Shown: positions 1 through 51,472 of the stretch, in pieces
How positions within the stretch are numbered: the stretch's first letter is position 1
Layout of the letters: each line of letters begins with the position of its first letter
Source: Actinomycetota bacterium
Lineage (GTDB): Bacteria; Actinomycetota; CADDZG01; WHSQ01
NCBI GenBank assembly: GCA_009377815.1
Contig: WHTI01000009.1
Span: forward strand, 1-51,472
Reading direction: 5' to 3'
DNA length: 51,472 bases
The notes under the pieces: generated by a model
The model's database searches: none
What the model was told of the DNA's origin: nothing
Seen by the model: the letters and a program-made list of their open reading frames with translations, nothing else
Translations under genes and position numbers: made by a program

Positions 1-536
1 ACCACGATCCACGGCTTGAGCGTCAGCGGTCCGTAGCCCCGCAGGATCTTCTGCTGCTCGTCGTCGAAGCCGGCGTCCCGGAGCGGCTGTTCGTTCTCGA
101 GCATCTCGTGGCAGCGTTCGAGGATGTCGACCTCGGCCTTGACCTCAGGCTGGCTGCGCGCTCGCTTGCGTGCCTTGTCGAGTCCGCTCTCGATGTTGGC
201 GAGGTCGGCGAGGATCAGCTCGGCCTCGACCCCGGATAGTTCGCTCTCCGGCTTGGCATCAGGGCCGAAGGCACGTACGACGATGCACAGAGCATCGGTC
301 TGCCGGAACTCGGCGATCCCCTGAGCGGTCAGGCCCCCGGGCACGTCGACGAACCGCACCTTGGCGGCCACGACCTTCTTCGAGTTCTCCATGCCGGAGA
401 GGATTCCGAGGCGCTCGTCGGGGACGTCGACGACGGCCTGGTTCGACCGCCCACCGACGGAACCGGTCCGGGTCAGTGCGGTGAATAGCGTGGACTTGCC
501 CGAGTAAGGCAGCCCGACGATCCCGATGTCCTTCAT
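1..536 (-). CDS. ychF: Obg-like P-loop ATPase YchF, N-terminal part (runs off the window)
   Basis: The ATG is at 534-536 on the minus strand, preceded by a good AGGAGG ribosome binding site; the 3' end lies outside the window. Translation begins MKDIGIVGLPYSGKSTLFTA, a Walker A motif (GLPYSGKST, residues 8-16). The switch region FVDVPGG and the stretch TDALCIVVRAF fit the YchF/Ola1 branch of the Obg family, as does LTLKPW near the window edge, which begins the domain after the helical insert. The family consists of ATP-hydrolysing ribosome-associated proteins. It departs from the textbook YchF P-loop (GLPNVGKST) by YS for NV. About 178 of roughly 360 residues are present. Confidence 0.85.
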   Translation of the reverse strand, partial: MKDIGIVGLPYSGKSTLFTALTRTGSVGGRSNQAVVDVPDERLGILSGMENSKKVVAAKVRFVDVPGGLTAQGIAEFRQTDALCIVVRAFGPDAKPESELSGVEAELILADLANIESGLDKARKRARSQPEVKAEVDILERCHEMLENEQPLRDAGFDDEQQKILRGYGPLTLKPWIV

Positions 537-581
537 CTGAAGATCCTCCTGGGTCAGTGATGGAGGTTAGCCTGCCCCTTC

Positions 582-1358
582 ATGGACACGGGACTCAGGG
601 GCAAGGGCGTCCTGGTCACCGGCGCCGGAGGCGGCATCGGTGGAGCTGTGGCGCGAGCGTTCGCCGCCGAGGGAGCGAAGGTCGGGATCCACTACCGCTC
701 CAGCAAGGAACGAGCCGAGCAGGTCGCCGCCGAGACCGGCGGGGTTCCGCTGCAGGCGGATCTCACCAACGAGGCCGAGGTCGACGCCCTGATTCCCGCC
801 GCCGTCGATGCCCTCGGTCGTCTCGACGTCCTGGTCGCTAACGCCGGGATGTGGCCGTCGGCCGACGAACCATTGTGGGAGATGTCGCTCGAGCGCTGGA
901 GGAACACACTCGACGCCAACCTCACCAGCGTGTTCCTCTCCTGCCGGGCGTTCCTCCGCCACGTGGCGACGACCGGCACCGGCAACATCGTTCTGGTCGG
1001 CTCGACCGCGGGTCTTATCGGTGAGGCCGGACACGCGGACTACTCCAGCGCCAAATCCGCATTCGTCACCGGACTGGCACGGTCGTTGAAGAACGAGATC
1101 GTGAGGATCGCGCCCGAGGGCAGAGTCAACGTCGTGTGCCCAGGCTGGACCAGAACCGACATGGCCCGGGAGGCACTGGCCGACCCCGACTTCGTCCCGC
1201 GCATCACGCGAACCGCGGCGATGCAGAAGATCGGCGATGCCGAGGATGTCGCCAACGTCATCGTTGCCCTCGCCTCGGATGTGATCTCGGGGCACGTCAC
1301 CGGAGAGGTGATCACCGTCGCCGGGGGCATGGAAGGTCGCGTCCTCCACGAGCTCTGA
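582..1358 (+). CDS. SDR family oxidoreductase
   Basis: This 258-residue protein is a classical short-chain dehydrogenase/reductase. The cofactor motif TGAGGGIG is at 13-20, NAG at 87-89, and the catalytic Ser141, Tyr154 and Lys158 (YSSAK) are all present. The C-terminus (SGHVTGEVITVAGGM) is typical of FabG-like enzymes that oxidise or reduce a hydroxyl/keto group with NAD(P). The substrate cannot be read from the sequence. It is divergent from ychF with about 45 bp between starts, so the two may share a promoter region. It ends near an inverted repeat at 1382-1410. Confidence 0.85.
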   Translation: MDTGLRGKGVLVTGAGGGIGGAVARAFAAEGAKVGIHYRSSKERAEQVAAETGGVPLQADLTNEAEVDALIPAAVDALGRLDVLVANAGMWPSADEPLWEMSLERWRNTLDANLTSVFLSCRAFLRHVATTGTGNIVLVGSTAGLIGEAGHADYSSAKSAFVTGLARSLKNEIVRIAPEGRVNVVCPGWTRTDMAREALADPDFVPRITRTAAMQKIGDAEDVANVIVALASDVISGHVTGEVITVAGGMEGRVLHEL

Positions 1359-1381
1359 AGACCCTTGAACTCGCCCTGCGA

Positions 1382-1410
1382 GAGGCACTGCACACTGCCT
1401 GAAGTGCCTC
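1382..1410. terminator. Possible bidirectional terminator
   Basis: Perfect 8-bp arms GAGGCACT (1382-1389) and AGTGCCTC (1403-1410) enclose a 13-nt loop between the convergent SDR gene and the merR remnant. There is no clear T-tract, so this is a moderate call. Confidence 0.4.
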
Positions 1411-1437
1411 CCCCGCGCGTCCTGAGTCGGCGCCTAT

Positions 1438-1791
1438 TCAACCGATCGATCCCCGCCCCGCGGCGAAGCGGCAACGACCCGACCGGCAATCCTTGAGTAC
1501 GCTCACGATCTCACGACGGGTCCGGCGGAGCTCTTTCAGCTTCGCGTCGATCCGGTCGAGGACGGATTCCATCCGCCACATCTCACTCTCACAGTCGACG
1601 TTTCCGCTCTCGAACGAATGAAGAGCGCCGTTGATCTCGTCGAGCGTAAAGCCGAGGGCCTGGAGCGACTTCGCGAGACGGATCCGCTCCACTGCCCCGT
1701 CCGTGTAGGTGCGGTAGCCCGAAGGCTGTCGCGGCGGCGGCGGAAGGATCCCCCGGCGCTCGTAGGGAGGAACGATGGCAATCGAATCCAA
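1438..1791 (-). CDS. MerR-family regulator lacking its N-terminal helix-turn-helix (probable remnant)
   Basis: From residue 9 onward the protein reads as a MerR regulator: YERRGILPPPPRQPSGYR is the second helix and wing of the winged-HTH domain, followed by a long dimerisation helix and Cys residues (VDCES, then DCRSGRC) placed like the metal ligands of metal-sensing MerR proteins. The first 15-20 residues that form the recognition HTH in every MerR protein are absent. Upstream of the Tyr codon (1762-1764) the frame has no resemblance to that motif and instead overlaps the 5' end of the divergent gene at 1775. This suggests a deletion or rearrangement that fused the truncated merR to its neighbour. 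It could still be expressed but should not bind DNA normally. Confidence 0.6.
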   Translation of the reverse strand: MDSIAIVPPYERRGILPPPPRQPSGYRTYTDGAVERIRLAKSLQALGFTLDEINGALHSFESGNVDCESEMWRMESVLDRIDAKLKELRRTRREIVSVLKDCRSGRCRFAAGRGSIG

Positions 1792-2140
1792 GCCTCTGGT
1801 CTGCGACCTCAGCCTGCTGTCAGGATCCGAGCGAGATCGTTTGATGGAATTGTCAGACGAACTCTTCGGCGGAGCCCAGGAGGTCCGTAAGCTGTCCGAC
1901 GGCTATGAATTCCGGTACCGCGACGCCTCTGGAGAATTGATCGCCAAGCTGGCGCAATGGATCTCTTTGGACCGCCAGTGCTGCTCCTTTCTGAAGCACG
2001 GGATCTTCACGGAGCCACACCGAGACCACGCCTGGCTTCATCTGACCGGCCCGGAGGGGGCCAGAGAGAGCATCGCGGCCGATGTCGAAAGGCTATTGCC
2101 CGGCGATGTCGCGCTGGATGACCTTCGCATTACCGACTAA
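1775..2140 (+). CDS. Small Cys-containing protein of a family often found beside merR genes
   Basis: This 121-residue soluble protein has a conserved-looking core LDRQCCSFLKHGIF (about residues 66-79) and HLTGPEGARE. The CC-x-FL pattern and the LTGP turn match, from memory, small proteins encoded next to MerR regulators of metal resistance; the biochemical role is unknown and I infer none beyond possible metal binding by the Cys pair. It is divergent from the merR remnant and overlaps its reading frame by 17 bp. The ATG at 1775 follows GGGAGGAACG, a good ribosome binding site. It is convergent with the nitroreductase gene, 5 bp apart. Confidence 0.55.
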   Translation: MAIESKPLVCDLSLLSGSERDRLMELSDELFGGAQEVRKLSDGYEFRYRDASGELIAKLAQWISLDRQCCSFLKHGIFTEPHRDHAWLHLTGPEGARESIAADVERLLPGDVALDDLRITD

Positions 2141-2145
2141 CGGGG

Positions 2146-2739
2146 TTACCAGCCTCCGTAGTGGACGATGTCCTTGAGCGGACGACGGCCGCGGGTCAGG
2201 ATCGATCCCCTGCGACGTTCTTCAGTGCTTGGATAACCGAGGGCCACGCCGCCGATCGCGCGGAAACCTTCGGGGACTCCGAGCCATCGGGAGAGTTCGT
2301 CTCCGCCCTGGAAGATCCCGAAGAACCACCCTGCGATGCCTTCGTCGACCGCGGCGAGCAGCATGAGCATCACGCCCATGCCGGCATCGATGTCCCAGTA
2401 AGGGATCGGCCAACCCTCCTCGGTCCCCATCCCGAACTCGCGCTTGTCGGGCTGCGAGTAGCGCTCGAGGTAATGGGGCTTGCCCGAATAGGGGATAACC
2501 ACTACTGGGGGATCCCCCTCAGTTCCACCGCGCTTCCGGCTCTGGGGGTCGGTCAATTCCCAGAAGGTGTTGAGCTGGGCGGGGTCGTCGAGCACCACCA
2601 GCTCGAGCCCCTGGGCGAAGCCCGCCGAGGGGGAGTGCTGAGCGGTCTCGAGGATCGAGATCAGGACCTCGTCGGGGATCTTGTCGGGCGCGAAGTGACG
2701 AACCATCTTTCGGCGGCGAACAGCATCCTGAAACTCCAC
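2146..2739 (-). CDS. Nitroreductase family protein
   Basis: This 197-residue protein belongs to the FMN-dependent nitroreductase fold. The N-terminal RRRKMVRHFAPDKIPDEVL carries the usual R-R-x-x-R-x-F phosphate-binding pattern; ETAQHSPSAGFAQ and the late IGGVALGYP are family hallmarks. These enzymes reduce nitro groups, quinones or flavins with NAD(P)H. The substrate is unknown. It lies 2 bp downstream of the arginase stop codon on the same strand, so the two are almost certainly co-transcribed. Confidence 0.8.
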   Translation of the reverse strand: MEFQDAVRRRKMVRHFAPDKIPDEVLISILETAQHSPSAGFAQGLELVVLDDPAQLNTFWELTDPQSRKRGGTEGDPPVVVIPYSGKPHYLERYSQPDKREFGMGTEEGWPIPYWDIDAGMGVMLMLLAAVDEGIAGWFFGIFQGGDELSRWLGVPEGFRAIGGVALGYPSTEERRRGSILTRGRRPLKDIVHYGGW

Positions 2740-2741
2740 GA

Positions 2742-3656
2742 CTACAGGATAGTGGCGCCCATGGCGCTGGCCACCAGTTCCACGGCAAGTGACCCGGTGA
2801 CGTTCCTGACATCGAGGATGGGATTGACCTCCACGACCTCCATCGAAGTGAGCACTCCACGCTCGGCCACGAGTTCCATGGCGAGGTGGGCCTCCCTATA
2901 GGAGAGGCCGCCCATCACCGGCGTGCCGACCCCCGGAGCGATCTCGGGATCGCACGAGTCGACATCGAACGAGACATGGAAGAAGCCGTCGCCTTCGGCG
3001 ATCTCGATCGCCTCTCGCATGATGGCCGCTATCCCCCGCCGGTCGATGTCGGTCATCGTGAACGCGTGGATGCCTCGCTCCCGGACGAGATCCTTTTCCC
3101 CTTGATCGAGATCGCGGGTGCCGACCAAGGCGACACGCTCTGGATCCACCCACGGGCTTGGGGCAAAGCCTTGGACCTCGAAGTCGCAAGCACCGAGAGC
3201 GGCCGCGAGCGGCATACCGTGGACGTTGCCGCTGGGAGATGTCTCCGGGCGATTCATGTCACCGTGCGCGTCGACCCAGACCAGACCGCCGGTGCCGAAC
3301 GCCTGATGTAGGCCGGCCAGGGTTCCCATCGCTATGGAGTGATCGCCGCCAAGGACGATAGGCGTGGAGTCGTTCTCGAGCTCCTTCTTGACGCGCGCTG
3401 CTATCTGCGAGCAAGCCGCGAGGATCGTCGGGAGGTAGCGGGCATGCGGGTTCTCGACGTGTGCGATCTCGGGGATCTCAACGATCACATCCCCCTCATC
3501 CGACACCTCAAGTCCGAGGCCGACCAGTCGCTGTTCGAGTCCCGAGTACCGGATCGCGCTGGGACCCATGTCAACGCCCCGTCGGGACTGCCCGAGGTCG
3601 AGCGCGGCGCCGATGATCCCGACCTTCTTGCCGTGTGCAGCGTGGGTTTGTTCCAT
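2742..3656 (-). CDS. rocF: Arginase / ureohydrolase
   Basis: This 304-residue protein has all manganese-binding signatures of the ureohydrolase superfamily: GGDHS (103-107), DAHGD (129-133) and DVDSCDP (231-237). The overall length and the SPSGNVHGMPL substrate loop fit arginase, which hydrolyses arginine to ornithine and urea, better than agmatinase. The start at 3656 faces the start of the next SDR gene (3671) only 14 bp away, so each promoter must lie within or over the other gene; neither start has an obvious Shine-Dalgarno sequence. It heads a two-gene unit with the nitroreductase. Confidence 0.88.
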   Translation of the reverse strand: MEQTHAAHGKKVGIIGAALDLGQSRRGVDMGPSAIRYSGLEQRLVGLGLEVSDEGDVIVEIPEIAHVENPHARYLPTILAACSQIAARVKKELENDSTPIVLGGDHSIAMGTLAGLHQAFGTGGLVWVDAHGDMNRPETSPSGNVHGMPLAAALGACDFEVQGFAPSPWVDPERVALVGTRDLDQGEKDLVRERGIHAFTMTDIDRRGIAAIMREAIEIAEGDGFFHVSFDVDSCDPEIAPGVGTPVMGGLSYREAHLAMELVAERGVLTSMEVVEVNPILDVRNVTGSLAVELVASAMGATIL

Positions 3657-3670
3657 GCAACGATGGTCGC

Positions 3671-4405
3671 ATGGCGACGACCAGAGGGATAGCCGTCATC
3701 ACCGGAGCCTCCGCCGGGATCGGGGAAGCGACCGCAGAGAGGCTCGCTGAAGGGGGGTATTCGCTCGTTCTCGGGGCTCGCAGGGTCGATCGGCTCGCCG
3801 AGGTCGCCGCGGCAACCGGGGGCACCGCCCTGCCCCTCGATGTCACCGATCAGGGATCGGTCGACGCCTTCGCCGCTCAGATCGATCGCTGCGACGTCCT
3901 CGTCAACAACGCAGGACTGGCCTCCGGCCTCGAATCGATCGAGGAGCTTGACGAGAAGCGCGTCCGGACGATGTGGGAGACGAACGTCATGGGGCTGATC
4001 CGCGTAACCCAAGCCCTGATGCCCCAGATCAAGGGATCCGTCGGCCACATCGTCAACGTCGGCTCGATAGCCGGGTTCGAGATATATCCCGGAGGCGGCG
4101 GCTACACCGCCTCGAAGCATGCCGTTCGCGCCCTAACGAAGACCCTCCGACTCGAGCTCCTGGGAACCGGCGTGCGCGTGACCGAGTTGGTCCCCGGCAT
4201 GGTCGAGACCGAGTTCTCCCTGGTCCGATTCGATGGCGACGCCGAGAAGGCGAAGAAGCCCTACGAGGGGGTCCATCCCCTGAGCGGAGCAGACGTCGCG
4301 GACTGCATCGCGTGGGCGGTCACGAGGCCCCCCCACGTCGACATCGACGAGATCGTCGTGAGACCGGTCGCGCAAGCGACCGCCCGGGACATCGCCCGCG
4401 ACTAA
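3671..4405 (+). CDS. SDR family oxidoreductase, YdfG-like
   Basis: This 244-residue short-chain dehydrogenase has TGASAGIG (11-18), NNAG (79-82), and catalytic Ser132, Tyr145 and Lys149. The tail, with VRFDGDAEKAKKPYEG and HVDIDEIVVRPVAQA, closely follows the layout of YdfG-type NADP-dependent 3-hydroxy acid (serine, 3-hydroxypropionate) dehydrogenases, so that activity is the best guess. I chose the ATG at 3671 because the longer frame from 3635 would overlap the divergent arginase start and adds no homologous residues. Confidence 0.83.
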   Translation: MATTRGIAVITGASAGIGEATAERLAEGGYSLVLGARRVDRLAEVAAATGGTALPLDVTDQGSVDAFAAQIDRCDVLVNNAGLASGLESIEELDEKRVRTMWETNVMGLIRVTQALMPQIKGSVGHIVNVGSIAGFEIYPGGGGYTASKHAVRALTKTLRLELLGTGVRVTELVPGMVETEFSLVRFDGDAEKAKKPYEGVHPLSGADVADCIAWAVTRPPHVDIDEIVVRPVAQATARDIARD

Positions 4406-4419
4406 TGCTTCCGGGACAT

Positions 4420-5409
4420 CTACGGCGGTATGTTCGGCGTATCCCCCGCAAGCGTGTGGCCCTCTTTCGGCGCGATCTTGAACGACAGGAACGCGGTTAG
4501 GGCCAGGACCCCGATGATCACCGACAGCGATATCCAGATCGCGAAGTGGAAGTCGACTGCCTCAAGCAACATCTTGACGCCGACGAACGCAAGGATGATC
4601 GCAAGCCCGTACTTCAAGAGGTGCAGTTTGTTCATCGATCCTGCGAGCAGGAAGTAAAGCGCCCGGAGTCCGAGGATCGCGAAGACATTCGAGGTCAACA
4701 CGATGAACGGATCGCGCGTCACGGAGAAGATCGCAGGGATCGAGTCGACGGCGAACACGATGTCGGTCACCTCGATGAATATCAGCGTGATCAACAGTGG
4801 CGTGGCTGCACGTACGCCGTTCTCCATCGTGAAGAGCTTCTGGCCGTCGAACTCGGTCGTTGTGCGGAGTCTCTTGCGCGCGAACTTGAGCACCGGGTTG
4901 TTCTCGGGATGGACCTCCTCGTTACCGAACGCGATGCGGAACGCCGTGAAGATCAGGAAGGCGCCGAAGATGTAGATGACCCACTCGAAATTGTTGATGA
5001 GGGCGGTCCCCGCGAGGATGAAGATGCCCCTGAAGATCATCGCCCCGAGGATCCCGTAGAACAGAACCTGGTGCTGGAACGCGAGTGGGACCTGGAAGTA
5101 GCTGAAGATCAGCACGAACACGAACATGTTGTCGACCGACAGCGAGTACTCGATCAGGTAGCCCGCGAAGAACTCACCGCCTGCCGTTCCTCCCTGGAAG
5201 ACCCATATCCCGATCCCGAAGATGAGCGCCAGGGAAACCCAGACAGTCACCCACGCCCCGGACTCCTTCAGGGTTGGGGTGTGCGCCTCGGTGTGGAAGA
5301 ACTTGAGGTCGACGAGCAGCATCGCGATGACGAACCCGATGAAGATCACGAAGGCCCACCAGGGCATGTCGTGGGTGGTTGATGCGGCTTCGGCCGCGCT
5401 GAGTATCAA
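4420..5409 (-). CDS. TerC/Alx-family integral membrane protein
   Basis: This multi-pass membrane protein has the TerC-family signatures SLSVDNMFVFVLIF and EVTDIVFAVDSIPAIF, each carrying acidic residues inside membrane helices. The family (TerC, Alx) is tied to tellurite resistance and to Mn/metal ion export in some bacteria. I place the start at a TTG (5409-5407) that overlaps the TGA of the upstream aldo/keto reductase, with GGAG about 8 bases before it; an ATG at 5367 is an alternative without a ribosome binding site. The overlap implies translational coupling. Length is about 329 residues with eight or nine predicted membrane segments. Confidence 0.83.
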   Translation of the reverse strand: MILSAAEAASTTHDMPWWAFVIFIGFVIAMLLVDLKFFHTEAHTPTLKESGAWVTVWVSLALIFGIGIWVFQGGTAGGEFFAGYLIEYSLSVDNMFVFVLIFSYFQVPLAFQHQVLFYGILGAMIFRGIFILAGTALINNFEWVIYIFGAFLIFTAFRIAFGNEEVHPENNPVLKFARKRLRTTTEFDGQKLFTMENGVRAATPLLITLIFIEVTDIVFAVDSIPAIFSVTRDPFIVLTSNVFAILGLRALYFLLAGSMNKLHLLKYGLAIILAFVGVKMLLEAVDFHFAIWISLSVIIGVLALTAFLSFKIAPKEGHTLAGDTPNIPP

Positions 5410-6356
5410 TCGGACTCCAGGATCTCTTCGATCTCGGCCAGCGTACCCGCATCGAGATCCACGTCTCCGGCCCCCGAGTTCTCCGCAACGTGCTCGGGGG
5501 AACGGGAGCCGGCGATCGCCGCGGTCCCGCCTTCCTGATGGAACACCCAAGCCAGAGCCAGTTGCGACAGCTTGATCCCCAGGCGTTCGGCGACCGGCTT
5601 CAGGCGATCAACGATCGCGAGGTTCCTCTCGAGCTTTCCGGGAACGAACAGCCAGTCGTAACCGCGCATCCCGTGCCCGCCGCCGCGCCAGTCGTCCTCG
5701 CCGAACTCGGTGTCCTTCGTGATTGTCCCGGTAAGGAGTCCATAGCCAAGCGGACCGTAGGAGATGGTTCCGGTCCCGTTCTCCTTGCAGAAGGGGAACA
5801 GATCGAAGCGACCCTTCCTCAACAGCATCGAGAACGGCGGCTGGAGTGAATCGACGTGCCGGATCTTCTCGCAGCGCGCGATCTGGTCGGCGTCGTAGTT
5901 GGAGACGCCGATGTGCTTCACGAGACCGTCATCGACCAACTGAGCCATCGCGGTCCAGGTCTCTTCGACCTCGATGCTCGGGTCGGGCCAGTGAAGCTGG
6001 TAGAGGTCGATGGTGTCGCGGTCCAGCCGCTTCAGCGAGGCTTCGGCTGCGGCTCTCACCCCGGCCTTGTCGAAGCCACTGCCGGCAGGCTCGGGGCCGA
6101 CCTTCGTGAAGATCAGGACGTCGTCGCGGCCCTTGAGGGCCTCGCCGACCAACTCCTCCGACCGACCGCTCCCGTAGACCTCCGCCGTATCGATCCAGTT
6201 CGAGCCGTTGTCGATCGCTGTCTGCATCGCCTTGATCGTCTGCTCGTCGGGAGGGTTCGGTCCCCATCCCTTCCCCCCGGCCTCCCACGCGCCGAAGCCC
6301 ACCACCGATATATCGGGGCCTTGGGAGCCGAGTGTCCTCATCTTCATCTGGAGCAC
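5406..6356 (-). CDS. Aldo/keto reductase
   Basis: This 316-residue protein carries the catalytic tetrad of the aldo/keto reductase superfamily: Asp56, Tyr61 (WIDTAEVYGSGRSEE), Lys85 (FTKVG) and His122 (QLHWPDP). The late AWVFHQEGGTAAIAGSRSPEHV is the NADPH-binding region. It probably reduces aldehydes or ketones with NADPH; the substrate is unknown. The GTG start at 6356 has internal ATG alternatives at 6347 and 6341; an AGAGGA stretch sits about 11 bases before 6347, which may be the true start. It sits between the PPOX-fold gene and the TerC gene in one operon. Confidence 0.85.
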   Translation of the reverse strand: MLQMKMRTLGSQGPDISVVGFGAWEAGGKGWGPNPPDEQTIKAMQTAIDNGSNWIDTAEVYGSGRSEELVGEALKGRDDVLIFTKVGPEPAGSGFDKAGVRAAAEASLKRLDRDTIDLYQLHWPDPSIEVEETWTAMAQLVDDGLVKHIGVSNYDADQIARCEKIRHVDSLQPPFSMLLRKGRFDLFPFCKENGTGTISYGPLGYGLLTGTITKDTEFGEDDWRGGGHGMRGYDWLFVPGKLERNLAIVDRLKPVAERLGIKLSQLALAWVFHQEGGTAAIAGSRSPEHVAENSGAGDVDLDAGTLAEIEEILESD

Positions 6357-6369
6357 CGTCCTCTAGTGG

Positions 6370-6807
6370 TCACTGCTGGCCGAGGTCCCAGGAAGTCACT
6401 CGGTCGAAGGGAAGTATCAGGCCCACGCGCTTATAGGACTGACGTTCGATCTCGAACCTCGGACCGTCCTCGTACGAGATGCCCGTTCTAGGGGCCACGT
6501 AACGCTCGAACAGAGCCCGGCCGATCAGCGCGATCTCGTCCGTATCCTCCACCAACTCGATGCGGCCGCGCACCATGACCCCTCGGAGCTCCTCATAAGC
6601 GGTACCGGTTTCAACCACCGCCGATGCCCTGGGATCCCGGCGCACGTTGAGTACCTTTTGTGACTTCCCGTAGCTCCACATCCGGAGGGATGACTCACCG
6701 GGCACGAACCACATCGCCGACGAGTGGGGCCAGCCGTCGGCCTCGAGGGTGGTCAGGACGCAGTTGCGGGTTTCGGCGAGGAACCCCGCTATCTCCCCGG
6801 GGGTCAT
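6370..6807 (-). CDS. Pyridoxamine 5'-phosphate oxidase-fold flavin/F420-binding protein
   Basis: This roughly 145-residue protein has the split beta-barrel of the PPOX/FDOR superfamily: VLTTLEADGWPHSSAMWFV near the N-terminus, KVLNVRRDPRASAVVE in the middle and VMVRGRIELVEDTDE after it. Members bind FMN, FAD, heme or F420. In actinobacteria the stand-alone proteins of this size are often F420-dependent, but that is inference. I take ATG 6807, which has an AAGAGA stretch 8 bases upstream, instead of the GTG at 6831. It is the first gene of a minus-strand operon and is divergent from the acyl-CoA synthetase. Confidence 0.75.
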   Translation of the reverse strand: MTPGEIAGFLAETRNCVLTTLEADGWPHSSAMWFVPGESSLRMWSYGKSQKVLNVRRDPRASAVVETGTAYEELRGVMVRGRIELVEDTDEIALIGRALFERYVAPRTGISYEDGPRFEIERQSYKRVGLILPFDRVTSWDLGQQ

Positions 6808-6842
6808 CGAGACATCTCTTCGAGGGCTCACTACCCGAGCCT

Positions 6843-8522
6843 ATGTGGGTACTCTCCCTCCATGCATCCCGCCAGGCATCACGCACGATCGTGAGCGCGT
6901 TCAACGGGCTCCGAACCCTCGCCGACATCGCTCGGCCGCAGACCCTGCGGGCCCTCAAGGGTGCCGGCACCTTCTCGCCCATGAGTCCGGTGGCGATCAC
7001 TTCAGCACTTCCGTGGCTCCTAGGCAGAGGCCCGTCGTTGGGGATCCTGGCTCAGATGAACGCAGTAGCGCTCGGCCGCAAGACCGCGATCCATGATCGC
7101 TCCGGTTCGATGACGTTCGGAGAACTGGATCGCATGACGAACCGGATCGCCGGCGCACTGGCGGGGGCTGGGGTCGAGCCAGGAGACCCGGTGGCCATGC
7201 TTCTCAGGAACGGCCGCGAGATGGCCGCGGTGATCCTCGCCTGCCAGAAGGCGGGATTCGTCGCCTGCCCCATGAACACGTGGGGCAAGACGACCGAACT
7301 CAAAGCGACGCTCGCGAATGCATCGGCCAAGGTCGTCTTCTACGACACGAAGCACTCCGAGCAGTTGGAGAAGGCTCTCACCGACGATGTCGGCCTCATC
7401 GCGATCGGCGACCCACTCGATGCCCTTGACGGGTCGATCCCCTTCGAGGAGTTCCTGGGCAACGGGACGGGTCGGCCCCCAGCCCCCTTCACCCTTCACC
7501 GGGGTTCGGCCAGGATCGTGATCCACACCTCGGGCACGACGGGGACGCCCAAGGGAGCGCAGCGGGACGCGGCCTCATCGGGATTGGGCCGCATGGCGGA
7601 GGTCCTCACGGTCGTTCCGTTCCGCCGAAGCGATGTCATCTTCTGTGTCTCGCCCCTGTTCCACTCCTTCGGACTCCTCACCTTCACGCTGGCGACCGCG
7701 CTCGGAGCGACGCTCATTCTTCCCGAACGCTTCGACGCCGAGGGTTCCCTGGAGGAGATCGAGGAACACTCGGCCACTGCCGCCTCCTTCGTGCCCGTGA
7801 TGATCAGACGCATCGTCGACCTCGACGATGAGTCGCGCGCTCGCCATGACGTGAGCAGTCTTCGGATCGTGTTGGCGAGCGGCTCCGCACTGTCCCCCGA
7901 TCTACGGGCGGCCGCTACCGGGGTCTTCGGCCCCGTCCTTTACGACCTCTACGGCTCGACGGAAGCGGGATGGGTCGCGATCGCCACCCCCCACGATATG
8001 GCCGAGGAGCCGAAGACGGTGGGGAAGCTGGTCCCCGGCACCGAGGTGATCCTCCTGTCGAAGGACGGCGAGCGGCTCCCTGCAGGCGAGATCGGCGAGA
8101 TCCATGTGAAGTCGGAGATGGTGTTCGAGGGATACACGTCCGGTGACAGCCGCCCGATCGTCGACGGCTACATCTCGATCGGTGACCTCGGCCGTATCGA
8201 TGAGCGGGGGTACGTCTTCGTCGAAGGGCGTTCCGACGACATGGTGGTCGTGGGAGGAGAGAACGTCTATCCGATCGAGGTCGAAGAGGTCATCGAAAGG
8301 CACCCCGCGGTCCGGGAGGCAGCGGTCATGGGGGCGGACGACCCCGAGCTGGGCCAGGTGATGGTCGCCTTCGTGGCCGGCGACGTGTCCGAAGACGAGA
8401 TCCTTGCCCACTGCTCTTCGGAGCTCGCGTCGTACAAGGTCCCCCGCAAGATAAAGGTGATGGACGAGCTTCCGCGGACCGCCACGGGGAAGATCCTCAA
8501 GCGCGAGCTCGACGATGCCTAA
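6843..8522 (+). CDS. AMP-binding acyl-CoA synthetase
   Basis: This 559-residue protein belongs to the ANL adenylating superfamily. The P-loop is TSGTTGTPKGA, motif YGSTEAG marks the acyl-adenylate site, GDLGRIDERGYVFVEGR is the hinge, and the catalytic lysine lies in TATGKILKREL at the C-terminus. The N-terminal region (TLRALKGAGTF, then AILDRSG-like sequence) is typical of actinobacterial fatty acyl-CoA synthetases, which activate an acid to its CoA thioester. The start at 6843 is the first ATG that keeps this N-terminus. The stop overlaps the next gene by 8 bp, so the two are coupled. The exact acid is not predictable. Confidence 0.85.
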   Translation: MWVLSLHASRQASRTIVSAFNGLRTLADIARPQTLRALKGAGTFSPMSPVAITSALPWLLGRGPSLGILAQMNAVALGRKTAIHDRSGSMTFGELDRMTNRIAGALAGAGVEPGDPVAMLLRNGREMAAVILACQKAGFVACPMNTWGKTTELKATLANASAKVVFYDTKHSEQLEKALTDDVGLIAIGDPLDALDGSIPFEEFLGNGTGRPPAPFTLHRGSARIVIHTSGTTGTPKGAQRDAASSGLGRMAEVLTVVPFRRSDVIFCVSPLFHSFGLLTFTLATALGATLILPERFDAEGSLEEIEEHSATAASFVPVMIRRIVDLDDESRARHDVSSLRIVLASGSALSPDLRAAATGVFGPVLYDLYGSTEAGWVAIATPHDMAEEPKTVGKLVPGTEVILLSKDGERLPAGEIGEIHVKSEMVFEGYTSGDSRPIVDGYISIGDLGRIDERGYVFVEGRSDDMVVVGGENVYPIEVEEVIERHPAVREAAVMGADDPELGQVMVAFVAGDVSEDEILAHCSSELASYKVPRKIKVMDELPRTATGKILKRELDDA

Positions 8523-9321
8523 GTTCTCGTACGACGGATTCGACATCGCCTACGAGGAACGCGGTCACGGGCGCGCCGGGCTGGACCGGCCCTTCGTCTT
8601 GATCCACGGACTTCTGTTCGCCCGGACGCATCACTTCCCGCTGGCCGACGCACTCGCCGAACGCGGGAACCGGATCGTCCTGATCGACCTGCTCGGTCAT
8701 GGCGAGAGCGACAAACCACCACACTCGCGCCACTACTCTATGGAGATCTACGGGCGCCAGGTCCTCGCCCTTATGGACCGCCTCGGGATCGAAGAGGCCG
8801 TGGTCGGTGGAACCTCGTTGGGCGCGAACGTGACGCTGGAAGCTGCCAATCGATCACCCGAGCGGGTCCGCGCGATGGTCCTGGAGATGCCGGTGCTCGA
8901 ACGAGCAGCTCCCGTCGCGGCGATGCTCTTCCTTCCGCTGACGCTCGCCTATTCGCAAGGCGCCGCGCTGATAAACGCGGGGTCCCGACTGATACGACGG
9001 ATCCCGCGCGGGATGGGCCTCTACCCCGACGCGTTGCTCGAACTCTTGTCACGCGATGCCGTCCCGTCGGCCGCGGTGCTTCATGGTCTCCTGACCGGAC
9101 GCCTGGCCCCCCATCCCGAGGAACGTCACAAGCTCGAAGTCCCGGCTCTCCTGATCGGTCACCCGAACGATCTTCTGCATCCCTTCAGTGACGTCGAAGC
9201 CCTGGGCCGTGAGCTCCCTCGCTCCGAACTGGTCCGATCGGATTCGTTCTTCGAGCTTCGCTTCCCACCCAATCGGCTGTCGGATCGCATCGCCGACTAC
9301 CTGGATGAGATGTGGCGGTAA
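8515..9321 (+). CDS. Alpha/beta hydrolase fold protein
   Basis: This 268-residue protein has the oxyanion region VLIHGLLF, the LLGHGESDKP turn and a nucleophile elbow GGTSLG with Ser101. A likely acid sits in IGHPNDLLHPFSD. No histidine is found in the canonical C-terminal position, where the sequence instead reads SDSFFELRFPPNRLS; this may be a subfamily trait, so catalytic competence is uncertain. It overlaps the acyl-CoA synthetase by 8 bp and the next gene by 10 bp, which suggests a joint role in acyl-thioester or ester metabolism. Confidence 0.78.
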   Translation: MPKFSYDGFDIAYEERGHGRAGLDRPFVLIHGLLFARTHHFPLADALAERGNRIVLIDLLGHGESDKPPHSRHYSMEIYGRQVLALMDRLGIEEAVVGGTSLGANVTLEAANRSPERVRAMVLEMPVLERAAPVAAMLFLPLTLAYSQGAALINAGSRLIRRIPRGMGLYPDALLELLSRDAVPSAAVLHGLLTGRLAPHPEERHKLEVPALLIGHPNDLLHPFSDVEALGRELPRSELVRSDSFFELRFPPNRLSDRIADYLDEMWR

Positions 9322-9977
9322 CGCCCACCTACGAGGTCTTTCCCCGGGACGCCTACGCGGATGGCGTTGCAGCGAGGATCTCGGAAAACCTGGTGCCCGG
9401 GCCCGTGATGATCACCGGGGGCAACACCGCGGCCGCGGTCTACCGGGCACTTGCGGTCCTCGAGATCAACTGGGACGCCCATCAGATCCTGTTCTCGGAC
9501 GAGCGCGCGGTTCCCCCTACCGACGAGGCAAGCAACCACCGGATGGCAGCCGAGACATTGTTAGAGCCGGCGGGGATCAACGACGTCTTGCGCATCCGGG
9601 GAGAAGACGACCCGACCGCCGCTGCCCTCGACTACGAGCGAGCCATCCACCCCGCCCTGACGCAGGGCATCGCCCTGCAGATCCTCGGGATGGGCGACGA
9701 CTGCCACATCGCCGCCCTCTTCCCCGGCTCCCCCGCTCTCCGCGAGACCGAACGCCTGGTCGTCGCCGTCGATCGGCCGGACGGGCTGCGTGGGATCACG
9801 CTCACACCGCCGGCGCTCAAGAGGGCAGAGCGGACCTTCGTGATCGTGACCGGAGGCGGGAAAGCGGAGGCCGTGGCACGCGCCCTGCGCTCAGACGACC
9901 CGGCCGACACCTGCCCGGTCCATCTCCTCAGCGGTCCCCACTTCCTACTCGACGAGGATGCTGCTTCGGGCCTCTGA
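9312..9977 (+). CDS. pgl: 6-phosphogluconolactonase family protein
   Basis: This 221-residue protein follows the Pgl/glucosamine-6-phosphate isomerase fold: ITGGNTAAAVYRAL near the N-terminus, FSDERAVP (61-68) with downstream SN, and LGMGDDCHIAALFPGSPAL (125-143), where His132 is the expected catalytic base. The usual D-G-H triad reads D-C-H here. The expected reaction is hydrolysis of 6-phosphogluconolactone in the oxidative pentose phosphate pathway. It starts with GTG overlapping the hydrolase stop. No zwf or gnd is adjacent, which is unusual but not disqualifying. Confidence 0.78.
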   Translation: MAVTPTYEVFPRDAYADGVAARISENLVPGPVMITGGNTAAAVYRALAVLEINWDAHQILFSDERAVPPTDEASNHRMAAETLLEPAGINDVLRIRGEDDPTAAALDYERAIHPALTQGIALQILGMGDDCHIAALFPGSPALRETERLVVAVDRPDGLRGITLTPPALKRAERTFVIVTGGGKAEAVARALRSDDPADTCPVHLLSGPHFLLDEDAASGL

Positions 9978-9985
9978 GTTTCTTT

Positions 9986-10023
9986 GTTACGGGTAGGAAA
10001 CTGCAACGAAACAAACTCGAAAC
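9986..10023 (+). promoter_or_regulatory. Tandem GlnR-type half-sites upstream of amt
   Basis: Four pentamers lie in register: GTTAC (9986-9990), GAAAC (9997-10001), GAAAC (10008-10012) and GAAAC (10019-10023), each separated by exactly 6 bp, giving an 11-bp period. This matches the actinobacterial GlnR binding pattern of a GTnAC half-site, 6 bp, and a GAAAC half-site, here as two adjacent boxes. GlnR controls ammonium transport and assimilation genes during nitrogen limitation, which fits the amt-glnB-glnD operon that follows. The half-site match and spacing are seen directly; binding is inference. Confidence 0.8.
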
Positions 10024-10074
10024 AGAGTGTGTCCACGCTCTTAACACGTCATCGCTTGACACGAGGGAGACCGC

Positions 10075-11720
<1,646 letters not shown>

Positions 11721-11796
11721 GATCCGGTCCGCAAGGACCGCCGCGCTCAAGGACGGGGCACTTCCGGCCCGGAGCCGTGCCGCAGATCTCGACGCG

Positions 11797-14139
11797 GTGC
11801 TCGCGGAGCTCATCGGAGACACGATGGGCGACGCGAGCATCGCGGTCGCGGCGGTCGGCGGCTACGGCCGAGGAGAGCTCTGGCCACATTCCGACATCGA
11901 CCTGCTGTTCGTCACGGCACCCCGGTCGAAGGTCACTCCGGCGACAGTCAGGGGTCTGCTCTATCCCCTGTGGGATGCGAACTGGCAGGTCGGGCACGCG
12001 GTCCGCACGACCAAGGACGCGATCGACAACGCATCCAAGGATCTGCACGCCGCGACATCCCTCCTTACCTGTCGCTTCATCGGAGGCGACCGGGATCTCT
12101 TCGACGAGTTGCTCGACCGCCGAGCGCGCTGGACGAAGCGTGACGCGCGCAGATTGGTCGGCAGGATCATGGCGGAGGTGACCGCGCGTCACGAGCGCGT
12201 AGATCGGGCGGGATGGTCCCTGGCCCCCGATCTCAAGGAAGGGATCGGCGGGTTCCGCGATCTACACGCCCTTGCCTGGATCGGCGCGGTCACCGGCGGA
12301 TCTAACGGGGATCCTCGGCTCGAGGCCGCCTCCGAGTACCTCGGAGCGGTGCGAGAGGCCCTTCACGGCGTTATCACCCACAAGTCCGACACCATGCGAC
12401 TCGATCTCCAGCCGCGGGTTGCCGCGCGACTCGGCCTGCGCGGCCGGGAGGGCACCGACCGATTGATGAGTGAGGTCCACTCGAGCGCTCGCGCGATCGA
12501 ATACATCACGCGCTACTCGCTCCGGCGCGCGGGGTCTCCGGCGACCGGAGGCCCGCGCAGAAGCGGCACCCTCCGATCGCTCGATCACGGCGTGGTCCTC
12601 GACGAAGGGCTGCTGGGATTCGCAGGAACCCCCGAGCCCAAGACCGTCATGTGGTTGCTGGCCGAGCACGCGTCATCGGGAAAGGACATCGCGCCGGCGG
12701 CGATCGAGGTTGCCGAGGGATCGTTGTCCGGCATCGGCGTCGACGCATGGGTCTCATGCCGGGAGCCGTTCCTCGCGCTCCTTAGAGGCGGACATGCCCC
12801 CTCCGCACTGGAGCTGCTGGACCACATGGGCGCGCTCGTAGCGTTGATCCCGGAGTGGGCGGGGATCAGGGGCCGAGCCCAGCACGACCTCTACCACCGC
12901 TACACGGTCGACGGACACTCTTTCCTCGCGGTTGCAGAGGTGGCTCGAACGATCGCCGACGATCCCGGTACCGAGATCGAAGCGGAGGGACTCGATCCCT
13001 TGTTCCTGGCGGCCTTGCTACACGATGTCGGTAAGGGGTCCGGGAAAGATCACTCGGAGGTCGGTGCGGTCGCGGCCGCCGCGGCGTGTCGACGTATGGG
13101 ACTCCCCGTGGGCGATGTGCAAGAGGTCGCACGACTCGTACGCCATCACTTGTTGCTCCCCGACACGGCGACGCGGCGAGACATCGACGACGGCGCGGTC
13201 ATCTCGGCGGTGGCCGACCGCGTCGGTTCGATCGGGACCCTGAAGCTCTTGTACCTCCTCGCCGGGGCCGACGGACGAGCGACGGGACCCGAGGCCTGGA
13301 CCCCATGGAAGGCCTCCCTGGTCGCATCCCTATACCGGAAGATCCTTGTTGCGCTCGAGACCGGGGAGATCCCGGTCCGCGCCGACGTTTCGAAGCGCGC
13401 GGCAGAGATCGAGGCGATCGAACCATCACTCGAGGGGCGGGCCGAGGCGATCCTCTCGACCCTTCCGCCCTCGTACCTCGACTCGGCACCGATCGAGAAC
13501 CTTGCCGACGAGGTTCTGATGCTGTCGCAGGCACTCGGGCCGGGAGAGATCCGCACGAGGGTTTCCGACGACCTACCCGGGGGCCACTTCCTCCTGACCG
13601 TCTGCGTCCCGGACCGGCCGGGGACCCTGGCGCGGACCGCCGGCGTCCTCGCGCTCCACCGGGTACCGGTTCAATCGGCTCAGGCATTCTCCACGAGTTC
13701 GGGGGAGGCGCTCGAGCGGTTCGTCCTCGGAGCGCCTCCTTCGTCGTGGGACGACTTGCTCGAGACGCTCGGAGCGGCGTACTCGGGGAGACTCGCCTTG
13801 GATGCCCACATCGAGCGGAAGGCGGCCGATTACCGACCGACCGCTCCGGTTGTCCCGGAGGTAAGGGTTCTCCACGACGAGGCCGACCATTCCACGGTCA
13901 TCGAGGTCCGTGCCCCTGACGCATTGGGACTCCTGTACGCGCTGACGGCCGGGCTCAGCGACCTCGATCTCAACATCCACGTCGCCAAGATCGACACCCT
14001 TGGAGAGCGGGTGGTCGACGTCTTCTACGTGCGGACCGCATGGGGGACCAAGATCGACGAGCACCAGGCCGCCGAGGTCGAACGCTCGATCACGCATCGC
14101 TCGGCTCGACTATTCCGGACCTCCAACCCCCTAGATTGA
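11797..14139 (+). CDS. glnD: PII nucleotidyltransferase GlnD (start uncertain)
   Basis: The protein has the full GlnD architecture: nucleotidyltransferase motif GGYGRGELWPHSDIDLL, an HD hydrolase domain (LLHDVGKG followed by HSEVGA), and two C-terminal ACT domains (VCVPDRPGTLARTAGVLAL and IEVRAPDALGLLYALTAGL). It adds and removes a nucleotidyl group on PII Tyr51 in response to glutamine. GlnD-like sequence ([15 protein letters not shown] and onward) extends upstream to about 11713, but no ATG, GTG or TTG occurs in frame between the end of glnB and the GTG at 11797, which I use here. In-frame candidates further upstream (ATG 11581) lie deep inside glnB. An ATC at 11722 right after the glnB stop is an unusual possibility. 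Confidence 0.88.
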   Translation: MLAELIGDTMGDASIAVAAVGGYGRGELWPHSDIDLLFVTAPRSKVTPATVRGLLYPLWDANWQVGHAVRTTKDAIDNASKDLHAATSLLTCRFIGGDRDLFDELLDRRARWTKRDARRLVGRIMAEVTARHERVDRAGWSLAPDLKEGIGGFRDLHALAWIGAVTGGSNGDPRLEAASEYLGAVREALHGVITHKSDTMRLDLQPRVAARLGLRGREGTDRLMSEVHSSARAIEYITRYSLRRAGSPATGGPRRSGTLRSLDHGVVLDEGLLGFAGTPEPKTVMWLLAEHASSGKDIAPAAIEVAEGSLSGIGVDAWVSCREPFLALLRGGHAPSALELLDHMGALVALIPEWAGIRGRAQHDLYHRYTVDGHSFLAVAEVARTIADDPGTEIEAEGLDPLFLAALLHDVGKGSGKDHSEVGAVAAAAACRRMGLPVGDVQEVARLVRHHLLLPDTATRRDIDDGAVISAVADRVGSIGTLKLLYLLAGADGRATGPEAWTPWKASLVASLYRKILVALETGEIPVRADVSKRAAEIEAIEPSLEGRAEAILSTLPPSYLDSAPIENLADEVLMLSQALGPGEIRTRVSDDLPGGHFLLTVCVPDRPGTLARTAGVLALHRVPVQSAQAFSTSSGEALERFVLGAPPSSWDDLLETLGAAYSGRLALDAHIERKAADYRPTAPVVPEVRVLHDEADHSTVIEVRAPDALGLLYALTAGLSDLDLNIHVAKIDTLGERVVDVFYVRTAWGTKIDEHQAAEVERSITHRSARLFRTSNPLD

Positions 14140-14234
14140 TCATCGCCCGGCCCCTAGGGTCGAGGTATGCCTTCAGGCCGCGAAACCGATACAAGCGTCT
14201 CAAGTCGTGGCATCCTCGGGCCGATATTGTTGTC

Positions 14235-14738
14235 ATGACATTTTCTTCCAGGGCGTTCAGGCTGGCCTGCGTCCTCGCCGCCGCGGCCCTCCTGGCGGGT
14301 GCCGCGCCCGCGGGCGGAGGCAAGAAGACATGCTGGGAACCGACCGATTCCGAGAAGCAGTTTCGTAAGCTGATCAACCACGAGCGGACCCTGCTGCTGA
14401 AGCACAAGCTCCGGATGGACCCAGAGCTATCGCACGCGGCCAGAAAGCATTCCGGCGTAATGCTCCGCAAGGACCGCCTCTTCCACACCATCAAGCTCGG
14501 CGATCGCATCACCGGATGGCAGGTGATCGGCGAGAACGTGGGCTACGGGTACGGGGTCGAGCCGCTCCACGCCGCCTTCATGGACTCCAAAGGACACCGA
14601 GAGAACATCCTCCACGCCGGCTACCGGAATGTCGGGGTCGGAGTGAAGACGAAGGAGGGCAAGACGTGGGTCACGGTGATCTTCGAGGGTCAGGACGATC
14701 CCGGCACGACCCTCGACATGCCGAAGTGCAAGAAGTAG
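14235..14738 (+). CDS. Secreted CAP (SCP/PR-1-like) domain protein
   Basis: This 167-residue protein begins with a Sec signal peptide (AFRLACVLAAAALLAGAAP) and then a CAP domain: FRKLINHERTLLLKHKLRMD, a mid-region SHAARKHSGVM, and SKGHRENILHAGYRNVGVGV, which is the conserved CAP signature with the HREN histidine/glutamate pair. Bacterial CAP proteins are extracellular and of mixed function (binding, protease-like). The ATG at 14235 was chosen because the longer frame overlaps glnD and lacks a signal. It appears to be transcribed on its own. Confidence 0.85.
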   Translation: MTFSSRAFRLACVLAAAALLAGAAPAGGGKKTCWEPTDSEKQFRKLINHERTLLLKHKLRMDPELSHAARKHSGVMLRKDRLFHTIKLGDRITGWQVIGENVGYGYGVEPLHAAFMDSKGHRENILHAGYRNVGVGVKTKEGKTWVTVIFEGQDDPGTTLDMPKCKK

Positions 14739-14746
14739 CTCGGCAC

Positions 14747-14775
14747 TTGCTGCACTCCCATAGGAGTGTTACAAA
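14747..14775 (+). promoter_or_regulatory. Promoter with a palindromic operator in its spacer
   Basis: A -35-like TTGCTG (14747-14752) and a -10-like TACAAA (14770-14775) are exactly 17 bp apart. The spacer is occupied by the inverted repeat CACTCC / GGAGTG (14753-14758 and 14763-14768, 4-bp loop). The -10 ends 8 bp before the ATG at 14784, so the transcript would be nearly leaderless. The gene encodes a ribbon-helix-helix protein, which makes autorepression at this site likely. Hexamer matches are seen; function is inferred. Confidence 0.55.
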
Positions 14776-14783
14776 CACCCCGC

Positions 14784-15077
14784 ATGGCCACTCCTTCTTC
14801 CCCCTCGCCCACGCCCGCCTCGAGTGACCCTCAGGTCACCCTCAAGATCCCGCGCCCCCTCTACGAGCAGCTCAAGGTCGTCATCAAGGGCTCCGGCTTT
14901 CATTCGGTAACGGAGTTCGCGGTCTACGTGTTGAGGGATCTCGTGTCCCATCACGAAGGCGGGGTTCCCCTGCCCGGAACCGGACGCCCGCCGGCCGACC
15001 CGGGCGACATCGACCCTCTCTCGGCGGCCGAGATCGAGGCGATCCGGAAGCGGCTCGAGAGCCTCGGCTATCTGTAG
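14784..15077 (+). CDS. Ribbon-helix-helix regulator, small
   Basis: This 97-residue protein has a ribbon-helix-helix core: a beta strand QVTLKIPRPLYEQLKVVI, then GFHSVTEFAVYVLRDLVSH for the two helices, the typical CopG/Arc layout. A Pro-rich N-terminus and a linker precede a C-terminal tail (LSAAEIEAIRKRLESLGYL) that resembles the last helix of many sulfatase-type proteins, which I cannot explain. It sits 10 bp upstream of a substrate-binding lipoprotein and behind a promoter whose spacer is an inverted repeat, so it probably controls itself and perhaps its neighbour. Confidence 0.65.
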   Translation: MATPSSPSPTPASSDPQVTLKIPRPLYEQLKVVIKGSGFHSVTEFAVYVLRDLVSHHEGGVPLPGTGRPPADPGDIDPLSAAEIEAIRKRLESLGYL

Positions 15078-15087
15078 TGGTGCACTA

Positions 15088-15918
15088 GTGCGGCGACTCG
15101 CACTCTGGGGCGCGGCGTTCCTTCTCGTTGGAACGGCCTGCGTCCCGCCGGTCGAGAACGACAAGGTCCTCAAGTTTGATCCTGATCTCACGGTGATGGG
15201 TCGGATCCAGAAGACCGGGGTCATGCGAGTGGGTATCTCCGAGGGACCGGGGCCGTTCTCGTCCGGTTCGGGAGAGACCGCCGAGGGCTTCACGGTCGAG
15301 CTCGCATGGGAGGTGGCTAGGTCACTCGGCGTGGACCTCGAGATCCTCTCCGGCACCGATGATGAGATCGCCGCCATGGTTTCAGCGGGGGACGTCGAGC
15401 TCGCGTTCCCGCTCGTGCCGATCACGGAGAAGGCACTCTCGGAGCACTCTTTCTCCGATCCCTACTGGGTAGGACACGACAAGATCCTGGCGTTCGATGA
15501 CTCCATCGCACGCGCCGCCGACCTCGCCGGCAGGACCGTGTGTCAGTCGCTCGAACCCGTAACCAGCGTCCCGATCGGCGAACTCGCCCCCGGGATCGAG
15601 GAGATCCTTGAGGTCCCCGACCCGGTCGACTGCCCTGAGGTCGACGCGATCGTTGCTCCCGACTTGCGCCTCCTGGGGGTGCTCGACTCGGGCACGCTCC
15701 TGGACGAGGGTCTCACCACGGCCGGGTACGGGGCGATGGTCACCCTGGAGAACCGGATATTCGCTACGTATGTGGATGAGCAGATCCTGGAGGCGAAGGA
15801 CGAGGGTCGCTGGAGCGAGTGGTTCGAGGCCTACGTGTCGCCCCTGACCGGGGAGGATCCCGATCCTCCTGCGATGGTGCTCGAGGAAGCTGCCGCCCTG
15901 TGGCCTGCCGGCGGCTAG
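15088..15918 (+). CDS. Substrate-binding lipoprotein (family 3 type)
   Basis: This 276-residue protein has a lipobox LVGTAC at residues 13-18 after a short hydrophobic signal and the fold of family 3 solute-binding proteins: GVMRVGISEG, GFTVELAWEVARSLGVDLEIL, and VELAFPLVPITEKALSEHSFSDPYW. It would bind a small polar ligand, such as an amino acid, outside the membrane. No ABC permease or ATPase is adjacent, so it may act as an orphan sensor or use a distant transporter. The GTG start has only a weak ribosome binding site, consistent with coupling to the RHH gene 10 bp upstream. Confidence 0.75.
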   Translation: MRRLALWGAAFLLVGTACVPPVENDKVLKFDPDLTVMGRIQKTGVMRVGISEGPGPFSSGSGETAEGFTVELAWEVARSLGVDLEILSGTDDEIAAMVSAGDVELAFPLVPITEKALSEHSFSDPYWVGHDKILAFDDSIARAADLAGRTVCQSLEPVTSVPIGELAPGIEEILEVPDPVDCPEVDAIVAPDLRLLGVLDSGTLLDEGLTTAGYGAMVTLENRIFATYVDEQILEAKDEGRWSEWFEAYVSPLTGEDPDPPAMVLEEAAALWPAGG

Positions 15919-15993
15919 GTTTAGCTTGACCTGGTTGAGGGCACAAACGCATGACTCTAGACAAACCTCGCACAGTCCTAGAGGCTGACACCG

Positions 15994-16368
15994 ATGAGCG
16001 AGATAGATGAGATGAAGGGAAACGGGAGCTCCAGCACCGTCCTGATCGTCGACGACGACGAGGAGATCCGTCACGTCCTGAGGGTGCTGTGTGAGACCGA
16101 GGGGATGTCGGTGGTCGCCGAGGCGGCCAACGGGGTCGAGGCCTGGGCCCTCGCGGAACAGCACAAACCGGAGTTCGTCATCCTCGACTACATGCTCCCC
16201 GGTCTCAACGGCGAGGGGACGGCGGCGATGATCAGGGAGATCGCTCCCGAGAGCAGGATCGTGGCGTTCTCGGCCATCCTCGACCAACAGCCGGATTGGG
16301 CCGACGCGTACCTGAACAAAGAGCGCATCACCGAACTGATGCCGCTGCTCCGCACGTTCATCCGATAA
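15994..16368 (+). CDS. Single-domain response regulator (CheY-like)
   Basis: This 124-residue receiver domain has acidic residues at 20-22 (LIVDDDEE), the phosphoacceptor Asp65 (FVILDYMLPGLNG), a Ser at 93 in place of the usual Thr, and Lys109. There is no output domain, so it should act by protein-protein contact in a phosphorelay. No histidine kinase is nearby. The 75 bp upstream contain an inverted repeat CTCTAG (15955-15960) / CTAGAG (15978-15983), a possible operator. Confidence 0.85.
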   Translation: MSEIDEMKGNGSSSTVLIVDDDEEIRHVLRVLCETEGMSVVAEAANGVEAWALAEQHKPEFVILDYMLPGLNGEGTAAMIREIAPESRIVAFSAILDQQPDWADAYLNKERITELMPLLRTFIR

Positions 16369-16391
16369 CGCTCATCCGGTAACCTCACGCT

Positions 16392-16895
16392 ATGGCTAAA
16401 GACGCTTCCTTCGACGTCGTATCCGAAGTTGACATGCAGGAGATCCGTAACGCCGTGGACCAGGCGTCGCGCGAGATCTCCCAGCGATTCGATTTCAAGA
16501 ACACCGGCTCGAGCGTTGAGCTCACCAAGGAAGGTGAGGTCGACGCCATCGCGATCAAGTCCAACACCGATCAGAAGGTGAAAGACGTGGTGAAGGTGCT
16601 CGAGGAGAAGCTCGTCAAGCGCAAGATCGCCCCGAAGGCCCTCAGCCACGGCAACATCGAGGCGGCTGCGGGCGGGACCGCTCGTCAGACCCTGAAGCTC
16701 CAGCAGGGCATCTCGACCGACAAGGCCCGCGAGCTCGTCAAGTTCGTCAAGGACAACCACAAGAAGGCTCAGGCTTCGATCCAGGGCGATCAGGTGAGGG
16801 TGTCGTCCAAGTCGCGCGACGAACTCCAGGACATCATTGCCGAGATCAAAGAGCACGACTTCGGTCTCCCGCTCCAGTTCACGAACTACCGTTGA
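16392..16895 (+). CDS. yajQ: YajQ family nucleotide-binding protein
   Basis: This 167-residue cytoplasmic protein matches YajQ over its whole length: SFDVVSEVDMQEIRNAVDQA at the N-terminus, QRFDFKN, and the C-terminal VRVSSKSRDELQDIIAEIKEHDFGLPLQFTNYR region. YajQ proteins are two-ferredoxin-fold proteins; some bind cyclic di-GMP and affect transcription. It lies 23 bp after the response regulator, perhaps in the same unit. Confidence 0.9.
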   Translation: MAKDASFDVVSEVDMQEIRNAVDQASREISQRFDFKNTGSSVELTKEGEVDAIAIKSNTDQKVKDVVKVLEEKLVKRKIAPKALSHGNIEAAAGGTARQTLKLQQGISTDKARELVKFVKDNHKKAQASIQGDQVRVSSKSRDELQDIIAEIKEHDFGLPLQFTNYR

Positions 16896-16905
16896 CTGAC
16901 TACCG

Positions 16906-17553
16906 GTGACTGACTCTCCCTTCGAAGCCCTCGTCGTTGACTTCGGCGGGGTCCTGACCACACCTCTGCAGGAGGCGATGATCGCGTTCGCGATAGACAT
17001 CGGTATCGAGCTGCCGGACCTGATCCGCGTCGCCCTGGCTGCGTACTCCGGGGGAGGAGATCAGCTGGTCGTCGACTTCGAGACCGGCCGGATCCCCGAG
17101 GGTGAGTTCGCCGTGAAGTTCGCCGCACGGATCAAGGACGCCACCGGGGTCGAGGTTCCGCACGAGGGCCTGGTCCGGCGGATCTTCTCGACGCTCAGCC
17201 TCGAGGAGGACATGCTCCTGGCCCTCGAAACCGCCCGGGCGGCAGGCTTCAAAACCGCGATGCTGTCGAACTCATGGGGCGAAAGCCTCTACCCCCGGGA
17301 TCGCATCGATCATCTCTTCGATGTGATGGTCATCTCGGGCGAGATCGGCATGCGCAAACCCGATCGAGAGATCTTCGATGCCACGCTCGAGCGCCTCGGC
17401 GTCGCTGCCGAACGGTGCATCTTCGTCGACGACCACCCCGGACACCTGGAGACAGCCACCGCGTTGGGGATGACCACGGTCCTGCACAGGACTCCCCCGG
17501 AGACTCTGACCGAACTCAGTTCGCTGATGAACCTCCGACTCGCCGCGCAGTAA
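16906..17553 (+). CDS. HAD superfamily hydrolase
   Basis: This 215-residue protein has the HAD motifs I (VVDFGGVLT, Asp12), II (LSNSW), III (GMRKPDREIF) and IV (FVDDHPGHLETA). The second aspartate of motif I is glycine (D-F-G-G), as in the epoxide-hydrolase N-terminal-domain-like and some actinobacterial HADs, so phosphatase activity may be weak or altered. The helical cap between motifs I and II fits subclass I. The GTG start is 10 bp after the yajQ stop. Confidence 0.82.
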   Translation: MTDSPFEALVVDFGGVLTTPLQEAMIAFAIDIGIELPDLIRVALAAYSGGGDQLVVDFETGRIPEGEFAVKFAARIKDATGVEVPHEGLVRRIFSTLSLEEDMLLALETARAAGFKTAMLSNSWGESLYPRDRIDHLFDVMVISGEIGMRKPDREIFDATLERLGVAAERCIFVDDHPGHLETATALGMTTVLHRTPPETLTELSSLMNLRLAAQ

Positions 17554-17593
17554 TAGGACAAACGCTCCCGAAGTACCACCATCCCGCCGGCGA

Positions 17594-17615
17594 CGTTCGT
17601 GCATGTGCACAAAGG
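17594..17615 (+). promoter_or_regulatory. Exoprotein palindrome, copy 1
   Basis: The site has arms CGTTCGTGCA and TGCACAAAGG two bases apart and differs from the consensus arms CCTTYGTGCA / TGCACRAAGG by one base. It lies between the HAD gene and the 842-residue secreted protein, ending 107 bp before its ATG. It is one of five copies in the window, all upstream of secreted-protein genes. I interpret it as a dimeric regulator's operator. Confidence 0.65.
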
Positions 17616-17721
17616 GCGCGCACGGCCTTCGAGGAACCGCATACCAGAGGGTCCGACCAGAGTCCTATGAACGAGAACCCTCGCATCGACGAACGTGAGC
17701 CTAGAGATGAAGGAGAAGGAG

Positions 17722-20250
17722 ATGCGCAGGGTAAGGAAGACGCAGGCGCTGCTTGTGGCGCTGGCAGTGATGACCGGGATCCTCGCAACCGCGGTACCGG
17801 CCCTTGCGGCTCCCAGCTCGACCGCACGACTCACGGTCGGCCAGCAGGTATTCCCTGGGCTCAACCAGCCCTACTCGATCCAGGTAACCAACTCGGGTCT
17901 CCCCATCGCGGGCGAGACCATCAACGCGGTCCGCATCCTGCTTCCGACCCAGGCGACGGGCGTCAAGAACGGTGCGGCCCTCATCGTTGGACCCGGCTCG
18001 TGGACCGCCACGCGCGTCTCCAACGGCAACCTGCAGTCGATCCTGTTCAAGGGTGGAACGATCGCCCCCGGAGGGAATGTGGTCTTCACCTTCCCCGCCG
18101 ACGTCCCCGCACCAACCAGCAGCGACCGGTCCGGTGTGGTTCAGGTGCAGGTCTCGTCCAACGGCGGTGCGACCACGTCCAACGCGACGGTCCCCGCCGG
18201 AAGCGGAACCCTTACGACCGCGGTGAAGATCCTCGAGGTCACCACGATCGCCCCGACGTCTCCTGCCGGAGTTACCGACGGCACCGGAACCGCAGGGCAG
18301 CCGGTTGTCTTCACGACCTCGATCAAGAACCACGCCACGAACGCCGTGTTGGTCGACCCGACATTGACCGCAAGCGGCACCGGCTCGAACGAGACGGTCA
18401 CCGACCAGGCTCCGGCCACCATCGCGTCCGGTGCGACGAGCTCCTTCGACTTTCCAGTGACACTTGGCACCACCGGCTCCGGAGACCGCACCGCGACCTT
18501 CACCGGAGGCGGTAGCGCGGCGGGCGCGGTGGCCGCAGCCAAGAGCACGAACCTCGTGATCCAGGTAGCACCGGTGCTCACGCCCAGACTAGGAACGCTG
18601 TCTCCGAGGACCGTTCGGCCGACCACCGGTACTCCGATCGAGTACACCTTCACGATCAACGTCGACAAGACCGGCACGCCGGGCCTGACCATCGGCAACG
18701 GCTCCTCCCTCGATTTCGCCGGTAACTCGGTGCCGCTTCAGAGTGCGGTTCCGTTCGCGGGCGGGGCTGCGACGCAGACCCTAACGTTCGGCCCGGCGGC
18801 CATCAGCGGAGCCGACGGCGTCTACGACGCCGATCTCGTGCTCGTCGGGGCGGACGCCAACGACAAGGCGATCTCCACGAACAGCACGCTGACGAACGCG
18901 ATCACCATCGACAGCATCCTCCCAGTGATCACAGCCGAACTGAAGCTTCCCAACGACAACGACGGCGATCCTCAGACTGCGGCGAAGAATGGCGACGTGA
19001 TCACCGTCAGTGGACAGATCTCCGACAACATCGCGGCAACGATCGACTTCGTTGAGCTGCGGAGCAATGCCGGCGACGTCATCAACGTCCCGGTAAACGT
19101 TTCCGGTGGTGAGTACACCGGCAGCACGGCCGCAAACTTCTCCAATGCAGCCACGAGCTTCGTGGCGGCCGCGCAGGCAACCGACTCCGCGGGCAACCGC
19201 GGGATGGTCGAGTCCACGCCGGCGCTCGTCGATCTCTTCGCCCCAACCCTTCTCAACCCGGGTGACGTTCTCAGCGCCACCACCATCAGGGTGCAGCTGG
19301 ACGATGCTGCGGGCTTGGTCAAGGGTGGATGCAACCCGAGCGAGTGGGAGGTGGACGGCGCGCTGGTCACCAGCGTCCGGTTCAGCGACGGCACGTCATG
19401 CAGCCGTGGGTTCTCCGGGTCGCCGGTGGGCCCGGACAACTACCGCCTTCTGGTCCTCGGTCAGGCGATCGACGAAGCCGTCGAGCCTGCGGTGACGTAC
19501 ACGCCGGGTGCCCGATTCATCGGTGACCGTGCCAAGGACGGCGCCGGCAACTACACCGTTGCCACACTCATCGACACCGTCAGTCGGGTCGCTCCCGCGG
19601 CGCCGGACATCCTCAGCGTTACCCGCAACGGAGGAACCGAGACTGCAACGTTCAACGAGGACAAGTACTGGACGCGTTTCGGCGGCAACGACCTCGAGGT
19701 CAACTTCGCCGGCGCCCGCGACGGCTACCGCATCCAGGTACTCGACGGCAACGACGAAGTGCTGTACACCTCGGACTCGCTCGTCGGATCGACCGGAACG
19801 GTCGCCATCCCGATCGGGACCACCGAGGGTGACTACGCGCGCAAGATCCGGCTCCTCAGCAGTCGTGCTGTCCCCGGCGCGACCACTCCGCTGACCATCG
19901 CCTTGGACACCACGGCACCGGCGATCAGCACCTCGGTCGTAGCGCTCGCAAGCGACACCGAAGCCGATCAGATCGCTGTGACCTTGAGCGAGCCGCTGGG
20001 CGGCGGCACCAACTTCTCGTTCGACTGGTACGCCTACGAGATGGCGGGTGGCGAGCGCTCCTACTACGTCGTCGACAGGGTGACCGGGTCGGGCAACACC
20101 CTCACGGTCGAGGCCGCCCTGCCTAACGTGACCGCCGCCGACTCGAGTGCCTTCGGAGGCGTCGACTACATCTTCACCAGCGGCGACTCGGGCGGTAAGC
20201 GTTACGTCGACCGGGCGGGTAATGCCCTCGGAGACACGACCGCCTTCTAG
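17722..20250 (+). CDS. Large secreted Ig-like repeat protein
   Basis: This 842-residue protein starts with a signal peptide (RKTQALLVALAVMTGILATA with an ALA-type cleavage region) and continues as Thr/Ser/Gly-rich beta-sandwich-like sequence without a catalytic motif I recognise. Several blocks resemble Ig-like or S-layer-type modules, for example FVELRSNAGDVINVPVNVSG after a DNDGDP segment that could bind calcium. I assign no function beyond surface or extracellular structure. ATG 17722 has AGGAG 6 bp upstream; earlier in-frame starts at 17695 and 17707 precede it. It lies behind palindrome copy 1 and is followed by a strong hairpin. Confidence 0.7.
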   Translation: MRRVRKTQALLVALAVMTGILATAVPALAAPSSTARLTVGQQVFPGLNQPYSIQVTNSGLPIAGETINAVRILLPTQATGVKNGAALIVGPGSWTATRVSNGNLQSILFKGGTIAPGGNVVFTFPADVPAPTSSDRSGVVQVQVSSNGGATTSNATVPAGSGTLTTAVKILEVTTIAPTSPAGVTDGTGTAGQPVVFTTSIKNHATNAVLVDPTLTASGTGSNETVTDQAPATIASGATSSFDFPVTLGTTGSGDRTATFTGGGSAAGAVAAAKSTNLVIQVAPVLTPRLGTLSPRTVRPTTGTPIEYTFTINVDKTGTPGLTIGNGSSLDFAGNSVPLQSAVPFAGGAATQTLTFGPAAISGADGVYDADLVLVGADANDKAISTNSTLTNAITIDSILPVITAELKLPNDNDGDPQTAAKNGDVITVSGQISDNIAATIDFVELRSNAGDVINVPVNVSGGEYTGSTAANFSNAATSFVAAAQATDSAGNRGMVESTPALVDLFAPTLLNPGDVLSATTIRVQLDDAAGLVKGGCNPSEWEVDGALVTSVRFSDGTSCSRGFSGSPVGPDNYRLLVLGQAIDEAVEPAVTYTPGARFIGDRAKDGAGNYTVATLIDTVSRVAPAAPDILSVTRNGGTETATFNEDKYWTRFGGNDLEVNFAGARDGYRIQVLDGNDEVLYTSDSLVGSTGTVAIPIGTTEGDYARKIRLLSSRAVPGATTPLTIALDTTAPAISTSVVALASDTEADQIAVTLSEPLGGGTNFSFDWYAYEMAGGERSYYVVDRVTGSGNTLTVEAALPNVTAADSSAFGGVDYIFTSGDSGGKRYVDRAGNALGDTTAF

Positions 20251-20273
20251 GAGCCCAGGGGTTCAGAAAAGTC

Positions 20274-20303
20274 AGAGGGGTCGGGAGGAATCCCGGCCCC
20301 TCT
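20274..20303 (+). terminator. Rho-independent-type hairpin
   Basis: 13-bp arms (20274-20286 and 20291-20303, one G-T wobble) close a GGAA loop 23 bp after the stop of the large secreted protein. No T-tract follows. Confidence 0.65.
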
Positions 20304-20362
20304 GTCGCATCTACAGGTAACGCGACAGACGCTCGCTCAGCTCGACCCGGAGGATCGCAACG

Positions 20363-23158
20363 ATGCGACGCCAGCTCTTTCAGCTTCTCGCCATCGCTCT
20401 CCTGGCCGGCCTCGTGCCCGGCATCACGGCGGCGAGGGCTGAGACACCGATAACGCTATCCATCGCCCCCGCCATCGCGGGAGACACCGCGGTGCACGCC
20501 GGACAAGCCATTCTCGTTTCGGGGACCGCTCCCGAAGGGCCGGTAACCGCCGCGACGTTGATCGCCCTGGAAGATGGGGGAACCACCTCGACCCAGGTCG
20601 TCCCGAGCGGAGCACTCAACCGCACCGACGACGGGACCAGCGACTTCCTCAGGAACGACGCCGGCACGCTGTCCGGGCGCCTAACGCTCGGCTGCATCTT
20701 CCGGGAACCGGTCGACACCTGCCCTACCGCGCACGGCAACCCCCGAGGGGCCGTTCTCGAGATCCAGATCGGGACCGAGACCGGGCAGAGCTCCCCGCTG
20801 AGGGTCGATTACACCCGGCCCTACATCAAGGGCTACAAGCTGGTAGCGACGGGCGCGATCGTCATCGAGTTCTCCGAGCCGGTCCGGAACGCCGACGGCG
20901 ACAGCGCCCTCGACTGGACCGTCACGAACCCCGCCCGCACCCCGCTGATGATCGGCGGTGCGGGGACAGCCGACTGCTCGTACGGACCCGGTGAGGATGC
21001 CACCGCGGGCCCGGGTGGCTGCACCCGAAGGCTCACGATCCAGGCCGTCGGTGAGGATGCCGAACCCCTCACGACCTTCAACCCCGCCCTGATCCGCGCG
21101 GCCTACACGGATCTCGCATCGAACAGCATGTTGCGGACGGCCGGCGCACCAAGCTCGAACGCCGTGGACAAGATCGCTCCCCGCATCCCCACCATCAGCA
21201 CCATCGACGGCAAGAACGCCGCGGGAGTCGTCTCGTCGCAGAACCCGGCCCCCGCGGTCGTGGTCAACAACGCAACGAACGGCCACACGATCACCCTCTA
21301 CCGCGAGTCCTCCGCAACTCCCGGCTTCGACAAATCTCAGGACACCCAGCTGGCTTCGGCGGTCGTATCCGCTGGGAGCGCCAGCTTCACGCTCCCCGCG
21401 TTCGCGTCCGACGGTTCCTACACGCTCTACGCGCTGGCGACGGACATCCACGGCAACGACAGCGTCGATGGCGCCGGTAGCGTTGCGGCCGACGACGCCA
21501 CCTACGCGCTCGACCGGATCGCGCCACTTCCCCTGACCGCTAAGACCACGGGATCCGCGATCGCGGTGTCGTTCACCGAACCGATCGTCGGAACGGACAA
21601 CGCCTCTCAGTGGACGGTGACCGGCTGCGCCGGCAACTGCACCGTCCAATCGGTGACGGGCCAGGGCGACACGAGGGTCCTGGAAATGACATCGGGCTCG
21701 GTTGCTCCCGCGGGTGCGCAGGTTGCGTGGGCCGGCGGCAACTACGCCGATGCGGCCGGCAACGTTCTGGCTCCCTTCTCGTCGCTCGCCTCACAGGGAT
21801 CGGTGGCGGTTGTCGTGGACCTCGAGCCAGAGGGCGGGACCCAAGCCGTCGCCGAGGATTACACCCTGAGGCTCACCGTGGCCGACACCCTCGGCAACCC
21901 GGTCGCCGGCGCCCGCGTCGGTATCCGTGCGGTCTCCGGACCATCCAGTTCGACCAACAACGGCAGCGGCCCCGGTGTGCTGAACATCTGCACCTCTCAG
22001 TCCGACGGTTCGTGCACGCTTGCCTACCGCTCCAATGCAACCGGACTCGATACCGTGCAGGCGTGGGTGGCCGGGTCCGGAACTGCTCCGTCACCAGAGC
22101 CCGTCGGAGCCGAGGATGCCAACGACCAGGACGTGGTCACCGTCACGTGGACCGCTGAAGGTGCCGACATCGAGCTCGATGCGAGTCCCGAGTCCTCCAC
22201 GGGGACGATCGACGACACGCACATCGTCTCGGTCTCCGTGAAGGAGCTCGGCAGCCCATTCGACACCGCTGCACCCGCAAGCATCAAAGGGGTCAACGTC
22301 GACCTCGCCGCCACCACCGGCCCGAACAGCGGATGGCTGGGGCAGTGCACCACCGACGCCGGCGGCTTATGCCAGATCTCGTACCGCTCGACGGTGACCA
22401 CCGACTCCGAGGGACTCCAGAGCTGGATCGATAGGAACCGAGACAACGACTCCTCGGGCGACCTCTTCCTCTCCGATGCGGAATCCCAGGACGCCGACGG
22501 TCTCCCGGTCCTCGACGACCCTTCACAGGACGTCGTCACGAGAACCTGGCTTCCGGGCTCAGTGACAGCGCCGATCCCAGGCACACGCTCGGTTTCCATC
22601 GCAGCGGATCGATCAGAGGTGCGCTACGGCAAGCCCGTCCATCTGACCGGAACGGTGACCTTCGAAGAGGGTTGCGCGGTCGACAAGGTCGCGATCGAAC
22701 GGCGGCTCGGGGGCGGAGTATTCAAGTTCTTCAAGAACGTGCCCGCCGGAGATGGATCATGGGACTTCGATCTCGCTCCTTCGTGGAGCGCCCGCTACCG
22801 AGCGACGGTCCCTGCGAACGACTCCTGTGCGGCGGCGATCAGCCCGGCAACATTCGTCGGGGTCAAGTCGAAGGTCACTGCCTCGGTGAACCGGGTCAGG
22901 GTTAAGAGGGGGCGTTGCGTAACGGTCCGCGGCGTGGTCGCCCCGGTCGACCGGGGCGGGGATATCGTCCTCGAGCGGAAGCGGGCCGGTACGTGGCGAT
23001 CGGTCAAGAACACGAAGTTGAACGAGCGCTCTCGCTACATCTTCCCCAAGTGCTTCGGAAAGAAGGGCCGGGTGAAACTCCGGACCCGGTCTCTGGAGAA
23101 CGACTCCAACTTGGCCGGCGTAAGTCCGCAGATCCGCGTGAGGGTCACACGACGGTGA
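20363..23158 (+). CDS. Large secreted protein with bacterial Ig-like domains
   Basis: This 931-residue protein has a signal peptide (LLAIALLAGLVPGITAARA). Its middle holds at least two invasin-like (Big_1 type) Ig repeats: AEDYTLRLTVADTLGNPVAG ending in QSDGSCTLAYRSNATGLDTV, and a second that runs through CTTDAGGLCQISYRSTVTT. Earlier segments share the FSEPVRNADG / FTEPIVGTDN theme of Ig-like adhesin modules. The C-terminal 150 residues are Lys/Arg-rich and lack a sorting motif. It is likely a cell-surface or matrix protein. It overlaps the PucR-type regulator by 4 bp (GTGA), an unusual pairing. Confidence 0.72.
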   Translation: MRRQLFQLLAIALLAGLVPGITAARAETPITLSIAPAIAGDTAVHAGQAILVSGTAPEGPVTAATLIALEDGGTTSTQVVPSGALNRTDDGTSDFLRNDAGTLSGRLTLGCIFREPVDTCPTAHGNPRGAVLEIQIGTETGQSSPLRVDYTRPYIKGYKLVATGAIVIEFSEPVRNADGDSALDWTVTNPARTPLMIGGAGTADCSYGPGEDATAGPGGCTRRLTIQAVGEDAEPLTTFNPALIRAAYTDLASNSMLRTAGAPSSNAVDKIAPRIPTISTIDGKNAAGVVSSQNPAPAVVVNNATNGHTITLYRESSATPGFDKSQDTQLASAVVSAGSASFTLPAFASDGSYTLYALATDIHGNDSVDGAGSVAADDATYALDRIAPLPLTAKTTGSAIAVSFTEPIVGTDNASQWTVTGCAGNCTVQSVTGQGDTRVLEMTSGSVAPAGAQVAWAGGNYADAAGNVLAPFSSLASQGSVAVVVDLEPEGGTQAVAEDYTLRLTVADTLGNPVAGARVGIRAVSGPSSSTNNGSGPGVLNICTSQSDGSCTLAYRSNATGLDTVQAWVAGSGTAPSPEPVGAEDANDQDVVTVTWTAEGADIELDASPESSTGTIDDTHIVSVSVKELGSPFDTAAPASIKGVNVDLAATTGPNSGWLGQCTTDAGGLCQISYRSTVTTDSEGLQSWIDRNRDNDSSGDLFLSDAESQDADGLPVLDDPSQDVVTRTWLPGSVTAPIPGTRSVSIAADRSEVRYGKPVHLTGTVTFEEGCAVDKVAIERRLGGGVFKFFKNVPAGDGSWDFDLAPSWSARYRATVPANDSCAAAISPATFVGVKSKVTASVNRVRVKRGRCVTVRGVVAPVDRGGDIVLERKRAGTWRSVKNTKLNERSRYIFPKCFGKKGRVKLRTRSLENDSNLAGVSPQIRVRVTRR

Positions 23159-24393
23159 GGGCCAGAGTTCCGTTCGGAACGACATTCTGGATCCTCAGAC
23201 TGTTACCCGACGAGCGCCTCACGGTGTGCCACGGCGACGGAACCCACGAACGGTCCCTGAGAGGATTCAAGCAAGTCACCTTCGTCGAGAACACTCGGGA
23301 TCTCGACCGCCTGGGTCCCGGGATGCTAGCGGTCGCCCTCGGGACCACCGGAGGAAAGACGATCGGTTCGATCGAGAGACTGGCCGCCAAGGTCGCTCAA
23401 CGCGAGGCGGCAGGTCTTCTCGTCGTTGGTCCTCCAGACGAACGCGAGGTGGCTCACGGATTCCCGGCACCGACGGGCGATTTCCCCATCTTCATCAAGC
23501 CGCGCGACCTTGACTGGTCGGCGGTTCTCCAGCCGCTGCTCAATCTCTATCCCAGCATCACCGGCGCTCCGAACCCCGAGGCGGCGAGACGGCGCTTGCT
23601 GTCCAAGATCATCGACCGCCACGGTCGGGTGGATATCGCCGAAGACCAAGCACGTCACATCGGGATGGATCTCAACGAGCAGATACGGGTCATCGTGGTC
23701 CAGCCCATCCGAGAGATGGAGAAGGCCGACCTCGATCGCCTGGAAGAGGTTGTGGCGGTTGAACTCCTCGAACACGATCCATTGTCGACCACGGTGACCT
23801 ACGAGGGTGCCGTGGTCGGCACGGAGAGCACGCGCACCGAACTGAGCTCTCCCATCCCCGCTCGCCTCCTCTTCAAGGCGAGGAACGCGATGCCGGATGC
23901 CGTCGTCATGGTGGGAGTCGGTATGCCGCACCATCGTATCGACGGGATCTTCCGGTCCTTCCGCGAGGCCCGATGGGCGGCAAGGGTCGGTGGCGAAGCG
24001 TCGGGTCCCAACAGTGTCATCCACTTCGACGATCTGGGCACGACCGCGTGGCTGGAGCCCTTCGACTTCGCGTCCGACGGCCAGAGCTCGATGGCGATCG
24101 AGCAACTCTCCGCTCACGACGCACTCCACGGCACCCAGCTACTCCAGACCCTGATCGCCTACATCATGTCGGGGCGCGCCAAGGAGGCAGCCGACCATTT
24201 GTTCATCCATCGCAACACGCTTCGGTACCGACTCGAGTGCATCCACAAGCTGACCGGCCTCGACCCACATCAGCAGGGTTCGCGCCTCGTGCTCGATCTC
24301 CAGCTACGGCTCGCGACGGCCCAGGGCGTTATCCCGAGCCTGGACGCGATCAAAGAACGTCAGCCGACCTCCGCGACCGGAGATCCCTCTTAG
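23155..24393 (+). CDS. PucR/CdaR-family transcriptional regulator
   Basis: This 412-residue protein ends with the HTH_30 signature FIHRNTLRYRLECIHKLTGLD, diagnostic of the PucR/CdaR C-terminal DNA-binding domain. The central region (LEEVVAVELLEHDPLSTTVTYEG and the GIFRSFREARWAA segment) fits the GGDEF-like domain of this family. The effector is unknown. GTG 23155 overlaps the preceding stop (GTGA). It is the only DNA-binding regulator encoded within the 17-34 kb exoprotein region, which makes it a candidate, not proven, regulator of that region. It is convergent with the subtilase. Confidence 0.78.
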   Translation: MRARVPFGTTFWILRLLPDERLTVCHGDGTHERSLRGFKQVTFVENTRDLDRLGPGMLAVALGTTGGKTIGSIERLAAKVAQREAAGLLVVGPPDEREVAHGFPAPTGDFPIFIKPRDLDWSAVLQPLLNLYPSITGAPNPEAARRRLLSKIIDRHGRVDIAEDQARHIGMDLNEQIRVIVVQPIREMEKADLDRLEEVVAVELLEHDPLSTTVTYEGAVVGTESTRTELSSPIPARLLFKARNAMPDAVVMVGVGMPHHRIDGIFRSFREARWAARVGGEASGPNSVIHFDDLGTTAWLEPFDFASDGQSSMAIEQLSAHDALHGTQLLQTLIAYIMSGRAKEAADHLFIHRNTLRYRLECIHKLTGLDPHQQGSRLVLDLQLRLATAQGVIPSLDAIKERQPTSATGDPS

Positions 24394-24416
24394 ATCGAGA
24401 AACCAAACCGGGGTCT

Positions 24417-25898
24417 CTAGTTGTAGAAGGACCCGGTCACGACCCCCACGGAGTCGGTGAAGCAGTCGTCTCGGGTTCCTCCATCGGTCGCCCAGTCCCC
24501 GTTCGCCAGGCAGTAGGCAACGCTGGTCGCATCGACCGAGTCGACGAGGCCCCAGCCCCATGACTCATCGAAACCCTCGGTGCCCTTGTCGGTCGCGGTG
24601 CGCGTGAGGATCTCCTGTGCCTCGGCCGGCGTTAGGTCCGGGTTGGCCTGAAGCATCAGCGCCACAAGTCCGGCGACGTGAGGCGTGGCCATCGAGGTGC
24701 CGTTGAAGCCGGTGTAGTACCGGGCGTTGTTCAAGAAGGCCACCGGATCGGTGCTGGTCGACGGCGGGGGCGAGTGCGTGCCGATCGGAGCGAGAGCCGA
24801 GGGCATCGCAATGGCCGAGTAGATGTCCATACCGGGAGCGGCAACATCGACCTGCGGGCCGCGGCTCGAAAAGCCGGCGATGCTTGAGCAGCCGGGGATC
24901 TTGCAGGACGCGGCCACCGTGATGACGCTGGGGACCGAACCCGGCCACCCCACGGTGTTGGCATCCGGTCCGTCGTTACCCGCCGCGAACAGGGTCACGA
25001 TGCCCTTTTTGACCGCGGCCTCGGTGATCAGGTTGATCGGCTCGACCTCGGGGTCGTCGACCTCGAAGATGCTCCACGAGTTGGTCGAAACCCTGATGCC
25101 GCCCGGATACTGCGGATCGTTCCGGTGCTCGATCATGTACTCGAACGCCACCAGCGCGTTGATCTCCCAGCCGAAGTCACACGGCACGGAGCAGTCGACG
25201 CCCTGGGTTACGTCGGCGATCTTGAAGTTGACGAGGCTGGCCCCCGGCGCGACTCCACTCATATCGACGCCGCCCTGCGCCGCTGCGCCAGAACCCGCGA
25301 CGATGCCCGCGACGTGGGTACCGTGACCGTAGGAGTCGATCGCGTTCGCAGACGCCTCGGCGACCTGGTCGCTATAGACGCCATCGTTGATCATGTCGAA
25401 GAACCAGCCCCCCTCGAAGTTCAGATGCTGCACGACGTTGTCGGCGAGGTCTGGGTGCGTGTCATCGATCCCCGTGTCGACAACCGCCACGGTGACCCCC
25501 GAACCGTCGAAGGGGATGCCGAGATCGGTGTCGCCGGTCACGACCCGGTCCGCGCCGATCTGCTTCTTCGAGTCGTAGAGGTTCATACGGATGGGTGAAT
25601 CCGCGTCGACGACCCGAACATCATTCCACCTGGCGATCTTCTTGTAGGCACTGAGGGGAGCGATGGCTCCAACGGCATCGATCGTGTCGATGCGAACCAT
25701 CGAGAGCACCCCGGCGGCCGACAGCCGACGGACCGTGTTCGAGGTCACATCGTGCTTGAACACGATGATCGCGCGCGGGTTCTTCGCCGTGCTGGCGAGG
25801 AGGTCGTTGTCGAGTTTGCTCGTCGCCCCCGCGGGAGCTCCGACCAGCGATACGGCGGTAAGGGCGACGATGACCATCGCGCCGAGCGCTCTCTTCAT
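24417..25898 (-). CDS. Secreted S8 family serine protease (subtilase)
   Basis: This 493-residue protein has a signal peptide, an I9-like propeptide region (RAIIVFKHDV) and the full catalytic set: Asp141 (VVDTGIDDTHPDL), His192 (YGHGTHVAG), oxyanion Asn308 (AAGNDG) and Ser402 (NGTSMATPHVAG). Cys pairs (DCSVPC, CKIPGC) suggest disulfides, fitting an extracellular enzyme. It starts 31 bp after the stop of the M36 metalloprotease on the same strand, so both should be driven from palindrome copy 2 at 27.9 kb. It probably degrades extracellular protein. Confidence 0.92.
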   Translation of the reverse strand: MKRALGAMVIVALTAVSLVGAPAGATSKLDNDLLASTAKNPRAIIVFKHDVTSNTVRRLSAAGVLSMVRIDTIDAVGAIAPLSAYKKIARWNDVRVVDADSPIRMNLYDSKKQIGADRVVTGDTDLGIPFDGSGVTVAVVDTGIDDTHPDLADNVVQHLNFEGGWFFDMINDGVYSDQVAEASANAIDSYGHGTHVAGIVAGSGAAAQGGVDMSGVAPGASLVNFKIADVTQGVDCSVPCDFGWEINALVAFEYMIEHRNDPQYPGGIRVSTNSWSIFEVDDPEVEPINLITEAAVKKGIVTLFAAGNDGPDANTVGWPGSVPSVITVAASCKIPGCSSIAGFSSRGPQVDVAAPGMDIYSAIAMPSALAPIGTHSPPPSTSTDPVAFLNNARYYTGFNGTSMATPHVAGLVALMLQANPDLTPAEAQEILTRTATDKGTEGFDESWGWGLVDSVDATSVAYCLANGDWATDGGTRDDCFTDSVGVVTGSFYN

Positions 25899-25929
25899 CT
25901 CTTTCTCCGATCTATGGATGTCACTGCGA

Positions 25930-27822
25930 CTAGATACATGAGGCAGGTACGTCGAAGTCCTGGATGCCGTCGGTGGCGCTGTCCACCGAGCCCTGATCCG
26001 CGTTCACGCCGAGACCGCGCTTGGCGAACCCGGTCCAGATGAGGCACTGGTTGACGCCACCGGTCAGGGCCAGGTCGGCGGCGAGGATCGCATCGCGCGA
26101 ATCGACGAAGCCCGGCTTGCAGGGCTGCATCTTCATCCCGTCCATCACTAGCTGGAGCGCGAGGTTGTTGCCGCCCGTGGTCCAGTCCTCATAGACGTTC
26201 GGGTTGAAGCCGTACACCTCGATGAGGTCCCAGTAGACCTCCCACAGCATGGTTGCCCAGACGTAGCCGACACCGTGTGGGACGGCCGACGTCTTGATCG
26301 TGTTGTAGGTCGACGGGTTGATCGCCATGTTGTTCGAGTAAGGCGTGGGGCGGATGCCGTCTCCGGTACGAGCACCCTCGCCGAGAACGTAGGTGCCCAT
26401 GCCGCGCCGGGCATCGCCCGTCTCACCGGGAAGAGTCGTCACGGCCAGAGCCAGCCAGTCACTCCATCCTTCGCCCTCGCGCTCCTGGTGCGAGAGGCAC
26501 CCGGTCACGGTCGGTCCGCCGGTCAGGCGATTCGAGATCCCGTGAGCCCACTCGTGCAGGATCACCCCGGAATCGAGGTCGCCATCGATGAGGGTGCCCG
26601 GCTTCGGGGTTGCCCACAGGTACATCTGCATGCGCGGATTGGATCCATCCGCCGGAGTGGCGAAGTTGGCGTTGTCCACGCCGCTACCGTCGTGCGCCTC
26701 AGCCTGGACGGCGTCGGCTCCGAGCCCTTCGCCGGTGAGGTAGTTCATCGCCTGGAAGTTGCCGGCGGCCTCGTCGAACCCATAGTTGTAGAAGACGTCG
26801 TGGGCGATGTTGTTCCAGTAGAAGAGGTTGGTGATCGCGGCGTCCCGCCACAGGGGCGGGGGCATGGCGAAGTCGATCTCGAACTCGAAGTCGAGGCCCT
26901 CGCCCCCCTCCGCGTCCATCGTCGGGAGCGGTCGGTTCACACCGGGCGTGTAGTCCGCGTAGGCGTGGACGTTGTTGCCGCGCGTGGTTGTGTATTCGGC
27001 TCCGGCCACGCCGTCGGTGTCGTGCCATCCGAAGGGCGAGGACGCCGCATCGGCCGGAGATGCCTGGAGGGTCCGCTCACCGTCCTGAGGGCTCTCGAAC
27101 GGGAGGGCATACACGAGGTAGCTGGAGCCGTCGTCGACGGTCTCCTCGGGGGTCGGGGCATCGAGGGCGGTCGCGTTCCGGGCCGATGGGCGGGAGATGG
27201 CCCCGGCGATGTCCTCGGCCCGGTCGTGATCGACCAGGTCGTAGCGGGCGAGCATCGACCCGTTCTGGGCGTCGACGCTCACGTTCCACCAGTGCTGCCC
27301 GGAAAGTTCCTGGATCTCTAGGTTCCATGCAAGCCGGATGGAACGGGCACTCACAGGCTGATACACGAGCGTGGCGGTGGCCGGTGTGAGCACGTCGGAG
27401 GCGGAGAGACCGAGTCCCTTGAGGGCGTCCCCCACCGCTGTCACTGGTGTGAGCGTCGGGATCCCCGACACCTTCCGATCGATTCTCCCGATGAATCGGG
27501 AGGGCGCATAGATCACACGACCGTCTTTCACGTTGACGGTCATTCCGGCGCCGAGGACGTCGATCCCCGCGTAGCGCTGCCGAAGATAGACGTGGGTGAC
27601 ACCGGAGGCGGCGGAACGATATGTGTCGGTAACCGCCAGATCGGCGATGTCGGCGGGCTTCAGGCGCAGTTCACGACGGTGCTGGGAGACGTATCCCTTG
27701 GCAACGGATACCGCGTCCTTCTTGGCTGCCGCCTTGGTATTGGTCGCTGCCGTTCCGGCCGGCAGACCCATGCTTAGTACGGCGAGGCACGCCAGCATCG
27801 CGAGCATCGTTCTCGAGCGCAT
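25930..27822 (-). CDS. Secreted M36 (fungalysin)-type metalloprotease
   Basis: This 630-residue protein has a signal peptide, an FTP/PepSY-like propeptide (YLRQRYAGIDVLGAGMTVNV) and a catalytic domain with HEWAH at 423-427 and the third zinc ligand Glu451 in GEGWSDW. The FYWNNIAHDVFYNYGFDEAAGNFQ block is typical of M36. It would be an extracellular zinc endopeptidase. Upstream, palindrome copy 2 is centred about 80 bp before the ATG. It forms a two-gene unit with the subtilase. Confidence 0.92.
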   Translation of the reverse strand: MRSRTMLAMLACLAVLSMGLPAGTAATNTKAAAKKDAVSVAKGYVSQHRRELRLKPADIADLAVTDTYRSAASGVTHVYLRQRYAGIDVLGAGMTVNVKDGRVIYAPSRFIGRIDRKVSGIPTLTPVTAVGDALKGLGLSASDVLTPATATLVYQPVSARSIRLAWNLEIQELSGQHWWNVSVDAQNGSMLARYDLVDHDRAEDIAGAISRPSARNATALDAPTPEETVDDGSSYLVYALPFESPQDGERTLQASPADAASSPFGWHDTDGVAGAEYTTTRGNNVHAYADYTPGVNRPLPTMDAEGGEGLDFEFEIDFAMPPPLWRDAAITNLFYWNNIAHDVFYNYGFDEAAGNFQAMNYLTGEGLGADAVQAEAHDGSGVDNANFATPADGSNPRMQMYLWATPKPGTLIDGDLDSGVILHEWAHGISNRLTGGPTVTGCLSHQEREGEGWSDWLALAVTTLPGETGDARRGMGTYVLGEGARTGDGIRPTPYSNNMAINPSTYNTIKTSAVPHGVGYVWATMLWEVYWDLIEVYGFNPNVYEDWTTGGNNLALQLVMDGMKMQPCKPGFVDSRDAILAADLALTGGVNQCLIWTGFAKRGLGVNADQGSVDSATDGIQDFDVPASCI

Positions 27823-27891
27823 CCAGAACCCCCTCTTGCCCCACGGGCAAACTCGATGTTTGAGGGAGTTTTTCGGGCCCGGCGCCCCTAA

Positions 27892-27913
27892 CCTTCGTGC
27901 AGGTGCACAACGT
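27892..27913 (-). promoter_or_regulatory. Exoprotein palindrome, copy 2
   Basis: In gene direction the site reads as arms ACGTTGTGCA and TGCACGAAGG with a 2-bp centre. It lies between the lipoprotein stop (27922) and the M36 protease start (27822), and keeps the core GTGCA / TGCAC perfectly while two outer bases of one arm differ from the consensus. It is the only intergenic feature before the M36-S8 protease operon. Confidence 0.62.
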
Positions 27914-27921
27914 TCACGAGC

Positions 27922-28554
27922 TCAGCGATCGAGGCGGCGGGAGTCCTGCAGACAAGCCAACTCCAGGCGGTTCGGGCGTATCTGGCGGCCGTCCCTCCCG
28001 ACGTGAAAGCGGAGTACGAATGGGATCCGCTGCTCGAAGAGGGACCCGTCTTGTTCGTAAGTGACCATCACTCCGTCCATCTTGGTCTTGCCGACACGTT
28101 GAGTGCGGAGCTTCAGATACAACGACGGCGGGTCCTCTTCTCCGGGCTCGATCACGAAGGGCCTGCTCGTCACCGGCTCATGGAGGTGAAGGATCAGGCA
28201 CTGGCGGCTGAGCTTGGTGACCGGTGGATAGGTCACCGACCTACCAAAAGTGAAGTAGAGGTCCCCTTCGCGCCGGTCGGTCAGCAGCAACTCCTGAACC
28301 TCGATGACATCCGCCGGACCCTTCCAGATCGGGTGAAGTCCCACGACCGTGAGGGGCCGGTCGCTGCCGTTCACCAGCTCCATGTAGTGATAACCGAAGA
28401 CCTCGCCCACCGCGACCGACGGCGCCGGCGTCACCGTCCACCCACCATCGTGCTCGAGCGCGGTACCCGATCCGCCCCCTTCCTTGGCTACGGTTTCACA
28501 CCCGCCGAGCACCAGTACGAGAACCAGCACGACCACCAATCGAGGTTGGATCAT
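27922..28554 (-). CDS. Lipoprotein of unknown function
   Basis: This 210-residue protein starts with MIQPRLVVVLVLVLVLGGC, a signal peptide with a lipobox LGGC, and continues with beta-rich sequence that includes FVIEPGEEDPPSLYLKLRT and a middle block of about 40 residues around HPIWKGPADVIEV. I recognise no family. Its ATG overlaps the stop of the metalloprotease upstream (TGATG), so it is translationally coupled and may anchor or assist that enzyme. I used this start, not the longer frame from 28815, because the latter overlaps the protease. Confidence 0.72.
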   Translation of the reverse strand: MIQPRLVVVLVLVLVLGGCETVAKEGGGSGTALEHDGGWTVTPAPSVAVGEVFGYHYMELVNGSDRPLTVVGLHPIWKGPADVIEVQELLLTDRREGDLYFTFGRSVTYPPVTKLSRQCLILHLHEPVTSRPFVIEPGEEDPPSLYLKLRTQRVGKTKMDGVMVTYEQDGSLFEQRIPFVLRFHVGRDGRQIRPNRLELACLQDSRRLDR

Positions 28555-30173
28555 CAGCTGGTCGGGAAGCCGATCGCGGTGGCCTTGGCCCTGATCACAG
28601 GGATCCACTCCGGGTGACCCAGAGCGTCGGCAGCGGTCAGCAGCGTCAGCACGCCGTCTCTGAAGTTCGCCGTCGGCGTGAGGAACTCGTGCGAGGTCAG
28701 GACCAGCCTGAGCGAGCGGTCGGACTTCGCTTCGGCCAGCTGGGTCCGGTTCATGGCCTCTGCCTCTGCCGAATCGACCAGCCCATCGCGCACGTTCCAT
28801 AGGAAGGTCGCCCACATCTCGCCGTCGGCGTGGACCTCATCCTCGATGTTCTCCGGGTAGTGCTTCGGGCTGTCCATGCGGCGAAGGCAGGTGGGGTCGT
28901 CGGATGAGTACGAGGTTGCGTCCCAGTCCATCACGCAGACATCCTGGAACCCGTAGCTGATCCGGGCGTAGTAGGCACCGGCCTGGAAGTCGCCGAAGCC
29001 CTCACCCATCGCACCGCCCTCGGCGGTCTCGCCCCAACCGGGGACCTGGTCGTCCTGAACCGCGTGGCCGTACTCGTGCAGGATTACCTCGGCGTCCTCG
29101 CCGTCGTCGACGCCACCGGCACCGAACAGCATGAGGTCGTTGCCGGGCTGGTAAAAGCTGTTGTCGAAGCCCTCGACGCGCAAAGCGTAGACGTCCTGCG
29201 ACTCCGCGTTGATGGAGGCCTGACCGGTGAAGCCGAGCCGCTGCTGCAGGTAGCGCTGGTAGCCGTCGAGGTGTGCGTACGCCATCAGTGCCTCGAACCG
29301 CACATCCGCACGGGTGTAGTCGAACCGCCCCGGGGTGAGCTGGACCATCGGCGCCTGGCCCTGAACCGTGGCCCAGGGGCCTACGAGACGGCCGAGCAGG
29401 GACTGCTGGAAGTCGTACTCGCGGATGGGCATATCCACCAACGCGGCGGTCAGCGCCGGGTCGTCGAGGTCCGTGTCGGGGCCCGCGCCCGAGTCGAATC
29501 CCGGCTGGCGGAGCGAGCTGTCCTGCATCGTGACTATCGGGTTGGGATCGAACAGGGTAGCCACGGCGTTCTCGTATCGGTTCTCGTCCGAGACCGACAG
29601 GATCGAGCCATCGGCCGCCGCGACATGGACCGAAGCGGCAACCGCGGGGGCCAGGGACAGCACTGTGACCCGGTAGGTGTCGACCAGCGACCCGTCGCGC
29701 TCGACGAGGAGCCGCTCGATGTTGATGCGTTCGGGTGAGGTCACCCCGAGGTATGCCACGGCGGCGGCGTGTGCCGCAGAAGCTCCAACCGGGCTTGACA
29801 CTGCGGCCCCCTGGGCGCGGACCTGGCGCGCCTGCACCCACACCACCCTTCCGTCAACGATGCTCACGATGGCGTTCCCACCCTCGACCTTGATCCCGTC
29901 TGCGTACTGCGCTGCGCGAACGTGGGTCCCAACGAGGGATCGCTCAACCGAATCGAAGCGGAACACGGCCGCATCGATACCGAGCCGCGCGGCTGCTTTC
30001 CGTAGCGCGAGGCGCGCCGTCCTCTTCGGGCCCTTCTGGGCAGCACCGAGATCGCCACGGATCAAGCCGCGTGCAACACGGTGATCGGATGAGGGGCTCG
30101 AGGCCACAGCGGAGGCGGTAAGGCTTGCCGTAACCATAGCCAGTGCGACGAGGACGAGCGAGGTCTTCTTCAT
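28554..30173 (-). CDS. Secreted gluzincin metalloprotease (M4/M36-like)
   Basis: This 539-residue protein has a signal peptide (KKTSLVLVALAMVTASLTA), an FTP-like propeptide (VRAAQYADGIKVEGGNAIVS) and a zinc site HEYGH at 366-370, with Glu391 in MGEGFGDF as the third ligand. The long insert before HEYGH and the VILHEYGHAVQDDQVPG context differ from classical M4 thermolysins and suggest a distinct branch near M36. The ATG at 30173 follows a GAAGAACC-type region; the longer frame includes the palindrome translated as peptide and is not credible. It is divergent from the LVIVD gene with palindrome copy 3 between them. Confidence 0.88.
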   Translation of the reverse strand: MKKTSLVLVALAMVTASLTASAVASSPSSDHRVARGLIRGDLGAAQKGPKRTARLALRKAAARLGIDAAVFRFDSVERSLVGTHVRAAQYADGIKVEGGNAIVSIVDGRVVWVQARQVRAQGAAVSSPVGASAAHAAAVAYLGVTSPERINIERLLVERDGSLVDTYRVTVLSLAPAVAASVHVAAADGSILSVSDENRYENAVATLFDPNPIVTMQDSSLRQPGFDSGAGPDTDLDDPALTAALVDMPIREYDFQQSLLGRLVGPWATVQGQAPMVQLTPGRFDYTRADVRFEALMAYAHLDGYQRYLQQRLGFTGQASINAESQDVYALRVEGFDNSFYQPGNDLMLFGAGGVDDGEDAEVILHEYGHAVQDDQVPGWGETAEGGAMGEGFGDFQAGAYYARISYGFQDVCVMDWDATSYSSDDPTCLRRMDSPKHYPENIEDEVHADGEMWATFLWNVRDGLVDSAEAEAMNRTQLAEAKSDRSLRLVLTSHEFLTPTANFRDGVLTLLTAADALGHPEWIPVIRAKATAIGFPTS

Positions 30174-30202
30174 GAATGGCGGGTTCTTCTGCCACGCCCG
30201 CC

Positions 30203-30230
30203 GTGCCTTTGTGCATGTGCACGAAGGCAC
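30203..30230. promoter_or_regulatory. Exoprotein palindrome, copy 3, shared by divergent operons
   Basis: This is the most symmetrical copy: 13-bp arms at 30203-30215 and 30218-30230, with one mismatched pair, around a TG centre. The consensus part is 30206-30227. It is about 43 bp from the minus-strand metalloprotease start (30173) and about 90 bp from the plus-strand propeller start (30306), so it can control both operons. Confidence 0.7.
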
Positions 30231-30305
30231 GGCCCCTGATGGGGCGTAGAGGTCTCACAGAACTGGAGCCGCCACAGAGGCGGCCTTCTTCAAGGAGATA
30301 GATGC

Positions 30306-31844
30306 ATGCGTGCACGCCGTTTGGCTTTCGCGATCGCGACGGTACTCCTCGTACAGCTCCTGCCCGCGGGGGCCGGCTCCAAGGGCATCGCCGCGGAGTT
30401 CCACAGCGACAACATGACCCATGTCAAGAACATCCCTCAGCAGAACATCGAAGGGAACACCGGCGGAGGGGGCAGCGACATCGAGTTCGTCTCTCTCGAC
30501 GTCACCGACCTACCTGAAGCGCTGGACCTGGGCGTGACCGGGGTCCGCGAGTTCGCCCTCGGCGGCAGCCTCAACAAGGGCATGCAGATCTACGACATCA
30601 CCGACCCGGAGAACACCGAGCTGGCGTCGATCTACGACTGCAAGATCGCCCAAGGTGACATCCAGGTCTTCACGCGTGAGGACGGCCGGACCTACGCCAC
30701 CTACACGGCCGACTACGACGCAGTGCTCAGTTCGACGTGCTACCAGGACATCAAGGCGATGGAGATCGCGCCTAAGGATGGGATGGGGACGTTCATCGTC
30801 GACCTCACGAACCCCTACGCCCCGAGGACCGTGACGTTCATCTACCTCGCCAAGGGCTCACACAACATGACCGTGCACCCGAGCGGCAACTTCCTCTACA
30901 ACTCGAACAACGAGCTGACCGAGGGCATCGGGCTCATGGAGATCGTCGACATCACAGCGATCACCGAGCCAAAGGTCCTCGAGCCCCTCGACCTCGGGAC
31001 CGGGATCGACTCGCACGACATCACGTTCAACGCCGACGGAACCCGCGCCTACTCCGCAGCGGTCTCGCACTCGCTGGTGATGGACACGACCGACCCCTCC
31101 AAACCGACGATCATCGGGCGCATCATCGACCCGACGATCACGATCCACCACCAGTCGGAGCCCATCACGATCGATACCGGTACACCTCTCGGCGTCCGTG
31201 ACTTCCTCGTCGTCACCGACGAGGTGGGCGGCGGCAGCGCTGGTTCGGTATGTCCTGGCGGCGCCATCCACATCTTCGACATCACCGGAGACCTCGAGAC
31301 GGCACCCGTGAAGCTCGGCGTCTACGAGGCGCCTGTGGTCAAGCCCGCCGGTGGTGGCACGGACGCCACCGGGTCGGCCCTCGGCTGCACCTCGCACGTG
31401 CTGCGCTTCTACCCGGAGCAGAAGCTCATGACGATCGCCTGGTACAACGCGGGCGTCCATGTCGTGGACATCTCAACCATCCTCGGCCCGTCGGTGGGGA
31501 TCACGCTTCCGGTTGACGGTGGCCCCACGACCGGCAGCCTCGGGGTGGGGATGAAGGAGCTGGGCTACTACTGGTTCTCGGACTCCAACACCTGGAGCGC
31601 CAAGACGAACAAGTTCGCCGAGGACGGATCCTTCTACCTCTACGCCAACGACATCAGCCGAGGACTCGACATCTTCCATTACAGCTCCGCGGCTCCAACC
31701 TCGACGGCAACGGGTAAGTCGTTCAGCCCGTCGGCCTATGCCGCGCTGGTGGCCAAGCGCGGCCCGCGCCCGGCGTGGGAGGACGTCAGGCCCTACTGCC
31801 TGCTCAAGTCGTCAACCTCGCCCGCGATCAAGAAGCGCAGGTAA
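30306..31844 (+). CDS. Secreted LVIVD-repeat beta-propeller protein
   Basis: This 512-residue protein has a signal peptide (LAFAIATVLLVQLLPAGAGS) and repeated propeller-blade motifs of the LVIVD kind: MQIYDITDPENTELAS, TFIVDLTNPYAPRTV, MEIVDITAITEPKVLEPL, LVMDTTDPSKPTIIG, IHIFDITGD and VHVVDISTI. The family is extracellular and mostly uncharacterised. Cys residues (STCYQD, SVCPGG, LGCTSH) may form disulfides. A paralogue lies at 39.6 kb. The stop is followed after 2 bp by the ATG of the CocE-type enzyme, so the two are coupled. AGGAGATAGATGC precedes the ATG. Confidence 0.85.
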   Translation: MRARRLAFAIATVLLVQLLPAGAGSKGIAAEFHSDNMTHVKNIPQQNIEGNTGGGGSDIEFVSLDVTDLPEALDLGVTGVREFALGGSLNKGMQIYDITDPENTELASIYDCKIAQGDIQVFTREDGRTYATYTADYDAVLSSTCYQDIKAMEIAPKDGMGTFIVDLTNPYAPRTVTFIYLAKGSHNMTVHPSGNFLYNSNNELTEGIGLMEIVDITAITEPKVLEPLDLGTGIDSHDITFNADGTRAYSAAVSHSLVMDTTDPSKPTIIGRIIDPTITIHHQSEPITIDTGTPLGVRDFLVVTDEVGGGSAGSVCPGGAIHIFDITGDLETAPVKLGVYEAPVVKPAGGGTDATGSALGCTSHVLRFYPEQKLMTIAWYNAGVHVVDISTILGPSVGITLPVDGGPTTGSLGVGMKELGYYWFSDSNTWSAKTNKFAEDGSFYLYANDISRGLDIFHYSSAAPTSTATGKSFSPSAYAALVAKRGPRPAWEDVRPYCLLKSSTSPAIKKRR

Positions 31845-31846
31845 GC

Positions 31847-33631
31847 ATGAAAACCCGACTGGCCGGCCTCCTCGCGTTCGTAGCTGTAGCCACGGCGCTG
31901 CCGATCGCGCCCGCCGCCGCGGCGGTTACCTACGAGGTGCACTACGTCGAGTCCGTCGACGGTGCAATGATCCGCATCGAGATCCAGCGCGATACGAGCT
32001 TCGATGCCGACAAGCAGCCGGTCATCCTCACGTACTCGCCCTACAATTCGCTCTCGGAACCGCAACCTGCGGCCGATGGCATCGCCGATCGCTACAACCC
32101 GAAGGGCTACGCGCGGGCGGTGGCCGACGTACTCGGGACCCGAGGTTCAACGGGATGCTGGGACTACGGCGGCGCCAAGGAGCAGCAGTCCGGCGTCGAT
32201 GTCGTCAAGTACCTCGCCGATCTTCCGTGGTCCAACGGCAACGTCGGCATGACCGGGGTTTCCTACGAGGGCACGACCGCCAACATGGTCGCCGCGACGG
32301 GGATCCCGGAGCTGAAGGGGATCGTCCCCGTCGCCGCGATCAGCCGGTGGTACGGATACGCATACAACAGTGGTGCACGCTACTTCTTGAACTCGGTCGA
32401 GCCCACCGATGAAGGCTTCGACACGCCTCTGCTTTTCGACGTCGGCTTCAGCGACACGATCGTCGCCGACCCCGAGGACGAGCGCTTCGCCGACATCGCT
32501 GCAGCACGTGCTGCGGAATGCGGCGCGATCGAACACACCATGCAGGGCTACTCGCGCAACCCGGACTACGGGCCGTTCTGGCAGGAGCGTGATTACCTCA
32601 ATCCGGCACGTCGTGGCCGATACCGCGCCGCGACCCTCGTCGTCCATGGATGGCAGGACTACAACGTCAAGCAGCAGGAAGGTCTCGACCTCTACGAGGC
32701 GATCACCGTCGACGATCCCGATACCAGGAGGGTGGAGGGCGTTCCGTTCAAGATGCTGTGGATGACCCAGTCGCCCCACGCGGACGGATCGGGTCCCGGC
32801 TACCAAGCGCTGCTGGACTCGTTCTGGGCGCAGACCCTGAAGGGCGGGGATCGCGGTTTGCCCGGAGCTACTCCGGTGAACTCGCTGGGGAGCAGCGCCT
32901 CTGGCGCAGCCGAGACGTACTCGAGCGAAGCCTCCTGGCCGCCGCCGAGGACCAAGAGGCTCACCCTTCACCTCGGACGCAGCTTCGATGAGATCGACGG
33001 CCTCCCGCAGGCGGGGCCGGTCGGCAGCAAGGGCGAGACCGGCACCCTGGAGCTCGAACCTCAGAACGATGGCGGCGGCTGGACCCACGTCGACAACGCA
33101 GCCACCACGGAAGAGATGACGCTCGCCGATCCGCTCAATAGGGAGACAACCGTTCCAGGACCACTCGAAACGGTCCAGGGACATGGCTACTACTCGCTGT
33201 TCCACGAGTCCGCTCCGTTGACGTCCGACATGCGGATCGCCGGTTCGGCGCGCTTCAACACCTGGGTCAACGCGTCGATCGAGGGGCAACACATCACCCC
33301 GGTGTTGGTCGAGGTACTGCCCGACGGGACGCTCAACCTCGTCCAACGCGGATTCCTGAACCTCGCATACCGCGACGGACTCAAGGTCGCCGATCCGGAG
33401 AGCGGATGGCAGCACGGCGTCGTGCGGTTCCTGCCTCAGGACTACACGTTCACGAAGGGGAGCCGGATCGGTCTCATCCTTCAGGGGTCCAACACGATCT
33501 GGGCCGTCCCGGGCGCGGCCGGAACGATGTCGTACGCGATGGGACCGGTCGACGAAGTCACCACGGTGGGAGCGAGATTGGTCCTCCCGGTGGTCGGGCT
33601 TCAGAGGGATCGGGGCCGGCTCCTCGAGTGA
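31847..33631 (+). CDS. Secreted CocE/NonD-type hydrolase (S15-like)
   Basis: This 594-residue protein has a signal peptide and the alpha/beta hydrolase fold of the CocE/X-prolyl dipeptidyl-peptidase group: LTYSPYNSL, RGSTGCWDYGG, nucleophile GVSYEG (Ser139), acid in VVHGWQDYNVKQQEG and histidine in QSPHADGSG. The C-terminal X-Pro_dipeptidyl-type beta domain includes DLPLSSDMRIAG-like sequence (ESAPLTSDMRIAGSARF) and GSRIGLILQGSN. Members cleave esters or Xaa-Pro peptides. It is exported and co-transcribed with the propeller just upstream; the substrate is unknown. Confidence 0.87.
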   Translation: MKTRLAGLLAFVAVATALPIAPAAAAVTYEVHYVESVDGAMIRIEIQRDTSFDADKQPVILTYSPYNSLSEPQPAADGIADRYNPKGYARAVADVLGTRGSTGCWDYGGAKEQQSGVDVVKYLADLPWSNGNVGMTGVSYEGTTANMVAATGIPELKGIVPVAAISRWYGYAYNSGARYFLNSVEPTDEGFDTPLLFDVGFSDTIVADPEDERFADIAAARAAECGAIEHTMQGYSRNPDYGPFWQERDYLNPARRGRYRAATLVVHGWQDYNVKQQEGLDLYEAITVDDPDTRRVEGVPFKMLWMTQSPHADGSGPGYQALLDSFWAQTLKGGDRGLPGATPVNSLGSSASGAAETYSSEASWPPPRTKRLTLHLGRSFDEIDGLPQAGPVGSKGETGTLELEPQNDGGGWTHVDNAATTEEMTLADPLNRETTVPGPLETVQGHGYYSLFHESAPLTSDMRIAGSARFNTWVNASIEGQHITPVLVEVLPDGTLNLVQRGFLNLAYRDGLKVADPESGWQHGVVRFLPQDYTFTKGSRIGLILQGSNTIWAVPGAAGTMSYAMGPVDEVTTVGARLVLPVVGLQRDRGRLLE

Positions 33632-33633
33632 TC

Positions 33634-33655
33634 GCTTTGTGCACGTGCACACAGG
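33634..33655 (+). promoter_or_regulatory. Exoprotein palindrome, copy 4
   Basis: Arms GCTTTGTGCA and TGCACACAGG with a CG centre give a fully palindromic 12-bp core (GTGCA-CG-TGCAC). It lies right after the CocE stop and about 88-109 bp before the 306-residue secreted protein. Two outer bases differ from the consensus. Confidence 0.62.
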
Positions 33656-33687
33656 GAGTAAGTCGCTACCAGTGAACCAACGTCATA

Positions 33688-33726
33688 GCGGGTGAAACAA
33701 GCGGGTGAAGCAAACGGGTGACAACC
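33688..33726 (+). repeat. Three 13-bp imperfect tandem repeats
   Basis: Units 33688-33700 (GCGGGTGAAACAA), 33701-33713 (GCGGGTGAAGCAA) and 33714-33726 (ACGGGTGACAACC) follow each other without gaps, between palindrome copy 4 and the ATG at 33743. They end right before the AGGAGGG ribosome binding region. They could be a further binding site or a slippage product. Confidence 0.7.
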
Positions 33727-33742
33727 ACAGGAGGGACAAAGG

Positions 33743-34663
33743 ATGGGCAAGTTTCGGATCAGATCGATGGGCCTACCGCTTCTGCTGCTGGCGAGCATCC
33801 TGCCGACCAGCGCATCGGCGGATGAACCACCCGCGACCTCGATCGACAGCCTGACGGCGGTCGCCGGGATCAGCACGGTAGCTGTTTCCGGCAACGGAAC
33901 GTTCACCGCCCCAGCGGTCGAGATCGGGGTTGATGGAACGAACGACCACACCGGCTCGCAGGCTCCGCTACCGAGCGGCACCGACCTCACGGTCGCCAAG
34001 ATCCGCGCGCTCGACCCGGAGACCCTTCGGTTCGAGCTCCAGATCGCAAATATGCCGAGCCTGGGTGGGACGCCCGAGCTGGTCAACTACGTGTGGCCGT
34101 TCATCGCCGGCAGCGCAGAGTACGAGCTGCAGGCCCACTACACGGCAACGGCCAGAGAGATCAACGACGCCCGGATCGACAGCATCGGCACCCCGAATCA
34201 CACCCTGAACACGTGTACTCCCAACGAAACCACCGGGGGAATGACCTGTGCCACCGAAAACATCGAGGGTGAGTTCACCGGAAACTCGGTCGTTTGGTTC
34301 GTTCCGAAGTCGATGGTCGGCCTCACCGAGGAGAAGCCGAAGGTCTTCGAAGGGGCCGCTATCGCCTCCTCGCTCAGCTTCTCAGGCATGCTCTGGTACG
34401 CGAACGGCAACGGCGGCGACACGATGTTCGCCGAGCGAGCGTTCACGTTCCCGACCGCCACGGTCCTGGGGACGATCGTCGACGCGGACGTTGCCGACGC
34501 CGATGCGGTTCCGACCACGCCGCTCGCCGTCACCGGGCTGGGCGACTTCTCCGGCGAGTTGGAGAAGCCTGCCCTTCCCGGTCTCTACAAGGTTGTCGTC
34601 AAGGCCTGTTTCGGAGCCGGCAACTGCGCGGTTGCTTCGACTCCATTAACCATAGGCCTGTAG
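33743..34663 (+). CDS. Secreted protein of unknown function
   Basis: This 306-residue protein starts with a signal peptide (SMGLPLLLLASILPTSASA) and then a beta-rich domain with DLTVAKIRALDPETLRFELQ, YVWPFIAG and FEGAAIASSLSFSGMLWYANG. A Cys pair (NTCTPNETTGGMTC) and a second (KACFGAGNC) suggest disulfides. The region AEYELQAHYTATAREI resembles no family I recognise. It sits alone behind palindrome copy 4 and ends in a very strong terminator, so it is probably a monocistronic member of the exoprotein group. Confidence 0.75.
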   Translation: MGKFRIRSMGLPLLLLASILPTSASADEPPATSIDSLTAVAGISTVAVSGNGTFTAPAVEIGVDGTNDHTGSQAPLPSGTDLTVAKIRALDPETLRFELQIANMPSLGGTPELVNYVWPFIAGSAEYELQAHYTATAREINDARIDSIGTPNHTLNTCTPNETTGGMTCATENIEGEFTGNSVVWFVPKSMVGLTEEKPKVFEGAAIASSLSFSGMLWYANGNGGDTMFAERAFTFPTATVLGTIVDADVADADAVPTTPLAVTGLGDFSGELEKPALPGLYKVVVKACFGAGNCAVASTPLTIGL

Positions 34664-34720
34664 ACCTCAGAACCGGCCGGGATCTCTAGGCGTCCCGGTC
34701 GGTGTCCTGGGGACCGCGCA

Positions 34721-34762
34721 CACCGGCGCAGCGCCGGGCCCGAAGGCCCCGCTGCGCCGGTG
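34721..34762. terminator. Strong bidirectional terminator
   Basis: A perfect 13-bp outer stem (34721-34733 and 34750-34762) continues, after a 2-nt bulge, into a 5-bp inner stem around a CGAA loop. CCCTTTCTTCTCT follows on the plus strand. It lies between the convergent secreted protein and phosphotransferase genes. Confidence 0.85.
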
Positions 34763-34783
34763 CCCTTTCTTCTCTGGGCCGGC

Positions 34784-35809
34784 TCAGGCCCCCGCCATCA
34801 ACGTGAGGCCTCTTCGGGCGAGGGCCGGGACCCCTTCCTCCATGCGTGCGAAGAACGGATCGTCGGTCGCTCCGGCGAGATGGCGTGCGTAGGAACCCTC
34901 GAGCAGGATCGCGAGCTTCCAGGTCGCCAGCACCCGGTACCAGTCCATCGCGCGCACGTCGATGCCGGAGCGCTCCTCGTACCTGGCGATGAGATCCTTC
35001 CGGCGGGAGAAATCGGGCTGCACGGTCACGTTCGTGAGATCGGCGAAGACGTCGCCGCCGGGATCCTCGGGCTCGCTCCAGAACGAGATCATCCAACCGA
35101 GGTCGGCGAGCGGATCGCCGATCGTCGACATCTCCCAATCGAGGATCGCGTTCAGCCTCACGGGGGCCTCGGGGACGAACATCACGTTGTCGAGCTTGTA
35201 GTCCCCGTGCACCAGCTTCGAAGGTGGCGACTCCGGGAGATTGTCTCCGAGCCAGGCCCCCACCTTCTCGAGATCGGGCAATGGCCGCGTGAACGGAAGC
35301 GTGAGTTCCAGCTGGCCGTTCCACCTTCGCAATTGCCGCTCGAGGTAGCCGGTTGTCTTTCCGAAGCCATCGAGTCCAACCGATGCAGGTTCGATCGAGT
35401 GCAGCTCGACCAGCGAATCGACGAGTTCCTCACCGACCCGATGGCGCTCCGCCTCGGTCAGGAAGCCTGGGAGATCGGCCCGGATCACGACCCCGTCGAT
35501 CCGCTCCATCAGATAGAAGGGCGCCCCGATGATCTCGGGGTCCTCGCACGAGACGATCGTGCGCGGGCTGCGCGCGACGGTTCCGCTCAGGGCGGACAGC
35601 ACGGTGTACTCGCGTCCGACGTCGTGGGCCGATGGGAGGAAGGCGCCGGCGGGCGGTCTCCGTAGCACGTAGCGATCATCTCCGCGCGTGATGAAGAACG
35701 TCTCGTTGGAGTGGCCTGCCTGGTGGCGCTCGACGTCGAGGGCAACTTCGTCACCGAAATGGATGTCGAGGAACGACGCCAGCGACGCAACGTCCATCAA
35801 CTCCGTCAC
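34784..35809 (-). CDS. Phosphotransferase family protein (ACAD10/11-type kinase domain)
   Basis: This 341-residue protein has an APH/choline-kinase fold: RYVLRRPPAGAF (nucleotide-binding lysine/arginine region), the catalytic loop LVHGDYKLDNVMF and the metal-binding ILDWEMSTIGDPLADLGW. This pattern is that of kinase domains linked to acyl-CoA dehydrogenases (ACAD10/11), which act on 4-hydroxyacyl-CoAs. The GTG start overlaps the TGA of the acyl-CoA dehydrogenase gene upstream (GTGA), so the two are coupled, reproducing as two genes the fusion seen in eukaryotic ACAD10/11. Confidence 0.83.
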   Translation of the reverse strand: MTELMDVASLASFLDIHFGDEVALDVERHQAGHSNETFFITRGDDRYVLRRPPAGAFLPSAHDVGREYTVLSALSGTVARSPRTIVSCEDPEIIGAPFYLMERIDGVVIRADLPGFLTEAERHRVGEELVDSLVELHSIEPASVGLDGFGKTTGYLERQLRRWNGQLELTLPFTRPLPDLEKVGAWLGDNLPESPPSKLVHGDYKLDNVMFVPEAPVRLNAILDWEMSTIGDPLADLGWMISFWSEPEDPGGDVFADLTNVTVQPDFSRRKDLIARYEERSGIDVRAMDWYRVLATWKLAILLEGSYARHLAGATDDPFFARMEEGVPALARRGLTLMAGA

Positions 35810-37023
35810 GCCAGGCCCCCGGTCGCCGGTTTGGTTCCTCCCCCGCTCATCGCTGCCTTGAGTACGTTACGCGCGATGACCATCCGGTGAACCTCGCTTG
35901 GGCCGTCGTAGATGCGCGCCGCCCGCGCGTCTCGATAGAAACGCTCGAGCGGCAGATCGGTCGAGTAACCGAGCGACCCGTGGATCTGGATCGCCCGATC
36001 GACGACGCGCTCGAGAGCCTCGGCGATGAAGACCTTGTTCATGGAAACCTCTTGCCGGAAGTCGTCACCGCGCTCGATCAGGTACGCGGCGTGCAACACC
36101 ATCAGGCGACTCGCGTAGAGATCGATCGCCGAATCGGCGAGCCAGTTCTGGACTGTCTGTCGGCGTGCGAGCGGCTTGCCGAACGTCTCGCGCGTCAGGG
36201 CTCGCTCGGCGGCGAGATCGAGCGAGCGCTGCGCCACCCCGATCCACCTCATCGCGTGCGCGAGGCGAGCGGGACCGAGACGCTTCTGCGACAGCTGGAA
36301 TCCTTGTCCGAGTTCCCCCAGGACGGCCTCGGGCCCGACCCGCACGTTCTCGATCTTGATCTCGCAGTGTCCGCCGGGTCCGTGCGTCCCCATGACCGGG
36401 ATCTCTCGGATCACGTTCCATCCTGGAGTCCCATCGTCGACCAGGAACAACGAGTAGGAGTTGCGCCCCTCGGCTTCGGGATCGGTCTTGGCGACCACGA
36501 TCGCGAACGCCGCACCGTTGGCTCCGGTGATGAACCACTTCTCACCGTTGATTATCCAGTCGTCGCCATCCTTGACCGCGGTCGTCGCCAGCATCGTCGG
36601 ATCCGATCCGGCGATCTGCTCGGTCATCGCGAAACAGGACCGGGCCCTCCCTTCGGCCAGTGGCCTCAGGTACTTCTCCAGCTGCTCGGGGTTCGCCGTC
36701 TCCAGGAGGAGATGCATGTTGCCTTCGTCGGGAGCCATCGCGTTGAGGGCGAGGGACGCCAGACCCGAAACGCCGCATTCCTGCGAGACGATCGCCATCC
36801 CGAGCGCCCCGAGGCCCAGACCGCCCCATTCGGGTGGGAGATGAGGATTGAACAACCCGGACGCTCGCGCCTCGTCCCGGAGCCCCTCGAGTACCCGGTC
36901 GAACTCCTCCGCCGTGGTGTGCTCACCGGCCTCCGCCTCGGCCGGGAGAACCACAGTGTTCACGAAGGCGGCCACCCTCCGCTGGATGTCCTTGACGTCC
37001 TCGGGCAGTTCGAAATCGATCAA
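35806..37023 (-). CDS. Acyl-CoA dehydrogenase
   Basis: This 405-residue protein is an FAD-dependent acyl-CoA dehydrogenase. It shows FAMTEQIAGSDPT (FAD/substrate region), EKWFITGANGAAFA, the R-ETFGKPLA-RQTVQNWLAD helix, and IQIHGSLGYSTDLPLERFYRDAR followed by IYDGPSEVHRMVIARNVL, the C-terminal family signature. I start at a TTG (37023) that follows GGGGAGCGAC, because the frame upstream of it (to 37149) encodes low-complexity Arg/Gly sequence without homology. It forms a translationally coupled pair with the phosphotransferase, pointing to unusual (4-hydroxy) fatty acid degradation. Confidence 0.88.
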   Translation of the reverse strand: MIDFELPEDVKDIQRRVAAFVNTVVLPAEAEAGEHTTAEEFDRVLEGLRDEARASGLFNPHLPPEWGGLGLGALGMAIVSQECGVSGLASLALNAMAPDEGNMHLLLETANPEQLEKYLRPLAEGRARSCFAMTEQIAGSDPTMLATTAVKDGDDWIINGEKWFITGANGAAFAIVVAKTDPEAEGRNSYSLFLVDDGTPGWNVIREIPVMGTHGPGGHCEIKIENVRVGPEAVLGELGQGFQLSQKRLGPARLAHAMRWIGVAQRSLDLAAERALTRETFGKPLARRQTVQNWLADSAIDLYASRLMVLHAAYLIERGDDFRQEVSMNKVFIAEALERVVDRAIQIHGSLGYSTDLPLERFYRDARAARIYDGPSEVHRMVIARNVLKAAMSGGGTKPATGGLA

Positions 37024-37192
37024 GTCGCTCCCCTTCCGGCCCGCCGTGGGCCCCCAGAGAATCCCACACGGAGCGCACCTCACCCGCCCATCATCTCGCC
37101 GATGAGGGTGGGCTCCCCCGGAGGCGCCCGAACACGTAGGATTCGCCACGGCGAATGACGGCGAACCATGAATGACTGGGAGGGAAGAGCCC

Positions 37193-37429
37193 GTGGCCGA
37201 GGTTAAGGCTTACATACTGATCCAGACGGCGGTCAACGCAGGGCACGTGGCCAAGGAGATCCGGGATCTCACCGGGGTCCAGTCGGCCGACGATGTCTCC
37301 GGTCCCTACGACGTGATCGTCGAGGCGACGGCGCTGGACATGGACTCCCTGGGTCAGATGGTGGTGGCCAAGATCCAGGCGGTCGAGGGCATAACCAGGA
37401 CCCTTACCTGTCCCATCGTCCAGCTCTAG
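37193..37429 (+). CDS. Stand-alone Lrp/AsnC ligand-binding (RAM) domain protein
   Basis: This 78-residue protein consists of just the RAM/AsnC effector domain: EVKAYILIQTAVNAGHVAKE, the GPYDVIVEATALDMDSL core and ITRTLTCPIVQL. There is no helix-turn-helix. Such stand-alone RAM proteins bind amino acids or modulate other Lrp proteins. I chose the GTG at 37193, which has GGAGG about 8 bases upstream, over a start at 37172. It is divergent from the acyl-CoA dehydrogenase. Confidence 0.83.
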   Translation: MAEVKAYILIQTAVNAGHVAKEIRDLTGVQSADDVSGPYDVIVEATALDMDSLGQMVVAKIQAVEGITRTLTCPIVQL

Positions 37430-37566
37430 CGCCTGCGGAGCTCCGAGGCCGGGAGCACCTCGTTCATCGACCTCGATCGGGACCCTCCGAGGTCAAGCAT
37501 CACGTAACGGAACCCGAGTTCCGAGACTCTTCGAGATCCTGAGCGCCTCGAGCTTCGTCTCATGCA
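37426..37566 (-). pseudogene. Relic of a larE-like C-terminus
   Basis: On the minus strand the frame reads ELGFRYVMLDLGGSRSRSMN followed by EVLP, and ends at TAG at 37426-37428. This strongly resembles the end of LarE-type ATP-dependent sacrificial sulfur transferases (a GFRYVTLDLEGYRSGSMNE-like end, from memory). Just upstream the helix continues in another frame (LEALRISKSLG), which suggests a frameshift, and nothing of the remaining roughly 230 residues is present. I read this as the remnant of a deleted gene. It fills the 170-bp gap between the RAM gene and the small membrane protein gene. Confidence 0.45.
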
Positions 37567-37599
37567 TGACGACACACTCGCAAACCCTACGGATAGCGT

Positions 37600-37947
37600 G
37601 TGGTGACCATGATCCTCCTGGCGCAGGAACAGATAAGGGGTGGGCCCAACGAGTTCCTCACCGACCCGTTGTTGACGGTCGCCGCCTTCATGCTGGTCGC
37701 CGTCTGCGTCCTCGCGATCCTGTTCTCCCGGCTCATCTCCTACAACCTTCGGCGCAGAGCTTGGAAGATCAGGAGGATCGAGGCGCAGCTGGAGTCCGGG
37801 ATGACGCCGGACGAGATCCGGGAGGCGAACGCCCGGAGGCGCCACCGCCTGCGACGGCGGAAGGCTTCGCCCGAGCCGGCCGCCGAGGAGGAGGAAGAGG
37901 ACACGGCGGAGGCCGAACGCGAGCCCGCCTCCGACTACTCGATGTAG
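37600..37947 (+). CDS. Small single-span membrane protein
   Basis: This 115-residue protein has one hydrophobic segment (TVAAFMLVAVCVLAILFSRL, about residues 26-45), an Arg-rich stretch (RRRAWKIRRIEAQLESGMTP) and a Glu-rich C-terminal tail. I recognise no family. The GTG at 37600 or ATG at 37609 may be the start. It is convergent with the phosphatase-like gene, overlapping by 13 bp. Confidence 0.6.
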   Translation: MVTMILLAQEQIRGGPNEFLTDPLLTVAAFMLVAVCVLAILFSRLISYNLRRRAWKIRRIEAQLESGMTPDEIREANARRRHRLRRRKASPEPAAEEEEEDTAEAEREPASDYSM

Positions 37948-39524
37948 CCGAGGTCCTTCAGGTGCTCGGCGACCGCAGCCGCCTCCGTGTCCGAATACGT
38001 CGATTCGATCGACCGCTCGGCCGCCTGCTCTCCGATCGTCACCGGATGCTCCGCCAGGAATGACGGGCTGAGGGCCTCCTCGGCCGCCCGCCCATCGAGT
38101 CCCGCCGGGATCGCCTTGCCGAGCAGTGCCAGCGCGGTCGGACAGACGTCGTAGAGCGATAGCTCGTCGGTCGAGCCGTGGACGAGGTTGGGGCCGGCCC
38201 CAACGAAGATCCCGACCGGGCGATGATCCGATGACCATGCCTCGTCCACCCCCGACAATGCCGCGGGTGGGATGACGACCCCCTCGGTCTCGGCCCGCGC
38301 GGGAGCGACCCGGTAGCCCGCACCCCAGGTATCGAGCATGAGGTCGGGGGCCATCTGCGCGTGCGCCCCCGAGAAGATCTCGTCCCTCAGGTGCGCTCCC
38401 GCGAAGACCGGCTCACCGGTCTGCGGATCCTCGATCGCCAGCAGGCCCGACTTCAGCTTCTCGAGGAACGCGGGAGCATCCTCCGGCGCGATCCGACCCG
38501 ACGGTTCGCGCCCGGCGAGGTTGATCCAGACATCGGAGTGGAACCCAAGGAACGCGTCGGTGCTCGCCCAATCGAACGCTCCCAGTTGTCCGGTCAGGGT
38601 GGTCGCCATCGCGGCGCGTGCCGCGCCCGGGGCGATACGACGGCCGAGCCTTCGCACGGAAGGGGGGAGGCGCCAGGCCAGATCCACAAGACGGGATCGT
38701 TTCGCGCGCCCGTAGCTCGCGTAGCCGTTGCGGTGGAGCCACGCGCCGACGTTGACGTCACCCTTCAAGGTCCCTGCTCCGTGATCGCTCACCACGAGCA
38801 CGTCGGCATCCGGGAACGCGCCGACCACCGCGCCGGTGGCACGGTCCATGGCCTCGTACACGCGCTCGACCGCATCGGCGAAGGGGTGATCGATCCCCCG
38901 GAAGCGCCAGAAGAAGTGCTGGGCGCGATCGACCTGCGGCCACACCGCCACCAGGCAATCGGCTCCGGTCTGGTTGGCCACCCACGGCAGGGCTTCCGAC
39001 TGGGCCTCGAGCCCCCTGATCAGTTCGTCGAGGAACCGCTCGAGGGTCCCGTGTGGCGCACGGTCGAGGAGGTCGTCGAGCGGCCACCTCTCTGCAAGCT
39101 CGTCCTGGAGACCCGCCGGCTCGCAGAACCTGGCCCCCGGAGGAGCTCCGTAACCCGAGATCATCGCTCCCTCGATGCTTGCGGGAGGGAAGGCCATGGG
39201 GATGTTCCAGGCCACGAAGCGGACCCCGTTGGCCATCTCCCACAACGCCGGCGCCTTGCGATCCCGGGATGAGAAGTAGCGGCACTCGTAGGCGCCGGGA
39301 GCCCGATACCACGAGCCGAAGATCCCGTGCCCGCCGGGATTGCGGCCGGTGAACGCCGACGTCCAGGCGCAGTCGGTCATCGGGGGCCAGGTCGACCGCA
39401 GCCCGGCCTTGAAGCCGCGCTCCTGAAGGGATGCGAGTACCGGCAACCTCCCGGACGCCACCATCGGGTCGGTGACATCGAAGGTTGCCGAGTCCCACCC
39501 GAGAACTATGAGGCGCGGAGGCAT
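37935..39524 (-). CDS. Alkaline phosphatase superfamily / nucleotide pyrophosphatase-like hydrolase
   Basis: This 529-residue protein begins RLIVLGWDSATFDVTDP, the metal-binding start of the type I phosphodiesterase group, followed by STWPPMTDCAWTSAFTGRNP (catalytic Thr region) and later VVSDHGAGT, WSSDHRPVGIFV, the metal-binding Asp-His motifs. It lacks a clear signal peptide. It likely hydrolyses phosphodiesters or a modified phosphonate; the substrate is unknown. Its start is 46 bp from palindrome copy 5, which it may share with the divergent propeller gene. The C-terminus (AEHLKDLGYIE) is like that of many sulfatase-superfamily enzymes. Confidence 0.83.
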   Translation of the reverse strand: MPPRLIVLGWDSATFDVTDPMVASGRLPVLASLQERGFKAGLRSTWPPMTDCAWTSAFTGRNPGGHGIFGSWYRAPGAYECRYFSSRDRKAPALWEMANGVRFVAWNIPMAFPPASIEGAMISGYGAPPGARFCEPAGLQDELAERWPLDDLLDRAPHGTLERFLDELIRGLEAQSEALPWVANQTGADCLVAVWPQVDRAQHFFWRFRGIDHPFADAVERVYEAMDRATGAVVGAFPDADVLVVSDHGAGTLKGDVNVGAWLHRNGYASYGRAKRSRLVDLAWRLPPSVRRLGRRIAPGAARAAMATTLTGQLGAFDWASTDAFLGFHSDVWINLAGREPSGRIAPEDAPAFLEKLKSGLLAIEDPQTGEPVFAGAHLRDEIFSGAHAQMAPDLMLDTWGAGYRVAPARAETEGVVIPPAALSGVDEAWSSDHRPVGIFVGAGPNLVHGSTDELSLYDVCPTALALLGKAIPAGLDGRAAEEALSPSFLAEHPVTIGEQAAERSIESTYSDTEAAAVAEHLKDLGYIE

Positions 39525-39558
39525 CCCGGCATCCTAGAGGGGTTTCCGTATCCGACCG

Positions 39559-39580
39559 TCTTCGTGCACGTGCACAAAGG
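39559..39580. promoter_or_regulatory. Exoprotein palindrome, copy 5
   Basis: Arms TCTTCGTGCA and TGCACAAAGG with a CG centre; one base off the consensus. It lies in the 113-bp gap between the minus-strand phosphatase-like gene and the plus-strand LVIVD propeller gene, ending 57 bp before the propeller's ATG. Confidence 0.68.
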
Positions 39581-39637
39581 CTCCTTCATTCGCCGGGCGT
39601 ATGTCCCCCCAAAGGGATCTCTAACTAGGGGGTTGGG

Positions 39638-41053
39638 ATGCGAAGCAGGCTGGTTGGCGTCGCCATAGCGATCGGACTCATCGGACTACCGGCCGCTCAC
39701 GCGAGTGCGCAGGTTCCCCCTATCCCTTTCCCAGGCACCAACCCACCGATCGTCACCTCGGACAACGTCACCTACCACGGCACGATCCCGATCGACTCTC
39801 CCGGAGTCGGTGGTGAGGTCGTCCATCACGCCGACGGGCGGACCTACTTCTACGTCACCGGTCTGAAGGGGCTCTCGATCTACGACGTCACCGATGACCC
39901 CACCGCGCCTGTCCTCACCGGCGTCCTGCCCTTCCCCCACGCTCAGAACGAGGACCTCAAGGTCAGTGACGACGGGACCAGGGCCATGATCTCCGCCGAC
40001 GGCGCGCTACTGCTCCCCCTCTTCCCCACGAGCCGCGGTATCCACATCATCGACACTAGCGACCCGGCTGCTCCGGTCCTCCTGGGGTCGACCTCGACGA
40101 CGGAGTCCAACCACACCGCGGAATGCGCCGACCCGAAGTGCGAATGGATCTACGGCAGCTCAACCGGCGCGATCTACGACGCAACCGACCCCACCGACAT
40201 CAAGCGACTGGGACAGTGGAACGTAGATCGCAACGGGAATAACGTCGAAGGACGGCACGCGCTGAACCGCGACGACAGTGGCTTGTTGATCAGCGACTCC
40301 AACCCGAGACTCGTGCTCGACCCACGCGACGACCCCGCCAACCCGGTTCTACTGGCGCAGGGCAGCAGGTCACCGAACGGGGACGGACGCCTGCAGCACA
40401 ACAACGTGCGGCCGGACAGTGGCGAGTGGCTGCCGCGCGATCCGGAGAACCCGGACGACGCCATCGGATACACCACCGTCGAAACCAATGCACGTTCGAT
40501 CTCGATCATCGACGAACGTCCTGTGATGCGGGAGGGCGAGATCATGATCGGAAACTCCGAAAGCAATCTCAACCCAACCTGTTCGAACGCGGGAGGGCTC
40601 TCGACCTGGAGCATGATCGACTTCGAGAAGGGCGCCGAGATGCAGCAGCTCGAGGTCTTCCGTCCCTTGAACGGCACGACCGTCGATGGCAGTCCCGCGG
40701 TGAATGCTCTGGGGTGCTCGGGGCACTGGTTCACCGAGAACGACGGCGTCGTCGCGGCGTCGTGGTACGAACACGGCGTCCGCTTCTTCGACGTGGATAA
40801 GACCCTCGGCACGATCGAGGAGGTCGGTTACTTCCAGCCGGTGGCGACGCAGGCGGGCGCGGCCCACTGGGTCAGCGACACGGTCGTCTACAACGTCGAC
40901 TACGCCCGCGGCATCGACATCATCAGCTTCGACCGGGGAGCTCCGGAACCTGCACAGAAGGAACTCGATCGTTCGTGGCTCCGCAACCTCGGCACCGTCG
41001 GGAACTACGCACGGGCCGAGCGCTACTTCTGCGGTCTGGGCGGGACCAACTGA
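39638..41053 (+). CDS. Secreted LVIVD-repeat beta-propeller protein (second copy)
   Basis: This 471-residue protein has a signal peptide and several propeller-blade motifs: LSIYDVTDDPTAPVLTG, IHIIDTSDPAAPVLLGS, GAIYDATDPTDIKRLGQW, LSTWSMIDF, and VRFFDVDKTLG. Like its relative at 30.3 kb it has conserved Cys (ECADPKCEW, LGCSGHW) that could form disulfides, plus a shared block near the end (HWVSDTVVYNVDYARGIDII against YWFSDSNTW...DISRGLDIF). Function is not established. It follows palindrome copy 5 and is convergent, by one base, with the PQQ-type propeller. Confidence 0.85.
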   Translation: MRSRLVGVAIAIGLIGLPAAHASAQVPPIPFPGTNPPIVTSDNVTYHGTIPIDSPGVGGEVVHHADGRTYFYVTGLKGLSIYDVTDDPTAPVLTGVLPFPHAQNEDLKVSDDGTRAMISADGALLLPLFPTSRGIHIIDTSDPAAPVLLGSTSTTESNHTAECADPKCEWIYGSSTGAIYDATDPTDIKRLGQWNVDRNGNNVEGRHALNRDDSGLLISDSNPRLVLDPRDDPANPVLLAQGSRSPNGDGRLQHNNVRPDSGEWLPRDPENPDDAIGYTTVETNARSISIIDERPVMREGEIMIGNSESNLNPTCSNAGGLSTWSMIDFEKGAEMQQLEVFRPLNGTTVDGSPAVNALGCSGHWFTENDGVVAASWYEHGVRFFDVDKTLGTIEEVGYFQPVATQAGAAHWVSDTVVYNVDYARGIDIISFDRGAPEPAQKELDRSWLRNLGTVGNYARAERYFCGLGGTN

Positions 41054-41054
41054 G

Positions 41055-42596
41055 CTAGGGATCTCCGATAGCGAACAGCTGCCCGGCTCTGGTGCCGACG
41101 TAGATCATCCCCTTCCACACCGCGGGGGTTGACTCCACGCAGCCAGGAAGCTCGACGGTCCAGAGTTCCTCGGGCGGTCTCTGCAGCGGACGCTTGACGT
41201 TGTACGCGTGCATAACGCCGGCGCAGTCGCTCTGGATCAACGTGTGCCCGATTACGACCGGTGAGCTCCACGTGGGCTCGGGCAGTTCCATCTCCCAGGC
41301 GATCTCACCCGTCATGCGGTCGACCGCCAGCACCCGGCCGGTGTTGGTCGGCACGAACAACGCGCGCTTGTAGATCGCGGGCGTCGCCCAGATCCCGCCG
41401 TCGACCCCGCTCTCGGGCCGGCCGGGAACGAGCAGTGACCACACGAGGGGGTCGTTCGGACGGCGGGGATCGAGCTTCATCAGCTGCCCGACCTCGTAAC
41501 CGCGGTCGTTGTAACGCTCCTGCTCGGATGCGACGTAGAGGAAGCCCTCGGGATCCATGACCAGACTGGCGTCGGTGTCGTCGCCGGTCCAGAACCGGAA
41601 GACCCTCTTGATCTTCTTCTTCCCGTCGAGGACGCGCGAGATGTCCCACCCCTGAACCAGGCCCCCGGAGTTGGCGAAGTAGGCAACGCCGTCCGAGTAC
41701 ACGACCGAGTTCTCGATCGAAACATCGGTGTCGCCCAGATCGGCGAGAAGCTGATCGTCGTACCCCGGAACCAGTGCCCTGATCTCGGGAGCAACCGTCA
41801 CCAACCCGTCGGAGTCGTACCCGCGGTTCAACTTCACGACGTAGAACCACGAGTTCTCGCCGCCCTCGATGAGATAGTCGTCGATGATCAGCCCGGATCC
41901 GTCCCAGTCGTTGTTCCACAGCGGGTTGGGAGCGGTGTCGGCGTTGAGGCTCCAGAGTTCGACCGGAGTCTCTCCCCGATCGAGGGCCAGCACGTGGTAT
42001 TCGTTGTCGCGCGATCCCGAATACAGCAGCGGGTAACCGTCGGGATCGCTGGTGACCGTTCCCTTGATCAGGTCGCCGGTCGGGAACGTCTCGTATAGGG
42101 GGACCCCATCCTTTGCGTTCAAGATGTGGATCCCGCGGTCGTAGGCACCGAACCTGACCTCGGTGCGCCCACCGACCTCAACGACATTCGGCTGCCCGGT
42201 CCATCCCGTGCCGCACCAGGTCCGTGGTCCGGCCTGGTCGATCGACTCCGAACACATCGCGCCCGAAGTCGGGTACTGCCACAGAACCTCGGGGGCCGAC
42301 GGCAACGGGCCCTTCCCGTAATAGGTCCGGGTGGCGTTGCCCCGGAAGGTCGTGAGCCCGGGGAAGGCCGTGTTGATCGGCTCGGGTTTCGGCTTGGGGG
42401 TGGGAGTGGGCGTGGGAGATCCCGAGGGCGAGGTTGAGGGAGCTGGCCCCGAGCCCCTCAAGGGATCGTCATCGCCGGAGTTCGATATGAACCAGAATCC
42501 AGCCACGACGAGACACAGGGCGACGAGGCTTCCGCCAACCCTCCGGGAAGAAACGGCACCGAACTCATCCGACCAACGCACCAATCGGGAACCCAA
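41055..42596 (-). CDS. Membrane-anchored PQQ-like beta-propeller protein
   Basis: This 513-residue protein has an N-terminal signal anchor (VGGSLVALCLVVAGFWFISN), then a Pro/Thr/Ser-rich linker with TPTPTPKPKPEP, then repeats of the PQQ-like propeller type: GIHILNAKDGVPLYETF, HVLALDRGETPVELWSL, VLAVDRMTGEIAWEMELP and GMIYVGTRAGQLFAIGDP. The catalytic domain would face outside the membrane. Such propellers can be scaffolds or, when they bind PQQ, dehydrogenases; I see no PQQ-dehydrogenase Cys-Cys motif. It is divergent from the thioredoxin-like gene of the mau-like cassette. Confidence 0.78.
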   Translation of the reverse strand: MGSRLVRWSDEFGAVSSRRVGGSLVALCLVVAGFWFISNSGDDDPLRGSGPAPSTSPSGSPTPTPTPKPKPEPINTAFPGLTTFRGNATRTYYGKGPLPSAPEVLWQYPTSGAMCSESIDQAGPRTWCGTGWTGQPNVVEVGGRTEVRFGAYDRGIHILNAKDGVPLYETFPTGDLIKGTVTSDPDGYPLLYSGSRDNEYHVLALDRGETPVELWSLNADTAPNPLWNNDWDGSGLIIDDYLIEGGENSWFYVVKLNRGYDSDGLVTVAPEIRALVPGYDDQLLADLGDTDVSIENSVVYSDGVAYFANSGGLVQGWDISRVLDGKKKIKRVFRFWTGDDTDASLVMDPEGFLYVASEQERYNDRGYEVGQLMKLDPRRPNDPLVWSLLVPGRPESGVDGGIWATPAIYKRALFVPTNTGRVLAVDRMTGEIAWEMELPEPTWSSPVVIGHTLIQSDCAGVMHAYNVKRPLQRPPEELWTVELPGCVESTPAVWKGMIYVGTRAGQLFAIGDP

Positions 42597-42673
42597 GGCT
42601 CGATCGTAGTTGGCTCGGCCCCGAAAAGGAACGATGGTTAGCTTTCCCAGCGAAGGGAACTGAGCTTCTATCG

Positions 42674-43042
42674 ATGGAGGAACCCGGGATTGACCTGAAG
42701 AGCACCACCGGAAGGATCGTGACGCTGGCCCCCCGCGCCGGCGGCCGCCTGTTCTTGTTCTTCACCCCCAACTGCACCTTCTGCAAGGGCATCCTCGAGG
42801 AAGCCGCGGTGATCTCGTCGTCGACCGGCATCGATGTCGTCGTCTTCCTCGAAGACACCCATGGGACCCCAGATCCCTATCCTGGGCCAGCCCCCGTGGT
42901 CGTGTCGCGCGACGTCTTCGTAAGATACGCAGTGGACGAGACCCCTCACGCGATCGCGATCGGACCCACTGGAGAGATCGCGGGCCGGGTCACCCTCAGC
43001 GCGAACGGGCAGCTCGGTGCGCTCGCAGCATCGCTTCCCTGA
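42674..43042 (+). CDS. Thioredoxin-like redox protein without export signal
   Basis: This 122-residue protein has a thioredoxin-like core with a CTFC site in LFFTPNCTFCKG, and its later PHAIAIGPTGEIAGRV matches the cis-Pro strand of that fold. It has no signal peptide or membrane segment, unlike the MauD-like protein of the same cluster, so it would act in the cytoplasm or be an N-terminally shortened relative. It is divergent from the PQQ-type propeller by 77 bp and convergent with the next gene. Confidence 0.7.
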   Translation: MEEPGIDLKSTTGRIVTLAPRAGGRLFLFFTPNCTFCKGILEEAAVISSSTGIDVVVFLEDTHGTPDPYPGPAPVVVSRDVFVRYAVDETPHAIAIGPTGEIAGRVTLSANGQLGALAASLP

Positions 43043-43588
43043 TCAGGGAACCGGAAGTGGCTCCGTCACCCAGGCATCGTTCTGCGGCGCCATGTCGAAA
43101 CAGACATCACTGCAAGCGCTGGAGCCGTAGTACAGCGTCTGCGCCCTCCACGAGTACGTCGCCCTGTCGTCTCCGACCTTTACGCGGCTGAGGGAGAGTT
43201 GGATCGAAGCCGACTTCCGGTTCTTGCGCCACACCTTGACCTTCCCTACCTGATAGTCCTTCTTGTTCTTACGATCACGGAACAGACGAGCCTTCAGCTT
43301 GTCGTGCGTCGGGAAAATCGTGACGTAGTAGTCGGGCGCGGAGTCGAAACGGGTATCGAGGTCGACGACGAGGGTTCCAACACTCCATATCTCCTTGACG
43401 CTCCAACCTTTGTAAGTGATCAAACGCCAGGTGAGCTTGTCTTCTCCCGAACGGATGACCCGTCTCAGGTCGAGCTTGCCGCGCACGTCATTCGGATCGG
43501 AGATCTCCATCTTGGCCGCACTCGCCGGAGCTGCACTCAGCAGTACCGCGATCATCACAACGAGAGGTACCGGCTTCAGAGCCTTCAT
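43043..43588 (-). CDS. Secreted protein of unknown function
   Basis: This 181-residue protein starts with a signal peptide (VPLVVMIAVLLSAAPASAA) and a beta-rich domain (DLRRVIRSGEDKLTWRLITY and later YYVTIFPTHDKLKARLFRD). It ends with YYGSSACSDVCFDMAPQNDA, containing one Cys pair. I recognise no family. The ATG overlaps the TGA of the MauE-like gene upstream (ATGA) and has AAGGAGATC before it. Its linkage to mau-like genes suggests it is an exported client or partner of that redox system. Confidence 0.72.
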   Translation of the reverse strand: MKALKPVPLVVMIAVLLSAAPASAAKMEISDPNDVRGKLDLRRVIRSGEDKLTWRLITYKGWSVKEIWSVGTLVVDLDTRFDSAPDYYVTIFPTHDKLKARLFRDRKNKKDYQVGKVKVWRKNRKSASIQLSLSRVKVGDDRATYSWRAQTLYYGSSACSDVCFDMAPQNDAWVTEPLPVP

Positions 43589-44118
43589 GATCTCCTTCCC
43601 GCACCGAGTGCGACGGCTGCAGCGCGACCTAGCCAAGTGAAGAGCCCCGCTCCGATCAACACCAAAATGAACGGGACGAGTTCTCCTCCGGCCGGAGGAT
43701 CCCAGTCCGACAGAACGGAGACCCCGGGACCGAAGAGGGTGATGGCGGCCAGGGCTCCGATCAGTGCGTTCCGCATCAGCATGAGTTTGAAGTCCAAAGT
43801 CCGGTTGCCACCGAAACAGCCACACGGAAGCCGGTCGCCTCGAGCGGCTCGCGCCCTGACGATAGCGCCAGAGAACGAACTCAGGAGAACGACCGCGGCC
43901 GCACCCCCCACCTTCGTGCGACCGGAAAGCATCAGGACCACGATAGACACCTCGGCGAGCGGCACCGCGATGGAGAAAAACCGCACAAGAGGAGCAGGTA
44001 GTTGATAGCCCGATAGAGCCTCGATCCACCGCCCGCGCCGCGCGATCTTGTTCACCGCCGCCCAGCCGAACAGAACGGCCACAAGCACCGCTGCAGCCCC
44101 GGTAATCGAATCCGTCAT
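43585..44118 (-). CDS. MauE-like integral membrane protein
   Basis: This 177-residue protein has four membrane helices and the MauE/DoxX-like signature: GWAAVNKIARRGRWIEALSGYQL near the first helix, AEVSIVVLML, and LPCGCFGG followed by a helix with an RN pair (LMLMRNALIGALAAI). MauE family members help form disulfides or mature the small subunit of methylamine dehydrogenase. It is translated with the secreted protein downstream (ATGA overlap) and divergent from mauD-like and mauA-like genes. Confidence 0.78.
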   Translation of the reverse strand: MTDSITGAAAVLVAVLFGWAAVNKIARRGRWIEALSGYQLPAPLVRFFSIAVPLAEVSIVVLMLSGRTKVGGAAAVVLLSSFSGAIVRARAARGDRLPCGCFGGNRTLDFKLMLMRNALIGALAAITLFGPGVSVLSDWDPPAGGELVPFILVLIGAGLFTWLGRAAAVALGAGRRS

Positions 44119-44207
44119 GGCGGGATTCTACGGGCCGGAGAGGGGCCTCTCTGTGCTCGCTTTGTTACGGAGGGGGACCGAGCCTGGGGTAGTTTGCGAC
44201 GCAGGCT

Positions 44208-44801
44208 ATGAGCGGATGGTGGGCTGTTTCCTACGTGGTTCTGTGGTGCCTCGTCGCGGCACTCACGGTCGTCGTGGTCGCGCTCGCTCGCCAGGTCGGC
44301 ACCCTACACATGCGCCTGGCGCCCTCCGGAGCGTTCGAGAATGACGACGAGGGTCCCCCGATCGGCCAAGCCCCGCCCCCCTATGCAGCCGTGGATACCC
44401 AGGGCAACCATGTGACGATCGGGGGCCCGGCCGAGCCTAAGTTCCTGCTGTTCATCTCTCCTGGATGCCGCGTGTGTTCCGAGGTGGCCCCCGGGTTGAA
44501 GGCCGCCGCCCGGGCCGGGAGCCTGGCCCCGTTCCTTATCGTCGAAGGCGAGCCGGGCACCGGAGGCAACGGCCGGGATATGTCGCGCTACGGCTCCCCC
44601 ACGATCCACTCGACCGACCTCTCTGCGTCCTACGGGATCCCCGGAACGCCCTTCGCGGTGATCCTCGATTCGGTCGGTGTGGTCCGAGCCAAGGGAACGG
44701 TTAACAACCTCGAGCAGATGGAAGGCCTGGTGGACACCGCCAGGCGCCGGATCGATGGCGAGGAAGGGACACATGCTGGAGCGAACCACCGAACGAGCTA
44801 G
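44208..44801 (+). CDS. MauD-like membrane-anchored thioredoxin protein
   Basis: This 197-residue protein has an N-terminal anchor (VSYVVLWCLVAALTVVVVAL) followed by a thioredoxin-like domain with CRVC (FISPGCRVCSEVAPGLKA) and cis-Pro region YGIPGTPFAVILD. This is the MauD layout; MauD is a disulfide-handling protein needed for methylamine dehydrogenase small-subunit maturation. The stop lies 29 bp inside the next gene, so the MauA-like protein is translated from an overlap. Confidence 0.8.
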   Translation: MSGWWAVSYVVLWCLVAALTVVVVALARQVGTLHMRLAPSGAFENDDEGPPIGQAPPPYAAVDTQGNHVTIGGPAEPKFLLFISPGCRVCSEVAPGLKAAARAGSLAPFLIVEGEPGTGGNGRDMSRYGSPTIHSTDLSASYGIPGTPFAVILDSVGVVRAKGTVNNLEQMEGLVDTARRRIDGEEGTHAGANHRTS

Positions 44802-45303
44802 CCGTAACCTGGCCGAGCGCACGAGCCGAAGATCATTCATCGGACGGCTCGGGGTCGGATTCGTTGCTCTCGTCGGAGGTCCTATGGTGGCGGTCGCCCT
44901 GCGGCCCGATCGCGCCGAGGCTTACCACATCTGTGGGCACATCTACACGACCGGTTCGTGCCCTCACCCCTACTACCCCGAGACCAGGATCGACTCTTAC
45001 GGCTATCCCGTACACCCCGAGCACGGCTACCCGGTCGACGACAGGGGAGACGTCTACAAATCGCGCGATCAAAAACGGAGCAAGATCTGTCGCGAGGTCG
45101 TGCGCGAGAAGTACCCGGAGACGACCAACGCCAAATCGGGGGGAGGTTGGTCGCGATGCTGCAAGGGCTACGTGCGAAAGGTCGTGGACTGTTGCTCGTA
45201 TTCCAGGACGAGGATCAACGGCGACGCCAGCCTGGTGGGCTACTGCTACAAAGGCCGGCGAGTCTTCTGCATCATGTATCGCGAAACCGACACGAGGTGC
45301 TGA
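44773..45303 (+). CDS. Tat-exported Cys-rich MauA-like protein
   Basis: This 176-residue protein has a twin-arginine signal (TSRRSFIGRLGVGFVALVGG) and a mature part with ten cysteines: HIC, GSC, KIC, two CC pairs (SRCCKG, DCCSYS), GYC, VFC and the terminal C. The Cys density, the GWSRCC context and adjacency to MauD- and MauE-like genes resemble the light chain of methylamine dehydrogenase, which carries six disulfides and a tryptophan-derived cofactor. Here the Trp in GGWS could match the first cofactor Trp, but the expected second Trp is not seen (VGYCYKG), so TTQ chemistry is doubtful. No mauB is recognisable nearby. Confidence 0.65.
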   Translation: MLERTTERASRNLAERTSRRSFIGRLGVGFVALVGGPMVAVALRPDRAEAYHICGHIYTTGSCPHPYYPETRIDSYGYPVHPEHGYPVDDRGDVYKSRDQKRSKICREVVREKYPETTNAKSGGGWSRCCKGYVRKVVDCCSYSRTRINGDASLVGYCYKGRRVFCIMYRETDTRC

Positions 45304-45377
45304 TGAACGACATGCTCCTGGGTGTGCTGGTCGTCTCGTCCGTCGTAGCGGGGATATCAACCCTCTACTCGCCGTGA
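45303..45377 (+). CDS. 24-residue membrane micropeptide
   Basis: The short frame starts at an ATG (45303) overlapping the stop of the MauA-like gene (TGATG) and ends at TGA 45375-45377. It encodes 24 residues: a short MNDM start, a hydrophobic core (LLGVLVVSSVVAGIS) and a TLYSP end. The overlap with the gene upstream and 9 bp spacing to the gene downstream favour real coupled translation. Such small proteins often stabilise membrane complexes. It is below usual gene-finder limits. Confidence 0.5.
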   Translation: MNDMLLGVLVVSSVVAGISTLYSP

Positions 45378-45386
45378 GGCCTCTCG

Positions 45387-45977
45387 ATGGTCGAGACCAT
45401 CACCCCTGTCGTGCACGGGGGACGCCGCTCTAGATATCTGAGATCCGTCGCCATCCACACGTTGGCGACGACGGTAGCCGCCGGAGCCGTCGGCCTCCTG
45501 TTGGGCGCCCTGGGGGCATTGGTGGGCGGCCCCTGGTCTCCCGAGGGTTCCATCGTTCTGGGAGTGATAGCCGCCGTCTACGCGGCGCGCGAGCTGTTCC
45601 ATCTCCCGATCCCCTTACCCGACCGGAAGGCTCAGGTTCCGGCGTGGTGGCGCTCCTTCTACGGCTCCGACGTAACCGCCGCGCTCTACGGACTCGGCCT
45701 CGGTCCCGGGTTCCTCACTTATCTGACCTTCGGAACCTACGCGGTGGTTCTCGCCGGCTCCTTCATCGCGGCCGACCCGTTGACCGGAGCGTTGATCAGC
45801 GCGCCGTTCGGGTTTGCGCGCGGTCTCTCGATCCTCGTCGGGTTGCGGGCGAGGAACGAAGAGATGTCTGCGGTGATCGCCGACCAGTTGACCATGGCCG
45901 GGGTGCGACCTCCGCCTCGGCTGATCAACGCGGTCGCGCTGCTCACGATCGCGGTCGTGGCCTTCGTCGTTGTCTGA
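45387..45977 (+). CDS. Multi-pass membrane protein of the mau-like cassette
   Basis: This 196-residue protein has about four to five hydrophobic segments (TTVAAGAVGLLLGALGALVG, IVLGVIAAVYAARELF, TYLTFGTYAVVLAGSFIAA, and INAVALLTIAVVAFVVV at the end). The segment GLGPGFLTYLTFGTYAVVL recalls the helices of CcdA/DsbD-type electron carriers, but the Cys residues of that family are absent. By position it is the last gene of the MauD-MauA-like operon and is followed by a strong terminator. I do not assign a function. Confidence 0.68.
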   Translation: MVETITPVVHGGRRSRYLRSVAIHTLATTVAAGAVGLLLGALGALVGGPWSPEGSIVLGVIAAVYAARELFHLPIPLPDRKAQVPAWWRSFYGSDVTAALYGLGLGPGFLTYLTFGTYAVVLAGSFIAADPLTGALISAPFGFARGLSILVGLRARNEEMSAVIADQLTMAGVRPPPRLINAVALLTIAVVAFVVV

Positions 45978-45978
45978 A

Positions 45979-46026
45979 CGCGCAGAGGAGGGCCCCCGGA
46001 GTGAACCGGGGGCCCTCCTCTGCGCG
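45979..46026. terminator. Long bidirectional terminator
   Basis: Perfect arms of about 21 bp (45979-45999 and 46006-46026) enclose a small loop around AGTGAA. It lies between the membrane-protein stop (45977) and the convergent cupredoxin-like gene (46034), and can stop both transcripts. Confidence 0.85.
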
Positions 46027-46033
46027 CGGTTGG

Positions 46034-46480
46034 TTACTTGACGACCTTGAACTTGCGCATCATGCCCTTCATGAAGTGAGGCTCGGCATGCTTGCCGTTC
46101 TGCACGAAGCGGATCGCGAGGTACGCGCCCTGCTTGAGGTACTGGGCCTTGATCGCCTTACCGTCCTTGCCGGGCTTGGCGAACGAGGCCCCGATGAACT
46201 TCACCTTCGTCAGGGCCTTCTCCTGGGGCAAGGACAGGAGGGACTGCCAGCTTCGCTTGACACCGTCCTTCTTGCGGAGCGCGACCATCTCGTGCATGTG
46301 CTGACCCTGGTTCGAGAAGTTGAACTTGTAGAACCGGGGAGTAAGGGTCGCGGGGATCCCGCTGAACTCGTAGTCCTGGGCCACCGTGTCGAGCACGACG
46401 GGGCTGGCGGAGGCGGAGGTGGCAAGCACCGGGAGGGCCAGAGAGGCCGCCACGACGCAGAGTGCGAGACGCTTGAGCAT
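46034..46480 (-). CDS. Secreted cupredoxin-like protein without the Cys ligand
   Basis: This 148-residue protein has a signal peptide (LALCVVAASLALPVLATSA) and a cupredoxin-like domain: YKFNFSNQGQHMHEMVALR and, at the end, AEPHFMKGMMRKFKV. The HEM and H-x-x-K-G-M pattern follows actinobacterial proteins of this family, but the Cys-F-x-P element that usually supplies the copper cysteine is replaced by AIRFVQNG, so type 1 copper binding is doubtful; a His/Met site remains possible. AAGGAAAG precedes the ATG. It is divergent from groEL. Confidence 0.68.
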   Translation of the reverse strand: MLKRLALCVVAASLALPVLATSASASPVVLDTVAQDYEFSGIPATLTPRFYKFNFSNQGQHMHEMVALRKKDGVKRSWQSLLSLPQEKALTKVKFIGASFAKPGKDGKAIKAQYLKQGAYLAIRFVQNGKHAEPHFMKGMMRKFKVVK

Positions 46481-46567
46481 GCAGCTTTCCTTTCGGTAGT
46501 TCGAACAACGAGCTCAGTCCATCCCGGGCCGCGACGGCACCGTTACGGGCTGAGCCCAACTGGCAAC

Positions 46568-46640
46568 GGGTCATCTTTGTCGGGGAATGGCCCGACCGGA
46601 AGGCCTAGATGCCGAAATAGTCCTATCGGGTCATCTTTTG
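46568..46640 (+). repeat. Two direct copies of GGGTCATCTTT, 60 bp apart
   Basis: GGGTCATCTTTGT (46568-46580) and GGGTCATCTTTTG (46628-46640) lie exactly 60 bp apart in the gap between the cupredoxin-like gene and groEL. The spacing equals about six helical turns, so both copies face the same side of the DNA. They may be activator sites for groEL or the divergent gene. Confidence 0.5.
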
Positions 46641-46661
46641 CCCCACCCAAGTAGGCCCCGG

Positions 46662-46691
46662 TTGCACAGCGCCCCCGGTCGGCGCTATCTT
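46662..46691 (+). promoter_or_regulatory. Housekeeping-type promoter of groEL
   Basis: TTGCAC (46662-46667) and TATCTT (46686-46691) are separated by 18 bp and lie directly before CIRCE, so the transcription start would fall inside the CIRCE element, the usual arrangement for HrcA control. Confidence 0.6.
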
Positions 46692-46717
46692 TAGCACTCA
46701 GCAGACCTGAGTGCTAA
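46691..46717 (+). promoter_or_regulatory. CIRCE element (HrcA operator)
   Basis: Perfect consensus arms TTAGCACTC (46691-46699) and GAGTGCTAA (46709-46717) are separated by 9 bp. This is the HrcA binding site of heat-shock operons, 21 bp before the groEL ATG. HrcA repression is released on heat shock. Confidence 0.95.
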
Positions 46718-48358
<1,641 letters not shown>

Positions 48359-48387
48359 GACACACCGCACACCCACACGCACCAACC

Positions 48388-48420
48388 CGGCCCCCGGCAC
48401 CCCCGGGGGCCGTTTCTTTT
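48388..48420 (+). terminator. Rho-independent terminator of groEL
   Basis: 10-bp GC arms (48388-48397 and 48403-48412) close a CACCC loop and are followed by TTTCTTTT, 29 bp after the groEL stop. Confidence 0.92.
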
Positions 48421-48445
48421 CCACGCCAGTCGGCTAGAGACCGAC

Positions 48446-48910
48446 TCACATGGAGAACAAGCGCAACCTTCGCCTCTCGACAGCACGCCGGATCTCGGCT
48501 TCAACTCTGTCGGGAGTAGAGGTGACCTCTTCCCACGTGAAGAACAGCAGCTCGATCCCGATGGACGAGATCAAACGGTGACGACGAACGTCGTTCTTGA
48601 ACGCTTCGTGACCCATGTGCCACTTGATGCTGTGGCATTCGATCCCCAGTAGCACCTCGGGGAGGTAGAAATCGAGCACGAACCGCTCGTCCGAGACCAG
48701 GATCTCGTAATCCGCATCGACCGCAGCATCGATCCTTCGCATGATCCTTAACATCCGTGACTCAAACTGAGAGCGAAGCCTCTCATCCCGGAGATCGCGC
48801 TTGGCCAGCATCGTCCGGAGAGGCTTCGCTCCCCTCCGACGTCGCGGTTCGTTAAGCATCTTCCCGAGCCGATCCACCGTCGTAAGGCCCCTCCGCAGTG
48901 CATCATCTAG
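48446..48910 (-). pseudogene. AbiEi/DUF559 protein, C-terminal fragment cut off by the IS
   Basis: Starting at the insertion point, the minus-strand frame reads LDDALRRGLTTVDRLGK and continues as a DUF559 (Vsr-like nuclease fold) domain: SQFESRMLRIMRRI, VLDFYLPEVLLGIECHSIKW, and LISSIGIELLFFTWEEV. This is the back half of a gene whose front half lies at 50701-51159. Joining the two across one CTAG copy gives an uninterrupted frame. The intact protein would be an antitoxin-type HTH plus nuclease-fold protein of the kind common in actinobacteria. The in-frame GTG at 48875-48877 could allow a 143-residue fragment to be made. Confidence 0.82.
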
Positions 48911-49025
48911 GAGCCTGCTGAAGAACGCGGTTTCACGGGACCATTCTGGCCGAAACGAGATGGAGAGTCTCCCAAACCCCTGTGATGAGGGGAATGGATG
49001 AACGGCGCGCTGAGTCAGCGGCCGA

Positions 49026-50264
49026 TCAGGCGACGGACCACCCCGTCTCTGCGGTCCATGCGAGCCCCAACCGGAGCATCCTCGCGAGGTTCTCTGCTGA
49101 TGCCTTGGTCCGCAACTGCTCGGAGACCTTGACGCGGCCTCGGTAGCGCGCTTTTCTTCCGCCGTTGCGAACGATGCGATAGATCACCCGTTCGACGGTC
49201 GGGCGTTTGGAGTTGTAGATCGCCTTGAACTCGGCGGTGCGTTGGAACGCGCGTGCATCGGCGAGCAACGACTCGTGCGGGCCGATCGTGATGGAGCGGC
49301 CCTGGGACGACGACGTGCAGCTCTCTTTGAGATTGCATGCATTGCACGTCGCGGCCGGGAACTGCAACCAGATGGCTCCGTTGGAGCGCGCCACCGCCGT
49401 GGTTGCCATCGCACCGGCAGGACATTTCGCGGTCTTGGCTTCGATGTCGATGTCGAACGCGCTCTTGGGGAAACCCCCGTGGGTGTTCTGCTCGGGAGGC
49501 GCCTTGGCAACCAGATCGACACCTCTTTGTTGGAGTGCTTGGCGCGTGCCACCAGAGCCATATGCGGAGTCACCCAGGACCATGACGACGCCGTCGGCGT
49601 CATCGTCTCTGTCATCGATTTCTGCCAGCAGCACATCGATCGGTTCTGCGTCGTTGACGTTGGCGGGCGTGACTTCGAGCTCGGTCACGAGCTCGGTGTC
49701 CGGATCGATCGCGACGTGGACCTTGTAGCCGTCGAAGTGGCCGTGGCGCGACTTGCGTCCGTGGCGGGCATCCGGATCGACGACCGAGACGACCCGATCT
49801 TTGGCCACCCCCCTGCGGATGCTGAAGTTGCCGTCGTCGTCAGACTCGACATCCTGGCCCGCGACGGTGGCGAGCAACTCGGCGGCGTCCGCGACATCGC
49901 CCGACAGCTCGACGCCTTCAAGGATCCCGAGCGCAGCGAGGCCATCGCGCACGAGCTCGTCGACGAGCGCGGCGCGGGCGTGCTCATCGTCCCAGTCGAT
50001 CGCGGGTTTCCCTGCGGACGAGTAGTCGTCGCGACCGAGTGTGGCCTCGATCGCAGACCTGGCGTCAGGTTCGGTCTTTGCCAGCAGCGTGAGCAGACGG
50101 CGGATCGCACCTCTGATGAGCGACACGGTGTCCTGGGTCTGAACCGCGGATAGCACCGGAGTTGAGTCGAGCACCCGCACCCCTCGCGCGTTCAGCAGGC
50201 CAGCTTCGGTTGCAACCTCCTTGAAGCGGTCGAAGATCCTTCTCGGACGCTCGGACTTTCTCAA
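49026..50264 (-). CDS. IS1182-type transposase, main (DDE) part
   Basis: The 412-residue frame starts with RKSERPRRIFDRFKEVATEA and holds the catalytic triad: Asp in VLDSTPVLSA, Asp in VMVLGDSAYGS and Glu in RPTVERVIYRIVR, with a Cys-rich zinc-like CNACNLKESC insert between. Its natural N-terminus is in the next frame (50261-50602); a one-base shift would join them as TY-FRERL-RKSE. The TTG at 50264 overlaps the TGA of that frame, but it is more likely that this is a continuous protein broken by a frameshift. Confidence 0.88.
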   Translation of the reverse strand: MRKSERPRRIFDRFKEVATEAGLLNARGVRVLDSTPVLSAVQTQDTVSLIRGAIRRLLTLLAKTEPDARSAIEATLGRDDYSSAGKPAIDWDDEHARAALVDELVRDGLAALGILEGVELSGDVADAAELLATVAGQDVESDDDGNFSIRRGVAKDRVVSVVDPDARHGRKSRHGHFDGYKVHVAIDPDTELVTELEVTPANVNDAEPIDVLLAEIDDRDDDADGVVMVLGDSAYGSGGTRQALQQRGVDLVAKAPPEQNTHGGFPKSAFDIDIEAKTAKCPAGAMATTAVARSNGAIWLQFPAATCNACNLKESCTSSSQGRSITIGPHESLLADARAFQRTAEFKAIYNSKRPTVERVIYRIVRNGGRKARYRGRVKVSEQLRTKASAENLARMLRLGLAWTAETGWSVA

Positions 50265-50602
50265 GCGCTCACGGAATAGGTGAGCACGGTGGGGTGGAAG
50301 CCGTCGTCATCGAGGGCAAGCCCGAGGGCGACCTTCCAGCGCAGATCGCAGCGCACCCGGTCAACGGTCTCGCGGTCGGAGGTGCCCTCAAGCGACTGCA
50401 GCAGCATGACCTTTGCCACGAGCGACGGCGGGACGGAATGCCGGCCGCGTGCTGAGTCGTAGAGGTCAGCGAAGTCCTCATCGGTGAACAGCTTGTCGCC
50501 GAGCACGGCGAGCTTGCGGTGGATCGAATCGTCCGCGACCAGGTGGCCGCAGAGCTGGTCCGCGTCGAGAATCTCGGTCTGGGGGTCTACGGTCCCAAGC
50601 AT
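50261..50602 (-). CDS. IS1182-type transposase, N-terminal part
   Basis: This 113-residue frame holds the conserved front of IS1182 transposases: LLQSLEGTSDRETVDRVRCDLRW-type sequence, the LGLALDDDGFHPTVLTY segment, and then out-of-frame VSA before TGA. The expected continuation FRERLRKSERP is in the -1 frame at 50273-50278. The frameshift suggests an inactive copy; the site is not a canonical slippery heptamer. Confidence 0.8.
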   Translation of the reverse strand: MLGTVDPQTEILDADQLCGHLVADDSIHRKLAVLGDKLFTDEDFADLYDSARGRHSVPPSLVAKVMLLQSLEGTSDRETVDRVRCDLRWKVALGLALDDDGFHPTVLTYSVSA

Positions 50603-50700
50603 TCGCGCCCTCCGGGAAAGTGAATGTCGTCGATGTCATTCTTACGAAGACGCGCGAGAATCGCGAGCGTTTGCGGCCAGAAAAATCAGCAGGCTCCTAG

Positions 50701-51159
50701 AGCAACACCAGCGTCCGAAACCGGAAGTTCGGCAGCAAGGTCAAGGAGCACCCGTTCGACCGGGGGAAGGGAACGGCCACCGATCAAGCGCAGTCGCGGC
50801 CGGTCGTCTGGATCGAGTTGGAGCACCCTCAGCCACGCCGGTGTTGGCGGAGCCGACGTTCTCGCTACCGTGATCCGAACGGGCCGTTGGATCCCCTCGA
50901 GCTTCAAGAGATGGGCAGCCGTTGTGGAGCGGAAGTGCCCCCGATCGCCAAGCCAGAGATGCACCGCCGCGACCCGGGCTTCGAACGAGTCACGGACACC
51001 TCCCAAGCGATAGACCTGGGGAAGAACCTTGAGCCACCCGTGCGTCCGGCAGCGATGGTGGATCTGATCTCGGGATAGTCCGCAGGACCTCAACTGTGCC
51101 CATGTGATGTGCCCATCCTGACTGGCGGCAAGGGCAACGGCGTCCTGGGTTGACGACAT
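50701..51159 (-). pseudogene. AbiEi/DUF559 protein, N-terminal fragment cut off by the IS
   Basis: The frame begins SSTQDAVALAASQDGHITWA and has a winged-helix AbiEi-like start (LRSCGLSRDQIHHRCRTHGW), then LGDRGHFRSTTAAHLL and RVLLDLAAELPVSDAGVAL at the insertion site. In the present sequence it runs on three codons into the IS (GAC) and stops. Together with 48446-48910 it forms one gene. An upstream TTG at 51168 is an alternative start. The original gene was probably a type IV antitoxin-like or nuclease protein. Confidence 0.82.
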
Positions 51160-51269
51160 ACTCCACAATTAGCCCATCGGAGGCAAAGGGCGAGTGCTCT
51201 AGGTCACTCCCTTCCATGTCAGTCGGCCATAGCACGACTGAGCTGGATGAGAACTGGTGGGCGCGAGAA

Positions 51270-51291
51270 AGCCCGCCGGCGGGGGCGGGCT
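51270..51291 (-). terminator. Terminator of rpmG
   Basis: 8-bp arms AGCCCGCC and GGCGGGCT (51270-51277 and 51284-51291) with a 6-nt loop are followed on the minus strand by TTTCTC. It lies 19 bp beyond the rpmG stop. Confidence 0.75.
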
Positions 51292-51309
51292 CTGTCGGGT
51301 GCGGAACCT

Positions 51310-51471
51310 TTAGCGGGTTTCGCGGTGGGTGGTGTGGCCGCTACACCACCGGCAGTACTTCCGGAACTCCATACGGTCCCGGTTGTTGTGCCGGTTCTTC
51401 TCGGTGATGTAGTTGCGGCGCTTGCAATCAGTGCATTCGAGCGTCACGTGGACGCGCCGATCGCTGGCCAT
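51310..51471 (-). CDS. rpmG: 50S ribosomal protein L33
   Basis: The 53-residue frame begins [20 protein letters not shown] and ends with HTTHRETR. It carries the two Cys pairs CTDC and CRWC of the zinc-binding C+ form of L33 and the family core [21 protein letters not shown]. It is a small component of the large ribosomal subunit. Its ATG is one base from the window edge, so nothing can be said about upstream signals. It is below the size of the usual longer frames but unmistakable. Confidence 0.95.
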
Positions 51472-51472
51472 G

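Follow-up and report, generated by a model that had tools for sequence, protein, structure and literature searches.

A MauF homologue with a probable selenocysteine codon in a mau-like gene cassette of Actinomycetota

What does a set of mau-like genes do where no recognisable methylamine dehydrogenase accompanies it? The question is raised by positions 41,055–45,977 of contig WHTI01000009.1 (GCA_009377815.1, Actinomycetota bacterium), a stretch of 51,472 nt that was analysed as a whole and is referred to here as the window. The genes named in the original prediction were all recovered. On the minus strand, mauE (43585–44118) encodes a membrane protein with an invariant C99-G-C101 (Pfam MauE, E 4.6e-24) and is joined by the predicted ATGA overlap to a gene for a secreted protein (43043–43588, minus strand), which has an invariant C159xxxC163xDxxP near its C-terminus and matched no Pfam or NCBIfam family. 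On the plus strand, a mauD-like gene (44208–44801) encodes an N-terminally anchored thioredoxin-like protein with C87xxC90, whose match to TIGR02661 (95.5 bits, E 2.7e-27) does not reach the curated equivalog threshold (188.6). The Cys-rich protein (44773–45303, plus strand; 176 residues, ten Cys in the mature part) matches the Tat-leader model TIGR01409 with 18.5 bits against a cut-off of 16.7. Two more genes encode a short, MauD-related thioredoxin-like protein with a CTFC motif (42674–43042, plus strand; TIGR02661, E 0.0036) and a PQQ/BamB-type beta-propeller with an N-terminal hydrophobic segment as predicted membrane anchor (41055–42596, minus strand; PQQ_2, PF13360, 34.0 bits against a cut-off of 27.6).

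One gene had been overlooked. The last open reading frame, 45387–45977, is the 3' part of a mauF gene that begins at 45303 (45303–45977, plus strand) and contains one in-frame TGA. Its ATG overlaps the stop codon of the Cys-rich gene (TGATG), and its own stop is the TGA at 45975–45977. Read through the internal TGA (45375–45377, plus strand; context LYSP-U-GLSMVETITP), the gene would encode a 224-residue membrane protein of the MauF/CcdA superfamily with selenocysteine (Sec) at position 25. HHalign comparison with MauF of Paracoccus and Methylobacterium gave 99.7% and an E value of 5.4e-27 over 210 columns, and the TGA falls exactly on the only conserved Cys of MauF, SPC becoming SPU. Homologous protein is found on both sides of the TGA, and the homologues carry exactly one TGA. 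In 26 members P24-C/U25-G26 is invariant and aligns to the SPCG of MauF, position 25 being the only conserved Cys position in the alignment. Sec25 would close the first predicted membrane helix, where MauF and CcdA/DsbD-type proteins have the Cys of their 'SPC' motif, and some MauF-family members match the DsbD/CcdA transmembrane models PF02683 and PF13386 with E values of about 1e-5. Common to these families is the first-helix Cys in a Pro-Cys motif; the window's MauF differs by its probable Sec and by having neither a second conserved Cys nor a fused thioredoxin domain. As a rule Sec takes the place of Cys where a site is redox-active, which marks the one conserved Cys of MauF as its likely redox centre and makes MauF function directly testable; the papers that we searched gave no description of a role for this residue.

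Immediately behind the TGA lies a SECIS-like element (45386–45421, plus strand) made up of hairpin 1 (45386–45401) and hairpin 2 (45403–45421). The 48 nt following the UGA have a minimum folding energy of -18.6, and a 7-bp stem carries an apical loop, CGUGC, that starts 32 nt after the UGA; the element fits the rules published for bacterial SECIS elements (PMC13188914). Overall folding energy separates the Sec from the Cys forms poorly (p 0.11). Considering that generic folding energy is weak evidence for a SECIS element, we relied instead on covariation and on a synonymous-codon test. Paired cells amounted to 89.8%, compared with 77.7% in shuffled alignments, with eight pairs showing double changes, and base pairs exceeded the synonymous-codon null in each of two peptide groups (z 11.5 and 7.2), scores that treat related sequences as independent. 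A covariance model run over the window scored 71.4 bits at the mauF element and 16.6 at the next best site. A match of this model at 27086 is antisense to a metalloprotease-like gene and was judged to be due to chance. Cys-form mauF genes and Paracoccus mauF lack these hairpins, several members require another register for the second hairpin, and the Rfam SECIS families did not match the element.

Among 397 genomes of the phylum Actinomycetota, the full-length TGA form was found in 51 and the Cys form in 8. SelA was present in 48 of the 51 TGA genomes but in only one of the 8 Cys genomes (Fisher p 2.7e-6), and SelB in 42 of 51 compared with one of 8. The three TGA genomes without SelA are one that is 68% complete, one that is 73% complete, and G015; an exception of the opposite kind is G116, which has Sec machinery yet a Cys-form MauF. 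In the MauF tree, Cys forms are nested inside a Sec clade, in genomes without SelA. The window's own genome encodes SelA (510 bits), SelB (615 aa) and two tRNA-Sec with a UCA anticodon, and this machinery would decode the UGA at codon 25 as Sec, guided by the hairpins directly behind it. Alternatively, the TGA is an ordinary stop: a 24-residue membrane peptide would end there, and 45387 would begin a separate or decayed gene. Standard annotation does yield two open reading frames, and an ATG stands at 45387, shortly past the TGA. However, a single TGA occurs at the same aligned residue in about 50 genomes of many families, where it alternates with Cys and tracks SelA; besides the covarying hairpin behind it, a dN/dS of 0.17 downstream indicates that purifying selection persists past the TGA, and the motif SPUGxSM spans it. 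We consider an ordinary stop highly improbable and conclude, on comparative sequence evidence, that this mauF gene very probably reads one stop codon as selenocysteine.

MauF with Sec is probably a kind of selenoprotein not listed before. It is not among the 119 prokaryotic selenoprotein families of a 2026 catalogue, nor in NCBIfam 20, and the open literature yielded no paper linking MauF with selenocysteine, work on new selenoprotein neighbourhoods being represented in it by a review table. Listed membrane selenoproteins include the TsoB rhodanese/DsbD fusion (NF045694), YeeE/YedE and SO_0444 (PMC13188914), which share with this MauF a selenocysteine in a membrane-type protein. TsoB differs in having two Sec in a UxxxxU motif and a rhodanese domain, and none of the 26 MauF members matched the NCBIfam models of TsoB and the other listed membrane selenoproteins. 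The family is widespread in Actinomycetota and is truncated by standard gene calling.

Homology to the MauF encoded in methylamine dehydrogenase clusters, as in Paracoccus denitrificans (PDEN_RS23540), extends over the whole length. Both proteins have one conserved Cys-site residue in SPCG, a PxPxRRAQVP loop and LYGxxLG, and both genes are clustered with mauE and mauD. Unlike Paracoccus MauF, the MauF of the window has Sec in place of Cys, no recognised mauB or mauG and another client gene, and in one related family it is fused in frame to MauE. A single-sequence search of genome contigs matched only the sister species. A neighbourhood survey found mauD, the Cys-rich gene, mauF, mauE and the secreted-protein gene together in more than 10 other genera, in the conserved order mauD, Cys-rich Tat protein, mauF(Sec), mauE, secreted CxxxC protein. 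The Cys-rich gene adjoins mauF in about 20 surveyed genomes, the secreted protein is kept in the cassette in 15, and at least 85% of 22 rows retain C87 and C90 of MauD. Of the gene set proposed originally, these core genes thus recur in other genomes, but the propeller and the second thioredoxin adjoin the cassette only in the two genomes of the window's own genus.

The original prediction had offered the propeller as a replacement for MauB, with the Cys-rich protein as a MauA-like subunit pairing with it in a new two-subunit oxidoreductase. The MauA-like Tat leader, the company of mauE and mauD, which recalls aau and mau operons, and the propeller next door speak for such an enzyme. The propeller stands beside the cassette only within the genus, however, and therefore the replacement idea fails; the window propeller matched PQQ/BamB models and not the MauB family PF06433, for which the 21 cassette genomes were negative and the control set equally silent. 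Nor was MauG (PF03150) found in any of the 21 cassette genomes, whereas control genomes gave matches. By sequence methods, the likeness to MauA is confined to the leader: HHalign gave 96.7% over 39 columns there and 0.7% for the mature part, and the TIGR02659 match of 26 bits is to the leader only (total 26.3 against a cut-off of 196.85). A PDB search with the Cys-rich protein gave no match. With a single Trp in the window protein as well, MauA membership was rejected on sequence, and we regard the two-subunit enzyme as hardly credible. Within the reach of sequence methods, both observations that the original prediction had named as refuting it were thus made.

A different proposal is that the Cys-rich protein represents a divergent quinone-cofactor protein of the MauA type, acting alone or with an unlinked partner, and may form a Trp-Tyr cofactor or another derived one. 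The invariant W126, D139 and Y157 stand where MauA has W57, D76 and W108, and by eye the series W..CC..DCC..GYC..VFC parallels W57...C61...D76-CC...W108-C109...C121 of MauA. Other Sec-MauF genes adjoin genes for longer Cys-rich Tat proteins, which contain a CPPG...W...DC stretch; this motif is suggestive, but as a bridge to MauA the longer family was rejected, since its scores lie within the range of shuffled controls. Together with the non-significant profile comparison, the missing MauG and AlphaFold models that, built from two-sequence alignments, were unusable (pLDDT 40–41), this makes a quinone-cofactor protein doubtful. Tryptophan tryptophylquinone itself is unlikely, as judged from sequence, because a single Trp (W126) is invariant in 20 members and MauG was not found.

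The MauD/MauE disulfide pathway for the Cys-rich protein, which the original prediction had named as its alternative, fits these data and is extended by MauF with its probable Sec. The core is likely to be a maturation cassette for a Cys-rich, Tat-exported protein, in which MauF, MauE and MauD work without methylamine dehydrogenase and MauF is a selenoprotein. Our best reading is a selenium-dependent disulfide relay with the Cys-rich protein, to judge from gene neighbourhood, as its probable client, which suggests that methylamine dehydrogenase is not the only client of Mau maturation proteins. The CGC pair of MauE, a protein fused to MauF in one related family, and the CxxC of MauD would exchange electrons with the Sec of MauF. 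On the outer side of the membrane, MauD would make or reshuffle the five disulfides expected in its Cys-rich client. For want of a second conserved Cys in MauF, the Sec is likely to bond transiently with a partner protein as a selenenyl-sulfide.

The relay could also run in reverse, MauF carrying electrons of cytoplasmic thioredoxin outward as CcdA/DsbD does, so that client thiols are kept or made or wrong disulfides are isomerised. Some members match DsbD/CcdA models, a low-potential selenol would suit reduction, and MauD is TlpA-like. CcdA and DsbD use two redox Cys, however, whereas MauF has one conserved redox residue, and the conserved Cys of the client, being even in number, point to stable disulfides; outward flow is possible but the less likely direction. 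In Streptomyces, MauE and MauD homologues occur beside Cys-rich genes without the rest of mau, in candidate RiPP clusters whose precursors have at least 8 Cys and for which no MauF or selenocysteine was reported (PMC7794033). By analogy, the Cys-rich gene might encode the precursor of a secreted modified peptide, with the Mau proteins as modification enzymes. The window's protein is instead a long Tat substrate, highly conserved across families in a way unlike a diversifying peptide product, and among the genes of the conserved set none was recognised as encoding a protease, an exporter or a tailoring enzyme, which makes a peptide precursor improbable. Improbable, too, is a combined scheme in which a membrane-embedded single-Sec relay of MauF and the CGC of MauE would operate through a transmembrane selenenyl-sulfide, not by two-Cys CcdA chemistry, on a one-Trp MauA-like client that forms a new Trp-Tyr-type quinone cofactor; if true, a redox cofactor derived from protein would be made in a way that depends on selenium.

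The original prediction named six proteins in this 5-kb region and all are present. MauE (43585-44118, minus strand) gave a firm Pfam match (E 4.6e-24), the MauD relative (44208-44801) scored under the equivalog cut-off, the Cys-rich protein (44773-45303) has ten Cys and a Tat leader, and the propeller (41055-42596, minus strand) matches BamB/PQQ models. A further gene had been missed. A 24-codon ORF (45303-45377) opens with an ATG that overlaps the Cys-rich gene's stop codon (TGATG), and a terminal ORF (45387-45977) continues in the same frame with a lone TGA between them. The readthrough product of the joined ORFs is MNDMLLGVLVVSSVVAGISTLYSP-U-GLSMVETITPVV..., and whole-genome searches with it recovered many relatives with a homologue carrying exactly one TGA and a few with none. 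Profile comparison to authentic MauF, taken from mau clusters on annotated plasmids, gave 99.7% probability (E 5e-27, 210 columns) and aligned U25 on the SPC cysteine of MauF; position 25 is the sole redox residue conserved in the family here. DsbD/CcdA transmembrane models also match some members. Judged by its sequence, we conclude that the predicted readthrough protein at 45303-45977 is MauF.

Among 397 genomes of the phylum, counting matches that cover residue 25, the full-length TGA form was found in 51 and a Cys form in 8. SelA was detected in 48 of the 51 TGA genomes compared with one of the eight Cys genomes (Fisher p 2.7e-6), and SelB in 42 compared with one. The three TGA genomes lacking SelA comprise two that are 68% and 73% complete, plus G015 (94% complete); G116 is the sole genome combining Sec machinery with the Cys form. 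The window's genome encodes SelA, SelB (615 residues) and two genes for tRNA-Sec (UCA anticodon). The two tRNA genes lie on separate contigs (L051:551-643 on C28, L052:511-603 on C52) and could be a true duplication or contamination; two strong tRNA-Sec matches occur in a few relatives too. Between the two species of the genus, dN is 0.15 and dS 0.90 3' of the mauF TGA, indicating that purifying selection continues downstream of it. Since the gene's own stop is also TGA, this codon carries both meanings in mauF. In the tree, the Cys forms of G147, G374 and G382, all genomes without SelA, sit inside a Sec clade, so that a Sec-to-Cys reversal has probably occurred.

All mauF(Sec) genes sampled read TGAGG, and two hairpins lie 3' of the UGA (45386-45401 and 45403-45421), the second of which carries a G-U loop at its apex, 32 nt past the UGA, as the published bSECIS rules require (PMC13188914). 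Across 29 sequences, standard pairing occupied 89.8% of hairpin pair cells compared with 77.7% when shuffled, both sides had changed in 8 of 14 pairs, and the signal was lost when the partner strand was slid. Compared with synonymous recoding of the same peptides, pairing exceeded expectation by 11.5 standard deviations in one group and by 7.2 in a second whose peptides differ; both values are upper bounds because the sequences are related. Hairpin 1 is not formed by Cys forms or Paracoccus mauF, and hairpin 2 takes a different register in some distant members. Folding energy alone separates Sec from Cys forms weakly; a covariance model gave TGA genes from held-out genomes 46-77 bits and Cys forms at most 30, scores that partly reflect sequence. 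We consider Sec insertion at the mauF TGA very likely, and MauF here very probably a selenoprotein. MauF is not among the 119 prokaryotic selenoprotein families of a 2026 review (PMC13188914), NCBIfam 20 holds no model for these proteins, and we found no paper linking MauF with selenocysteine among the open-access papers searched; RefSeq records may already carry a Sec annotation. Weak, remoter MauF/DsbD-like matches with one in-frame TGA (G060:C50:15286-15810, G126:C3:398224-398730, G260:C12:569-1111) are possibly further selenoprotein subfamilies.

Two taxonomic families conserve the order mauD, Cys-rich gene, mauF, along with mauE and the gene for the secreted protein; in one of these families mauF continues in frame into mauE. 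Remoter Sec-MauF genes in other families have MauE/MauD-like genes as neighbours, along with longer Cys-rich Tat proteins. The propeller had been proposed as a possible replacement for MauB, but it and the second thioredoxin (42674-43042) adjoin the cassette in just two genomes, both of this genus. A MauB search of 21 genomes gave no match, its control being likewise silent, and MauG was searched for and not found in 21 cassette genomes. The suggested resemblance of the Cys-rich protein to MauA held for the leader, to which similarity is confined. Searches with the protein returned nothing from the PDB and nothing meaningful from Pfam. Across 20 members, each of its ten Cys, and likewise W126, D139 and Y157, is either conserved or invariant. 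Judged by eye, the pattern W..CC..DCC..GYC..VFC is reminiscent of MauA's C-terminal half, a Tyr taking the place of the second TTQ Trp, but profile tests lend this no support and so it remains a lead only.

The most economical reading would be a thiol/selenol relay linking MauF(Sec), MauE (invariant CGC) and MauD (CxxC), of uncertain direction, that makes or corrects, outside the membrane, the five disulfides expected in the Cys-rich protein. MauE has been suggested, in work cited in PMC7794033, to act in forming the disulfides of the beta subunit of methylamine dehydrogenase. We regard this relay with its Cys-rich client as reasonably probable. The secreted protein (43043-43588, minus strand), which matches no known family, bears a CxxxC near its C-terminus that is invariant in 15 genomes, and might act as a second client or as a partner.

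Beside distant Sec-MauF genes in other actinobacterial families stand the longer Cys-rich Tat proteins (TCPPGS..GWW..C..RYxIDC; L039:5325-6770, L040:7292-9388, L047:7500-9662), which possibly bridge MauA and the short family, profile tests being not significant. Another Tat protein, short and with its Cys in a compact cluster (CWYASGCC...DCC...GYC), adjoins a Sec-MauF in L042 (G132, about 8101-9492), and its frame extends into a long Cys-free region. An LVIVD-repeat-like secreted protein (39638-41053, plus strand) adjoins the propeller and lies beside the cassette in no other genome examined. A transposase-like gene (49026-50264, minus strand), recognised by eye from its translation only, lies near the cassette and groEL (46739-48358).
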